From: Myrmaecium sp. VS I D KN 1
Taxonomy: Eukaryota > Ascomycota > Dothideomycetes > Valsariales > Valsariaceae
DNA length: 64,000 nucleotides
Assembly (NCBI GenBank): GCA_019775845.1
Contig: JADQAV010000026.1
Span: 124,001-188,000, forward strand
Direction of reading: 5' to 3'
Shown here: positions 1 through 64,000 of the stretch, in pieces
Layout: every line of letters begins with the position of its first letter
Position numbering within the stretch: position 1 is the first letter of the stretch
The notes under the pieces: generated by a model
Database searches by the model: none
Seen by the model: the letters and a program-made list of their open reading frames with translations, nothing else
Told to the model about the DNA's origin: nothing
Translations under genes and position numbers: made by a program

Positions 1-2765
1 TGCCGAAGATGATATTCCTGTGTAAATGCTGTCTCTACAGCCTCTAGGTATTCAGTCCATACCGAAGCATCTGTGCTCTGAGCCCAGAGCATCTTGAGTT
101 CTTCCAAGTCTGGACGGCTGTTGAATTGTAGAGCAATAGGGAGTCTTGATCGCCAAGTATGCTCAAAATCCTGGGCAGATTTTCTCTGGAGATTCTCAAG
201 CGATCTATAAACGTGCTTCGGTTTCCGGCCGCATTTCCCACAAGAGGTATGGAAACATTCGCTACATCTGCGGATGAGGGACTTCGCAATCTCGGTTCGA
301 GCTTCGCAGACACAGAATCGAGAGCTGCGCTCAGCATCCTCAAGGAGTTCGTGGATATTGATTTCAGGCCCCAAGTCCAAGGAGATCTCCCGAGGTTCCA
401 ACATGTTCTTCACTTCCACCACCTTCCTGGGTTGCTTCTTGATAGTCTTTGAAGAACCACCAGTAGAGGTAACCAGTAGCGGAGTGCCCACAATGAGTGC
501 GGCGAGCATAGCGGCGCCAACAACGGTTGTGGTCATCGCGTTACCGGCTAGATCCATGATGTCTTTGTTGGACTCGGTAGTAAAGCTTATCCTGTCGAGA
601 GGAATTCCTTGCAACATCAGAGTCTCATATCCTATAAGCAGATCTCCGCGGTTCGTTACATATGGAATTCCAGTAGGGCAAATGCATGGGGCAATGCCGA
701 ACGGATGGTGATCATTGCCATAGTCAACATTGTCCTTGAGTTGCCAGATCCGTTGCTTGAAACCTGAATCGTAAGCGCCACGCTCATCGAGCATGTTCCG
801 TAGATGAGCTACGTCGATAAGATCCTTAACGCGCTCGGTCTGTTTATTATGCCATACGCCGTCGGCATATTCTGGCACTAAACATGTGCCATTTCTGTCC
901 CAGCCCGTAAAACACTTGGATTGACCTAAACCGTAATGGGCGCGAACTCGCTCATGTCGAGCTTCACACTTGACCCACGGAGTAGGTTTGCGCTCTTGTA
1001 CTTCATCCCTCGATTGCTTTGCGTTCATGGCACGTTGAAGCTGTACGCGAGGGTCATCCGAAGGAAGCAGGAAGGCGCTGACCGGGGCACTGGCTTTGCG
1101 CTCGAAGGTCTGAACTAAGCTTTGCCATCTAGTAAGGGGATTCTTCAGTTTCCCAGCCGTCCGATCGATACACACCATATAACCGCGCGTACGTGTGTGA
1201 GGAAGATAATAGTTCTTGGTATCAAGCTTCAGATAGGCGGTGTCATAGTTGATCATGTCCCAAGCCTTTTGCATCTCTTTCCACGGTGCATTCGCGACAT
1301 TCTCCTGAACAACAAGCTTTGGTCTAATATAGGATGCGACCTTCAGAAGCGCTCTGAAAGTTATGCCGGACTCGCCATTATCCTTCAGTTCCTTCTTCTG
1401 GTTGTTCAGGTTAGAGAAATCTTTGCAGGATGTTCCTGCAACGATCATGTCGATGTCTCTGGGAATGGGGGCCATAGCTCCGTATACGGTGAAGGCACCT
1501 TGTGTTTCCGCTTCGTCTCTAATCAGTTCCTCGACGTCGCGATAAATGATCTCGGGATGGAAATTCCGTTCGATATAGGCTTGCTTGAATGGCTCTTTCT
1601 CCGCGCTAGCACAGTGTTCGAAACTGAAAGGATCCATTTTCAGGTCTACGAGGGCTTGCTGCACCATTTGAAGTGCAAGTAAGGGAGCCTCTGTCCCTGA
1701 GCATAGCGTCAGAACTCTAAGCGGCTTCTTCATGTTGGAGCTGAGCTTATCAAGTCCATGCTTGACAGCTTTAGCGGTCATGTCTCTGAAGATATCATAG
1801 ATATCCGACATCGGCTCAAGAGAATCGTCAATTGCATTGCTTGATTGGACTTTCAATGGTATGAGCCCTTCTTGTTTCTTCTGCACTGACTTGCTTCCTT
1901 GATCTTTTGCTCCTTTTGATTTCGTTGGCACGGCGTCGTCATCGTCCTCGTCATGTGTCTCTTCTTCACTCTCCTCTAATTCATCAATCTGACTTGCCGA
2001 ATCTTCGTCGATGCTCTCGTCATCTTCACCCATATCGTAAACGCTTGCATTGTCATCTTGGGCTTCATTTGACGCGCTTAGCATCTCTTCATCTGATTGT
2101 TCAGATTCGTCGCTGATCTCTAGGGTCGGTAGCTGAGAGTACCTCACTGGACGGAGATTACGGGTTGGTCGAGAACGCGCGATACTTTCATCAGGGGGCT
2201 TGACCGGGGTTTGGCGGCGCTGGTTCGTGAGCCGGGGCTTGGTAACAAACTGGATTTCATCGGTATCGCTCGCTCCAGCAGGAGTTGCTGTGGTAATAGA
2301 TTCGACAGAGCCCTTATTGGAACCAGTATCCCCAAAAAGCGCACTGGAAGGAGAAGAGGAAGCGGTAGAGCGAGTATCGTTGTCTTCGATAGGGGAGCCT
2401 ACGGTTATTTGAGACAGCTCCTGTGGCAGCTCCGTGAAAGACAGTCTATCCTTCACACCCGCTGGGACTATCGTCGCTTGTCAGCAAAAAAAAAGTCCCA
2501 ATGTAGATATCAGACGAAGAGGTCAACGCTCACTTTCCACGTGTGAAAACGCTGTGCGCTTCGACCGTCGGGGGCCTATGGTCGAAGAAGCTTGACGCTT
2601 CCGTGGGATCATTGCATCGCACTTCTTCCGGCGGGACACATTCACTACCAACTCATACTCGTTATCCTCGGGGTCGGTCTTGTAGATAGTCGTCGTGTCC
2701 TCTCCCAGCACAGACGAGTCAAGTTCATACTCAAATATTGAGAGTCGGGTGCGCTTTGGGGCCAT
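1..2765 (-). CDS. DNMT5: DNMT5-like cytosine-5 DNA methyltransferase, N-terminal part (runs off left edge)
   Basis: The likely product adds methyl groups to cytosine in DNA in the nucleus. Exon 1 is 2765-2534. A 72 nt intron (2533-2462) follows, and one long open exon then runs from 2461 past base 1. The order is a basic N-terminus, an acidic stretch (about residues 190-250), and a C5-methyltransferase domain (about 320-760) with motif I LTLCSGTEAPLLA, motif IV AGTSCKDFSNLN, motif VI VQENV, motif VIII TRTRGY and a closing GNAM. A Cys-rich finger follows at about 785-825 (FCVCEA, then RRCSECFHTSCGKCG). Known DNMT5 proteins carry a zinc finger and then an SNF2 ATPase, which here would lie outside the window. 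Motif IV has Ser-Cys rather than the usual Pro-Cys. The start is the first ATG of exon 1. It shares an 865 bp divergent upstream region with the next gene. Confidence 0.85.
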
Positions 2766-3630
2766 TGTAATTGCTTAAGTAGACATAAGCACGGTCATAA
2801 ACCAACGACCTCTTTGATCGTCCAGGCCGAGGGCAATTGATCTGAAGCTCCGTGGAGAGAATATTGTATACTCAGTCCCAAAACAATAAACGACGGTGGT
2901 AGGTATTTACTTATTACTTGGGCAAACTTGTGTAGGACGGAACGGTAAGACCCTGAACGTGAACAAGACACGCTAGTGATACTAAATAAGCGGTTCCAGC
3001 GGCCCGAGCGATCTGCAGGGTCGGGAGACTGGAGTACGGAGTACGGCCGGTATCCGTACAAGCACTTCTTATACCTGGCTGCCAATGCTCGTAGGCATGT
3101 GTGACTAAGTCTCAAAGTACTACATCAAACGTGGAGTCAAATAAAGTGGAATACGGTGGGACATGGTCACAGTAAACCAGCCTTGGCATGGTGGGATAAT
3201 ATTTTATATGTCGATAACTACGTACAGTACTAATATACAAGCGGACTGTCCTGCTACTCCTAGCCACTGGCAATCGTCCGGTCGTTGGTACGTTTGCGGG
3301 AAATGCGGACATGACGGGATGATCCACAAGACGTTCATATCGGACGCCCTTGTACCGACGGGCCAAGTCGGCTCCGCGAGAAGAGACGGCACCCGTCCCA
3401 AGTAACCCAATCCACAAGCGAACGAGTTTCTTTATGGAGTGGTACTCTATCTTTGATAGGTATTAAGGGACGAGAAGAAGGCTACTAGACTGGCAGGACT
3501 CTTCGACTGAGTAATCCATTTGCGCATGCACCACCGTCCACGGACCGCTATTTATATCTCCCATGTAGCCTGGTTCTCATTCTCAGCCGATCTCAGCATC
3601 AACTTGCTACAACATTAGCGCCCCGTCAAG
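2766..3630. other. divergent intergenic region
   Basis: This region separates the DNMT5-like start (minus) from the 2H-phosphoesterase start (plus), so it should hold both promoters. It contains only short unrelated open frames. I see no repeat, tRNA or strong motif in it. Confidence 0.6.
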
Positions 3631-4685
3631 ATGGCTCAGTATATCGTTGCAAACGTTTATGAGGACCTTAGTGGTGTGTCATCACTCACGTTTGACAATC
3701 CGTACGATGAATTACTCATTAGCTGCCATGATGAGCCCGTAAGTCGCTATTGGGGGACAACGCTGGGGTTTTCTGACAACCTTCAGAATGCGATCCAGAA
3801 CCGATATCAACTGCACCGTGCCACACGCAACGCCCAGCAGAAGGCCAAACTGCTTGATCCAAACTTCTCGGGAGTCACCATCGACCCTATCCTACTTCGC
3901 CTGGTAGATCCGACGGTGGAACCTAACTTTCAGGATCCTCGCCACTGTCTAACCCTCTGGGCTCGTCCGACAACGGGAGTTAAGGCCCTCATCAGGAAGA
4001 TCCAGGAGAAATTACGTGAAGTCGCAACAGGTAAGAGCTCGGCTACCAGAGCCACCAAGATCAACGCTTACGGGCAATAGAAATGTGGTTTCTGCCTCCG
4101 GATAACCTTCATATAACTGCGTTAGAGATTACGCATTCGAAGTCTGAGGCCGAAATCCAAGAATTTGTAGATTCTCTCCAGCCTGTACTGGACAAAGTCA
4201 CCGACTATACATACGAGCATCGGTCCCGCCTCATAAAACCGATGATTGGCTATGATGCCTGCGCGCTGGCTCTGAGTTTTGTCCCGGCTGCTGGGGAGGC
4301 ATTACCCCCGGGTAGAGACAAGGAAGATGATCGCTATACTTACCATCATCTCCGAAGAAATCTATACAGAATCTGCAAAGATGCCGGGGTGAAGGTGGAA
4401 TCACGTTACGTGGTGCCTTCGAGCCATTGCACCATAGGACGCTTCATTCGTAGCCGTGAATTCGAGAAGCCGGATGGAAGCGTCGATTTGGCGCAGATAA
4501 AAAGACTCATAGACAGGATAGAGGAAATCAATGCCTGGCTTCAAGACGAGTTTTGGCCAAAAGGTGATGAGAGGATTAAAGAGGGCGGCGAATGGCTCGT
4601 GGGGGAGGAAAAGGGTTTGGACTGCCGACGGGGTACCCTGTGGTATGGCGATGGCCAGATGATTAGGATAGGGAAAGGATTCTAA
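3631..4685 (+). CDS. 2H phosphoesterase / RNA ligase-cyclic phosphodiesterase-like protein
   Basis: There are two exons, 3631-4030 and 4081-4685, separated by a 50 nt intron, giving 334 residues. The two His-x-Thr motifs that define the 2H phosphoesterase fold are visible: HIT in NLHITALEIT (His about 144) and HCT in SSHCTIGRF (His about 249). Members of this family hydrolyse or form 2',5'- or cyclic phosphodiester bonds in RNA or nucleotides; the substrate here is not predictable. No signal peptide or membrane segment is evident, so a soluble intracellular location is likely. It sits between a DNA methyltransferase gene and MSH2, but nothing in the sequence ties it to methylation or repair. 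The splice is supported because joining Glu (g|aa) to MWFLPP restores a continuous frame before the first HxT. Confidence 0.8.
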
Positions 4686-5046
4686 TGAATCTACTTCAAG
4701 CGTAAAAACACCATCATAATACCTAGTACTCTATTGGCCCAGTAGAAATAGATATATAGAGAAACTTAGTACGTTTGCGATTCAATTCCTAGTACTCAAT
4801 GCTTGACAAGAAAAGACAGTATTACAAATGTACAGTACTAGTAGGAGTAACAATCACAGCATTTATAATTGCTGCCTTAAAGCCTGGTCAGGGTCCGATA
4901 AGATAAGGAAATCCAGTAAGCCACGAGCACGCGTCGCGTTTTCGGCTCAGCACGGCGCTGGCGGCGAGATTTCCCGGAGCTCTGTGACGATAACTCATCA
5001 TCTTCCAGCCATTCGCAACGTCCTCCTTCTACAGTTATTCTCGAAA
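4686..5046. other. MSH2 upstream region
   Basis: This short intergenic stretch holds the 3' end of the phosphoesterase gene and the MSH2 promoter. The pentanucleotide-rich word CCTAGTACTC occurs twice, near 4720 and 4790. An ACGCGT hexamer lies at 4929-4934. There is no gene. Confidence 0.6.
4929..4934 (+). promoter_or_regulatory. MCB-like ACGCGT element upstream of MSH2
   Basis: The palindrome ACGCGT lies about 113 bp before the MSH2 start codon and is followed by CGCG and TTTTCG. In yeasts this hexamer is the MBF binding site that drives G1/S expression of replication and repair genes. The motif itself is seen; its function here is inferred. Confidence 0.4.
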
Positions 5047-7927
5047 ATGGGTTCGCGTCCGGAGCTCAAAGTTGAAGATGAGTCTGGATTCATCCGTTTC
5101 TTTCGAAACCTACCAGACCAGGGCGATGACACTATCCGGATCTTCGATCGAGGCGACTTCTATACAGCTCATGGCGGAGACGCCACATTCATTGCGCGCA
5201 CAGTACTCTCTCCCATAGGTCTTAGCATACTATCAGATCTCTAAAACTATCTTAGGTATATCGGACTACTTCCGTTCTACGTCAATTGGGTCGCGAAGGT
5301 TCTGGTCTCGAGTCGGTAACGCTCTCCGTGACCGTATTCCGTAACTTTCTGCGCGAGGCGCTCTTCAGATTAGGCAAACGGATCGAAATATGGCAGTCTT
5401 CAGGACGGAATAGCTGGAAGGTCGTTAAACAGGCTTCGCCAGGAAATCTCCAAGACATTGAAGAGGAGCTCGGCGGCCAGCTGGAATCCGCACCGATCAT
5501 CCTGGCCGTCAAGGTTTCCGCGAAAGCTTCTGAAGCCAGAATTGTTGGCGTATGCTTTGCTGATGCAAGTGTACGGGAGCTCGGGATCAGCGAATTCCTG
5601 GATAATGACCTATACTCCAATTTCGAATCCCTTCTCATCCAGCTTGGGGTAAAGGAGTGTCTGATCCAGGCAGATAGCCCCAGAAAGGACGTCGAATTGC
5701 AGAAGCTCCGAGCTATAGCTGATAACTGCGGATGTGCTGTGGCAGAAAGAGGATTTGCAGACTTTGGCACAAAGGATGTTGAACAAGACCTGGCCAGGCT
5801 CCTACGCGATGATCGTTCCATTGGAACTCTTCCGCAGACTGGCCTTAAACTGGCAATGGGCTCCGCTGCGGCCTTGATCAAGTACTTAGGGGCTATGTCC
5901 GATCCATCGAACTTTGGCCAATATCAGCTTTACCAACACGATCTGTCGCAGTATATGAAATTGGACGCTGCTGCATTGAAGGCCTTGAATTTGATGCCTG
6001 GCCCAAGGGACGGTTCCAAGACCATGAGCCTTTACGGTCTCCTCAACCACTGCAAGACTCCGGTTGGCAGCCGCTTACTGTCTCAGTGGCTCAAGCAGCC
6101 CTTGATGAATGTCGATGAGATTGAACGCAGACAGCAACTGGTCGAAGCCTTCGTTGTGGACACAGAGCTCAGACAGACTATGCAGGAAGAACATCTCCGG
6201 TCTATACCAGATCTTTACAGGCTTGCAAAGAAGTTTCAACGAAAAATGGCTAATCTGGAAGACGTGGTCAGAGCCTATCAGGTTGCCATACGGTTACCTG
6301 GCTTCCTTGGTACCCTCGAAGCAGTAATGGATGAGCAATACAAAGACCCACTCGAAGCTGAATATACGTCCAAACTGAGGGTGAGTTGACATGATCCTCA
6401 AAGAAAGTGGATGTATGCTTATAGATCTAGGACTATTCGGAAGCTCTTGCGAAATTGCAAGAGATGGTTGAGACTACCGTAGACCTTGATGCGCTCGATA
6501 ATCACGAGTTCATCATTAAGCCTGAGTTTGACGACAGCCTACGCCTTATCAGAAAGAGACTCGATAAGCTGAAGTATGACATGGAGGTCGAGCACAGGAA
6601 GGTTGGCAAAGACCTCAATCAGGACACCGACAAGAAGCTTTTTCTAGAAAACCATAGGGTACATGGATGGTGCTTCCGACTAACTAGGACAGAAGCCGGT
6701 TGTATCCGTAATAAGAGGCAGTACCAGGAATGTTCCACGCAGAAGAACGGCGTTTTCTTCACAACAAGCACTCTGCAAGCACTGCGTCGAGAGTTCGATC
6801 AGTTGTCCGAAAATTACAACCGCACGCAATCCGGACTTGTCAATGAAGTTGTCAATGTCGCCGCATCGTACTGTCCCGTGCTGGAGAAATTGGCTGGTGT
6901 TCTCGGTCACCTTGATGTCATAGTCTCCCTTGCTCATGTTTCCGTCCATGCTCCCACGGCATATGTGCGCCCAAAAATGCATTCACGTGGCACTGGCAAC
7001 ACGATCCTGAAGGAAGCCCGGCATCCTTGTATGGAGATGCAGGACGACGTGTCCTTCATCACGAACGACGTTTCGCTCGTACGCGGAGAATCAGAATTCG
7101 TCATTATCACCGGGCCCAATATGGGGGGTAAATCCACGTATATCCGACAAGTTGGCGTGATTGCGTTGATGGCGCAGATAGGCTGTTTCGTTCCTTGCTC
7201 CGAAGCCGAGCTCACTATCTTCGACAGCATTCTAGCTCGTGTTGGAGCTAGTGACAGCCAGCTCAAGGGCGTGTCCACCTTCATGGCCGAGATGCTGGAA
7301 ACGGCCAACATCCTCAAGTCGGCAACCCGAGAGAGTCTGATTATCATTGACGAACTCGGTCGTGGTACGAGCACATATGATGGCTTCGGTCTAGCCTGGG
7401 CTATCAGCGAACATATCGTGAAGGAGATTGGAGCCTTTGCTCTTTTTGCCACACATTTTCACGAGCTCACTGCGCTTGTGGACACCTACCCGCAGGTGCA
7501 AAACCTCCATGTCGTTGCACACATTGACGAGTCAGCCAGCGGGGAAGACGGTGACAGCAAGAAGAGGGAGGTTACGTTGCTTTACAAGGTCGAGCCGGGT
7601 GTATGCGATCAGAGCTTTGGTATCCACGTCGCAGAACTTGTGCGGTTCCCTCCGAAGGTTATAGCCATGGCCAAGCGCAAGGCAGAAGAGCTGGAAGACT
7701 TTTCGGGAGCCCACCCAGAGCAGTCTGGAGATGCGCCAAAACAACCTTCGAAGGAGGAAGTGGAGCAGGGCAGTAAGCTGCTTAAGGAGGTTCTCCAGCA
7801 GTGGAAAGCGGAGGTTGAGGCGGAGGCGTTAAACAAGCAGCAGCAAGTCGAGAGGATGAGAGAATTGGTCAAGAAGAAGGAAGGGTTGGCCGAGAATCCC
7901 TTCTTCAAATCTCTGAAGGCTTTATGA
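5047..7927 (+). CDS. MSH2: DNA mismatch repair ATPase MSH2
   Basis: MSH2 pairs with MSH6 or MSH3 in the nucleus to recognise mismatches and small loops. The three exons are 5047-5202, 5256-6380 and 6431-7927, with introns of 53 and 50 nt, both in phase 0. They give 925 residues, close to the usual length of about 940. The N-terminal mismatch-binding domain opens with [16 protein letters not shown], and [11 protein letters not shown] follows. The connector and lever regions come next, and the ABC ATPase lies at about 630-840 with Walker [10 protein letters not shown] (about 654) and Walker [14 protein letters not shown] (about 730). FATHFHELT and the helix-turn-helix region follow. The first intron is placed so that [13 protein letters not shown] is restored, a segment conserved in the family. 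I see no disabling change. An MCB-like hexamer lies upstream. Confidence 0.97.
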
Positions 7928-8918
7928 GGCTAGTCTGCCATTTTCTTCAGAATTATCTTTCGGCGACTTTAATGGAGCACGGCGTTTATCAGGATATGGC
8001 ATTGGGTGGGATTCACTTCGTGGTCGTAACAGGCGTCGCGGAGGCAAGTAGGTAGCTTGATGGACTGTTAGAGGCTTTATGTATAACTACATAGGTATGA
8101 CCGTATATTGTGCTATCAATGTTGCGTTGAATTAATCTAGTCTGATAAGCGCAATCGGGCACGATGAAGGTTGGCTTCATCTGTAATAGTGAGCTTACTC
8201 AAGGACGCTATTCTGCAGTAATCATGATGGCGTACTTGGATGTTATCGAAAGCCTCGAGAAATCGTCCTAAGAGACTACCTTCTGGATTAACCAAGCAAA
8301 CATTGCTTCAATAATCAGTCAAACGTCTAGTCCGAGATACTACTTGGTGACGCCCTACCTATTATACATAAACCTATCATAGTCATTTAGACGCCGAAGA
8401 CAGGCAAATCAGGCGGGTATTATGGTATATTTCTGCTACTTGAGTATGGCAGTCAGCCTTCAAAAAGCACAGCCAATGTCTGAAGGTGAACCTAAGAGCG
8501 GAAACCTGAGTGTCAAGCAAGGCTGGCGTGGAATAACGTTAACCGATGTAAGGGAAATTGGCCCCGGCACGGATTCCATTCCTCCGAATTGCCCACATCA
8601 ACATCATCTCGTCAAAGATAGTCTTTCTCACGCAGACTTGCCTGTGTCGCTTCTCCTCCAGTTCGCATAATGGCCGTTGTGTCTTCGTTCCTGCCGGTTG
8701 CTTGTGATTGGGCGGTGTGCTCCTTTTCTTTGCGTCAAGTTCCGATTCTCATAGCGATTTTCACATGTTCTTTGTGTGCCTTCGAGGTCCAATCATCTTT
8801 TCATAGTGATCTCTTTCACATTTCCTCTTTCGTCCATTGAGGCCCAATCATCTTTTTAGAGTGATCTCTTTCACATCTCCTCTTTCGTCCCTTTTGGTTT
8901 CTCAAGAGTGTGGATCCC
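7928..8918. other. intergenic region between MSH2 and the DIM-2-like gene
   Basis: This region contains the MSH2 3' end and the upstream region of the methyltransferase gene. It has no supported gene; the frame at 8422-8670 has no recognisable features. A 52 bp tandem duplication lies at its right end. Confidence 0.6.
8784..8890. repeat. tandem duplication, two 52 bp copies with 55 bp period
   Basis: Copies at 8784-8835 and 8839-8890 share the cores CCAATCATCTTTT and GTGATCTCTTTCACAT followed by CTCTTTCGTCC. They differ at only a few bases. The array ends about 28 bp before the proposed start codon of the DIM-2-like gene, so it lies in its leader or promoter. Confidence 0.8.
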
Positions 8919-11900
8919 ATGAAGAGAAACCAATCTTCCTGTGTCTCAAGCTCATCCGGTCGCATACATCTCAAAAACATGGAGCATATTAGCCATCTAA
9001 CACAAGCTCGACCGCTGGACCATGTTCGTCCTGGTGAACCCACTCACCCAAGATCACAATACGGAGGCTTCGAAACCCCGTTACCAGTTTCCTCTGAAGA
9101 TACCGTCCTCAAAAGTTTCAATGTGCGTACTAAGTCATAAATTTGACCGATGGTGCAGTCTATCTTCGAAGCTCACACTGCATAGAAATTATGGTTTCAA
9201 CGCTCTCGAAGCGAAGACCATGTCATCTTAACGTTGACAGACTTCACGCTATATCGGAGAATCAAGAACGAAATGGAAATGGAGCCACTCAACATGCTTC
9301 GAGCAATCGGCGGCAATGTGCTCCTCTTTGATGGTATCGTGCAATATGAAGGGCGAAAGGCTTACGTTCAAGCCGTCCCCTTTGGGTGCTTGTCCATCGA
9401 TGGATATGATAGTGGCAGCCGGTGTGATATCGAACGCAGCATCTACATCCAGTCCAGTCAAAGTCGCCGTATGAACACCTGGTACCGTCTTGATCAGCCG
9501 GCCCCCGAGTACTACCGGTTCCACTCGGTCTTCCTCTGGCTTGCAGAGCTAGCGCGGTATTTCGTCAACTTTGTGGAGGGTAGACCAGATGTGGATCTTG
9601 ACAGCTTTCAACGTGAATTTTATGACTGGGCCTCTAGGCACGGCAACCCGGACAGGTTCAGGACGTGGGCCGCTTTATATGGGAGTCCCGCAAAGACGGA
9701 CTTTCGTCAAGCGGTCGTCGCGAACATTGAATTTCTCAGGCATGAGCTTTTCAGTGTGACGGAGGAGAGCTGGCGCGACAAGAGACTGGACATGACTCTT
9801 TGGAAAGAATGTTATCATTGCAACATGATTCCGGCGCGGCTTCCTAAAGGAGAAGGGAGAGTGGAGTCATATGAGGCAAAGACAATAATCACTTCGCTCG
9901 TATACGAATGCTTCAAGCATATGTATTTTGCAGATCGATTCGTGGTACGATCGCCTGCAAGCAACATATATCGTTCATGGATGCGAAGAAAGCGACACCT
10001 CGGGTTCTGCGAGACACCTCGGTCTGTGCCTTCCAGACACCACAGAACTTCATTCACCTCCATCCGCGTTGGGGACGTCGTGGCCATATCACGAGACACG
10101 ACGACGGCCTGGAAAGACAATGATGCGTTATGGTATGCATACGTCCAAGGAACCAGCGAATTCAGCGGCAAGGCTATATTACGTGTCATCTGGCTCTACA
10201 GCGCCAGCCAGACGATTATCGGAGACATACCATACCCTGCGGCTAACGAACTATTTTTCTCCGATAATTGCAACTGTGGCGACGATCTGATCTTCGAGGC
10301 TGATGTTGTGTGGAGGGTAAAGGTACAATGGTGCCCGAAAACAACACAACCTACAAACTCAGAGTTCTTCGTACGGCAAAAATATAACTCGGAACCCCAC
10401 ACATTCACTTCCCTTCGCAAGGGTGACTTTATATGTGGTTGTAGAAACTTCAAGTCCGACGCTGAGCAAGTTCGTCGACGCTACCGGGTTGGAGATTCGG
10501 TACTCGTGAAGACAAGTTCCCGCTCGCAACTACTTCAGCCTGTTATAATATGCGGGTTCGCGGATAAGGACGTCGTTGTACGTCTTCTCGTCAGAGCTGT
10601 TGATCACTTTCATGGTCAGCGTCTTGACTTATCGCCCAACGAACTGATTTGGACACGAGAGACGACGTTAATTCCAGCACAAGCGATAGTTCGCAAATGC
10701 TATATACGGATATGCACAGCAGATACCCCGTCAGCGCCGCCTTACAGCGCCAATGGGACTGGCGAGTGCTTCGTTATCTCTTTCGAAGAGCACAGCCAGG
10801 GAAAAGTAAAACCCGTAAGATCCGGTCATCACCTCGACTTTAATCAGGGATTTGATCCCTATACCGTACCTAAACGCAAGCTCGCGGGTCTAAGCCTGTT
10901 TTCCGGGTTTGGAAATTTTGATCACGGCTTGGAAGACTGCGGTGCAGTGGAGCATCGTTGGGTCATCGAGTGGAACAAAGAAGCGATCCATTCCCACAGG
11001 GCTAACAGCAAACGTAAAAGGCGAACGCACTTCTGCCACATGTCTGTTGACGATTATCTCGCGGAAGCGCTCGCTGGCGCTGAAGCCGATAACGCCTGGG
11101 TGGCTAAGATCGGTGATGTCGAGCATATAACTGCTGGAAGTCCCTGTCCAGGGTTTTCTCACCTGCAAAGGGACCAGATTTCGTTGAAGTCAAGGAAGAA
11201 TAGCTCGATGCTTGGATCGCTTTTGTCCTATGTTGACCTATACCGCCCTCTCCATGGTATTCTCGAGAACGTCGTAGCCATGGGTCATTCTATAAGACAC
11301 GCACCGGGTCAGAACGCCTTTCGACAGGTGATCGCAGTACTGGTATATATGGGATACCAGGTACAACACTACGTTATCGACGCATGGTCCTGCGGCAGCC
11401 CTCAATCCCGCTCTCGACTTTTCGTCACCTTCACCGCGCCAGGTCTAGTCCCTATTGCCAAGCCACCCCGATCACATAACCATCCTCCGCAGATAGATGG
11501 GAAGTCTGTGAGTGCTAAGCTTGGATCAGCAGTAAACGGAGAGCTCATTGCCGAACGTGAACATGGGCCCGCGCCATTCCCTCACGTATCAGCTCTGGCT
11601 GCTACTCGTGACCTGCCATATATAGGCGACTCGCGCGTACAAGCATGCGTGCCTTTCCCGGATCATCGGCTTGCCCAAGTCCCCAATACGCTAGCGAGGG
11701 CCACAATCAGCCTGATCCCGGTATCTCCTGCTGGTATGAATCTGAAGAAAGCCATCGAGATTCCTGGGACGATACCCCCGCCCATATTCAACCAGTATCG
11801 CAGGTGTTTCGAGATGACTAAGGTGCCTCGCTCATTTGGCCGGATCGATCCAGTCGGACTGTTCCCTACAATCACTACGCAGTGCGCTCCGCATGATGCT

Positions 11901-12521
11901 TTGCAAGGGACGATCCTGTCCTGGGACCAGCACCGTCCGATCACGATCATGGAAGCCAGGCGAGCCCAGGGAATCCCGGATGAAGATGTGATTATAGGAT
12001 CGACAGCCAGTCAATGGAGACAGATTGGAAACGCGGTTTCCTACGACGTCGCTCTGGCATTGGGGATCCAGCTTCGAGAATCCTGGATCGCAAACCCCTA
12101 TCAAGACATGCTACCAGAGACGAGAAGTCCAGTAGAGGAGCTTGACGTGCAAGCTATTCAGCAAATACTGCACCCGGACAATCAACTCCCTACTATCCGT
12201 CCCGTTGAGCCCCTTTCAAAGGAAGACGGCGACATCACCTTGTCAGAGGAAGAGCTGGTAGTCTTGACACACGTCAAGCGCAAGAGGACGGGCCCAGGGC
12301 TCAAGCGTAAGGAGAGCATGGTCACATCTGTCGAAGCGCATCTGAAGACTGCGTCCCGTCAAACACGGTCTAGTGGACAGGTCGCGAACCTGCGGCATGT
12401 GAACTGGAGTCGAACCTTGGAAAGAGATATCGCAGCAAGGGAGCGCATGAGCATCGAGCTCGTGTTAGATCTACCGAGAGATCTGGGGATGGAGAGCGAT
12501 GCCGAAATGGGTGGTATATGA
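8919..12521 (+). CDS. dim-2: DIM-2-like cytosine-5 DNA methyltransferase
   Basis: The protein is a nuclear C5 DNA methyltransferase of the fungal DIM-2 type, which in Neurospora methylates repeats marked by H3K9me and HP1. The large exon is 9241-12521. A first exon 8919-9126 joined over a 114 nt intron gives 1162 residues, but the 5' end is less certain. Two BAH-like domains (about 346-434, starting VGDVVAISRD, and about 458-560) precede the catalytic domain. That domain has motif I LSLFSGFGNFDHGLE (about 620), motif IV AGSPCPGFSHLQ with catalytic Cys about 705, motif VI ILENVV, motif VIII SPQSRSRLF, and motif X QWRQIGNAVSYDVALALG (about 1000). A basic tail containing KRKRTGPGLKRK follows. 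The BAH pair and length favour DIM-2 over RID/Masc1. The catalytic motifs look intact. Confidence 0.87.
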
Positions 12522-13048
12522 CGCGCCGTCTTTTGGATGACACTCTATTTGAATCCTCTCACCATTTCTGCGTTCTGCTTTATTCATTACTTGGCCGTCG
12601 TCTTTGCGCGACGTATAGTACCCTTCTGCTAGATAGAAATACGGGCAGATGGGGCGGAAGGAGAGACGAGAATAACAGAACTAAATATCCTTATATAAGT
12701 AAATATCTGGTGCTCTGCCTAAAGAAGCACCACGGTTTCATGTGAATGTTCTGTCAATTCTCGCCGTGAGTGATGGAATGAATAATGCGATGGAGAGTTG
12801 TGGTAGGTACTGATGTACGGAGTAGTAGGCATATTTGCGCCTTTGGTGGTTCTGGGCACCCGAAGCGACCGACGACGCGACCTCATTGCTTGCCTAGCAC
12901 CGACACAGCTTCAGAAGCTCCGTCGCCGCCATCCACCACCCCATCATCACCCATCACCGCACCTCTCCTCCGCCAACAGCCCTCCGCCAACCTCGATTTC
13001 ACTTTTTCTTGACCTCCATTCAACCACATTAGCTCCATCACTACGATC
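12522..13048. other. intergenic region before PRE2
   Basis: This holds the 3' end of the methyltransferase gene and the PRE2 promoter. The last 150 bases are C-rich and pyrimidine-rich (repeats of CCATCACC type), as is common before fungal starts. I see no gene. Confidence 0.6.
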
Positions 13049-14087
13049 ATGGACGCTTTAGTCTCCCACTACAGTCGGACCAGGCACGAAGAGGAAGGTT
13101 ACACTCCAGAGGAGCAGCAAGAGCTCGTAGAGATTACGCCTCCGCTATCCCTCAAGTTCGCCCTTCCTCCCATCGCACAGGTATGCGCTCAGTATCCCGG
13201 TATCATCATCCAGCTGTTGCATGTGCTGATTCACTGGCCGCCAGCCCTCGTCATGGCTCCGAGCAATGACGGACGACTACTCCAACCCGAACTGTCCCAT
13301 TAAGATCGCGCACGGTACGACGACGCTCGCTTTCAGGTTCCAAGGCGGGATCATCGTGGCGACCGACTCCCGTGCCACCGCGGGCAACTGGATAGCGAGT
13401 CAGACGGTCAAGAAGGTCATCGAGATCAATAACTGCTTGCTGGGAACGATGGCCGGTGGTGCGGCGGTAAGGAACCCTACTACGAGTAACGACGTCGAGG
13501 GTTCTGTAGGGACGCTGACATTTGTGTGGAATAGGACTGTCAATACTGGCTCGCATATCTAGGCATGCAGTGCCGCCTGCATGAACTCAGACACAAGCGC
13601 CGCATCTCCGTTGCGGCCGCATCCAAGATCCTGGCCAACTTGGTCTACTCTTACAAGGGCTACGGCTTGAGCATGGTAAGGCCCCATTCAACAGGCAGCT
13701 GTCTATAATGGGCTCTAACTTGTTTTTTAGGGTACTATGTGTGCCGGTGTGACGCCGCAGGAAGGACCGGCCCTCTACTACATCGACAGTGACGGAACCC
13801 GCCTGGCAGGCAACCTCTTCTGTGTTGGCTCTGGTCAGACGTTCGCCTACGGCGTGCTCGATGCGGAGTACCGCTACGACCTCAGCGAGGAGGATGCGCT
13901 CGAGCTCGGTCGCCGCTCGATCCTTGCCGCCACCCACCGTGACGCTTACTCCGGTGGCTACATCAACCTGTACCACGTCAAGGAGGACGGCTGGGTGAAG
14001 CACGGCTTCAACGACACAAATCCCATCTTCTGGAAGACGAAGCTGGAAAAGGGCGAGTTTTCCAACGTCACCGCGGATCTGGAGTAG
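13049..14087 (+). CDS. PRE2: 20S proteasome subunit beta5 (chymotrypsin-like)
   Basis: This is the beta5 catalytic subunit of the 20S core, which cleaves after hydrophobic residues. The exons are 13049-13180, 13245-13466, 13535-13675 and 13731-14087, giving 283 residues. An N-terminal propeptide of about 68 residues ends at HG|TTTLAF; autocleavage at this Gly-Thr exposes the catalytic Thr (about 69). Family landmarks follow: [20 protein letters not shown] and [13 protein letters not shown], the last rebuilt across intron 2. [16 protein letters not shown] and GTMCAGVTP come next, then [11 protein letters not shown]. Introns are 64, 68 and 55 nt, and all lie in phase 0. The gene is transcribed toward the RED-like gene and converges with it over 350 bp. 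Confidence 0.96.
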
Positions 14088-14437
14088 GTGCCAAAGGGTA
14101 TTGTGGGCTTACGGGGACGATACGTCGGGGTTCATTCCGTCTATAGAACGAGATGTCAGGAATGAATGCGACACGATTATGCAAGTGAAACTTGTGGCAT
14201 CAGATGTTTATCCGGTTGCGCTTTATGATTGCTGTTCTTTTGTAGGAGCTACTGAGGGTGAGGGACGATAGCTTCCACCGGTAGAAAACCGTATTTCGTT
14301 ATGATACGGAATTCAATACAACGGCGCAGTACCTCGATCGATTACTATTTGCATTGGGATATCATCTTAATCATCACAAACCGTCGCCTCCTCTCAAAAG
14401 CGTAGCAAAACCTCCGACCTTCGTCTCCAGCTCCCGC
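14088..14437. other. convergent 3' intergenic region
   Basis: This 350 bp stretch lies between the stop codons of PRE2 (plus) and the RED-like gene (minus). It is expected to hold both 3' UTRs. No other feature is seen. Confidence 0.6.
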
Positions 14438-16186
14438 CTACTTCTTCCGGCTCTCCACAATCTTCATGATATCCGCCACATTGTTCTTATCCGCCTTCTT
14501 CTTCTTCGGACCACGCTTCCTCTTCCCACCGCCCCTGCCCTTGTTCCCGGCCCTGCCGTCGTCATCGTCGTCCGCCCCGAACCCTTTCCACTCGGCCAGC
14601 TTGATGCGCTCGCCGTCCTCATCCAGCTCGTCGGCGTCCTCGAGCCGGCTCCCGCCGAAGCCAAGATCCATATCCTCCAGGTCCCGGTCCTGGCCGGCGA
14701 GCATCGCCGCCCGACGACGGAGACGCTCCTCCTCCTCTTTCCGCGCGCGCAGCGCGGCTTCTGCGTCTTTCCCTCCCTGCCCTTCTCCTTCCTCGTCGTC
14801 GGAGAGGCGGGCGGAGGGGTCGAACTTGCTGATGTCGATCTTTTGGGCCTTGCAGAGAGCGTTGATGATGGAGGGATCGGCGAGCGGGTTGCGCGGGGCG
14901 TCGGCCACGGCGTCGAGGGTTTCGGTGGTGGAGGTGGGGAGCTTGTCGAAGTAGTTGCGTTTCGGGACGGGGTTGGGCGGGGCCGCCTCCTCTTTCTTCT
15001 CTGCCGCCTTGCCTTCTTCTGGTTCTTCGCCCTTTCCCAGGCCGGATGCGGGTGAGGCATCCGGGCGTGCTTTCTTGGTGTCTCTCTCCTTGCCTTCGTC
15101 TTCCTCGTCGGAGGAGTCGCTGCTCTCTTCGAGCCCGGCAAGCGGGTCGTAGTCGTTCCCGACACCTTCGAAGATGTCACCATCGGAGTCTTCTGATGGC
15201 GGGGCGGGCGGCAGCTCCGGCACTTCCATTCCCAAAGGCTTCGCGCTAGGATCCGGCATGGGCAGGGGAGCTTTCGCGCCGTCGTCCGTCTTGGTCTTCC
15301 GAACCTTACGCTTGATGTTGCCATTCTCGTCCTTGGTGATCAGCACCTCTCTGCCTTGGGCATCCCGCTCAATCCGGGGAAACACTTCCTCAGGCTTCGG
15401 TCCGATCTTCTTGAATTTACTGCCCAGCTCCGGCATCGCCGCCTTCTTCGCCTCCGCCGCCGCCGCTCGTGCCGCCTTCAACTCCGCCAATATAGCATCG
15501 CGACTCCGCTTCTGTCCAGCCACTGGAGCCGGTGCCAGCTGCCCCTTCTTCTCCGCCTTCTCCTTCACGATCGGCGCCACCTCCTTGTGCTCCAGATTCT
15601 CGAACTCTTCGTCCACATCCACCTCCGGCGCCGGTTCCGGGACCTTCTGCTCCTCCTTCGGCTTCTCCGCGAACACGTCCTCCCCTCTTCTCACCCGCTC
15701 AAGCAATTTCCGGTCCAAGCCCTTGACCAAATGCGTCTTCGACAGGTCCCCGCCCACCAGTTCATCTCGCAGCCGCTCGAACGTTTCCCGGTCGATCTGA
15801 CCCAGCTTCATCTGCTCCTCCAGTGCCTTGATCCGTTTCGCCAGCTCATCCTTCTCCTCATCCGTCCGCTCCAGCCGCGCGCGATCCTGGTAGCCCGCCG
15901 CGAGCTTGCTGCCCTTAGGCGCCGCGCTTGAGCGGAACTTCTTGGCCGCGCCGCCACCGTGCGTCTCTGACTCCGCCTTCTGCCGTTCGAAGAGTTGCCG
16001 GGCGAAGTCGACGCCCCCACGACCGCCCACGTTGCGCGGCGTCATCGGGATGAAGGAGCTCTTGCGGGAGCCGAGCGTGGCGGAGGCGGCCGGGGCCCGG
16101 CCATCGCCGTTCGGAGGGCTGCTGGAGCTTTGTTGTCGCGCGGGAGTGCTCTCGAGAACTAGCCGCCGGAACTGCTGGTTGTTCAT
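14438..16186 (-). CDS. RED-like (IK cytokine family) spliceosomal protein
   Basis: This is a single-exon frame of 582 residues starting MNNQQFRRLVLES; an in-frame extension upstream is possible but lacks family similarity. The N-terminal region resembles the RED/IK domain: SFIPMTPRNVGG, DFARQLFERQKAE, KKFRSSAAPKGSKLAAGYQD, then a charged coiled-coil (EEKDELAKRIKALEEQMK) and THLVKGLDRKLLERV. RED proteins are spliceosomal B-complex components in the nucleus. The middle and C-terminal parts are low complexity, with acidic SSDSSDEEDEGKE blocks and a lysine-rich KRKRGPKKKKADK tail that could act as a nuclear signal. The coding DNA is very GC-rich. Assignment rests on the N-terminal half; the rest is disordered and poorly diagnostic. 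Confidence 0.82.
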   Translation of the reverse strand: MNNQQFRRLVLESTPARQQSSSSPPNGDGRAPAASATLGSRKSSFIPMTPRNVGGRGGVDFARQLFERQKAESETHGGGAAKKFRSSAAPKGSKLAAGYQDRARLERTDEEKDELAKRIKALEEQMKLGQIDRETFERLRDELVGGDLSKTHLVKGLDRKLLERVRRGEDVFAEKPKEEQKVPEPAPEVDVDEEFENLEHKEVAPIVKEKAEKKGQLAPAPVAGQKRSRDAILAELKAARAAAAEAKKAAMPELGSKFKKIGPKPEEVFPRIERDAQGREVLITKDENGNIKRKVRKTKTDDGAKAPLPMPDPSAKPLGMEVPELPPAPPSEDSDGDIFEGVGNDYDPLAGLEESSDSSDEEDEGKERDTKKARPDASPASGLGKGEEPEEGKAAEKKEEAAPPNPVPKRNYFDKLPTSTTETLDAVADAPRNPLADPSIINALCKAQKIDISKFDPSARLSDDEEGEGQGGKDAEAALRARKEEEERLRRRAAMLAGQDRDLEDMDLGFGGSRLEDADELDEDGERIKLAEWKGFGADDDDDGRAGNKGRGGGKRKRGPKKKKADKNNVADIMKIVESRKK

Positions 16187-16678
16187 GGTCGTGCGCGTCG
16201 GGGAGGGTTGGGGGATGCGGAGTTGCGAAGGCGGCCGGAGAGCTTGCTGGAGTGAGGACCGGGGAAATCTGCCGATGATCTGCCGGTCGTACGGCAATCT
16301 GCAAGGCTGAACCTGGACAGAGACCCATGCCGACGAACGTACATAGACACAGATATGTTTTCTTCAAAGGCCATAATCGAAGCCGTTAAGTGGTGATATA
16401 TTTTCATATGCATGACAGAAATGGTAAGGGAGATTCGTACGGTGGATAAAGCAGCATTCAGAAGAACCGCAGCCCTACATTTCCAGGCCCAGTCACCCCG
16501 AAATACATGAAATGATGACGAGCTCTGTAACTGCCAAACCATAATCATACAAGGCTGTTGATATTTCGAGAACCCCAAGGCAAGCCAGGCCTTTTTGCGA
16601 TGGTATACCTTTCCCCCCTCCTGTTTTGTTTCATTCCATATTCTTTTTCTTTTCCCTGGATCCTAACATGAAGACGGT
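16187..16678. other. intergenic region upstream of the RED-like gene
   Basis: This lies between two minus-strand genes and should hold the RED-like promoter and the COQ1 3' UTR. It has T-rich runs near 16625-16655. No gene is supported. Confidence 0.55.
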
Positions 16679-18111
16679 CTATTTTCTGCGTCTCATCACT
16701 TTCGTGCACATCTCGATCAAGCCCTCCTTCGCCTCGCTATCCGGCAAAATGCTTATCGACTGGATCGCCTTGTCGATGAAGTCCTGCGCAAGGGCGCGCG
16801 TCTGTTCAAGGCCGGTGCTTTGCGCCACAATCTCGCGAGCCTGTTCCTTAGTCAATACTGTATTCCGATTATAGATGGGAGAGAGAGGCAAAGAATTGCA
16901 CATACCCTCTGAACATCACCCTCCTTGGAGAACTTCCGCCCCACCAGCGCGCTCAGCTCGTTGTTGTTCTTCCAAGCGAAGAGTAAAGGCGCAGTAGCCA
17001 AGCCCAATTCCAGATCCGCGCCAGCCGGCTTACCAAGCTCTTCGGCGCTGATGGTATAGTCCAGCATATCGTCAACAAGCTGAAATGCCAGACCAATATT
17101 CTTCCCGTAGTTATAGGCAGCCTCGACGACCTCAGGTGTGCACTGTCCGAGCAGCGCGGTGCTGCGGCATGACTTGCTGATCAGACTTGCCGACTTCAGA
17201 TATGTCTTCTGGAGGTAGTACGTCACAGTGTCTTCTGTCCAGACAGGATGCGACTCGTCCCGAGCGGTGTTCTTGAGTTGCATGAACTCTCCCTCCACCA
17301 GATTCGCAATGACCGTAGCCATAAGTTCGATGACCTCCGGATCCCTCAGCCTCGCCAGGGCGACGGACGCCCGGCCGAGCAGGAAGTCTCCCGCCAGCAC
17401 CGCCATCTTGTTTCCAAATTCAATGTTGGCAGACGGCGCCCCTCTTCTCGCAAGCGAATGGTCAATGACATCGTCATGGAGGAGGGATGCCGTGTGGATC
17501 AACTCCGTGATTTCCGCAAGCCGTCGCTGTGTAGGTAGGATGTCCGAGTCTTCCACCTTGTAATCGGTATCCATCTTCATATCGGTAAGAGGCGTGAGGC
17601 CAGGCGCGTCCGGGTTCGTATCAGACAAGATCGCCGCGGGAGAAATCGGCTCGTCCACACGGGAGAGCCTTGAAGCCGCGGAGACCTGCCTTGCGACCTT
17701 GGGAGTCAAGGCAGTCGCTTGAGACATCAGCAGCACCAAGGTTGGCCGGACATATTTCCCCTCCGACTGAGTGTAATATTTCGATACGGTGTCGAGCTGA
17801 GGATGTCCGGAGCCTAGTAGCTGGCGTATATTGCTCGTCATGAATTTCATCTCCTTGGCCACGCTTCGGAGTGGATTTATGCCAATTGGAGAGGCCGGAT
17901 CATCTTTCAGCAAGGCTTGGGCTGTGGACACTGCGGCGGCCCAGTTGGTCTGAAATCTCCGTGAGGAGGGGTTAAGTATGGCATTGCGAGGTTGTCTTAA
18001 TAACGGCGAAAGAGTCGACTGTGTGCAATGCGAACATGGAGCTATCCGGGGACGGTGGGCTGCGAATGAGGCTCTTACGAGCGCTGAGGCGCGCGCGGAC
18101 CGGCTGGTCAT
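16679..18111 (-). CDS. COQ1: mitochondrial polyprenyl diphosphate synthase (ubiquinone side chain)
   Basis: This enzyme elongates isopentenyl units to make the polyprenyl tail of ubiquinone at the mitochondrial inner membrane. The exons are 18111-16906 and 16840-16679, giving 455 residues. The N-terminus is rich in Arg, Ser and Ala with few acids, as expected for a mitochondrial presequence. The trans-isoprenyl synthase fold shows GKYVRPTLVLL, the first Asp-rich motif LLHDDVIDHS (about 211) and the second LVDDMLDYT (about 347). The 65 nt intron is placed to give GDVQR|AREIVAQSTG; an earlier AG at the acceptor would lead straight into a stop. An Asp- and Thr-rich insertion sits before QRRLAEITELIHTASLLHDD, as in other fungal Coq1 proteins. 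It is divergent from VMA12 with 245 bp between starts. Confidence 0.95.
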
Positions 18112-18356
18112 GGCCAGGGGGTGAGGTTATTCCCAAAGTCTGAGAGGAGGGAATAAGGTGAGGCCTATCGCCGCTATTGAATGAGCGATTGGGAGTACAG
18201 TGAACGTGAGAGTACAGGGAGAGACGATGGGCTCTCCGGCATATGGAAGTTTTCGGCAGCCAAAAGCGTTGAATGGTGACGCTAAAGTCGGAGCCTCACT
18301 GCCAAGAGCTTCCGCTGCAGGAACGGATTTGCTTCCGCGCGAATTCCGACGCTCCA

Positions 18357-19269
18357 ATGACAAAAGTCACCAACGCCGCAGCTATGCTTCTCCTTACCAT
18401 GACACCTGCCATGGTGGCAGCGGTGCAGCGGTGCAGAGAGCTAGCACCAGAGAGCTTGATCAAGCTTGAGTCGCCTCCCGCACCATCATTGGCGGAGCCG
18501 CAACCGGGGAACCCAATCTCCCGTGGACAGCTTCTCGAGGTATCAAAGCTTCTCAAGGAACACGCGGGAACCTCTGGTGCGGTGGAGGATGGGGCAGCCG
18601 GGCTTCAGTATAGCTTGAGCGAGCTTCTCCGAGGCTCAACGGTCTATGTGCCTCCACCTCCACCGAAGAAGGAGCCAGTGTGTGAGATCGAAATACCTCA
18701 TTCACATATTGTTGCTAACAGGCGGCTAGACACCGGAGTTCAAGGCTCTTATGGAACGTCTGCGTAAGGAGCAAGAAGCCAGAGAGTATGAAAGGATGAT
18801 CAACCCTCCACCGCAACTCGAGACTTTTGCCCAGCGATTTCCGGGATCGCCAAGCGCGCAGATCTTCCCGTCGGCTGTTGACATGAGGTCTAAAGAGGAG
18901 CAAGATGAGATCACGTTTGCCGATGTGAACAGGCAACTTACCTTGATCATCAACGTGATGATCTCTGTTGTGGCCTGCAGTGTGGCTATATGGCTCTGGG
19001 CGAGAAGCTGGAGTACTCCACAGAGGCTCGGCCTCAGCATGACGGGAAGCGCGGTCGTAGCTCTTGCGGAGGTGGTCATATACTTGGGGTATCTGCGGAG
19101 GTTGAAGGAAGCTAAGACAAGAGAGAAGAAGAAGGTGGAGGTGAAGAGAATAGTCGATACATGGGTCATCGAAAAGGGCACAAACTCAAAGGGAGGCGCC
19201 ATCGGAACGGCATCGGCGAATGAGCATAGCAACGAAACGCTTCGCCTAAGGAAGGGCAAGTATCGCTGA
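18357..19269 (+). CDS. VMA12: V-ATPase assembly factor Vma12-like ER membrane protein
   Basis: Vma12 acts in the ER membrane with Vma22 to assemble the V0 sector of the vacuolar ATPase. The exons are 18357-18677 and 18730-19269 around a 52 nt intron, giving 286 residues. The family signature GSTVYVPPPPPKKEP|TPEFKALMERLRKEQEA is rebuilt exactly across the splice. Two hydrophobic segments follow: LTLIINVMISVVACSVAIWL and LSMTGSAVVALAEVVIYLGY. The C-terminal tail is charged, as expected for a cytosolic end. An upstream in-frame ATG at 18273 would add 28 residues with no family resemblance, so the second ATG is preferred. Confidence 0.88.
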
Positions 19270-19676
19270 GGACTAGACTGCCTTTGCGATCAAAAGCACT
19301 CCTTTCTATCTCTTCTCCGGATATCCTTGTTGACTGTAGCTCATGAGCAGGAGGCGAGGTTCAAGTAGCCTGTAGCTTCGGCCTTGACTTGCCTCTCATT
19401 CATAAAGCAAAGCACTGGAACCACCAATTGTCCGCCAATCTATTCGACGACTGGAGGACAATGTCTTGAGAACCTCCGATTCTGGCATCGGATTACCGGC
19501 ATCACGTGCTGTCAGAGCGCTATACACACGAGACCACGATATAGTAGAATGTGCTGTGTTTACCATGTCTGATGATGCGGAAATTGATCAGCTGGTGTTT
19601 TTACGCCTGCATTTACTAGTAGATCAATGTTCTAAAGGGCATTGATACAAATCCGTGCCATAAGAACAGTATTACC
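19270..19676. other. VMA12 3' flank up to the MITE
   Basis: This is non-coding sequence downstream of VMA12. I see no gene, RNA gene or repeat in it. The fold-back element begins at its right border. Confidence 0.55.
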
Positions 19677-20187
19677 ATATTCTTGCTTACAAGTGATCGC
19701 GGATTTTGGCGGATTTTGCCGCAACTCGAAAAAAACTAGTTTAGTAGGGGAATGGCCAGAGATCTATATAAAAGAACCATACAGCGCCACCGCGTAATAA
19801 TATAAATCTATAAAATATATAGCTTAAAGTATATAATAGGAAAAAGCGTATCTTATAATATAGAATTTATATATAAAAAAGTAGAGGTTATAATAATATT
19901 CTTAGAAAAGGAGTTTTTTCTTATTTTTTACCCCTTAAAAACTTAAAATTCTTAGATACCCCTTTTCTTTATAATAATAAGAGGAGAACCTTTATAAAAT
20001 CTATATTAAAATAAACGGCTTTTCTTATTCTATACTTTAAGTTATATATTTTATAGATTAATATTATTATATAGCGGTACTACGTGGTTCTTTTATATCG
20101 ATCTTCTGGCTATTCCTCTTACCTAACCTTTTTTTCGAGTTACGGCAAAATCCGCTAAAATCCGCGATCACTTGTAAGCAAGAATAT
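19677..20187. mobile_element. MITE-like fold-back element with long terminal inverted repeats
   Basis: The 511 bp element is AT-rich and palindromic. Its outermost 59 bases (from 19677, beginning ATATTCTTGCTTACAAGTGA) are repeated inverted at 20129-20187 with two mismatches, both transitions. Similarity between the arms continues inward for roughly 150 bases more (for example TATAAAAGAACCA against TGGTTCTTTTATA) with more differences. It carries no open frame, so it must be non-autonomous. The ends may include a TA duplication, but the border cannot be fixed because the repeat itself starts ATAT. Family assignment (Tc1/mariner-derived or another fold-back type) is open. Confidence 0.85.
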
Positions 20188-20392
20188 CGGGTTGCCTGAG
20201 TGGCTCGGCAACCAAGCGGAGGCACTTAAACTTCCGTCGCGGTCAGACGCGTCCCGCGAAAGCGCATCGTTGCCGGTCCCCGTCTCCGCCCGCATACAAC
20301 CGAACTACAACAATAATCTTCCATGATCTCTTATGACCTCTTGGGCACAAACTCCTTCTAGAAACTTGATATAACTCGCCCAGCCCACGCCA
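20188..20392. other. PRI1 proximal upstream region
   Basis: This short GC-rich stretch lies between the fold-back element and the PRI1 start. It holds the MCB-like site and a perfect 7 bp hairpin (GGTTGCC, loop, GGCAACC). It also has a weak tRNA A-box-like word that lacks a matching B box. Confidence 0.5.
20247..20261 (+). promoter_or_regulatory. MCB-like site next to an SCB/E2F-like word upstream of PRI1
   Basis: ACGCGT at 20247-20252 is immediately followed by CCCGCGAAA. The pair lies about 141 bp before the primase start codon. MBF and SBF sites of these types control replication genes in yeasts. The position and adjacency are seen; function is inferred. Confidence 0.45.
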
Positions 20393-22119
20393 ATGCCTCA
20401 TTCCGTCTCGTCCAGCGCCTCGCAGGAGGACGTTACGCTTCCTGATGCCCCGGCGCAACCAACGGACTCCAACGGCGAGCCCCAAAACAGCACCCACATC
20501 AATGGCCAAGCGGCAGAGGCTACACCGGATGTTAACCTGGAGGACATATTCGACGATGAGGACTCGGACGAGGAGTTTCCATCGAGCGCACCGCAGCTGA
20601 AACAAGAGCAGTCGTCACAACAAGAGCCGATGTGAGTGCGGCGCGAGACCACAGAAGTGTCGATCGGGGACTGACAGGATTCCGCAGCAAAGTTGGACCA
20701 AGTGCGAGATACTCAGATCCCGAGATTATGCGCGCCTTCTACCAACGTCTCTTCCCTTTTCGATATCTCTTTCAGTGGCTGAACCACTCCCCGTCACCAT
20801 CCACAGATTTCGCCCACCGCGAGTTCGCTTTCACCTTGCAAAATGATGCCTATCTTCGATACCAATCTTTCACGACCGCCGACCTGTATGTGGCCCATCC
20901 GACCTAAGCAGGAGGGGACTTACTGACTCGCCATAGCCTTCGAAAACAATGCGTGCAAATGATACCGTCCCGTTTCGAAATCGGACCGGTGTACACAACG
21001 AACCCTCGGGAGCGCAAGACCCTACGAAAAGCGTCCGCCTTCCGCCCGCTATCCAAGGAATTGGTATTCGATATTGATATGACGGATTACGACGAGATCA
21101 GGACGTGCTGCTCGGGTGCCAACATCTGCCACCGGTGTTGGTCGTTCATTACCATGGCCATCAAGGTCGTGGATAAGGCGCTGCGGGAGGACTTTGACTT
21201 CAAGCATATCCTCTGGGTCTACTCCGGTCGTCGTGGTGCGCACGCCTGGGTGTGCGACAAGCGTGCGCGGCAATTGGATGACAGCAAGCGTCGGGCGATA
21301 GCTGGTTACCTGGAGCTGCTCAAGGGAAGTGACAAGAGCGGCAAGCGGGTCAACCTGCGCCGCCCCCTGCACCCGCATATCGAGTAAGACAGCATCCCTC
21401 CCTCGTGAACCAAGAATTGCACTCTAACCGTTCCTTCCCCTTTCAGACGCAGCCTCAACATCCTCAAATCCTACTTCCAAACCACCATCCTCCTGGAGCA
21501 AAACCCCTGGGAGTCCACGGACAAGTACAACCACCTCCTCACGCTGCTGCCGGACAAGCCGCTCGCGGACGCGCTCCGCCGGAAGTGGGACTCGGCGCCG
21601 GGGCGGGGGTCGGCGCAGAAGTGGGCGGACATCACGGCGCTGGCGGAGAGCGGGGTGTCGGACCGGCTGGACGGCCGGCAGCTCCAGCAGGCCCTCGTCG
21701 ACATCGTGCTCGAGCACACCTACCCCCGCCTCGACGCCGAGGTCTCCAAGAAGCTCAACCACCTGCTCAAGTCGCCCTTCTGCGTCCACCCGGGCACGGG
21801 CCGCGTCTGCGTGCCCATCGACCCCCGCGCCCTCGACGACTTCGACCCCCTCGACGTCCCCACCGTCACCGACCTGCTCGCGCAGATCGACGGCTGGGAC
21901 CGCGCGGCGCGCGCGCAGGAGACGAAGCTGGAGGATGAGGAACAAGAAGGAAAGGGCGCCGCCGCCGCCGACCCGCGGAAGAAGACGCAGGATTGGGAAA
22001 AGACCCGGCTCCGGCCGTACGTCGAGTACTTCCGCGGCTTCGTCGCCGCCCTCCTCAAAGATGAGATGGGAGGCCTCAAGCGCGAGCGCGAGGAGACCGG
22101 GGAGGCCATGGAGTTCTAG
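20393..22119 (+). CDS. PRI1: DNA primase small (catalytic) subunit
   Basis: This is the catalytic subunit that makes RNA primers within DNA polymerase alpha-primase. The exons are 20393-20631, 20688-20885, 20937-21383 and 21447-22119, giving 518 residues. After an acidic N-terminal extension (about 80 residues, not in the fold), the primase domain begins at KVGPSARYSDPEIMRAFYQR. It includes REFAFTLQNDAYLRYQ, the metal-binding ELVFDIDMTDYDEIRTCC (DxD), zinc ligands in CSGANICHRCW, and ILWVYSGRRGAHAWVCD. The introns (56, 51 and 63 nt) rebuild conserved joins such as TADL|LRKQCVQ and HIE|RSLNILKSYF. The last exon is markedly richer in G and C than the first three. A G1/S-type site lies upstream. 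Confidence 0.95.
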
Positions 22120-24983
<2,864 letters not shown>

Positions 24984-26678
24984 ATGATGCTGTCTCTTCA
25001 ACACTCGGCCATTGAGCGGCGAAGGCAAATGCACCGACGCCAGAACTCCACGCCGATCATGTTCGAGCCAGCAAAAGTGTTGGACATCCCCCCGACCCAC
25101 CGGACGACTAACCACAGGAGAGGCATCAGCCTCGAACCGCCCAACACTTTCGGACAACCACGCCCCCAGGATCCCCCCCAGCAACGGGCACCTCGTCCTC
25201 TTCCCCAGCAGGTCGACGAGGTCCCGATGGTAAGTATTACTAACCCCAGCGGACCCAGACAGCACACGCAGCAAGAAACGCAGCAGGCCAGACTAGCCCA
25301 GCCGGGCACTCCTCAGTACCCTCAGACACCGACGCGATCACGACAACCGTCGGAACAAGAGATCAACGATCTCAAGAAGCACATTCAAGCGGTTTACGGA
25401 GGATGTGGCACTGTCTTCGTCAACATCCTGCCGACTCCTGTCGCCACACCACAGAAGCCGGCGCCGCTTCCTCCGTCCCAAAACTTCGACCTCGCGCCAA
25501 TGCCTTCCAGCTTTGGTGACATCAACGGGATCAATCTGGACGTCCCCTCGCCCATGAGCCATGGTCTCCCACTCAGCCTCGAACGTTCCGATAGTGATTT
25601 TGGCTACGAATCTTCCTATTACTCCTCGGACGCTCATTCTCCTGTACGCTCGCCGTCGCTGCAGCCTCAGCAGCCGCGGCAACAGCCGACACTGGCGGAA
25701 CCCATCAGCTTTGGGCCTCCTCCGCAAATCACATTCACAGAGAGTCCAACGATGCTTCCGGTGTCAGACAACTCACAAATCTCTGTGCCTCTCCTCGAAC
25801 CGCCTTCATCTCCTGCAAAGTCGCCTCGGTCGCCTCGGACTCCGAGGTCCAATTCGCTTGCAGAGATCGCTCGCGACGCCATCATCGAAGAGACCGGCAT
25901 TGCCCCCGAAGAAGTTCAACAGTACATCAGCGAACAGAACACTGACGGTCGCTGGACCTGCCTCTTTCCCGAGTGCGGTAAGACCTTCGGCCGCAGGGAA
26001 AACATTCGTTCCCACGTTCAGACCCACCTCGGTGATCGTCAGTTCCGTTGCAGACACTGCAACAAATGTTTCGTGCGCCAGCATGACCTCAAACGCCACG
26101 CTAAGATCCACAGCGGCGTGAAGCCGTTCCGATGCCCTTGCGGTGGTGATTTCGCCCGTCAGGATGCTCTTACACGTCACCGCCAGAGAGGCATGTGCGT
26201 GGGCGCCTTCCCCAACTGCGTCCGCAAGTCCGCTCCTCGCGGACGTCCCAAGAAGAACCGCCCTGAGATGTGTGACCGCCTCGAGAAATCCCGCAAGTCG
26301 CGCAAAGCAAATGCCAGTTCCAGTGGTTCCTCCAATGGAGGCTCTTCGCCCGCTTCCGGCGAAGATATGTTCTCTCCTATCACCGATGCCGGATCTTCCT
26401 TTGACTCAAGTAGCTTCCGCGATCCGTTCGAAGATGTTTCGCCTCAGCTGCCCTCGCATCCTTACACCCCTCCCACATCGCCTCCGAGCAATGGGTCCTG
26501 CGGCAGCGGTCTGGGAGTAGACGACATGTTCACCAATATGATGTCTACTACCAGCCTTGACAACGGGCTTTCGAGCATGGGCGCTCCAGACATGGGAATC
26601 TTCAGCGGAGACCCATTCATCGCCAACTCCTGCGATGATGCGTGGAACCAGGATATGGCCTGGATGGATGCGTTGTGA
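24984..26678 (+). CDS. ACE2: Ace2/Swi5-like C2H2 zinc-finger transcription factor
   Basis: This is a 564-residue, single-exon transcription factor. A long proline- and glutamine-rich N-terminus has SP and SPxK-type sites (SPAKSPRSPRTPRSNS), as seen in CDK-regulated Swi5/Ace2 proteins. Three fingers follow at about 323-401: WTCLFPECGKTFGRRENIRS...H, FRCRHCNKCFVRQHDLKRH and an atypical CPCGGDFARQDALTRH with Cys-x-Cys spacing. A basic stretch (RGRPKKNRPE, KSRKSRKA) after the fingers could be a nuclear signal. In yeast this family drives daughter-cell and cell-separation genes; in Aspergillus relatives it affects conidiation and pigment. The ATG at 24984 is the first in frame. A 20 nt intron-like word at 25230-25249 is too short to splice. 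Confidence 0.85.
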   Translation: MMLSLQHSAIERRRQMHRRQNSTPIMFEPAKVLDIPPTHRTTNHRRGISLEPPNTFGQPRPQDPPQQRAPRPLPQQVDEVPMVSITNPSGPRQHTQQETQQARLAQPGTPQYPQTPTRSRQPSEQEINDLKKHIQAVYGGCGTVFVNILPTPVATPQKPAPLPPSQNFDLAPMPSSFGDINGINLDVPSPMSHGLPLSLERSDSDFGYESSYYSSDAHSPVRSPSLQPQQPRQQPTLAEPISFGPPPQITFTESPTMLPVSDNSQISVPLLEPPSSPAKSPRSPRTPRSNSLAEIARDAIIEETGIAPEEVQQYISEQNTDGRWTCLFPECGKTFGRRENIRSHVQTHLGDRQFRCRHCNKCFVRQHDLKRHAKIHSGVKPFRCPCGGDFARQDALTRHRQRGMCVGAFPNCVRKSAPRGRPKKNRPEMCDRLEKSRKSRKANASSSGSSNGGSSPASGEDMFSPITDAGSSFDSSSFRDPFEDVSPQLPSHPYTPPTSPPSNGSCGSGLGVDDMFTNMMSTTSLDNGLSSMGAPDMGIFSGDPFIANSCDDAWNQDMAWMDAL

Positions 26679-28676
26679 GGGCGCGAGCGAAAGCTCAGGC
26701 GCTTTTCCTCGCTTCCACGGAGAAGATTCTCTCCAGACACATACTATACGCATACTACGGCCGAGACGACTTCGATGAGAACATATATTTTCTCCTGTGT
26801 ACGTTAAAGATAGACGATCGTTACGAATGGCAAGATAAGAAAGAAGCAACGCAACGCAACGTAAAAAAAAGGACACGGGATCTGCTTTCCACAGCACGGC
26901 GAACTACGGAACCCAACAAAACATCTGCATGCAGATTATACATGCTGGCTAACTCTGGAATCTACGGGACAGCAAGGCGTCGGCTGGGCGTTTGGGACAA
27001 TATTTTCTGGTGTATCCTGGCACAACACCTTTCCTCATCTTCTCCTTTCACTTCACGGTCGAAAGGGCCAAGACAACGTTACGACAGGATTAATCGGTCT
27101 TAACGACGGACGGATAGGACGACGGACATCTTGTTTCTTTTTTTTTGGACGACGAACCGTTTGATGTCCTTTCCGATTGGGTTGTTGTTCAATTTTCTTT
27201 TTTGCTGATTGTACTACAATTCCCCCTAACCGTCCAGGTTACTGTTTTGGAACTTTCTTCCTTTTTGGCTTCGGCACGCTCTTTGATATCACTTAAGCAA
27301 GCGAGTTTTGATGATTGTGAGATGCTGAGGATCATGTGTTTTTACGTTATAACTTTTCTCTTCTTTCGTTACCTTATTATTATTTTCGTCTTGGACACGC
27401 ACTCTCTCTGTCCTTTTTATCTCTCTTTCTTGCCGGGTACTTGATCATCTGTATGTGCCAGGTTGTGGACCGATCGTTCAAGTCTTTGCGCTGTACGTTA
27501 CAGGTGTCTTTGCTGCAGTGTCCCTTCTTCCAGCGACTATGGTCTCATTCTGCCTTTCTCCCTTCTCTTTTCCACCACTGTTCATCGCCTCCGCTTTCGC
27601 TCTCCAGGAGGTGGCAGACGCACTGTCGGTGCGAAGGGGTCGGTGCCTTTCTCCTTTCTTGTAGATAGATGTAGCTACTACTTAGGACCGATTGGACGGG
27701 CAAGTCAAGGTAATGGGCAAGGATGACGGGAGGCTGGTTCTGGGTCATATTGTTCATCATTTAATGTGGGTGATGAACAGGCAAGCACATAGCACAAGGG
27801 GCGAGTGAGCTGGACTGACTGGGCTGGCTTGAAATGATAGGTCTTTATCCCTTTTTTCTTATAATCTCCTCATCTTCTTTTGGTGATGATCTTGTCTATG
27901 TGACCATGTGGCATCGTCGGGTGTCGGATATCTGTCTCACACCTATTGATCGATGCGAGTCATGTCTACAGACCATATACATGGTCCTCGAGACGGAGAA
28001 ATGGCGAACAAATACACGAGGGAGGGGGGCGAGAATCCGTTGCCTGCTGAGGCGATCGATAGGATTGCAAAAGACAGCGTAAGGACGGTGTCTGATGATC
28101 AGACCACGTCGATACGGCAGGGACCCAAAACATGTTCTTGGTAAGAACGAGTGAACACAATTCCGCGTACGGCATTGCATGTGATGGACAGAGACAAGGA
28201 GGAGAAAGGCATATTGATCAACACTCACGGAAGAAGACGACCAAAAGGAAGGAGGGAGAACGGAATTCGATATGCAGCACTCATTCGTTGTCCCCAACGG
28301 ACGAACAAAAACAAAGAAAGACTTCTCTAACAAGCACTCATGGTGGAAACCCCTCCGACACGCCTCATCTTCCCCTGCTCTTCCCTCCTCCAACTTCCCC
28401 TTTTCAAAGGTGAACCGAACTGCCCCCCCTCGCCTCGCCGCCGTGGCGAGATGGCGTGAAGGGATAAGCACACTCTCGACGACCGTGGGATTGGAGCCAA
28501 GCGCACGCCGCTAATCTTCCTCGGATCATTCTTGGAAAAAAAGTTATGGAAGAACAGAAAAAGGAATAACCGAAACTTTGAAAATGGGTCATGAAAGGAG
28601 CAACCGCCTTCGGAGTGGTGCAGCAAGTGAGCCCGCTCAGAGCGCGGGGCCGGTCGTGCGTCCGTGGGTTGCGAGC
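26679..28676. other. convergent intergenic region, 2 kb
   Basis: This lies between the stop codons of the Ace2-like gene (plus) and eIF1 (minus). It is T-rich around 27130-27450 with several short frames that show no domain or codon pattern. A 9 bp stem (TGTTCATCA / TGATGAACA) sits near 27748-27778. I see no supported gene. Confidence 0.5.
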
Positions 28677-29514
28677 TTAGAAACCGTGGACCTGAACAAG
28701 AGGGATTAGCATGCAGTTTCGGACAGGAAGAGAAGGACAGTGACAGGAGGGAGAGCGTACCTTGATGGTCTTGGCATCGAGCTCTAGGCCTTCCTTCTTA
28801 TCGGTAAGGAATTCCTGGACATCCTTGCGCTGGTCACCCTGCAGCTGGATGACCTCGCCCATCTCGCTGTCGTTCACGATGGTTCCATTGCAGGCGAACT
28901 TCTTCTTGATCACCTTGAGGATCTTCTTCTGGTCGAACTTCTTGGGAAGGCCCTGGACGGTGGTCAAGGTCTTACGGCCATTGCGCTCTGTATGGGAGAA
29001 AGTGACGGGTTAGATAGCGGTTCGGAGAGAGGGAGAAAGTGTGGAGCGTCGAGGGTATGATAACCGAAAGACGTGGTGGGGCTGCAGCCCCTTATCGGCG
29101 AGTCGAGTGACGGGGAACGTGGCAGGAGAGAGAGAAAGAGAGAAGATGGGAGACAACGTACGTTGGATACGGATGTGTATGTAGTTCTGAGACTGCTTTG
29201 TCTCGCCTGTGTCTTCGTCGGCCTCGGCGAACGGGTCTACGTGGCAGAGAGCGTTAGCAACCGGTGACGACAGAAGAGAAAAGAGTAGTCGAGTAGTCAG
29301 TCGTCGTTCGCCGACCGCAGCACCGCGCGGTTTGACAGCACCATGAGCGTGTTTCCGACCGAGGATGTCACCAGCGATATGCTCGTAGCGGTGGTCGGTC
29401 GGTCGGTAGCCGTGAGCAGCGACGGTGGTGGTGTTGAAGGAAGTCGGGGATGAGGGGAGGAGGGACAAGCGGGGCAAACTCACCGAAAGTCTTGAGATTT
29501 TCGATAGTGGACAT
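28677..29514 (-). CDS. SUI1: translation initiation factor eIF1
   Basis: eIF1 binds the 40S subunit and enforces AUG selection. The exons are 29514-29484, 29236-29162, 28987-28761 and 28691-28677, giving 115 residues, the usual size. The product starts MSTIENLKTF and joins to DPFAEADEDTGETKQSQNYI. The core is IHIRIQQRNGRKTLTTVQG, where the second Gln comes from the splice (c|ag). The protein continues through PKKFDQKKILKVIKKKFACN and ends KTIKVHGF. The gene is unusually intron-rich for its length: first exon 31 nt, last exon 15 nt, first intron 247 nt. It is a single-domain SUI1 protein, cytoplasmic. Confidence 0.96.
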
Positions 29515-30813
29515 AAACTCGGGTTGCGCGTGGAAAACCGGGATGGGTGTTGTTGTAGAGAGATGGGTGTGCAAGGGGGAAGGGTGAAGGACCGGAAGCC
29601 TTTTGTGCTTGCTGGTGATGCTGTTGCTGCTGGTGTAGCGGTGTGGGTGTGTAGAAGTGGTGGGAGTTGTGTGTGGGAGAGACGTGTGTGGTGGTGGTGG
29701 TGGTTGGAAGTGTTTTGTAGTGGGACCGAGTGCGTAGGTTCTAGAGGGCTCGCGCGCTTTGGGGAGGAAAGGGAGGGAGGGAAGAGAGGGGAGGGGGGGG
29801 GAGGGCGGCGTGGGCGGCAGCCGAAGTGCCAAGTCCCAGCCAGTCAGTGCCAGTCAGCCGGTCGGGCCAAGCCGCCACCGCCCCAAAGTCGCCTAGTCCT
29901 GATTCGCTGCTGGCCACTGCAGCCGGGGTGGGGGAGGCGACGGCAAGCAAGTGGACGCCGGGAGGGAATGAGGCACGGCTTGCCTCCTGCCCTGCCCTGC
30001 CCTGCCCTGTCCTGCCTTGCCGCCTGATGATGTTGGAGTACACAATATGTCCCGGTAGACACCCGAAGTCACTCCTCAAAGTAGCACTCGTATAGGTATG
30101 TAAGGTATACATATGTATGTCTCGGATCGAACCATGACGACCCAACCCGAACCCCGCGATGTCGCCACCTGACCCTGCCCTGTCTTGCCTGGGGGAGCCC
30201 CTGCTGGTGTGGGCAATGCTGGCTGGGCACAGATACATACGGAGTAGAGCAACGTCACAGCCCGATCATATCATGATGTACCTCCCCCATACGAGTCCAG
30301 AGTTCACCGGGAGGTAGATCATGCAGCGTCAGGAATATAGGTAAGAGCTACCATGCTGGCGCGGGCAAACCAAGGCTTTGGGCATTACCAACTCCTATGA
30401 GACCAAAAGAACAACGAGAGAAAAAGAGAAATGAAAAAAAAGAAGAACGAAAAAGAAGCAAATCATCATTCTACGCCTTCCCCATTTTACCTAGGTACTT
30501 GATGAAGAAAATGAAGAAAAGAAACGAAAGAAAACAAAAACATCCCGCTATGCATGGGAAAAAAAGAACCCTTCCCACCTTATTCGCCGTAGACATGATG
30601 TGGAAAACAACCCCTAAGACAGAAGAAGATGACGGGTAGAATAATCTACAAAGGAGAAAAAAAACAACGTCGCTCAAATGATGCCTTTAGACTGTTCATC
30701 ATGCGAAGGAGAGGCGCTCCTTTTTCCTGCGCTCAATACGTCACGGACGGAGCGGACAGACAGACAATGCTGGCTGGACCAACTAACACCTTCCACCCTC
30801 AGCCTCGTGCCGT
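29515..30813. other. eIF1 upstream region and 3' flank of the RBR ligase
   Basis: Both neighbouring genes are on the minus strand, so the left part is the eIF1 promoter. It has G/T-rich runs near 29600-29800 and a CCTGC tandem array at 29986-30020. An A-rich stretch spans 30400-30660. No gene is supported. Confidence 0.55.
29986..30020 (+). repeat. (CCTGC)7 pentanucleotide array
   Basis: There are seven contiguous 5 bp units, five exact CCTGC and two with one change (CCTGT, CTTGC). It lies about 470 bp upstream of the eIF1 start. Shorter, related CCTGC/CTTGCC words recur near 30173-30190. Confidence 0.8.
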
Positions 30814-32544
30814 CTACGGCAGCGGAACGTTGAACTTCCATGACCCTATAGGTTCACGATTAACCTCTGCACTGCATCGAGCGGTGACATCGGGATCGGA
30901 CTTACCAGTCTTCAAGTTTTCGGCTGTGTCGTCCAAGAGGATGATCCGTCGCCGGTTGCAGTACGAAGTCTTGTCCATCATCTCCACCCGTAACTTGTCC
31001 AGCTGGTCGACCGGCTTCTCAAACATCTCGCTCAGATTCTCCACCGCCATCTCCAGGTCCTTCTGGTTGTCCTCGAAGATCTCCGTCTGGTTGTTGCGAA
31101 CCAGATAGTAAGCGAAGGCGTACGTCCACTTCAACGTCTGGCGGCACTGCTGCAACGCCTGGGAGGCCTGCTCCAGGAATTGCACCTCGATCCAGGACAT
31201 GTTTGCGGCAGACTGCAGCTGCGTCATCTTCTTCTCCGTCTTGAGATAGATGTCCTTGTCCAGTTTGGCCGATTGCTCATGGTTGGCGTAACGGTTGTAG
31301 TAGTGAAGGTATCGCTCCAGCGATTGCCGAGATCGAGCCTGCGCATCGCGGGCATCCGCTCCGCTCTTCTCCTCGTACCGGTTGCAGTTGTACCAGCTCG
31401 TGCCATGCTCCGACCAGATCCCCATGCACATCCAGCAGAATTCATGACGGCACTTCCTGCACGTCATGTGGTTGCATCCGCCATTCTTTTCGATGGTCGA
31501 GTTGCATCTCGGGCATTCCTTCGTGTTGGCTGATATCCAGTTGGCCGTCTCCGAATCGTCCTCGCACTTCTTGAGCCACTTTTTGATGAGTGCACACGGC
31601 GCGGGCTGATGATCGTTCAAGGTACAGCCGAAGCAGAACCGATGCCCGCACGCACACTGTACAGTGGGCACAATCCGAAGTAGATCACGCTGCTTGACTC
31701 CGCACTCGACTGCATATTCACAGTTGGGGGCAGGACACCATTTGAGATTTACTTTGTCGTCCACATATGTCCTCATGAGCAGCTCTTCATATCTGCGCAA
31801 ACCTATCAGTTGAGTCCCTGTATTTCGTATGGAAGAGTCGCCACATACCGTGATTTGAGCTCGCCTGCAACGAGCATGTCGAGCGATTTGGAATCAACGA
31901 TCCTGTTGCACCCGTCGCCAGGGCATTTTATGCGAGCAGCCTCGCCCTCGTCCTTGATTTTCGACGTAAGGTATTGCCTGTAGCAGTCGACGCAATATCT
32001 GTGTCCGCATTTCATGGCAAAGGTCTCCATCTCGGCATCGTCCTCGCAACATATGTCGCAGACAAAGCCGGGCACTTTGATAATCCTCCTTGGCTCCGCC
32101 GCACTCTCCCCTAGACCGGCACTCTCCAACACCTCTTCTTGGTTGTCCATATATTGCTCGATCAACCGTTCCTTATTCCATCGCGCATGTCGAAGGAGGA
32201 TCGCTGCGGCCTCCGGAGGCTGCTCAAGGATGTTGGCGACCTCCTCAACCTGCTTGTCCTGGTGCGACTGGATCTCTTGCGGGCTATATACCGAGAAGTC
32301 GACTTCGTACGCATGCTTTTTCGGTTTCAGATCCTTGTCTTGCGACTCGAACCCAACGTCTGGATCGACCTCGATGTCGGAATCTGTGAGCGGCAAAGGG
32401 GGGTCAGCAACGAGCCGAAGCGATATCAGACGACACACCGGAAGGGCGTAAGAACGTACCGTCCCCCAAGCTGACATCGCTGTCCTCATCCTCCATGAGA
32501 TCATCGCTCGACACGGTGTCGTTGAAATCGTCCTCGGAATCCAT
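30814..32544 (-). CDS. HEL1: Ariadne-type RBR E3 ubiquitin ligase
   Basis: This is a RING-between-RING ligase that passes ubiquitin from an E2 to its own Cys and then to substrate. The exons are 32544-32460, 32383-31849, 31792-30906 and 30845-30814, giving 512 residues. An acidic N-terminus (MDSEDDFNDTVSSDDLMEDE) and a UBA-like stretch precede RING1 (FVCDICCEDDAEMETFAMKC, about 135-185). The IBR follows (WCPAPNCEYAVEC...VQCACGHRFCFGC), then RING2 (about 299-328) with CPRCNSTIEKNGGCNHMTC, whose last Cys is the expected active site. A helical Ariadne domain fills the C-terminus and ends TGSWKFNVPLP after the last splice. That last intron is 60 nt, in phase and free of stops, so retention would add 20 residues. 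The layout matches yeast Hel1 and human HHARI. Confidence 0.93.
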
Positions 32545-33191
32545 CGAAGTTGATGCTAAGGTGAGCGGGGTAACGGGCAACGAGGTTTTGAGGGCCGAGG
32601 AGCCCTCGTGTTCGATTTTCTTTTTCTTGAGGCCGTCGGCGAGCCGGGCCGTCTCCTGGAGTTGTGATGCTTTCCTTTTTCTAGAGGAGGGCGGCGTGGT
32701 GAAGGAGGGTGTTGGCGAGCCTCGCCGTGATGACGAGACCAGCCGTAGGCAGCGAGAGACAGCAACGGTCGGAGATCCGAGGGGGGTGTTTGTCCGTCCG
32801 GGCGCAAACGGCGGGCAGGACGTCGGTTTGCCTCTGAATATAGGATCAGGGGGAAGTGTCGGGCAGCACAGGGCGGTCAAGTGCTCGCAGGAGTCAGGCG
32901 GAAAATATGTCGGGTTGTGACGGTGTCAGCGACGACATGGCAAAGGCGGGACCTGGAAAGGGTCGGGTCGAGGCAATCAGCCGCAAGGCCGGAGTTTCTT
33001 CGGCACCGTTTCTTCCCGTTAGGTCAGCCCTGTCGCTGGCTTACCTGAGCGCGACGCATCCATCTGAAGGTGAACCAGGCCGTACCTCTCTCCTAGTGGC
33101 CAATTTTCTCCCTTCATCCTCCACCTACAAACCCCTAATCGCCTGCCAGACCGGTTCAGGATTGCAACGGTCGGCTCGCTTCATCAGAAAG
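32545..33191. other. RBR ligase upstream region
   Basis: This is the upstream region of the minus-strand RBR ligase gene. The frame continues open upstream of the chosen ATG (to about 32880) but without family similarity. No further gene is seen before the MITE. Confidence 0.5.
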
Positions 33192-33605
33192 GGTCGAGGA
33201 TAACGAGCACCCCAGCTGGGCTAGCGAGCACCCCAGTGACGTAGTCACTTTACTTTAATAAGGAAGGTTCGCTGCAGCTACTTTAGAGAAGCCAGAAAAA
33301 GCCTACGGCCGGATATCTCCGATAAAAAACGTACGAATAAGCTGGTATTTTACTCGAAATACTGCGAGAGCCCCTTAAGAGACCCCTTAAGAGGTCTGCG
33401 AGAGGCCCTGCGAGAGGCCCTGCGAGTGAGGGTAAGAATTCCGGTAAAGGGGCCTGGTGAGAGGCCTGGTAAGGGGACGGGAGTGAGGGTGAGGGGACGG
33501 AAGAGGGCGCCGTCGACTTTTTCCTTACCTCTTGCTGAAAGTGGTCAAGCCCTTACGTCACTGGGGTGCTCGCTAGCCCAGCTGGGGTGCTCGTTATCCT
33601 CGACC
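33192..33605. mobile_element. MITE with perfect 52 bp terminal inverted repeats
   Basis: The element is 414 bp. Bases 33192-33243 (starting GGTCGAGGATAACGAGCACC) are repeated inverted at 33554-33605 without a single mismatch. Each repeat itself contains GAGCACCCCAG twice as a direct repeat. The interior is unrelated between halves and includes purine-rich direct repeats (GCGAGAGGCCCT twice near 33400, then GGTGAGGGGACGG). It has no transposase frame, so it is non-autonomous. The perfect arms imply either recent insertion or conversion. The target-site duplication is not obvious; the family is probably a cut-and-paste DNA transposon. Confidence 0.9.
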
Positions 33606-34103
33606 ATCAAAAACACTGCCCCGTCTCTGCCCGATAAGATAGATGCATGAGGCTGTTGAGCATCCGGAAGCTATTTCCCCCTTGTGTTGCAGAAACACGC
33701 CGCTGTGAAACGTTCAGCCTTGGTATGTATAGTAAGGTACGTTTACTGTCAACACGGCAGGTATTTGGAGCTATACAAACCTTTCAAAGAATATTAGTGT
33801 CATAATTGATATATTATTAATGGACAAACAATATTCACCATATTAAATTATATACGGATTGTGGCTAATGAGCATGCCAATGTCCATTAATACTACCTAG
33901 GTTTCACGGATGATCGTACTACCTGCTGTTGATCGCCTTTTTTTTTAGGAGGGATTGATTCCTAAACTTGCGGGTGAAAAGCTGCTTGATTTGTTCTGCT
34001 CATTAAGATCATCATATAGAACACTCAGAGTGCGGATTTTCACCCCAACAACGATTGCCGTGACCCAGTGATCTGTTGAAGGAGTGTAGGCACGCTTGAT
34101 AGC
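33606..34103. other. AT-rich flank downstream of the peroxiredoxin gene
   Basis: This is non-coding and AT-rich between 33770 and 33900. An 11 bp perfect inverted repeat, ATTAATGGACA at 33816-33826 and TGTCCATTAAT at 33881-33891, brackets 54 bases. No gene is seen. Confidence 0.55.
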
Positions 34104-34949
34104 TTACAGCACCTTCTCGGCCGTGGAGACTGAAAGCAACGTGTTAGTAAGTCATTGCAAGCAAGCAAGAACATGGTGGAAGCCCTACCGCTGATGCCGG
34201 TGTTGTCAGGTTCCACGTGGACGGCAGTCACCTTGCCGTCCTCCACGCGCAGAGCGTAGCGCTTGCTTCGGGGGCCACCGAAGATCTTGGTGCCGTCGAA
34301 GGAGAGGTCCAAGGCGTTTGTGAACGCGGAGGTTGGGTCCCCGAGGAACCGGACGCCGCTCTTGCCGTCAGGGTCGAGTGACTTCGCCCAGGCGCCCATG
34401 CTGGATGATCGGGAGTGTTAGACCTAGGATGGACAACATATACCGTGCGTATATAAATAGAGAACTGTCCCGACTATGATTCTCCAGAATACTAGGAAGC
34501 AGCAATACGCGGGACATGAAATGACGTCAAAGAGGGATGAGAGAAACATATAATTGACGGTGGCACCTACACAAACGGGTCGTTGACAGAGACGACAAAG
34601 ACCTTGCCGGCTTCCTTAAGCTTAGGAGAATTGATGTAGCTCGGCACATGGGACTGCGAACACCCGGGGCTGAACGCAGCAGGGACGCCTACAATGGGAC
34701 CGTGGATGCTTAATTCAGTCTGCTCGTGGGCGGCACGCCATGGGGATCACCTAACGTACCGACAATGACTCCCTTGCCACTCTTCAACTCATCGGCCAGG
34801 CTGACCTTGTTGCCAGGCGAGTTCTCCACGAGCTCGACGCTTGGGATGCTGTCTCCAACCTTGACGAAGGCACGTGGGCTGGCGTGGAACTGGCGAACGG
34901 ATACGCGTGCGGCTGGTGCAGCCTTGTAGAGACGGCGAGCGGCGAACAT
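34104..34949 (-). CDS. type II (Prx5/AhpC-TSA) peroxiredoxin, probably mitochondrial
   Basis: This is a thiol peroxidase that reduces peroxides. The exons are 34949-34760, 34688-34571, 34400-34189 and 34129-34104, giving 181 residues. The N-terminus MFAARRLYKAAPAARVSVRQ, followed by FHASPRAFV, is basic with no acids and reads as a mitochondrial presequence. The thioredoxin fold carries the peroxidatic Cys (about 73) in VPAAFSPGCSQSHVPSY. KVFVVSVNDPFVMGAWAKSL and GVRFLGDPTSAFTNALDL follow, and the protein ends VSTAEKVL. The exons join at three non-zero phases and restore each conserved block. It stands head-to-head with the stress regulator SKN7. The nearest relatives should be Prx5/Asp f 3-type proteins; which paralog is not certain. 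Confidence 0.93.
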
Positions 34950-37092
34950 GGTTGCGGACGACGCGTGGGAGAGAGAGAAAGCGGATGTCGCTAACGGAAT
35001 CTTCGGAGCAACTTCGAAGGGGCAAGTATGAACACAGGGTCACTAACTGATGGAGATACAGAGATGTGAATTGGCAATGGGCGGCGGAGCAGCGAGCACG
35101 GCGAATAGAAGATGGCTTGGCTTGTTGGGAGGGCTGCTCAAACCGAGCTGCAATCATCTCATTGGACGAAGGCGTCGTGCACCTCCCGCATCTTAGCGTG
35201 CCCTCGGGACTTTGTGTTTCGCCTGGGCTTGTGCGGATACGGCCAGATCTGCAAGAGCCGTTCGCTTCCTGGTCTCGGGACCGTTCACGCTCGGGCATGG
35301 CTTGCGTTGGCCGGGTTGTTTGGTTACCATGCCATGCCGCGGCGGGCAACGTCTTGTCCCGTAAAGGGATGAAGTGTACGATAACAGACGCCCAAAACAA
35401 CCTGACAGGGACAGTGAGACATGCATGTCCTGACCGACGGCCAGGACAGCAGACGGCGGCGCAGGAATAGAAACGACGCTGCAGGCGACGGGAAAAGGAA
35501 TGGTGTCTTTATTTGGGATCTCCACTGATGATCTCTTCATGCCTGGTGAGAAATACCACAGAGTTTAGAGGAGAATTAGCGCTGTTTAGAAGAGTTGATG
35601 GTCAGGTAGTAAGGTAATTAAGTAGGTATCTAAGTACTTAGTAGAGGATGTTCTGCCTATTGATTTCTCCGGAGATGACAGTCTGAGCCTGTGACTTCAT
35701 ACAAACCGACAGCCGATGTACCTTTCTTTGTAGGGGCATTATGTCATGCCCGAATGCCGTTCTGTGCAGAATGACATGCAGCTGCTCTTTTTCTCACGTC
35801 TTCATCTGCGCTTGGGGACAAATTTACGATGGCGATGTGGCACATAATGTATATACTACTGTTCTTACCATCCGGCTACATTCCGAGCATCGGTTTTATA
35901 CCTTGCAAGTCCGGTTTGTGGCTTGCTTGGATTGCACGTTGTCGCCTACCTGATTACTTTGCCATTAGGCAGTTTACGATCTCACGTATTCCTGGAGTTC
36001 AGCGGCGGATTTGTTGATCCGCACATCAGAAGTTGGGTGCACCAAGCCTCGCGCCAGTGAATGCCATGTGCAGCACGTACTGCCCGTATAGAAAAAAAGG
36101 CATCCTCGCGTCCCTCGGTCGAGGTCAACTCATCGGATATACCAGGCCAGGTGCGCTCCGAGTCGAGTCGAGAGAGAGAAGAAGGGCGAGGGCTCTCTGT
36201 ATGTAGGTGACTTGTCTGCTGTGATGCGACAATTAATCAATGAATTAGTTAGTAGAGCAATGCGCAGAAAGCGTGCGCATGCAAGCGATCGTCAGTGATC
36301 AGAAGTCTCTCCCACAAAGGTTGGAGCCGACATCATCATCCCTGGGGGCGGCCGCGGGGGCAGGCAGTCCGGAGATACCGGCACACCTCGCCCACACACC
36401 TTCAGCGCCCGCCCGGCTGCCAGCCTGCCGCAGGCCCTCACGGCCCTTCACCTTGGCGGGCCCTGGTAGCTCCCCTTGGCTCCCTTTAGCAGCAATTGGC
36501 GTCGTCGTCGTCCTGCTCCCCGCCCACCCCCCCAAGCACTCGGTTCTTGAGCAGGCTTGCGCGACGGTGCGAGAGTCCAAGAAGAGTCCAAGGAGGACGG
36601 CCCTACATCACCACTGCTAAGGAACCGTGGCCCTCAATTCGGCCTTATTATTCTTCATTCCCGCTTTTTCCCAATCCGAGCAAGGTGGGAATCTTAGCAC
36701 GCCCACTCCCGCCCGCCTCCACTTGCTCTCTTTGCGTTCCTTTTCTTCTTATTCCATCATCGTGGTGCCCCAATCCGTCCGCCATTGTTTCCTCATCCCC
36801 CCCCAAATCCCGGCATACGCCGACCGTCGCCGTAATTCCCAACTCATCACGAAATCTCCTCCCTGGCCGACGGACGCTCTTGCGCAGCGCATACCTCGCC
36901 GTGGCAAACTCCTCGCGCGTCGTGATCCGCTCTCGTCTGTCCTCGGTCGCGACGTTGCGACCTTACGCAGACCGGGTGAAACCCTCAGGCTGAGGCATCT
37001 CGGTTGACGAGCTGCTGCGTCCCGTCCGTTGAACGCTTGCTGGTGATTGGCGTTTCCCAGGAACTTGCGACCCGTAATCGCGAACGCGCGGA
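34950..37092. other. 2.1 kb divergent region between peroxiredoxin and SKN7
   Basis: This probably holds both promoters. GGCCAGA, which resembles a yeast Skn7 oxidative-stress site, lies at 35241-35247, 292 bp upstream of the peroxiredoxin start. A long C-rich and pyrimidine-rich leader precedes SKN7 (36500-37080). No reading frame in the interval shows family features. Confidence 0.5.
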
Positions 37093-39375
37093 ATGGATTC
37101 TCAGAGTGGTGGTTCTGGGGGCGGTAACAGTGGTGGAGGCGGAGGCGGAGGCGGAGGCGGAGGTGGTGGAGGTGCCAACAACTCGAGCGACTTTGTACGT
37201 GGGCGCTACCTCCGTCATGTAAACTGCAATTGCATACTGACCGTTGCTCTAGGTTCGCAAGCTCTACAAGTAAGGCTTCCGTCGGAGTTTTCGCGCGGAT
37301 CGGGAAACTGACCTAGGTTGAAGAATGCTTGAAAATCCGACAGACGAGAACGTAGTACGATGGGGTAACGAAGGAGATAGTTTCGTTGTCCTCGAAGTAT
37401 GCAAGAACTCTTCGGTATTCCTGGTCGCGCGGTGGTAAGGCTAACACTGCACAGAATGAAAAATTCACCAAGCATATCCTCCCCAAACACTTCAAACACA
37501 GTAATTTCGCCAGCTTTGTTCGACAACTAAACAAATACGACTTCCACAAAGTGCGGCACAATAATGAGGAGAACGGGCAGTCGCCGTACGGTCCTGGAGT
37601 ATGTTCGATCGCTTTTCGGAAGGCGCTGTTGCTAAGCAAGTATCTAGGCCTGGGAGTTCAAGCATCCGGATTTCAAGATGAACAACAAAGACGCGCTGGA
37701 CAACATCCGACGGAAAGCACCCGCCCCCAGGAAGCCTGCCGCAAATCCAGAGGACCTCATGGTTCCCACTCAGCAGATGGACCTGGTCAATTCGCAGCTC
37801 GTTGCGACCCAGGCTCAGCTGCAGTCCCTCCAGGAGCGCTATAATGAGCTCAGCATACATCATTCGATGCTCCTCCAAGAAGTTATGGGGCTCCAGAAGA
37901 CGGTGGTCAATCATGAACACGTCATGCAAAATGTGATGTCTTTTCTCAACACTGTCGACGCTCAGCGCAGAAGAGACAGCAGGGCAGTCAATCCGTTCAC
38001 TCAGCAAGCTGCTGCGCGCAATGGCAACGTCGATTCTCAGAACCAGCAAGCTCAGGCGATTGAGGATGATGGTCCTCCGGCATCTCCCCTTCAGCACGCC
38101 GCTAAGCTGCTGAGTGAGACGAACGCCGACATGCTGTTGAACCCGAAGAATCTCGAGCACATGAACGAAATCACGATGCGCATGAACGGCACGTTGACCA
38201 CCCCGCCCCCGGACTTCATTCGCAACGGTGCAAGGCCTGCAAGCAGGGGACACCCTCCCAACTCCGCTTCCTCCACACACTCCGTCCGCTACGGTGACCT
38301 GGAAACCCTGGTCTATCCCGTGGGTCAGACGAATGGTATTGACCCAATGTACAGCGAGCATCTTCCGAACATTCCCTATCCTATGCCTCCGAAACCCGCC
38401 GATCCCGCTGAAGTGAGAGTGCACCAACAGAGCGCGGACGGCAGGAAGAAGAGTACCACAGTCGATCCCGGTTGGATACGACCACCCCAAATTCTCCTTG
38501 TCGAGGATGACCCGACCTGCAGACGCATTGGTAGCAAGTTCTTATACGCATTCCACTGCTCAATCGACAGCGCCGTAAGTGCAATCACGACTCCTCTATG
38601 GCCTCTGCTAACAGATCAGCTTGATGGGCTGGAAGCGGTCAACAAAATGAACCAGGGATCAAAGTACGACCTCGTGTTGATGGATATCATCATGCCGAAT
38701 CTGGATGGTGTTTCTGCTTGTCACCTTATCAGACAGTTTGACAACACTCCGATCATCGCCATGACGTCCAACATCAGGAGCGACGATATTTCGATGTATT
38801 TCCAGCATGGTAAGAGTCGCAAACCGGGAACACATGGAAGCTGTGTCTAACTGTCAAAAGGAATGAACGACGTCTTACCTAAACCGTTCACGAAGGAGGG
38901 TCTCTTGCAAATGTTGGAGAAGCATCTCGCACATCTTAAGAAGCCCGTTCAGCCGATCGAGAGCGTAGTACCCCCGCACGTTCAGCAACTGTCGGGCCGA
39001 ACCTCGTTGAAGGAGGAAGATTCCCCGTCGAAGTCCCCGGCAACGGGCAGCAACTGGAACTCGCCCGGTCAACTGACGGGGATTTCGCCCGCCGCCAGCG
39101 CCGTCACGGACACGGAGGCGTACATGAACGCGGTCCAAGGCCATCCGGCCGCATACGGCGTGAACGCCGCTGCACTGCCCGCCCAGCTGCCCTACGCGGG
39201 CACGTCGCCACAGATGCCGTTGCCCGGCGCGCGGCCACCGCAGGCGCCGCATCGCCGACAGATCTCGGAGATCTCGGGCGGCGAGGAGATGGCGAACGTG
39301 GCGAAACGGCAGCAGATGTACGCGAGCCAGATGGCGCAGCATCATCCGATGAACCCGCTGCAACGGCCCCGGTAA
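37093..39375 (+). CDS. SKN7: Skn7 response regulator / HSF-type transcription factor
   Basis: Skn7 is the nuclear response regulator for osmotic and oxidative stress downstream of the histidine kinase phosphorelay. The seven exons are 37093-37194, 37253-37269, 37324-37396, 37455-37598, 37648-38574, 38620-38809 and 38861-39375, giving 655 residues. After a glycine run comes an HSF DNA-binding domain: FVRKLYKMLENP, NVVRWGNEGDSFVVLE, HFKHSNFASFVRQLNKYDFH and AWEFKHPDF. A coiled coil follows (NSQLVATQAQLQSLQERYNE). The receiver has ILLVEDD, phospho-acceptor Asp in DLVLMDIIMP, AMTSN and LPKPF. The second exon is only 17 nt. The 45 nt intron inside the receiver is in phase and has no stop. It is divergent from a peroxiredoxin gene. 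Confidence 0.95.
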
Positions 39376-40823
39376 CGTTGCACGACGATTCCCACCGGGG
39401 GATCCGTTTTCCCGGTCACGATCTCCGCTTTTTATCTGGGTGTGGGTGTGGGTTTGTGCTTTGTGCTTTGTGTGCTTGTGTAACGGCGTTCGGGCTTTCC
39501 TCCTCATCATCGCTCTTGCGTGCTTTTTCTTTTCCTCATTGCGATCCGACCATATTTTGGATATTGTATATACATGCCTATTACCCCCCCTCAAGAGAGA
39601 GGTCGGTCCGTTCCGCCGGGTTGGGTGGGAGGGCTCGCGGTCCGATCCGATCCGATTCTGATTACGATCCCGAACTTACTACATCATATAGAAAGAGGCA
39701 CGGCTGATGCCTCGTGTATTTTGGAGAGGTCATTTGAGGTTTCCCTGCTCATGGAGGATTTGCTAGAGGGAGGCGGAGGACTGGACTTGGACCTGGAGGT
39801 CTAGGGTCGTCGCTGCTGCTGCTGCTTGCTGGAGGTTTTTTGGGCGGTCTCCACGATCTATATTCATGATCATATGCTTATCATATTGGACGGTCATGTC
39901 GTCGCTACAATATCCATTCCTACCTACCTACAATCACAAATATAGCAAAACTTGATATCGGTACATCACGGCCGATATGAATCACAAAAGCTTGCAAAGC
40001 AGGTGTAATTCTGAATCGTGACGAAGCTGCTGCAAGCCATGCCATAGAACGGATCCGTCGTCTCGTTAAGCGGTGTGTCTTGTACTTGTGTTCCACCGCC
40101 CATTCCTCTCCGCACGGAGTGTCGTTGTCGTACCTGGCATGTTCTAGACCGTCACCGTCCTCGGGGAGGCTTGCCAGCCAGTACGCCCACCGCCGTCGCC
40201 GCCGCCACCATGGGAACGACGGAACGGTTCCCTTCCCCTGCTCCATTCTCCGGGAATGCCACGAGGCTAGGGAGTGGTGGTTCCTGCGTCCGTGATGGGC
40301 AAGTTCAAGCTGTTCACCTTCAATCAAATCTTCAGAGGCGAGAAGACCGGTACGCTTTTGAATCCGTTTTGGCGTGGAGGGGTTCTGGAATTATGATTGA
40401 GCTAGGTATTGTAATACGGTCATTAGGGAATGAAGGATTCAGGTAATCTATGAGCAATGTCCTTGTCTTCTTCGCATTTGATCTTCTCCAGACTTTTTTG
40501 TTCGGTCCATTCCGACTTTCGGGAGTCAGCATCCTGAGGCGCCTGAGGCTGTAAGGCTGTAAGGCGATAAGGCTGCATCAAAGCACTTCAGGATTTTATG
40601 CCTCAGGCGCCAGGAAACCGCATCCCACCACCGGCGGAAGCAGAAGACGGTTCACTTTTTCTGCACCACTCAACCATACCGCCGGACCGCCGAGGACAGA
40701 TACTCCCCCCAGATCGAAGACCTTCTGCGCTCTTCCAGAACACTCTCTTCGTTGTTTGCACCCGACCGCACGCCTTCCGACACCCCGGCCCAGAGCACTT
40801 TGCGAGCGCGGAGTCATACAGCA
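39376..40823. other. intergenic region between SKN7 and GCD6
   Basis: This contains the SKN7 3' flank and the GCD6 upstream region. A 12 bp perfect inverted repeat, GGCGCCTGAGGC (40538-40549) and GCCTCAGGCGCC (40600-40611), frames short GGCTGTAA repeats. No gene is supported. Confidence 0.55.
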
Positions 40824-43179
40824 ATGCCTCCGAAAGGCAAGAAAGGCGGCGGCGGCGGAGGAGGAGGAGGAGGAGACAAGGACGGCGTGGAAGAGACCCG
40901 CCTCCCGCTCCAGGCCGTCCTCCTCGCCGATCCCTTCGAGACGCGCTTCAACCCGTTCACACTCGAGCGGCCGCGGGTGCTGCTCCCGTTGGCCAACCTC
41001 CCGCTGATCGAGTACACGCTCGAGTTCCTCGCCAACGCCGGCGTGGAGGAGGTCTTCGTCTACTGCGGCGCGCATACGGACCAGGTGCAGGAGTACATTG
41101 AGTAAGCGCTGGTTTTCCTCGATTTTCACTTCTTCCTTAGGAGGACCGATTCCATTGGGGAATGCGACTGACCTTCTCCTCCCTTCCTCTAGCCTTTCAA
41201 AATGGTTAACGGGGTCCTCGCCCTTCTCCAAGCTCGAGGTCCTTCGGTCTTCCTCCCACTCGATCGGTGATGCCATGCGCGACCTCGACAGCCGCGCGCT
41301 CCTCGTCGGCGACTTCCTGCTCGTCTACGGCGACGTCGTGTCCAACCTGCCGCTCGAGCCCGTTCTCTCCGCCCACCGCGCCCGCCGCGCGGCCGACAAG
41401 AACGCCATCATGACCATGGTCCTCCGCGAAGCCGGCACCAAGCACCGCACGAAGGCGCAGGGCAACAAGCCGGTCTTCGTGATCGACCCCACCAAGGACC
41501 GGTGCCTGCACTTCGAGCAGATGCCCAACCGCGAGCAGACTAACTTCCTGTCCATCGACGCGCAGCTGCTGGCCGACCACCCGGAGGTCGAGGTGCGCCA
41601 GGATCTCATCGACTGCGGAATCGACATCTGCACGCCGGACGTGCTGGCCCTGTGGAGCGACAACTTCGACTTCCAGGCCCCGCGGAAAGGGTTCCTGCAC
41701 TCCGTCCTGAAGGACTACGAGCTCAACGGCAAGACCATCCACACCCACATCGTGAGCGATCACTACGCCGCCCGCGTGAGGAATCTTCACTCGTACGACA
41801 GCATCAGCAAGGACATCGTCAGCCGATGGGCCTACCCGCTTTGTCCCGACAGCAACCTAGTTCGTGGGCATAGCTACAGGATGCTCAAGGGAGCCATCTA
41901 CAAGGAGGAGGGCGTTATGTTGGCCCGGTCCTGCGTCATCAACCGACGAACGGTGATTGGGAAAGGCACCTACGTGGGGGAAGGCAGCGTGATTTCGGAC
42001 AGCATCATTGGAAGGCACTGTCACATTGGGAAGAACGTCACGATCGAAGGGGCTTACATCTGGGACCACGCGGTGGTCAAGGACGGAACGGTCGTTAAGA
42101 AGGCCATCGTGGCGAACGAGGCCGTGGTGGGCAAGAATTGCTATATCGAACCGGGCGCGCTGATCTCGTACGGCGTCGCGATCGGCGACGGCACGACAAT
42201 AGACGGCACGAGCCGGATCACCCGGGCGAGGCGGAAGCGGGAGGAGCGGAAGGAGGTGGAGCGGGGTCCGCCGGATTACAGCGTCGTCGGCGAAGGCGGA
42301 GACGGCTTCGAGTTCGAGGACGAGGAGGAGCTCGACGAGGATGAGGTGATGGAGGGCTTGGCCTCGACCGGCCTGCTGACGGGGTCGATCTACAACCTCG
42401 CCCATCTCAACCTGTCAGCCGACTCGATCTCGACGCTGAACTCGGAGTCGGACCTGTCGGACGGGGGATCGAGCACGCAGCCGCATCGCCCGCACCGCAG
42501 CCGGCACCGGTCCTCGGGCGGCTCGTTCGTGTCGATGGCGTCGGCGGACACGGAGGACAGCAGCGGCGCGGGCCACGCGGCCAACTTCGACCACGACGCC
42601 GCCTCGAGCGTGTACGACTCGCTCGTCGAGGGCCACGAGAGCGCCAACATCCAGCTTGAGCTGACCTCGCTCCGGATGAGCACGAACGCGTCCGAGCACC
42701 AGGTCCGGCGCGCGGTCGCCCTCGCCTTCGTCAAGCACATCCTCACCCTCAGCGGCACCCACCACGTCCCCGTCAAGCAGGCCGTCGCCACCGCCTTCGG
42801 CCCCCACAAGGACCTCCTCGTCCGCACCATGTTCGACCGCGGGGCCGGGGCCGGCCCCCGCAAGCCCGACCAGGTCGACTTCCTCCTCCTCCTTCAGCAG
42901 GACTTGGCCCATCGCGGCGGCGGCGACGTCGAGGCCGACGCCGTCCTGCTCTTCGCCTGCATGGAGCTCTACAAGCTCGACGTCATCGAGCAGGAGGCGT
43001 TCGAGCAGTGGTGGGCGGATCCGAAGAGCGTGGAGGGCGAGGCCATGCGCCGGGTGCGCGAGCGCACGCGCCAGTTCATTGACTTTTTGGTGGCGGAGAG
43101 TAGTAGTGAGGAGAGTAGTGAGGAGGAGAGTAGTGAGGAGGAGGAGGAGGAGGAGAGTGAGGAGGAGGAGGATGAGTAG
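40824..43179 (+). CDS. GCD6: eIF2B epsilon subunit (guanine nucleotide exchange factor)
   Basis: This is the catalytic subunit of eIF2B, which recharges eIF2 with GTP in the cytoplasm. The exons are 40824-41101 and 41193-43179 around a 91 nt intron, giving 754 residues. A Lys/Gly N-terminus contains ten consecutive glycines. The nucleotidyltransferase-like domain follows (LPLQAVLLADPFETRFNPFT, PLANLPLIEYTLEFL), with the splice restoring YIDLSKWLTG. A left-handed beta-helix of hexapeptides covers about residues 350-430 (VIGKGTYVGEGSVI, SIIGRHCHIGKNV). The catalytic W2 domain lies at about 600-725 and includes DVIEQEAFEQWW. The tail is an uncommon run of Glu and Ser after IDFLVAES. The coding DNA is GC-rich. 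Confidence 0.95.
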
Positions 43180-43736
43180 GTGGAAGGGAAGAGGAAGGGA
43201 AGAAGGGGGGTGAAAGTGGTTGTGTGTGCTTGTGGTGTGTGCTTGTGGTGTGTATGTAGAGCTCCGATTCTGGTTGCCTGTTTGACTCATTTTTGCACAA
43301 AAAGGGAGGTTTGATATGGCTGGGGGACCCAAAATGATGAAGTGCCTTCCTTTTCATCTTCTTTGCATCGCATTGCGTCGTTTTCCATCATCATCATCAC
43401 TACCCCTCCTCCGGTAGATTTGGGAAACCCACTTTTCTCTTGTTGTGTCTTATTGTAGCAGGCACACCGATGCATAGAACAACCGTCAGGAAAGAAACAA
43501 ACAAGAAGAGATCTTTTTTTGCTAATACGGGAGCCCAAACAGGAAGGACCAGAAAAAGGAAAAGGAACAACGCCAGATGAAAAACAACAAGAGATTCAGC
43601 AATTCAGCACGCTCACACACAACCTGCCACCCTCCTCACATGCACCGAAGTAGATCGAGAAATAAAGAGATAGATCCATGCTGCACGAACCCCCTTTCCC
43701 CCTCCCCCGCATTTTATGGAAATGAGTGAGCGAAAA
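43180..43736. other. convergent 3' intergenic region
   Basis: This lies between the stops of GCD6 (plus) and the EMP47-like gene (minus). It opens with G/T-rich TGTGTGCTTGTGG repeats (43214-43250). Nothing else is supported. Confidence 0.6.
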
Positions 43737-45212
43737 TCAGAGATACTTCTTCGGCGCGCTATTCCGCCTCCGCTTATACACGACGTAAACGCCCGCCATC
43801 ATGATCTGGACAGCGACGAAAGCAGCAAGGAGGGTGGTCAACCGCGGCGTCGCGCCGGTCACGACTAGAATTCCCATTACGTTAGCACGCGCTTCTTCAT
43901 TTATTGACGAGGAAGGAGAGAAAAGAAAAGGGGGAAGGGAGGACATACTCGACGTCATCGCCTTCGGCAACCCCTCACTGATCGCGCCCTGGGTGTCCTT
44001 GAGCGCGCTGTGGAGCTGGGAGAGGTGCTCGCGGTAGTCCTTGCCCTCGACGTCCTTCTGGATGGCGGTGACGACGCCGAGGACGCGCTGGACGAGCTGG
44101 TCGGTGTTGAGGGTTTGGGAGTGGATGGGCCCGGTGCGGGCGAGGAGGTCGGCGTGGCGCTGCTCGAGCTGCTGGGTGAGCTCGGTGAGGGTGCGCATGA
44201 TGTTGTCGGCTTGGTGGTGCAGGATTTGGAGCCGGTTGTGCAGGTCGGCGAATTGGGCTTCTTGGGATTGGATGCTGGCGGCGAGTTGGTCGGGGAGGGT
44301 GTTGTCGACCGGAGGAGCCTGCTGTTGCTGTTGTTGCTGCTGCTGAGGAGGCTGCTGCTGCTGCTGCTGGTCTTGCTGCTGCTGCTGTTGGGGTGGTGGA
44401 AGATCCCGGCGAATCTCCTCTCGGGTGTATGTGTTTGTGGTGCTGAGCACGAAGCGTTGGAGTTCCCAGGAATCGGGGTTCTCTGCGGAAGAGGCAGAGA
44501 CACCAAAGTAGTAGCCGGTAGGAAGCACGACCTAGAGTAGCATGTCAATACAAGGCCCGGAAAATCGAGTGTCCACGCCCTGGCAGCATACCTTGTCGCT
44601 CTGGAAGCATGGTCGGTCATCTACGTAGACTTCAAAAGCGGTGCCGGTCTGCTTGAGCTGGATGGTAGCGAAGCGACCCAGGTTGCGGTACGCAAAGTCG
44701 CACTGACCGAACGGGAGCGAGTCAACGCTGTGATGTTCGTTGTAGGCGACGGAGCCGTCGTTCAGGAAGCCACGGAGGCTACCGCCTCGACCTTCGTACT
44801 GATCCAACACCAGCACCAACCCGTCAAACCGGCCGACGGTGTAGAGGCTGGGCGACCCCAAATTCTTGCCCTCCTTGGTATACCAGATCTGCATGTTCCC
44901 ACCTCCCCGCTCCGGGCCCGATGCTCGAAAGGCCAGCTCGGCGACCCATTCCGGCTTGTCCAAGGCCGTGTCCGCCCATATCGCGCCTCGCTTGCCGCCG
45001 GGGTAGGGAGGGGTGAGGATGACGCGGTCGGAGAGCAGATCGGGCTGGTGGTTCTCCCCGGTGACGAACCAGCCGGGCACGGCGCGGTCGGCGGGGACGA
45101 TGGTGCCGTCTTTGTGACCGAAGCTCAAGCTGTCAATGACATACTGCGCCTGCGCGGCGGAAACGGCCACGGCGGCCCAGGCCAGCGCCCGGAGGCTCCA
45201 CGGCGAAGGCAT
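43737..45212 (-). CDS. EMP47: L-type lectin cargo receptor, ERGIC-53/Emp47-like
   Basis: This type I membrane lectin carries glycoproteins from ER to Golgi. The exons are 45212-44592, 44531-43949 and 43864-43737, giving 443 residues. A signal peptide (ALAWAAVAVSAAQAQ) precedes the lectin domain: YVIDSLSFGHKDG, AELAFRASGPERGGGNMQIW, DGLVLVLDQYEGRGGSLRGF, and VVLPTGYYFGVSASSAENPD rebuilt across intron 1. A glutamine-rich linker (about residues 255-285), a coiled coil and a transmembrane segment (LLAAFVAVQIMMAGVYVVY) follow. The tail KRRRNSAPKKYL ends in a KKxx COPI retrieval signal. The linker is encoded by CAG/CAA runs and is likely length-variable. A 72-codon frame on the same strand stops only 29 bases upstream. 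Confidence 0.93.
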
Positions 45213-45241
45213 TGTGCAGGCAGGTTATGCTACAGCTACAG

Positions 45242-45460
45242 TTACAGCTGCTTGGGCGGCGACGGAGGTGGAGGAGGTTGGTGCTGGCTGCGGCGGAGCT
45301 TGACGATGGAGACGACGGTCCAGGCGAGGGCGACGGCGATGACACAGTTGCGGACCTCGGCGGCGAGGCGGGCGAAGGAAGGGGAGAGGTCGAGGCTGTG
45401 CTTGACGATGAAGGTTCCGTGGTCGACTGTGTGTTTGGCTGCGAAATCGGACATTTCCAT
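45242..45460 (-). CDS. candidate 72-residue small membrane protein just upstream of EMP47
   Basis: The frame begins MEMSDFAAKHTVDHGTFIVK and stops 29 bases before the EMP47 start. It has an amphipathic-looking middle (SPSFARLAAEVRN), one hydrophobic segment (CVIAVALAWTVVSIV), a basic KLRR and a proline-rich tail. That arrangement looks like a tail-anchored or single-pass small organellar protein, but I do not recognise a family. The gap to EMP47 is too small for a separate ordinary promoter. It could be a separate gene with overlapping transcripts, the first cistron of a dicistronic mRNA, or a long upstream frame in the EMP47 leader. A divergent PHB2 lies 333 bp away. Confidence 0.5.
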   Translation of the reverse strand: MEMSDFAAKHTVDHGTFIVKHSLDLSPSFARLAAEVRNCVIAVALAWTVVSIVKLRRSQHQPPPPPSPPKQL

Positions 45461-45793
45461 GTGGGAGAGGAGGAGGAATGAGGAATAGTAACACGCAGGT
45501 ATGTGAGGCGGTAGGATACACAGAAAAGACAGCTGTCGGCGGCGGCGGTGGTAGCTGGCACGGCTGCGGTTCGCAGAGAGGCTCGGGGGTCGGAAGAATC
45601 GAAGCTGCCTGAGGCTCTCGACCACCACCATCTCCACCTCCACCTCCAACCTCGATCACCATCATCACCGCCCGACACCACCGGAATCACCACCGATTCA
45701 CACTTCTCCGCGCCCCCCGTATCCCCCGAAGCCCTCCCGCTCCGTCGCTCCACCGTTCACCATCCGAACACAGGCAGCTCGACCGCACCCGCA
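45461..45793. other. divergent promoter region small ORF/EMP47 and PHB2
   Basis: This 333 bp stretch must hold the PHB2 promoter and probably that of the minus-strand small ORF and EMP47. It has CCACCACC/CACCTCCACC-type repeats near 45625-45655. No other feature is seen. Confidence 0.5.
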
Positions 45794-46988
45794 ATGGCCG
45801 GAGATCCCCAAGAGACGTGGCGCCGGCTGCAGAGGACTTTGCAAACCGCCCAGGCGCAGGGCAAACGGTTCGGAGGTGGCGGTGGCCCACCCAAGGGAGC
45901 CGTCGGAGGTCTTGTCGGCTTCTTCCTCTTGGCCGGCGGCGTCATCGCCGCGAATGAAGCTCTTTTCAACGGTACGAGAAGAATGCAGGCTTTGCCGGGT
46001 GCTGGGATTCCCCGGACGCATCTGCATCCGGCATGGGAGACAGAAGGAAACGAAAGAAAAAAGGCTGACGCAGACATTCACTAGTTGATGGTGGTCATCG
46101 CGCGATCAAGTACACAAGGATAGGGGGTGTGAGCAAGGAGATCTACAGCGAAGGTCAGCAGCATCTGCACCAACCAATCCGTCTAGTAGAAGAAAAAGAG
46201 AAACCCGGCCTGACGCTCTTCTTTAACAGGCACCCACTTCCGCATCCCCTGGTTCGAGACGCCCATCACCTACGACGTCCGCGCGAAGCCGCGCAACGTC
46301 TCCTCCCTCACCGGCACCAAGGACCTGCAGATGGTGAACATCACCTGCCGCGTCCTGTCCCGGCCCCGCGTCGACGCCCTCCCGCAGATCTACCGCACCC
46401 TCGGCACCGACTACGACGAGCGCGTCCTCCCCTCCATCGTCAACGAGGTCCTCAAGAGCGTCGTCGCCCAGTTCAACGCCAGCCAGCTCATCACCCAGCG
46501 TGAGAACGTCAGCCGGCTCGTCCGCGACAACCTCGTCCGGCGCGCGGCCCGGTTCAACATCTTGCTCGACGACGTCTCCCTGACCGTATGATCTCCTTTT
46601 CCCCCACCCCCCACAAAACCAAGCCACTCCAACCCCCCACGCTAACACTCTCTACTCACAGCACCTCGCCTTCTCCCCCGAATTCACCGCGGCGGTGGAA
46701 GCCAAGCAGGTCGCCCAGCAGGAAGCGCAGCGGGCCGCCTTCGTCGTCGACAAGGCCCGGCAGGAGAAGCAAGCCACGGTCGTGCGGGCGCAGGGCGAGG
46801 CCCGCTCCGCCGAGCTCATCGGCGAGGCCATCAAGAAGTCCCGCAGCTACATCGACCTCAAGGAGTTCGACAACGCCCGCCAGATCGCCGCCATCCTCCA
46901 GAACTCGGCCAATAAGGTCTACCTCAGCGCCGACGGCCTCGGCCTCAACATCGCCCAGACGGGCACGGAGAAGGCGGCGAGGCAGTGA
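45794..46988 (+). CDS. PHB2: prohibitin-2
   Basis: Prohibitin-2 forms ring complexes with PHB1 in the mitochondrial inner membrane and steadies respiratory and protease complexes. The exons are 45794-45971, 46085-46153, 46230-46585 and 46662-46988, giving 309 residues. An N-terminal membrane anchor ([20 protein letters not shown]) precedes the SPFH/PHB domain: [35 protein letters not shown] and [40 protein letters not shown] follows, then a coiled coil rich in Ala, Gln and Glu and the tail [11 protein letters not shown]. The 113, 76 and 76 nt introns restore each conserved block. Intron 2 uses the less common donor GTCAGC, which the rebuilt [10 protein letters not shown] supports. Confidence 0.96.
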
Positions 46989-47532
46989 GGGGGTTGAACA
47001 TCTTCCCTAAAAATGAAAGAAGAAAAAAACATGGAAAAAGAAAAATGGCATGCGCTGGGTTGGGTTGGGGTACGATTACTACTGGACGATGACGTCTTCT
47101 TTCAGCGTGCCGGAGCGAAGGTGGAGTGGTGGTGGGCTTTACCATGAATATGCTTTCCATTCCACTCTAGGACCGTTGTGTATGTATATATATGTATCTC
47201 ATATCTCATTACCTCTCTCTCTCGTGCTCCCTCTCTCTGTTTCATATCGTGTGGATCAGTTTTATTCTTCCATACGTGACCGTTACTATCATTTCCTTCT
47301 GTCTGCCTCTTCTTCCTCATTCCGATAATTTCCGGCGGGCACGATGACGACGGATATAAATACATCGGACACACACAGCAGCAGCAGCAGCAGTCGCATA
47401 GCATGGCATGGAAAAGCAGGACACCCAACCCACAAGGAAACCCAAAAGGGAAAAAAACACAAGATGGACAACGGCCTCCCCTCCTCCCCACCCCATCCGC
47501 TCAACCAGTTAATCCCCGGGCCATCAATCAGA
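46989..47532. other. convergent 3' intergenic region
   Basis: This lies between the stops of PHB2 (plus) and the GH15 gene (minus). It contains AGC/CAG trinucleotide repeats (47380-47395) and CT-rich runs near 47210-47240. No gene is seen. Confidence 0.6.
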
Positions 47533-49982
47533 TCAAGCCCCGCCCATCCCCCTCGTCGTCCGATCCAGATTGAACGCGGCGGAGATGAGGGCGAGGTGGC
47601 TGAAGGCCTGGGGGGTGTTGCCGAGCTGCTCGCCGGACCGGGCGATCTCCTCGGAGAACATGCAGAGGTGGTTGGCGTACGAGAGCATGTTTTCGAAGAT
47701 GTTGATGGCGCGGACGAGGTGGCGGGGCTCGAAGGCGCCCGCCCGCGTCAGCGCCTCCACCAGCCAGAACGTGCACATGCTGAAGGCGCCCTCGCGGCCG
47801 CCGACGCCTGTTTGGGTGGACAAGGAAGGGTGTGGTTAGTCAATGGACTGGGGTTTGGGGGGTGTTGGGGAGATGGGTGCGGAGGGGACGGAGTCTCATT
47901 GACTTACCATCGTCGCTCCGGAGCGAGTTGTACCGGTACACGAGCCCGGTGCTGGTGAGGCCGCCCTTCTCGGGCGGCTTCAGGATGCGCTCGAGCGTGC
48001 TGGTGAAGCGGGGGTCGTTGGGGGCGATGAAGAAGACCAAGGGGGCGATGAGGACGGCGGAGTCGAGCATCTCGTTGGACTCGTACGACTGGATGAAGCA
48101 GCCCATCTCCCGGTTGTACCCGCGCTCCATGATCTCCTCGCAGATCTCGTCCCGGACGGTCAGCCACTCGGCCCGCATCGGGCAGGGGAAGCAGCGCTTG
48201 TCCGCCAGCCGGAGGCCGCGGTCGAAGGCGACCCAGAGCATGATCTTGCTGTACACGAACTGCTGCGTCCGCCCGCGCACCTCCCAGATCGACATGTCCT
48301 CCTGCCGCCAGATGCCCCGGATGTAGTCCACGATCTCCCGGACCGCGATCCACTGGTCGTACGAGACCGGCTTGCCGTACTTGTTGTACAGGTAGACGGC
48401 GTCGAGCAACTCGCCGTAAATGTCGAGCTGCCGGTGGAAGGCCGCCCCGTTACCGATTCGCACCGGGCGACTTCCACGGTAGCCGTCCAGATGATTTAGC
48501 TCGATCTCGGGCAGATCAGTTTCGCCGCGGATGCCTGCAGGGGGATTCTCGATCAGCAAGGAGGTACTTCTCAACACAATCCTTTCCGCTTCGAACGGTT
48601 GGTCAGGACTCACCAAACATGATCGGTAGCCCTCCATCGGGCGTCCTCGAGTACTTCAGCCGATCCATGATGAAGTTCATATAAGCCTCCGCCTCCTCGG
48701 TGAAGCCCATCCGAAGCAGGATGTAGATCACGAACGAGCTATCCCGCACCCAGCAATATCGATAGTCCCAGTTCCGGGCGCCGCCGAAGTCCTCCGGCAG
48801 CGAGAAGGTCGGCGCCGCCACGATCGCGCCCGTCGGCTCGTACGTCAGCAGCTTCAGGATGAGCAGGCTCCGGCTGACGGCCTCCCGCCACCGGCCCTTG
48901 TACTTGCTCTTGCTGATCCAGTTGTACCAGTAGGTCAAGGTGTCCGCCTGGACCTCGTCGATCACCCGCGTCGTGATGTTCTCCGCCACCGTCGGGCCGT
49001 CCGGCACCGGCTCCCGGAGGACGAAGCTGACGGCCTGGCCCTCCGCCAGGTGGAGCCGGCAGCTCACCCCTTCGCCCAGCTTGCCATCCTCACGCGTCTT
49101 GATGAACTGGACCGCCGGACAGGTCTCGCCATCCTCACCGCAGTCGATCGTGGCAGAGAGCTCGAGGGCGAGGTTGGCGCTCGTGAAAATCACCTTCTGC
49201 CGCACCTCCCCGCCGCTGGTCTCCTCGTTCCAGCCTTTCCGGGTGACCACCTCGGTGGTATGCTCGTCCCGCGCGTAGTTGAACGCCGGCCACACCTCGA
49301 CGTCCACGTCCATCTCGCCGCGCAAGCATTCCACGCGCCGGACGAGCCACTGCTTCAGGAGGTTGTGCGAGGTCAGCGCCGGCCCCTCGTGGGGGCCGGA
49401 CGTGTGCACCACCGCCGCGCGGTGCTGGGTGTTGGGCCGGGGGAAGAAGTCGATCAGGTTCAGCACGCCGTCCTCATTGAGGTGGCGGGTCTGGAGGACG
49501 TTGCTGCTGGGCAGGTACTGCTGCTTGGTGACGATGTTCTGTCCCTGCTTGGGCGAGATGGTGAAGTGCCCGCCCTTGTCCTTGTCCAGGATCCGGCAGA
49601 AAATGGAGGGGGAGTCGAATTCGGGCCTGCGGGGGAAGAGAGGTTACGAGGGGATTATTAGCACAATGGAGCAAAGCGAACCAGCGAGGCTGCTGTCAGG
49701 ATCCGAGACGCACCAGCACATGTAGTCCAGCCCGCCGTCGGTCGCCACCAGCGCGCACGTTCGCAGGTTACCGATCAAGCCGTAGTTCTCGAGCTTTCAG
49801 GGAAAGGTAGAATGAGCATGCTGTCTTGCGGAGGGAGGAAAAGGGGAAGGGGAGCTTTGCCATACAGCCATGTAGCCCGTGGCCGACCGCATGCTGGTGG
49901 GATCGTGCTGGACGTCCTGCGGATGATTCGCGTTGCCCTGCATGTCTGCGAGCACTCTCTGGCTTTCCACCGGAGGGGACAT
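47533..49982 (-). CDS. glycoside hydrolase family 15 (glucoamylase/trehalase-like), intracellular
   Basis: GH15 enzymes release glucose from alpha-glucans or trehalose. The exons are 49982-49866, 49793-49714, 49626-48614, 48534-47908 and 47807-47533, giving 703 residues. There is no signal peptide, unlike secreted glucoamylases. The N-terminal beta domain begins at [20 protein letters not shown] and continues with [20 protein letters not shown], rebuilt over intron 2. The (alpha/alpha)6 domain shows [57 protein letters not shown] and [20 protein letters not shown]. The final exon restores [21 protein letters not shown] cannot pinpoint the catalytic Glu pair with certainty, so substrate is open. 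An in-frame ATG at 50084 could extend the N-terminus by 34 residues. Confidence 0.88.
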
Positions 49983-51787
49983 AGTCGGGACTAGGTTGGC
50001 GTCGATCCAGGAGGGACGGTAACTTGGAAGGATGAGTACTGTCCTGCTCAAGGTCTTCGGATTTTGAACGTGAAGCTCACCCAATCGCTACCTATTTAAT
50101 TGCCGCGATGCCCGCCAGCTAACGTATCCAACCTGCAAAGCCGATCGCACGAGGAAGAGGAGAAGGTAAGTTATACCAAGAGTGAATTGATCGTCGTCGT
50201 AGTAGTAACTAACAAGGACAGGGACAGGGAATACAGTAAGATGAGCTCCAATGTAGGTACTGCTGAGCTCCCCAGCAGCAGCTCGTGCAAGAATGTTCGA
50301 GGGGATACCTCGATAACTACCTCATCACTCCTAGACCCAATGACATCCCCTCCCCCTTCCCCTCCCCCACACTGCAACCCCAGCCCGAGCTGGAAAGCTT
50401 CCGCGTGCTCGCGATTGGCGGGCGGAGGAATGGCGTGGGGTTACGTCAGGGGGCAGCGGATGCCGGGGCACGCCGGGATGCTGACTAAGTTGACTGGGAA
50501 TCTTACCAGGTAGGTATCGATCTCCATCATGGATGTCCATGCTAGGAGACAGGGGGAATAAGATTATCAAATATTTGTATCACGAATTTGAAGGCATAAT
50601 ACTAGCAGTAGCTTTAGCAGTAGATGTAGGAGTAACTACTTACCAGCTAACTAATGTAATAACTAGTACAAAAAGCACCAACCGCGCGTATATCAAACAA
50701 AAAGCCCTCGCAGAAACCGGAACCACAAAAAGGTGAAAAGAAAAAGAAAGGCAGGAATCGAGGATTAAAGTAAAAACCCGCTTCGCGTGCACCTAGTCCT
50801 ATCAAAAGAAAATGAGAAATCAGAACGCCTCGTATTTTTAAATACATCGGGAGCGCGAAAATGACAGAAAAGAAAAGAAAAAGGATGGAAAGAAAGAAGA
50901 AAGTCACAACGACGAGACAGGACGGAAGCTCCCCGTCCATGTCCCCCCCATGCCTCCTATCTGTCCATCCATCCATGCATCCTCCAGTCTAGATGGACTG
51001 TGCGTGAGTCCGTCCAAGCTGTTGGATACTAATCCAACACACCGCCACGTGCCGTCGATCCGATCTAGTTCGCTCCCATGCCTCCTCTCCCAAGCAAAAT
51101 CCGATGAGCTCGACGTCAAAGTTGCCGCATCACCTGCGGACGAATGCTCAAGCAGTACTCTCATTGCTGAGGCGCGCGATGGAGAAGAGTAAGTACCTAG
51201 GCCCCCATCGTACAAGGACGGAAGCAGGAGAAAAACCCGTACCCTCCCTACCAAAGAAAGAAAAGAAAGAAAAAAAAAGAAGATCCGCACGAAAAATCAA
51301 AACGCTAAACCCCATGAATCCACGACGCGGTCCTTCCTGGCATCATTCTCCTTCGCCGACCAGGTCAAGGGGAACAGGAAGGAGAAAATAGAGAAAAAGG
51401 GGCCAAAAAAACTGCACGTGAGAGAAAACAACGCCGGTGTATGCAATGGGTGGGAATGAGAAAGAACGGGGTGAAAAGAGCAAAAAAAGACAACGGAGAT
51501 CGGGTCATTACAAGAATCTCTAGTGTCGACGCTGACACTTCTTCGGAAGAATGAAATCCTCGAAGGCGGAAAAGGTGGCGGGGGAGCTGATGGGCGTCGG
51601 ATTCGAAAAATCGCTGCAGGGCGTCGTCTTCCGACTCGTGGCGAAAAATCCGGAGCAAGGGCAGGAGACCGAAAGTCCCGCGATCAAGGCAGCACACGTA
51701 GCGCTGCACGCAAGTAAGACGGGGACTGGGAGCGGACACACCTGAACGTCGAAGCCATAGCAGCGAAACGTGGTATGACAACGCCAA
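49983..51787. other. 1.8 kb intergenic region upstream of the GH15 gene
   Basis: Both neighbours are on the minus strand, so this contains the GH15 promoter and the RCO1 3' flank. It has A-rich stretches (50690-50900 and 51230-51300) and short frames without recognisable features. No RNA gene is seen. Confidence 0.5.
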
Positions 51788-55232
<3,445 letters not shown>

Positions 55233-56172
55233 GATTTCGCCCGCTGGCGGTTGCTGCAACGACGTTAGCACGACCTGCTCGAGCAAGGCGAAGGGGTGAG
55301 CGTACCTGCCGCGCGAATCTCCCCTGGATGTGAACGTGTTTCCGCCCCGGTGAAGCGGTCACGGTCGCGTTGTTGCAAGCAGGGCTGGTTGCTTGGGAAG
55401 GCGATGGGCGCTGGGGAAAGTCGAGAGTTGGAAGCGAGTCCGAACGTTCGCCGCACGGGACCCCCCCTACGAAGCAGACGGTCCACACAACTCGCGCGAA
55501 GGAGACGCGACGACGGAACTGGTTTGACTTGCGGAAGAGAAAATTGAGAAATTGAAGAATGACAGAAGGGAAAAAGATCTTTTTTTCTTGCGAAATTCGC
55601 CGACCTTTCGGCTTCGTTTGCTCTTCGTCGTTCCCAAGTCGTGAAACTCGGCGAAGCGAACGAAAGGTTGAAGAATGAATGCTTTAATGTCAGTAATACT
55701 GTGCTGAATAGGCAAGCTATGCAGTTGCTGCGTGGTGAGAGACAGTGACGTGGGAAGGAGGGAGGTTGGAGTTGTGGAGAGGAAATGATGTGGGCAAGCA
55801 GTAGGTAGGTAAAGGATCTCTGACGTGCGGGAGAAGTTGTTCCGGCGTGGTCATTCACACTTGACGATCTGACGGATGTGGAACCGGCGACGAGTCGTCG
55901 CTCGTGCACAACAATACAGCGAGGTGCGTAGAGGATGTGTAGGAGGACGGGCATTGAAGGTTTCCCAATGCATGTTTATTTTTCGCTCTGCGAGCCTATG
56001 CTAGTTATGCTGACATATCCGCTACAACTCTTTGACACGATACACACGGAGTGATGCTGTCAAGCCACGATCCAGCATCCGCCTCAAGATTCCTACTAGG
56101 CAACCAGCGGCGTCAGCTTATGGCAATTCTTTTGTTTTTGTTAGGGAAAGCTCTTCCGTTCCCGCCCGGACT
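55233..56172. other. RCO1 upstream region and 3' flank of the Ebp1-like gene
   Basis: This is the upstream region of minus-strand RCO1. It may contain a leader intron. The stretch around 55540-55680 has A-rich and TTTTTTTCTTG runs. No separate gene is supported. Confidence 0.5.
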
Positions 56173-57766
56173 CTATTCCTCGTCCTTGCTGTCCTCCCCA
56201 CCCTCGGTCTTCTTGGCAGGCTTCTTCTTCTTCTTGTTCTTGGAGGAAGAAGCCTTGGAGATCGGCTGCTCGAGGATCTTCAGGATCTCCTCATCCTCGA
56301 TCTTCTTCTCGGTCTTGAGAACCTCCAGATCCGGTGCCGGAGCGGAGGTCAGACGCTGAATGCCGTTCTTTGTGACCGCTACAACACACACTGTTAGCGA
56401 ACGGCCGGAAAAAGTGCAAAACGCACAAGGGAGCGAATCAAACGAAGCAACCCAGGAGTCATAGAACTGCTGTACTTACCAACAGTGGTGAACAACCGGG
56501 CAACCGGGGCGTTGTCCTTGTCGCCAACGACCTCGTACTGGCGCACCACACCGCTGCGGACGCACTCGACCACGCCGACCTTGCCAGCGCGCTCGTCCTC
56601 GAGCTGACGCAAGCTGAAAGGGAAGGTGCCGAACTTCTTGACGATCTCGGACAGGGTCGCGCGGGAGCTGGGGCGCTTGAGGCCGTATGTGGTGGTGGTG
56701 CGGCGGTGAAGCGTGGCCCGGTTCGGGAGCGTCTTGACCTTGCCGGTTCCCAGGCTCAGCCCGACCTCCACGCCCCAGACCTCGCCGACCTCGGGGAGAC
56801 CCTCGCCCCGGACACCCTCACCCGGGGCCAGGATGATCTTCTTCTCGCCCTCGATCTCGTTGCGCTGGAAGAGCCAGCTGGTGGTGCTCTCCACCAAGTT
56901 GCAGTCGAAGGTCTTGGCCACCTTCTCAAGCATCTGGGTCATCTGGCCCTGAGTGTACTGCTTCTGGCCCGCAGCGGCCTTCTTCTTCTCCTCCTCGGTG
57001 CCGGTGGCCAGAGTTCCGGGCGGGAGCATGAGGCGGAGAAGAAGCTCCTGGCAGTAGTAGGTAGCCAAGAGCAGGTCGACATCGCGCTCGGTCAGCTGCT
57101 TGCTCTCCTTGCCCTGGACGACGATGGAATCGCAGACAATGGCACCGAAGCCGTCAATCTGCGCGCCGAGCTGGATCTTGACGATCTCGCCGGCCTTGAG
57201 CGTGGTCCCGGCCTCCTCGGCGTCCGACTTCAGCGGGGTGTACGGGGTAACGTAGGAGCTGGGCGAAACGGTGACCGGGTGGGCGGAACCCTTGGAGATC
57301 TTCTTTCCCTTGTACACCTTCGCGACCTCCTCTTCCATGAGCTTGTCACCCTTCTCGCAGAGCTCGACGATGTTGGCGCCCTCAACGCACCATCCTAGAC
57401 GAGGTCAGCGGGCGCTGTCTTCCCGGATGGGAGGGGCCAAGGCGGGCGTACCTGACACGGCCTCCAAGACCTTGTGGGAAATCTGGCCCGCGGTCTTGTA
57501 CTTGGTGAGGGTGTCGGGGTTGTTGAGGGAGTAGTCTGAGCGGCAAAGCGCAATGGATTAGCAGGCGTTCACTCCAAGAAGGGGGCACCAGTGTGTGCCT
57601 CGTCTCGCTTTTTTCGATCAGTGTGCCTGGAGAGGTGGACGGATGACCTCATCGCGGCGGAGGGAAGGAGGGAGGGAAGCGAAGAAGAAGACACTGCGAA
57701 ATGGAGCCAAAACATACCGATCACGGCTTCTTCGGCCATCTTTGCGGTGTTCTGCGGTTGCGCCAT
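56173..57766 (-). CDS. Ebp1/PA2G4-like (curved DNA-binding protein) ribosome-associated protein
   Basis: This is a methionine-aminopeptidase-fold protein of the PA2G4/Ebp1 group, which binds the 60S tunnel exit and works in ribosome maturation. The exons are 57766-57718, 57535-57452, 57394-56480 and 56378-56173, giving 417 residues. The fold is marked by YKTAGQISHKVLEAVSGWCV, GANIVELCEKGDKLMEEEVA and GTTLKAGEIVKIQLGAQIDG, followed by FGAIVCDSIVV. Later blocks are ENEIEGEKK-like EIEGEKKIILAPGEGV and FPFSLRQLEDERAGKVGVVE. The tail is lysine-rich and acidic (SKNKKKKKPAKKTEGGEDSK), typical of the group and thought to bind RNA. In the group the metal ligands of true aminopeptidases are lost; I did not check each one here. 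S. pombe calls it a curved DNA-binding protein. Confidence 0.9.
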
Positions 57767-58120
57767 GAGTGTGGTGTGGGAGGGTGAGAATTGCTGGGAG
57801 CGACGGTGCGTTGTTCGAGGTCTTTCGCGGGGGCTTGCCGGCGGGGGGCTTGTCGAGTTTCTCTCCCCACCAAGGCTGTTTTTGATGTGTGAAGCGACGC
57901 TTGGCGCACTGCTTGTGCCCGCTTAGGGCAGCTCAGCATGCGTCATGGTAGCCTCGCCCACCGATCGACCAATTGCTCTGGAGATTGAGGATGCTGATGA
58001 CTCAATTCCTATCGAATATTCCGTACAGTGAGGATATAGACTGCTTGTCTGTGTCAATCAATTGGAAGAATGCAATGCGGATAGGTACAGTATCAGACGG
58101 CGTAGACATGCATGCAGACA
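57767..58120. other. Ebp1-like gene upstream region
   Basis: This 354 bp stretch holds the promoter of the minus-strand Ebp1-like gene and the 3' end of the EEP-family gene. No gene or repeat is seen. Confidence 0.55.
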
Positions 58121-59017
58121 TCAACCACTCGATATCTGCAACCGCACATCTCCCACCACCGCCCTATGATCGCTGAGGTACACCCCATCATCAAACCGGT
58201 TCTCCAGCACCGCATAGCCCATGACCTCCCACAGACGATCCTCGCTCCTCGGTCCCAGGAAAAGGAAGTCAATCCGCTTGAACGGCTTCTCCCAATCATC
58301 AAACCCCGTGAACGTATCCTCATGCCCATACCGCCCGGCCTCCACCACATCACGAAGGTCATGCAGCGGCGACGCCGGCCCATTCAGCAACCGATACGCC
58401 TCCTGCGTCGGCTCGCTGTTGAAGTCACCCGCCAGGAAGACCGGCAGGCGCGCGCGGGCCGCCCCACCCCACCCGCCAACCTCCTCCGCCTGCTGGACGA
58501 TCAACCGGGCGGCCTCGAGCCGCGCCCGCGCGCCCTGGTCGTCCAGATGCGTGTTCATCGCCACGACGGCCGCCTTGCTCCGCCGGTGCGTGAAGACGCC
58601 GACGGTGAGGATGCGCGGCGACGCCGCGTCCCAGCCGCGCGACGGCACCGCCGGCGTCTCCGACAGCCAGACCGTCTTCCACGCCTCCAGCTGCCAGACC
58701 GCCGGCCGGTAGAGGATGGGTGAGTACTCGCCCGCTTGCTTCCCGTCCTCGCGGCCGACGCCGATGGAGGCCCATTCGTCGTCGTCGTCATCATCGCCGC
58801 CCGCGTTCAGGCCGGAGAGCACGTCGACGAGCTGGCGGTGGAGGACTTCTTGCAGGCAGATGAAGGCTTCGGCGTTGTGGGTGGTGTGGAAGCGGAGCTC
58901 GTTCACCAGCCGAGGGGCTCGGGTGGGCCATAGCTCCTCGCCTTTGAACGGGCTCGAGGTCGCGTAGCGGATGTTGTGCGTGAGCAAGCGTATGTCAAGG
59001 GAAGATGCAGCTCTCAT
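58121..59017 (-). CDS. endonuclease/exonuclease/phosphatase (EEP) family hydrolase
   Basis: This is a single-exon, 298-residue member of the DNase I-like EEP superfamily. Ordered motifs are LLTHNIRYATS (Asn), EAFICLQEVLHRQL (metal Glu), NTHLDDQGARARLEAARLIV, VFLAGDFNSEPTQEAYRLL (Asp and Asn) and YLSDHRAVVGDVRL (catalytic His), plus KRIDFLFLGP. No signal peptide or membrane segment is seen. Among fungi, proteins of this type cleave phosphodiesters or phosphate esters; the substrate is not given by the sequence. A run of six Asp occurs in a surface loop (NAGGDDDDDDEWASIG). GC-rich codons contrast with the AT-richer flanks. Confidence 0.88.
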   Translation of the reverse strand: MRAASSLDIRLLTHNIRYATSSPFKGEELWPTRAPRLVNELRFHTTHNAEAFICLQEVLHRQLVDVLSGLNAGGDDDDDDEWASIGVGREDGKQAGEYSPILYRPAVWQLEAWKTVWLSETPAVPSRGWDAASPRILTVGVFTHRRSKAAVVAMNTHLDDQGARARLEAARLIVQQAEEVGGWGGAARARLPVFLAGDFNSEPTQEAYRLLNGPASPLHDLRDVVEAGRYGHEDTFTGFDDWEKPFKRIDFLFLGPRSEDRLWEVMGYAVLENRFDDGVYLSDHRAVVGDVRLQISSG

Positions 59018-59648
59018 GATGAAGGGAAATCTAGCAGAGTATAGTGGTGGTCGGCTTGACCGGTCCTGGCCTCAGTCGGCGTGGTTCTAAGATCGACTCC
59101 CGCATCGTTGCTTCCCCCGGAGGTCGATCTCGGCAGTAGCGAATGTAGGCGCCTAAGGCAGTAACTGCCACCGAGACGGGATGGGATCCCCCTAATCACC
59201 ACACCAGCACGCTCAAGCGCACCATATCGGGGCAAGAACTAACCTTTCATCGCCATATATGTATAGATATCGTGAATATATATGAGGATCTAGCTTGACG
59301 CAGAGGAAGCGGACGAAGAAGTCGAAACGAGGGCCCACGGAGAAGATGGAAGGAAGGGAACGAACGCCGCGAAACTCCGAAACCCCCTTCCATTCGCGAG
59401 TTCCATGCTCTCTTGCTTCTCTCGCGCGCTCTCTCCAAACACACAAAGTGCCACTCGTTCCAAACGCCGCTATATTGCAAGAAAACGGACCGGGTTTCTC
59501 CAAAATGCACCTTCCCTCCTGCCTGCCCTTCTCCCGCACGATGCCAAAGGATCGTTGTACACGTGCCCCATTGCCCCCTTTTGGACCCGTTTCAGCTCTA
59601 ATGTCGCAAACGTCAAGATAGAAAAATCGTCCGCCCAAGCACAGATCA
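59018..59648. other. EEP gene upstream region and SNF5 3' flank
   Basis: Both neighbours are on the minus strand. The interval should contain the EEP promoter and the SNF5 3' UTR. Short frames on both strands have no recognisable features. Confidence 0.55.
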
Positions 59649-62192
59649 CTACTGAGAGCCTTGTGTCTTCCGTCGCGCATCCACGCGTTCCTTGTGTTGC
59701 CGATTCTTTAGATGGATTTCGAAATTGTCCACCGTCAATCCCGGACCGGCGGTGTAAAGCTTGCCAGGGCAATCGGTGCATCGAATCCGCGGGAGGTACT
59801 GATAATGAACATTTGGCGGTAGAGGATCCCCAGGGGCTAAATCGACCCGCACCACACTCCCTGTCGTCTTGTCGACCGGTGTGTATCGCATGAGAGCTTC
59901 GAATAAGTCATGCGGATATTTTTCTTGGAGCCTCTGCAATGCAGAGCTAAGCCATGGCGGCGGCGGTGCCTGGACCTGACCGTTAGACTTAAGAACCCAA
60001 TCGGCTCAAACAGAATCACGTACCGGAGTATGGTTCGCCGGCAATGGATAAGGGGCATCGACTCTGCCATCCGGATAATAATGCCACTCCTGCTGGCCGC
60101 TTTCGGACAGGCTCACTGACTGGGCACGAGACGATGAGTCCGTGGCGTCTTTGACATCAGTCGGCGTCTGCTGCTGTTGTAAAGCTGGTGAAGGCGGAGG
60201 AGGCATAGATGTTGTCCGGGAGGTATGGCGCTGTGGGGTATGTGACTGTGTTGCCATTAGTGGCGTTTGAAGACGGCCTTGCTGATACTCGGCAGTGCGG
60301 CCTGTCCTCTGTGCTTGCGCCCATCGTCGAAGCTTATCCTTCGAGATGCGCAACCTGACGATGAGTGACGATGGTTCCGCGATACTCTCCTCACGCGTTT
60401 CGTAGCCGCCATGCCGTCTGGACGTACGCGTTTCGTGATGATGCGACACCTCTGGGGTCGCGGACCGGCCCAGATTTGCGCGCATAGCAGCTTGGGCTGC
60501 TGTCGCGGCGCCCCTTATGCCCCGCGTCCTGGCAGTGCCTGCCATAATTTGAGACGGCGCAGGCGAATCGGGGACCGAATCATCACTATCCGATTCGTCC
60601 GAGTCCTCTCCACCGTCGTTTCGACCGGCTGCTCGTCGGCCACGACCAGAAGCCGCCCGAGAAACCTTGAAAACCCGGCTTCCCTCGATAGTTTCCGCAG
60701 CCCCGGGAAGGACTGAAGATACGACCAAGGTCCTGACTGTCTTTTGACGATCCTTAAGATCAGGTAGCGCCGGTCCACCTCGCCTGTTAACTGAGCGCTT
60801 CTGGCGCCGTTGTTCCCTGAGAATGGAGAGCTCGGCCTTCTCCAGCTCGGTTTCGTTGAGTTCGTACAGATAGGGTGCGAAGTCCTTGGCCGATTGTACG
60901 GGCCTAAAGACCGAAGGAAGCGGGGATGGGAGGAAGTTTTCTCGGACATCGCTGTCTTCGATGGGCCTTCCGTCGAAAGGATGACCGGTGATATAGAGAC
61001 TTTTGGTGAACATCTGGCACTGTTCCCTGATCGAGTGCGCGATCGCAGTTGTGAATTCTCCTGATAATGATAGATCGTGAGCCATTTGCCTGGCGAACTC
61101 CTCGGGGGAATTGAGAGGATTGTTGATCTCCCACTCAAACTGATCCACAAGGGTGTGCTGGCCTATGGTTATGTTAAGCTTGATAAGAATGCGCATCTCG
61201 TCGTTTTTGTACGCGAAGTACGGCAGATGCGGGTCCAGCGGCTCCTCTTCTATGAATACATGGGGGTGGAAATCCTGGATTTGCTCTTGCATCTCCCGGA
61301 GAACGGATTGCGCCACATGCGAGCTGACTTCTGCCGGGAGTTTGAAGTCTTCCACCAGGTTTTCCGCGAAGACGTCCGGAGGGATGACACGATCGTGTAG
61401 GTTCCAGGTGAATGTGTCCCTTAGCTTGATCTTGTCAAACTCGATGTCGAGCCGGACCGGAACCAACTCTTCCAGCTGCTCAGCCTGCATGGCCATATCT
61501 GCTCTCTTTATATGTAACGGTCTGGAGCGTCGATTGCCGGGTCTTTTCCGTTGCGCAGGATATTCCAGCCTCGGTCTCGTTCCCGTAGTACCATTCCCAT
61601 ACCCAGTGTATCCAACCCCAAAAAATGCAGAGGGATCCATTGCGACCTTCTGGTGCATCTCCTTGTAAAACGTGATGTCCTGAGTTTGTTCTTCGAAGAG
61701 CTTTTTGCAAAAGTCCCATTGGTCACATACCGCGGCTGTGAAGACCTGGTCTGCGCGGACGTAACGATTCAGGGTGTAATCGTGAATGCTAGGCTGTTCC
61801 TTCTCGATGGCGGGGGTATGTGATGGCGCTTGCGAGGGGAGGCGCGAGCCTGAGCGCGAGCGTTTGCGACTGGGCGACGCACCGTTTGCCGTCATCGCGC
61901 CGGTTGTTACATCCGATCCGGCTCCAATTGGCGACTGCGACCTGTTATCCTGATCCACGGTAAGACCTGAGGCCGCCATTACTGCTTTCGCCTTTTCCTT
62001 GCCCTCGCGGATCACGTCAGAGGTGGTCGAGGGCGCGGGTCCGTCTCCGGGGCTGGCAGCCTTCTCCGACTCTCGTGCTGCGCCATTCTCGAGCGAACCG
62101 TTCGGGAGCACAGGCGCGTCTTGTGTCTGGGAGGAGGATGCGCTATGCGCCGGCGCGGGCTGGAAGTTGGAGGATGCCACGGGGGATGGCAT
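59649..62192 (-). CDS. SNF5: SWI/SNF (RSC-like) chromatin remodelling subunit SNF5
   Basis: SNF5 is the core INI1-type subunit of the SWI/SNF nucleosome remodeller. The exons are 62192-60024 and 59975-59649 around a 48 nt intron, giving 831 residues. A disordered, Ser/Pro-rich N-terminus is followed by the family block DYTLNRYVRADQVFTAAVCD. Two SNF5 repeats come next: LVPVRLDIEFDKIKLRDTFT...DDF-type region to FIEEEPLDP, and EMRILIKLNITIGQHTLVDQ followed by FEWEINNPLNSPEEFARQMA. A conserved Arg-rich helix (ELSILREQRRQKRSVNRRGG) and an acidic tract (GEDSDESDSDDS) lie downstream. The C-terminal exon has a GATA-like remnant, RIRCTDCPGKLYTAGPG. Together with RCO1 and the two methyltransferases it makes four chromatin genes in the window. 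Confidence 0.95.
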
Positions 62193-63960
62193 ATTCTAGC
62201 GGGTGGGCGGGAGCAAGATCTGAGGGCCGTCACAGGATCGTCCTCAACGGAATTGCGATGCACGAGGACGGATACATGAATGGTCTGGCTGAATTAGCAA
62301 TCGAGTCGCAAGCGTCGCGTTCGCCATCGCGGCGACGTAGAATAGCAGACGAGCAAGTCAGCCGACTGGGCGCAGGAGAGGATGGTGTCCTGAGCACAGC
62401 AGCGAGCGGGCGAATCAAGCGAGAGGGAGATGGGAAGCTTCGAAGAGGGACAGCCGGAGAAGCAGGAGGCACATACCAAGCTATCGTGTAAGCGGACGCG
62501 TCGACGAGATGTCCAGGCTGGGCGGTCTGTTTTGGCGCCTGGTGGAGGGCAGAGGCCTGAAGGAAGGGGTTGCCGAGCGGAGAGGTTCGGGCTGGGTGGG
62601 AAAGCGCGCGTATCAGCGGCGGAACACACACACGCCAGCTAGCGGAGGGGGGAAAGGACGGCCAGGGCCGGAAAGGCGGCTCGACGACGGGGGGGAAAGG
62701 ACCTCGGGGGGCGACCGGGACGAGGAGCTTAGTATGACGCTGGCACTGCGGTCAGCGGGCGGAAGAGGTGCAGCTGGTCCAGAAGGCGTCGGGTGTCGGA
62801 GCAGGGCGGCGGGACACGGTCGTTCGCTGCTGCGGGCGTGACACACAGGGCGATGCGTCGTGTGCTGGGAGATTATTGCTGCTCGCGGTGCTGGTCCTGC
62901 GCTGGACGGGGCGCTGCGATGCTGAGATGACCCGGCCGGCCGCGGCGGCATTTTGCTTGGCGGACTTTGCCGGTCGCCGGGCGCGATCAAACATGATTGG
63001 TCGATCGGCCAAAATGGTCGGTGGGCCGGGGGGAAGCAAGGACACGTTGATTGGCGAGGGGAACCACTATATTCATGCTAGTGATAAATAACGCAAGGTA
63101 GAGCAGATGATGGATGATGAACGAATGGCGGAGGAGGAGAAGGAGGAGGAGAAGAGGAAGTGGAAAGGTATATATAGGAGAAGACAAAAAAGCAGTATGG
63201 TCAGATTCGTGGTTAGTACTGGAGGCTGACCAGAGAGAGAATTATTACGGTATGCACGGAAGCATGTCTAAGTACTCATGTATGCGGATGGACAACTACA
63301 TAAGTCTAGTAGCTTTCTTCCAGTGTACATATGTTTTATTCTACACCGACCATATGTTTATTATCTACTACGGAGGTTTACGACATTCACCACTGCAAAT
63401 GACCGACATTCCTACTTTCATTCGAGGAAGGAAGAAAAAGATCATAGGGGGATAACACGCCGAGGTTAGTAGGTCATCACCAGCAACGTGTCAACCTCAA
63501 TAAGTGATTCTCTCATCCTTCCGTACCCCGATCGCACCTACCTCCCTGAATCCTCAGGCTCGACAGACTTTAAAATAGGCTTCGCATTCCACCCAAGGAG
63601 TAGCACGTACTCGTGGTTTTCGACGCACGATAGGGCCTGGCGGAAGGTAAAAGGAAACTCTGCTGTTAAGCAGAAGTTCGGGCACCGGTCCACGGAACAC
63701 CGACGCTCATAACGCGTGACGGAATAGCTGAAAAGCTCTCATATCATTGTCTGACTTAGTGCAACGTAGTATCTGGTATCGCTGGTATATGGTATGTAAC
63801 AAAACGCAGGAAGGAAAGAAAGAAAGCAAGAGGAAAGGTAGGGGAAAAGACCATGCCGCAAACCCCGCGACCGTTGAGCCGTTACATAGAAAAAAGACCG
63901 GTGATTACCGGAAAAATCGTGGAAACCTTCATCGTATGCCCACATGAGATGATGCCATAC
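62193..63960. other. SNF5 upstream region and right intergenic stretch
   Basis: This contains the SNF5 promoter and leader. It has several short frames with no family features, including 63488-63712, which could be an exon but has no support. At 63454-63483 there is a 30-base stretch resembling part of the 3' half of fungal 5S rRNA, with gaps. No gene is supported. Confidence 0.45.
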
Positions 63961-64000
63961 CTATTTCTTAAGTCCATTGAGCTTCGCGAGCGACTTCTGC
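63961..64000 (-). CDS. possible C-terminus of a gene running off the right edge
   Basis: On the minus strand the last 40 bases read QKSLAKLNGLKK followed by a TAG stop. The lysine- and leucine-rich ending has the look of a real C-terminus, and an intergenic-like sequence follows it. Only 12 residues are visible, so no family can be named and chance is not excluded. Confidence 0.3.
   Translation of the reverse strand, partial: QKSLAKLNGLKK

What the first reader, a model, noticed from the sequence alone, without database searches (positions are those of the whole stretch)
1..12521. Two different DNA methyltransferase genes flank MSH2 within 10 kb
A DNMT5-like and a DIM-2-like cytosine methyltransferase lie about 6 kb apart, separated only by a 2H phosphoesterase gene and MSH2. 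In known systems DNMT5 maintains methylation and DIM-2 installs it, and MSH2 inspects hemimodified or mismatched DNA. Physical linkage of such genes is unusual. It could reflect co-regulation, a shared ancient linkage block or coincidence.
Basis: partly seen in the sequence, partly recalled or inferred. Interest (0 to 1): 0.75.

Follow-up and report, generated by a model that had tools for sequence, protein, structure and literature searches.

The report
Two DNA methyltransferase genes beside MSH2
In this fungus the genes for two different DNA-methylating enzymes sit about 6 kb apart with a mismatch-repair gene between them, most likely a surviving piece of an old chromosome neighbourhood rather than a purpose-built gene cluster.

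Summary
Window 1-12521 holds a DNMT5 gene (minus strand, running about 3.6 kb beyond the left edge), a small gene with 2H-phosphoesterase-like motifs, MSH2 and DIM-2. Sequence comparison settles the identities: Cryptococcus DNMT5 (E 6e-128 and 8e-140), 9bap, taken to be Neurospora DIM2 (488 bits, best DNMT1 107), human MSH2 (490 bits, next MutS 210). A third, RID-like methyltransferase lies on another contig. No relative's sequence could be fetched, so conservation rests on published locus tags. Neurospora MSH2 and dim-2 are NCU02230 and NCU02247. In Magnaporthe MGG_00889 (DIM-2 by recall) and an MSH gene printed 'MoMSH1', MGG_00879, are 10 tags apart. Zymoseptoria dim2 and dnmt5 share chromosome 6. 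This favours an old, loosening linkage block. Against it, a 1,239-genome study finds the Dim2 locus poorly conserved, and a Monilinia paper names other msh-2 neighbours. Co-regulation finds no support, though the promoter scan is weak. Retroelements elsewhere have lost nearly all CpA, a strong RIP signature. Verdict: real, probably ancestral linkage, of modest interest.

The parts
1..2765 (-). DNMT5 gene, 5' part (N-terminal tail and methyltransferase domain); continues about 3.6 kb or more left of the window into the SNF2 part
   Evidence: PF00145; C. neoformans protein 7r76 E 6.1e-128 for this part and 7.6e-140 for the part outside the window; SNF2 PF00176
2766..3630 (.). Divergent intergenic region between DNMT5 and the 2H-phosphoesterase-like gene, about 0.86 kb
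   Evidence: gene starts; no MCB/SCB-type box found in 2767-3630
3631..4685 (+). 2H-phosphoesterase-like gene, exons 3631-3738, 3787-4030, 4081-4685, 318 aa; one place found in the genome
   Evidence: splice sites read; HxT motifs by eye; weak LigT match; one place in own genome for its last exon
4929..4939 (.). ACGCGT (MCB) overlapping TCGCGT, about 118 bp upstream of the MSH2 start
   Evidence: ACGCGT occurs 12 times in the 64-kb window, so one here may be chance
5047..7927 (+). MSH2, exons 5047-5202, 5256-6380, 6431-7927, 925 aa
   Evidence: MutS domains I-V; human MSH2 490 bits against MSH3 193 and MSH6 175 (last exon as query); splice sites
8784..8890 (.). 55-bp unit repeated 1.9 times just upstream of DIM-2
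8919..12521 (+). DIM-2, exon 1 8919-9122, intron 9123-9185, exon 2 9186-12521
   Evidence: 9bap E 6.5e-145; DUF7893 and PF00145 over cut-off, BAH just under it (30.2 against 30.8 bits); exon 1 and intron placed by eye

Best explanation
The cluster is a remnant of an ancestral chromosome neighbourhood of filamentous ascomycetes. DIM-2 and MSH2 (more confidently) and DNMT5 (less confidently) already lay in one region in the ancestor. Rearrangement has spread them apart in lineages such as Neurospora and Magnaporthe, and gene loss removed DIM-2 from most Eurotiomycetes and DNMT5 from most Sordariomycetes, so the set is often broken. Here all survive at close range. Each protein is taken to work as its family does elsewhere: DIM-2 methylates DNA in H3K9me3/HP1 heterochromatin, DNMT5 maintains CG methylation, MSH2 repairs mismatches. 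The neighbourhood itself needs no shared function. Shown here: the identities, the layout and a strong RIP footprint in the genome. Taken from the literature: the gene tags, the losses and the functions. Inferred: the ancestral linkage.
For: N. crassa MSH2 = NCU02230 and dim-2 = NCU02247. M. oryzae methyltransferase MGG_00889, the DIM-2 gene by my recall, and MSH-family gene MGG_00879. Native dim2 on chromosome 6 and dnmt5 = Zt_chr6_00685 in Z. tritici. A survey of 1,239 genomes says Dnmt5 lies in mostly conserved loci, Dim2 was lost in most Eurotiomycetes and Dnmt5 in most Sordariomycetes. Functions: DIM2 needs H3K9me3 and HP1 (abstract); Dnmt5 as CG maintenance enzyme (passages).
Against: The same survey says the Dim2 locus is poorly conserved across fungi. 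A Monilinia paper names gh2, a tRNA m1G methyltransferase, smr1 and pks12 around msh-2 and names no DNA methyltransferase there (legend only, figure not seen). The Magnaporthe gene is printed as MoMSH1, not MSH2. Tag distance is a proxy for physical distance, and I chose the Neurospora and Magnaporthe tags from memory before searching. No direct case of DNMT5 beside MSH2 was found outside this window. In V. dahliae, which has both enzymes, Dnmt5 is reported to contribute little, so the maintenance role may not carry over.
Confidence: 0.6

Rival explanations
1. Coincidence: rearrangement in this lineage happened to bring the genes together.
Against: Tag proximity of dim-2 and an MSH gene in two other genera; shared chromosome of dim2 and dnmt5 in Z. 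tritici.
Confidence: 0.22
2. Functional cluster: DNMT5, MSH2 and DIM-2 are kept together because joint S-phase expression or shared chromatin state is useful, linking methylation upkeep with mismatch repair behind the fork.
For: DNMT5 and the 2H-like gene are divergent across 0.86 kb; MSH2 has an MCB box; the five frames measured in the four genes have GC3 0.53-0.60, while 11 of 12 other frames have 0.62-0.92 and SNF5 has 0.60 (a thirteenth, RPL18, was dropped because I had given it a wrong frame with 7 stops).
Against: No MCB/SCB-type box in the DNMT5/2H-like divergent region or upstream of DIM-2, although at 12 ACGCGT per 64 kb few would be expected there anyway; no paper in the library holds both 'MSH2' and 'DNMT5' in those spellings; many fungi lack one of the two enzymes.
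Confidence: 0.15

Closest known systems
Neurospora crassa dim-2 / msh-2 region (NCU02247 / NCU02230)
   Same: DIM-2 and MSH2 orthologues close by locus tag
   Different: 17 tags apart rather than neighbours; N. crassa has lost Dnmt5
Magnaporthe oryzae MGG_00889 / MGG_00879
   Same: a DNA methyltransferase (DIM-2 by my recall) and an MSH-family gene 10 tags apart
   Different: MSH gene named MoMSH1 in print; the paper found only two DNA methyltransferase genes
Zymoseptoria tritici chromosome 6 dim2 and dnmt5
   Same: both methyltransferases on one chromosome
   Different: distance between them and position of MSH2 not known from the passages seen
C. neoformans DNMT5 (7r76)
   Same: methyltransferase and SNF2 parts align
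   Different: no chromodomain match here; Verticillium Dnmt5 is also reported to lack that N-terminal domain

Membership tests
DIM-2 | closer to N. crassa DIM2 than to DNMT1 over RFTS-like, BAH and methyltransferase parts | tested here: met
   487.8 bits against 107.3 for the best DNMT1; that 9bap is N. crassa DIM2 follows from residue numbers matching the DIM2 paper with offset 2
DIM-2 | catalytic PCPG cysteine and ENV motif | tested here: met
   C926 and P925 equivalents kept; GILENV in the frame
DIM-2 | H3K9me3 cages of BAH1 and RFTS | tested here: inconclusive
   BAH1 W571, W581, W609, Y611 all kept, D615 to Q; RFTS Y185 to H, W261 to Y, Y273 to W, E271 to N (residues)
DIM-2 | N-terminal HP1-binding I/PxVxL-type segment | tested here: inconclusive
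   no clear match seen by eye in the predicted N-terminus (frames printed; motif); the gene start is uncertain
DIM-2 | DNA-contact residues needed in N. crassa | tested here: inconclusive
   S930, T1164, T1166, T1167, D1173 kept; Q941 to S, R1175 to L, R1145 to E and Y201 to K (the last two in uncertain alignment); T1100, Y1102, R1039, R1043 and R1104 fell outside the rows used; family-wide variation unknown
DNMT5 | methyltransferase domain followed by SNF2 ATPase in one frame | tested here: met
   2026-codon frame, PF00145, PF00176, 7r76 over both halves
DNMT5 | RING finger | tested here: inconclusive
   weak RNF4 match E 3.8e-4; simple RING patterns did not match
DNMT5 | CG maintenance activity on hemimethylated DNA | not testable with these tools
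   needs biochemistry or bisulfite data
MSH2 | best match MSH2 among MutS homologues; other MutS genes of the genome elsewhere | tested here: met
   (8 MutS_V matches in 6 genes, the window's one the best; the other five were not typed)
RID (gene on C4) | C5 methyltransferase domain without BAH, with PVC and EQT motifs (recalled marks) | tested here: inconclusive
   PF00145 as the only family at E below 0.01, motifs PVC and EQT in the frame; no RID structure or sequence was at hand to compare
2H phosphoesterase | two HxT motifs and the 2H fold | tested here: inconclusive
   motifs present by eye; LigT E 0.094; no usable model; no informative PDB sequence match
Ancestral linkage block | same gene neighbours in several related genera | tested here: inconclusive
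   only published tags; sequence searches found no relatives

The most novel reading that the evidence does not exclude
DNMT5, MSH2 and DIM-2 form a selected gene cluster in those filamentous ascomycetes that keep all three, joining de novo methylation, its maintenance and mismatch handling under one chromatin or cell-cycle control, with DIM-2 here altered in its DNA-reading residues.
Probability: 0.1. Interest if true: 0.7.

Novelty: new member of a known kind. Interest (0 to 1): 0.38.

Why it matters
If the linkage is ancestral, it gives a positional marker for true DIM-2 and DNMT5 orthologues and for dating their repeated losses. A fungus with a RID-like enzyme, DIM-2 and DNMT5 together, and with a very strong RIP footprint, is also a useful place to ask what maintenance methylation adds to RIP. 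The linkage alone does not show a shared function.

Tried and rejected
Relatives: the search for related loci with DIM-2, DNMT5 and MSH2 in viral contigs and DNMT5 in genome contigs gave no relative; these collections hold viruses and prokaryotes, so this says nothing about fungi. The own-genome service offers no relatives and no file for this genome.

Paper searches that found nothing on the point: at least five of MSH2, DIM2, DNMT5, gene order, fungus, methyltransferase (0 papers); MSH2 with FGSG_107; MSH2 with DNMT5 (the spelling msh-2 is not covered by that search); Neurospora neighbour tags with proteasome or primase. dim-2 with msh-2 gave 2 papers: the Monilinia paper used here, which has no mention of DNMT5 in its main text, and one that has msh-2 only in its reference list. 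So the DNMT5-MSH2-DIM-2 adjacency was not seen in print by searches; that is a statement about this library only.

Shared S-phase control: only MSH2 has an MCB box among the four intergenic stretches scanned; with ACGCGT at 12 per 64 kb neither its presence there nor its absence elsewhere is strong evidence, so this reading was only slightly marked down. RIP of the cluster itself: two intergenic stretches pass the classical RIP thresholds (thresholds recalled), but 63 of 636 sliding windows of the whole window do so too, so this was dropped. The organism was not identified.

Full report
What is there. The window is G000:C17:124001-188000 of an unnamed 25.66-Mb genome in 66 contigs. From left to right: DNMT5 (minus), a 2H-phosphoesterase-like gene (plus), MSH2 (plus), DIM-2 (plus), then a proteasome beta subunit and further genes such as a polyprenyl synthetase, primase small subunit, eIF2B epsilon and SNF5. 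DNMT5 extends left of the window; its main frame is 2026 codons.

Identities. DIM-2: phmmer against the PDB chains puts 9bap first (487.8 bits, E 6.5e-145) and DNMT1 far behind (107.3 bits). The residue numbers of 9bap fit those given for Neurospora DIM2 in PMC11315935 (abstract, sections 8, 11 and 12 read) with an offset of two, which is why I take it to be that protein. DNMT5: the chain filed as 'DNA repair protein Rad8' (7r76; that this is C. neoformans DNMT5 is my recall and fits its layout) is the only PDB match of the methyltransferase half and the best of two for the SNF2 half. MSH2: human MSH2 490 bits, bacterial MutS 210, MSH3 193, MSH6 175. The third methyltransferase, on C4, has PF00145 and shows PVC and EQT where DIM-2 has PC and ENV; that these are RID/Masc1 marks is my recall. 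No DNMT1-RFD match was found, but that search had no positive control.

Is the linkage old? No fungal sequence could be fetched, so I used locus tags in papers. N. crassa MSH2 is NCU02230 in a table of PMC4226480 (passage) and dim-2 is NCU02247 in a table of PMC5144970 (passage): 17 tags apart among roughly ten thousand genes (recalled), about a 0.35% chance by my arithmetic. In M. oryzae the methyltransferase genes are MGG_00889 and MGG_02795 (PMC4338423 passage; that MGG_00889 is the DIM-2 one is recalled), and MGG_00879 is an MSH-family gene printed as MoMSH1 (PMC9332457 passage): 10 tags apart. I recalled these tags before searching and searched for them, so they are not a random sample of species. 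In Z. tritici the native dim2 is on chromosome 6 and dnmt5 is Zt_chr6_00685 (PMC8016269 passages). In V. dahliae Dnmt5 is VDAG_JR2_Chr1g14260 and MSH2 is VDAG_02253 in another strain's numbering, which cannot be compared.

Against it. PMC12543289 (section 7 read whole, passages elsewhere) reports across 1,239 genomes that Rid1 and Dnmt5 lie in mostly conserved loci but Dim2 does not. Its measure looks 10 genes either way, so a 17-tag distance would not count. PMC8959702 (passages) names gh2, a tRNA m1G methyltransferase, smr1 and pks12 near msh-2 in Monilinia; unnamed genes may include others. So linkage has at least loosened in several lineages. How rare the pair is in one genome is disputed in print: the abstract of PMC8091789 says most ascomycetes encode both Dim2 and Dnmt5 (listing), while PMC12543289 reports class-wide losses and PMC9676040 finds no Dim-2 in any Aspergillus (passage).

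Co-regulation. ACGCGT occurs once before MSH2 (4929) and in none of the other three intergenic stretches scanned; a looser WCGCGW match lies downstream of DIM-2 (12875). At 12 ACGCGT in 64 kb, these counts are close to what chance gives. The frames of the four genes have GC3 0.53-0.60; 11 of 12 other frames have 0.62-0.92 and SNF5 0.60 (RPL18 dropped, wrong frame). That says more about the neighbourhood than about regulation.

Is the pathway used? The genome has one chromo-shadow match (HP1-like), one Pre-SET match (DIM-5-like) and one SRA match. A reverse-transcriptase search gave 39 matches, a lower bound: 4 on C50, which looks mitochondrial (three with TGA stops only, one with none; CpA normal in the two measured), and 35 elsewhere, of which 34 carry TAG or TAA stops. 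In 14 loci measured (10 brought, 4, out of those 35 matches), GC is 0.24-0.33 and CpA observed/expected 0.00-0.10, while CpC and CpT are in excess. CpG is 0.72-1.13 of expectation in 11 of 14 and 0.45-0.47 in three (L011, L018, L034). This is RIP of nearly complete CpA specificity. It shows that RIP has acted in this genome; it does not show which enzyme does it, nor that cytosine methylation is present now.

DIM-2 details. The BAH1 cage for H3K9me3 is intact in its four aromatic residues; the RFTS cage keeps two aromatic residues of three. Several residues that N. crassa DIM2 needs in vitro are kept, but the Arg that pries DNA apart (R1175) is Leu and Q941 is Ser; R1145 and Y201 also differ in less certain alignment. 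One pairwise alignment cannot tell whether this is usual in the family.

Conclusion. The most economical account is an old linkage block, reasonably supported for DIM-2 with MSH2 and only suggested for DNMT5. A functional cluster is possible but unsupported.

Noticed in passing
L011-L020, L032-L035 (other contigs of the same genome): Retroelement loci have lost nearly all CpA/TpG (observed/expected 0.00-0.10 in 14 of 14 measured) with CpC and CpT in excess: extreme, CpA-specific RIP.
   Followed up: partly
L011, L018, L034: Three of 14 RIP-marked loci also have CpG at half of expectation (0.45-0.47) while the other 11 have 0.72-1.13; could mark places with long-lasting CG methylation.
   Followed up: partly
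window 19677-20187: AT-rich element of about 0.5 kb with 59-nt terminal inverted repeats, 97% complementary: looks like a MITE, partly CpA-depleted.
   Followed up: partly
window 8784-8890: 55-bp tandem duplication just upstream of DIM-2.
   Followed up: no
window 9186-12521: DIM-2 has Leu at the place of the DNA-intercalating Arg 1175 and Ser at Gln 941 of N. crassa DIM2; changing either abolished activity there.
   Followed up: partly
L031 (C18:138252-138677): An SRA-domain match is present although no DNMT1-RFD domain was found (the negative lacks a control).
   Followed up: no
window about 13230-14108: A proteasome beta-subunit gene follows DIM-2 directly; could serve as a further synteny marker.
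   Followed up: no
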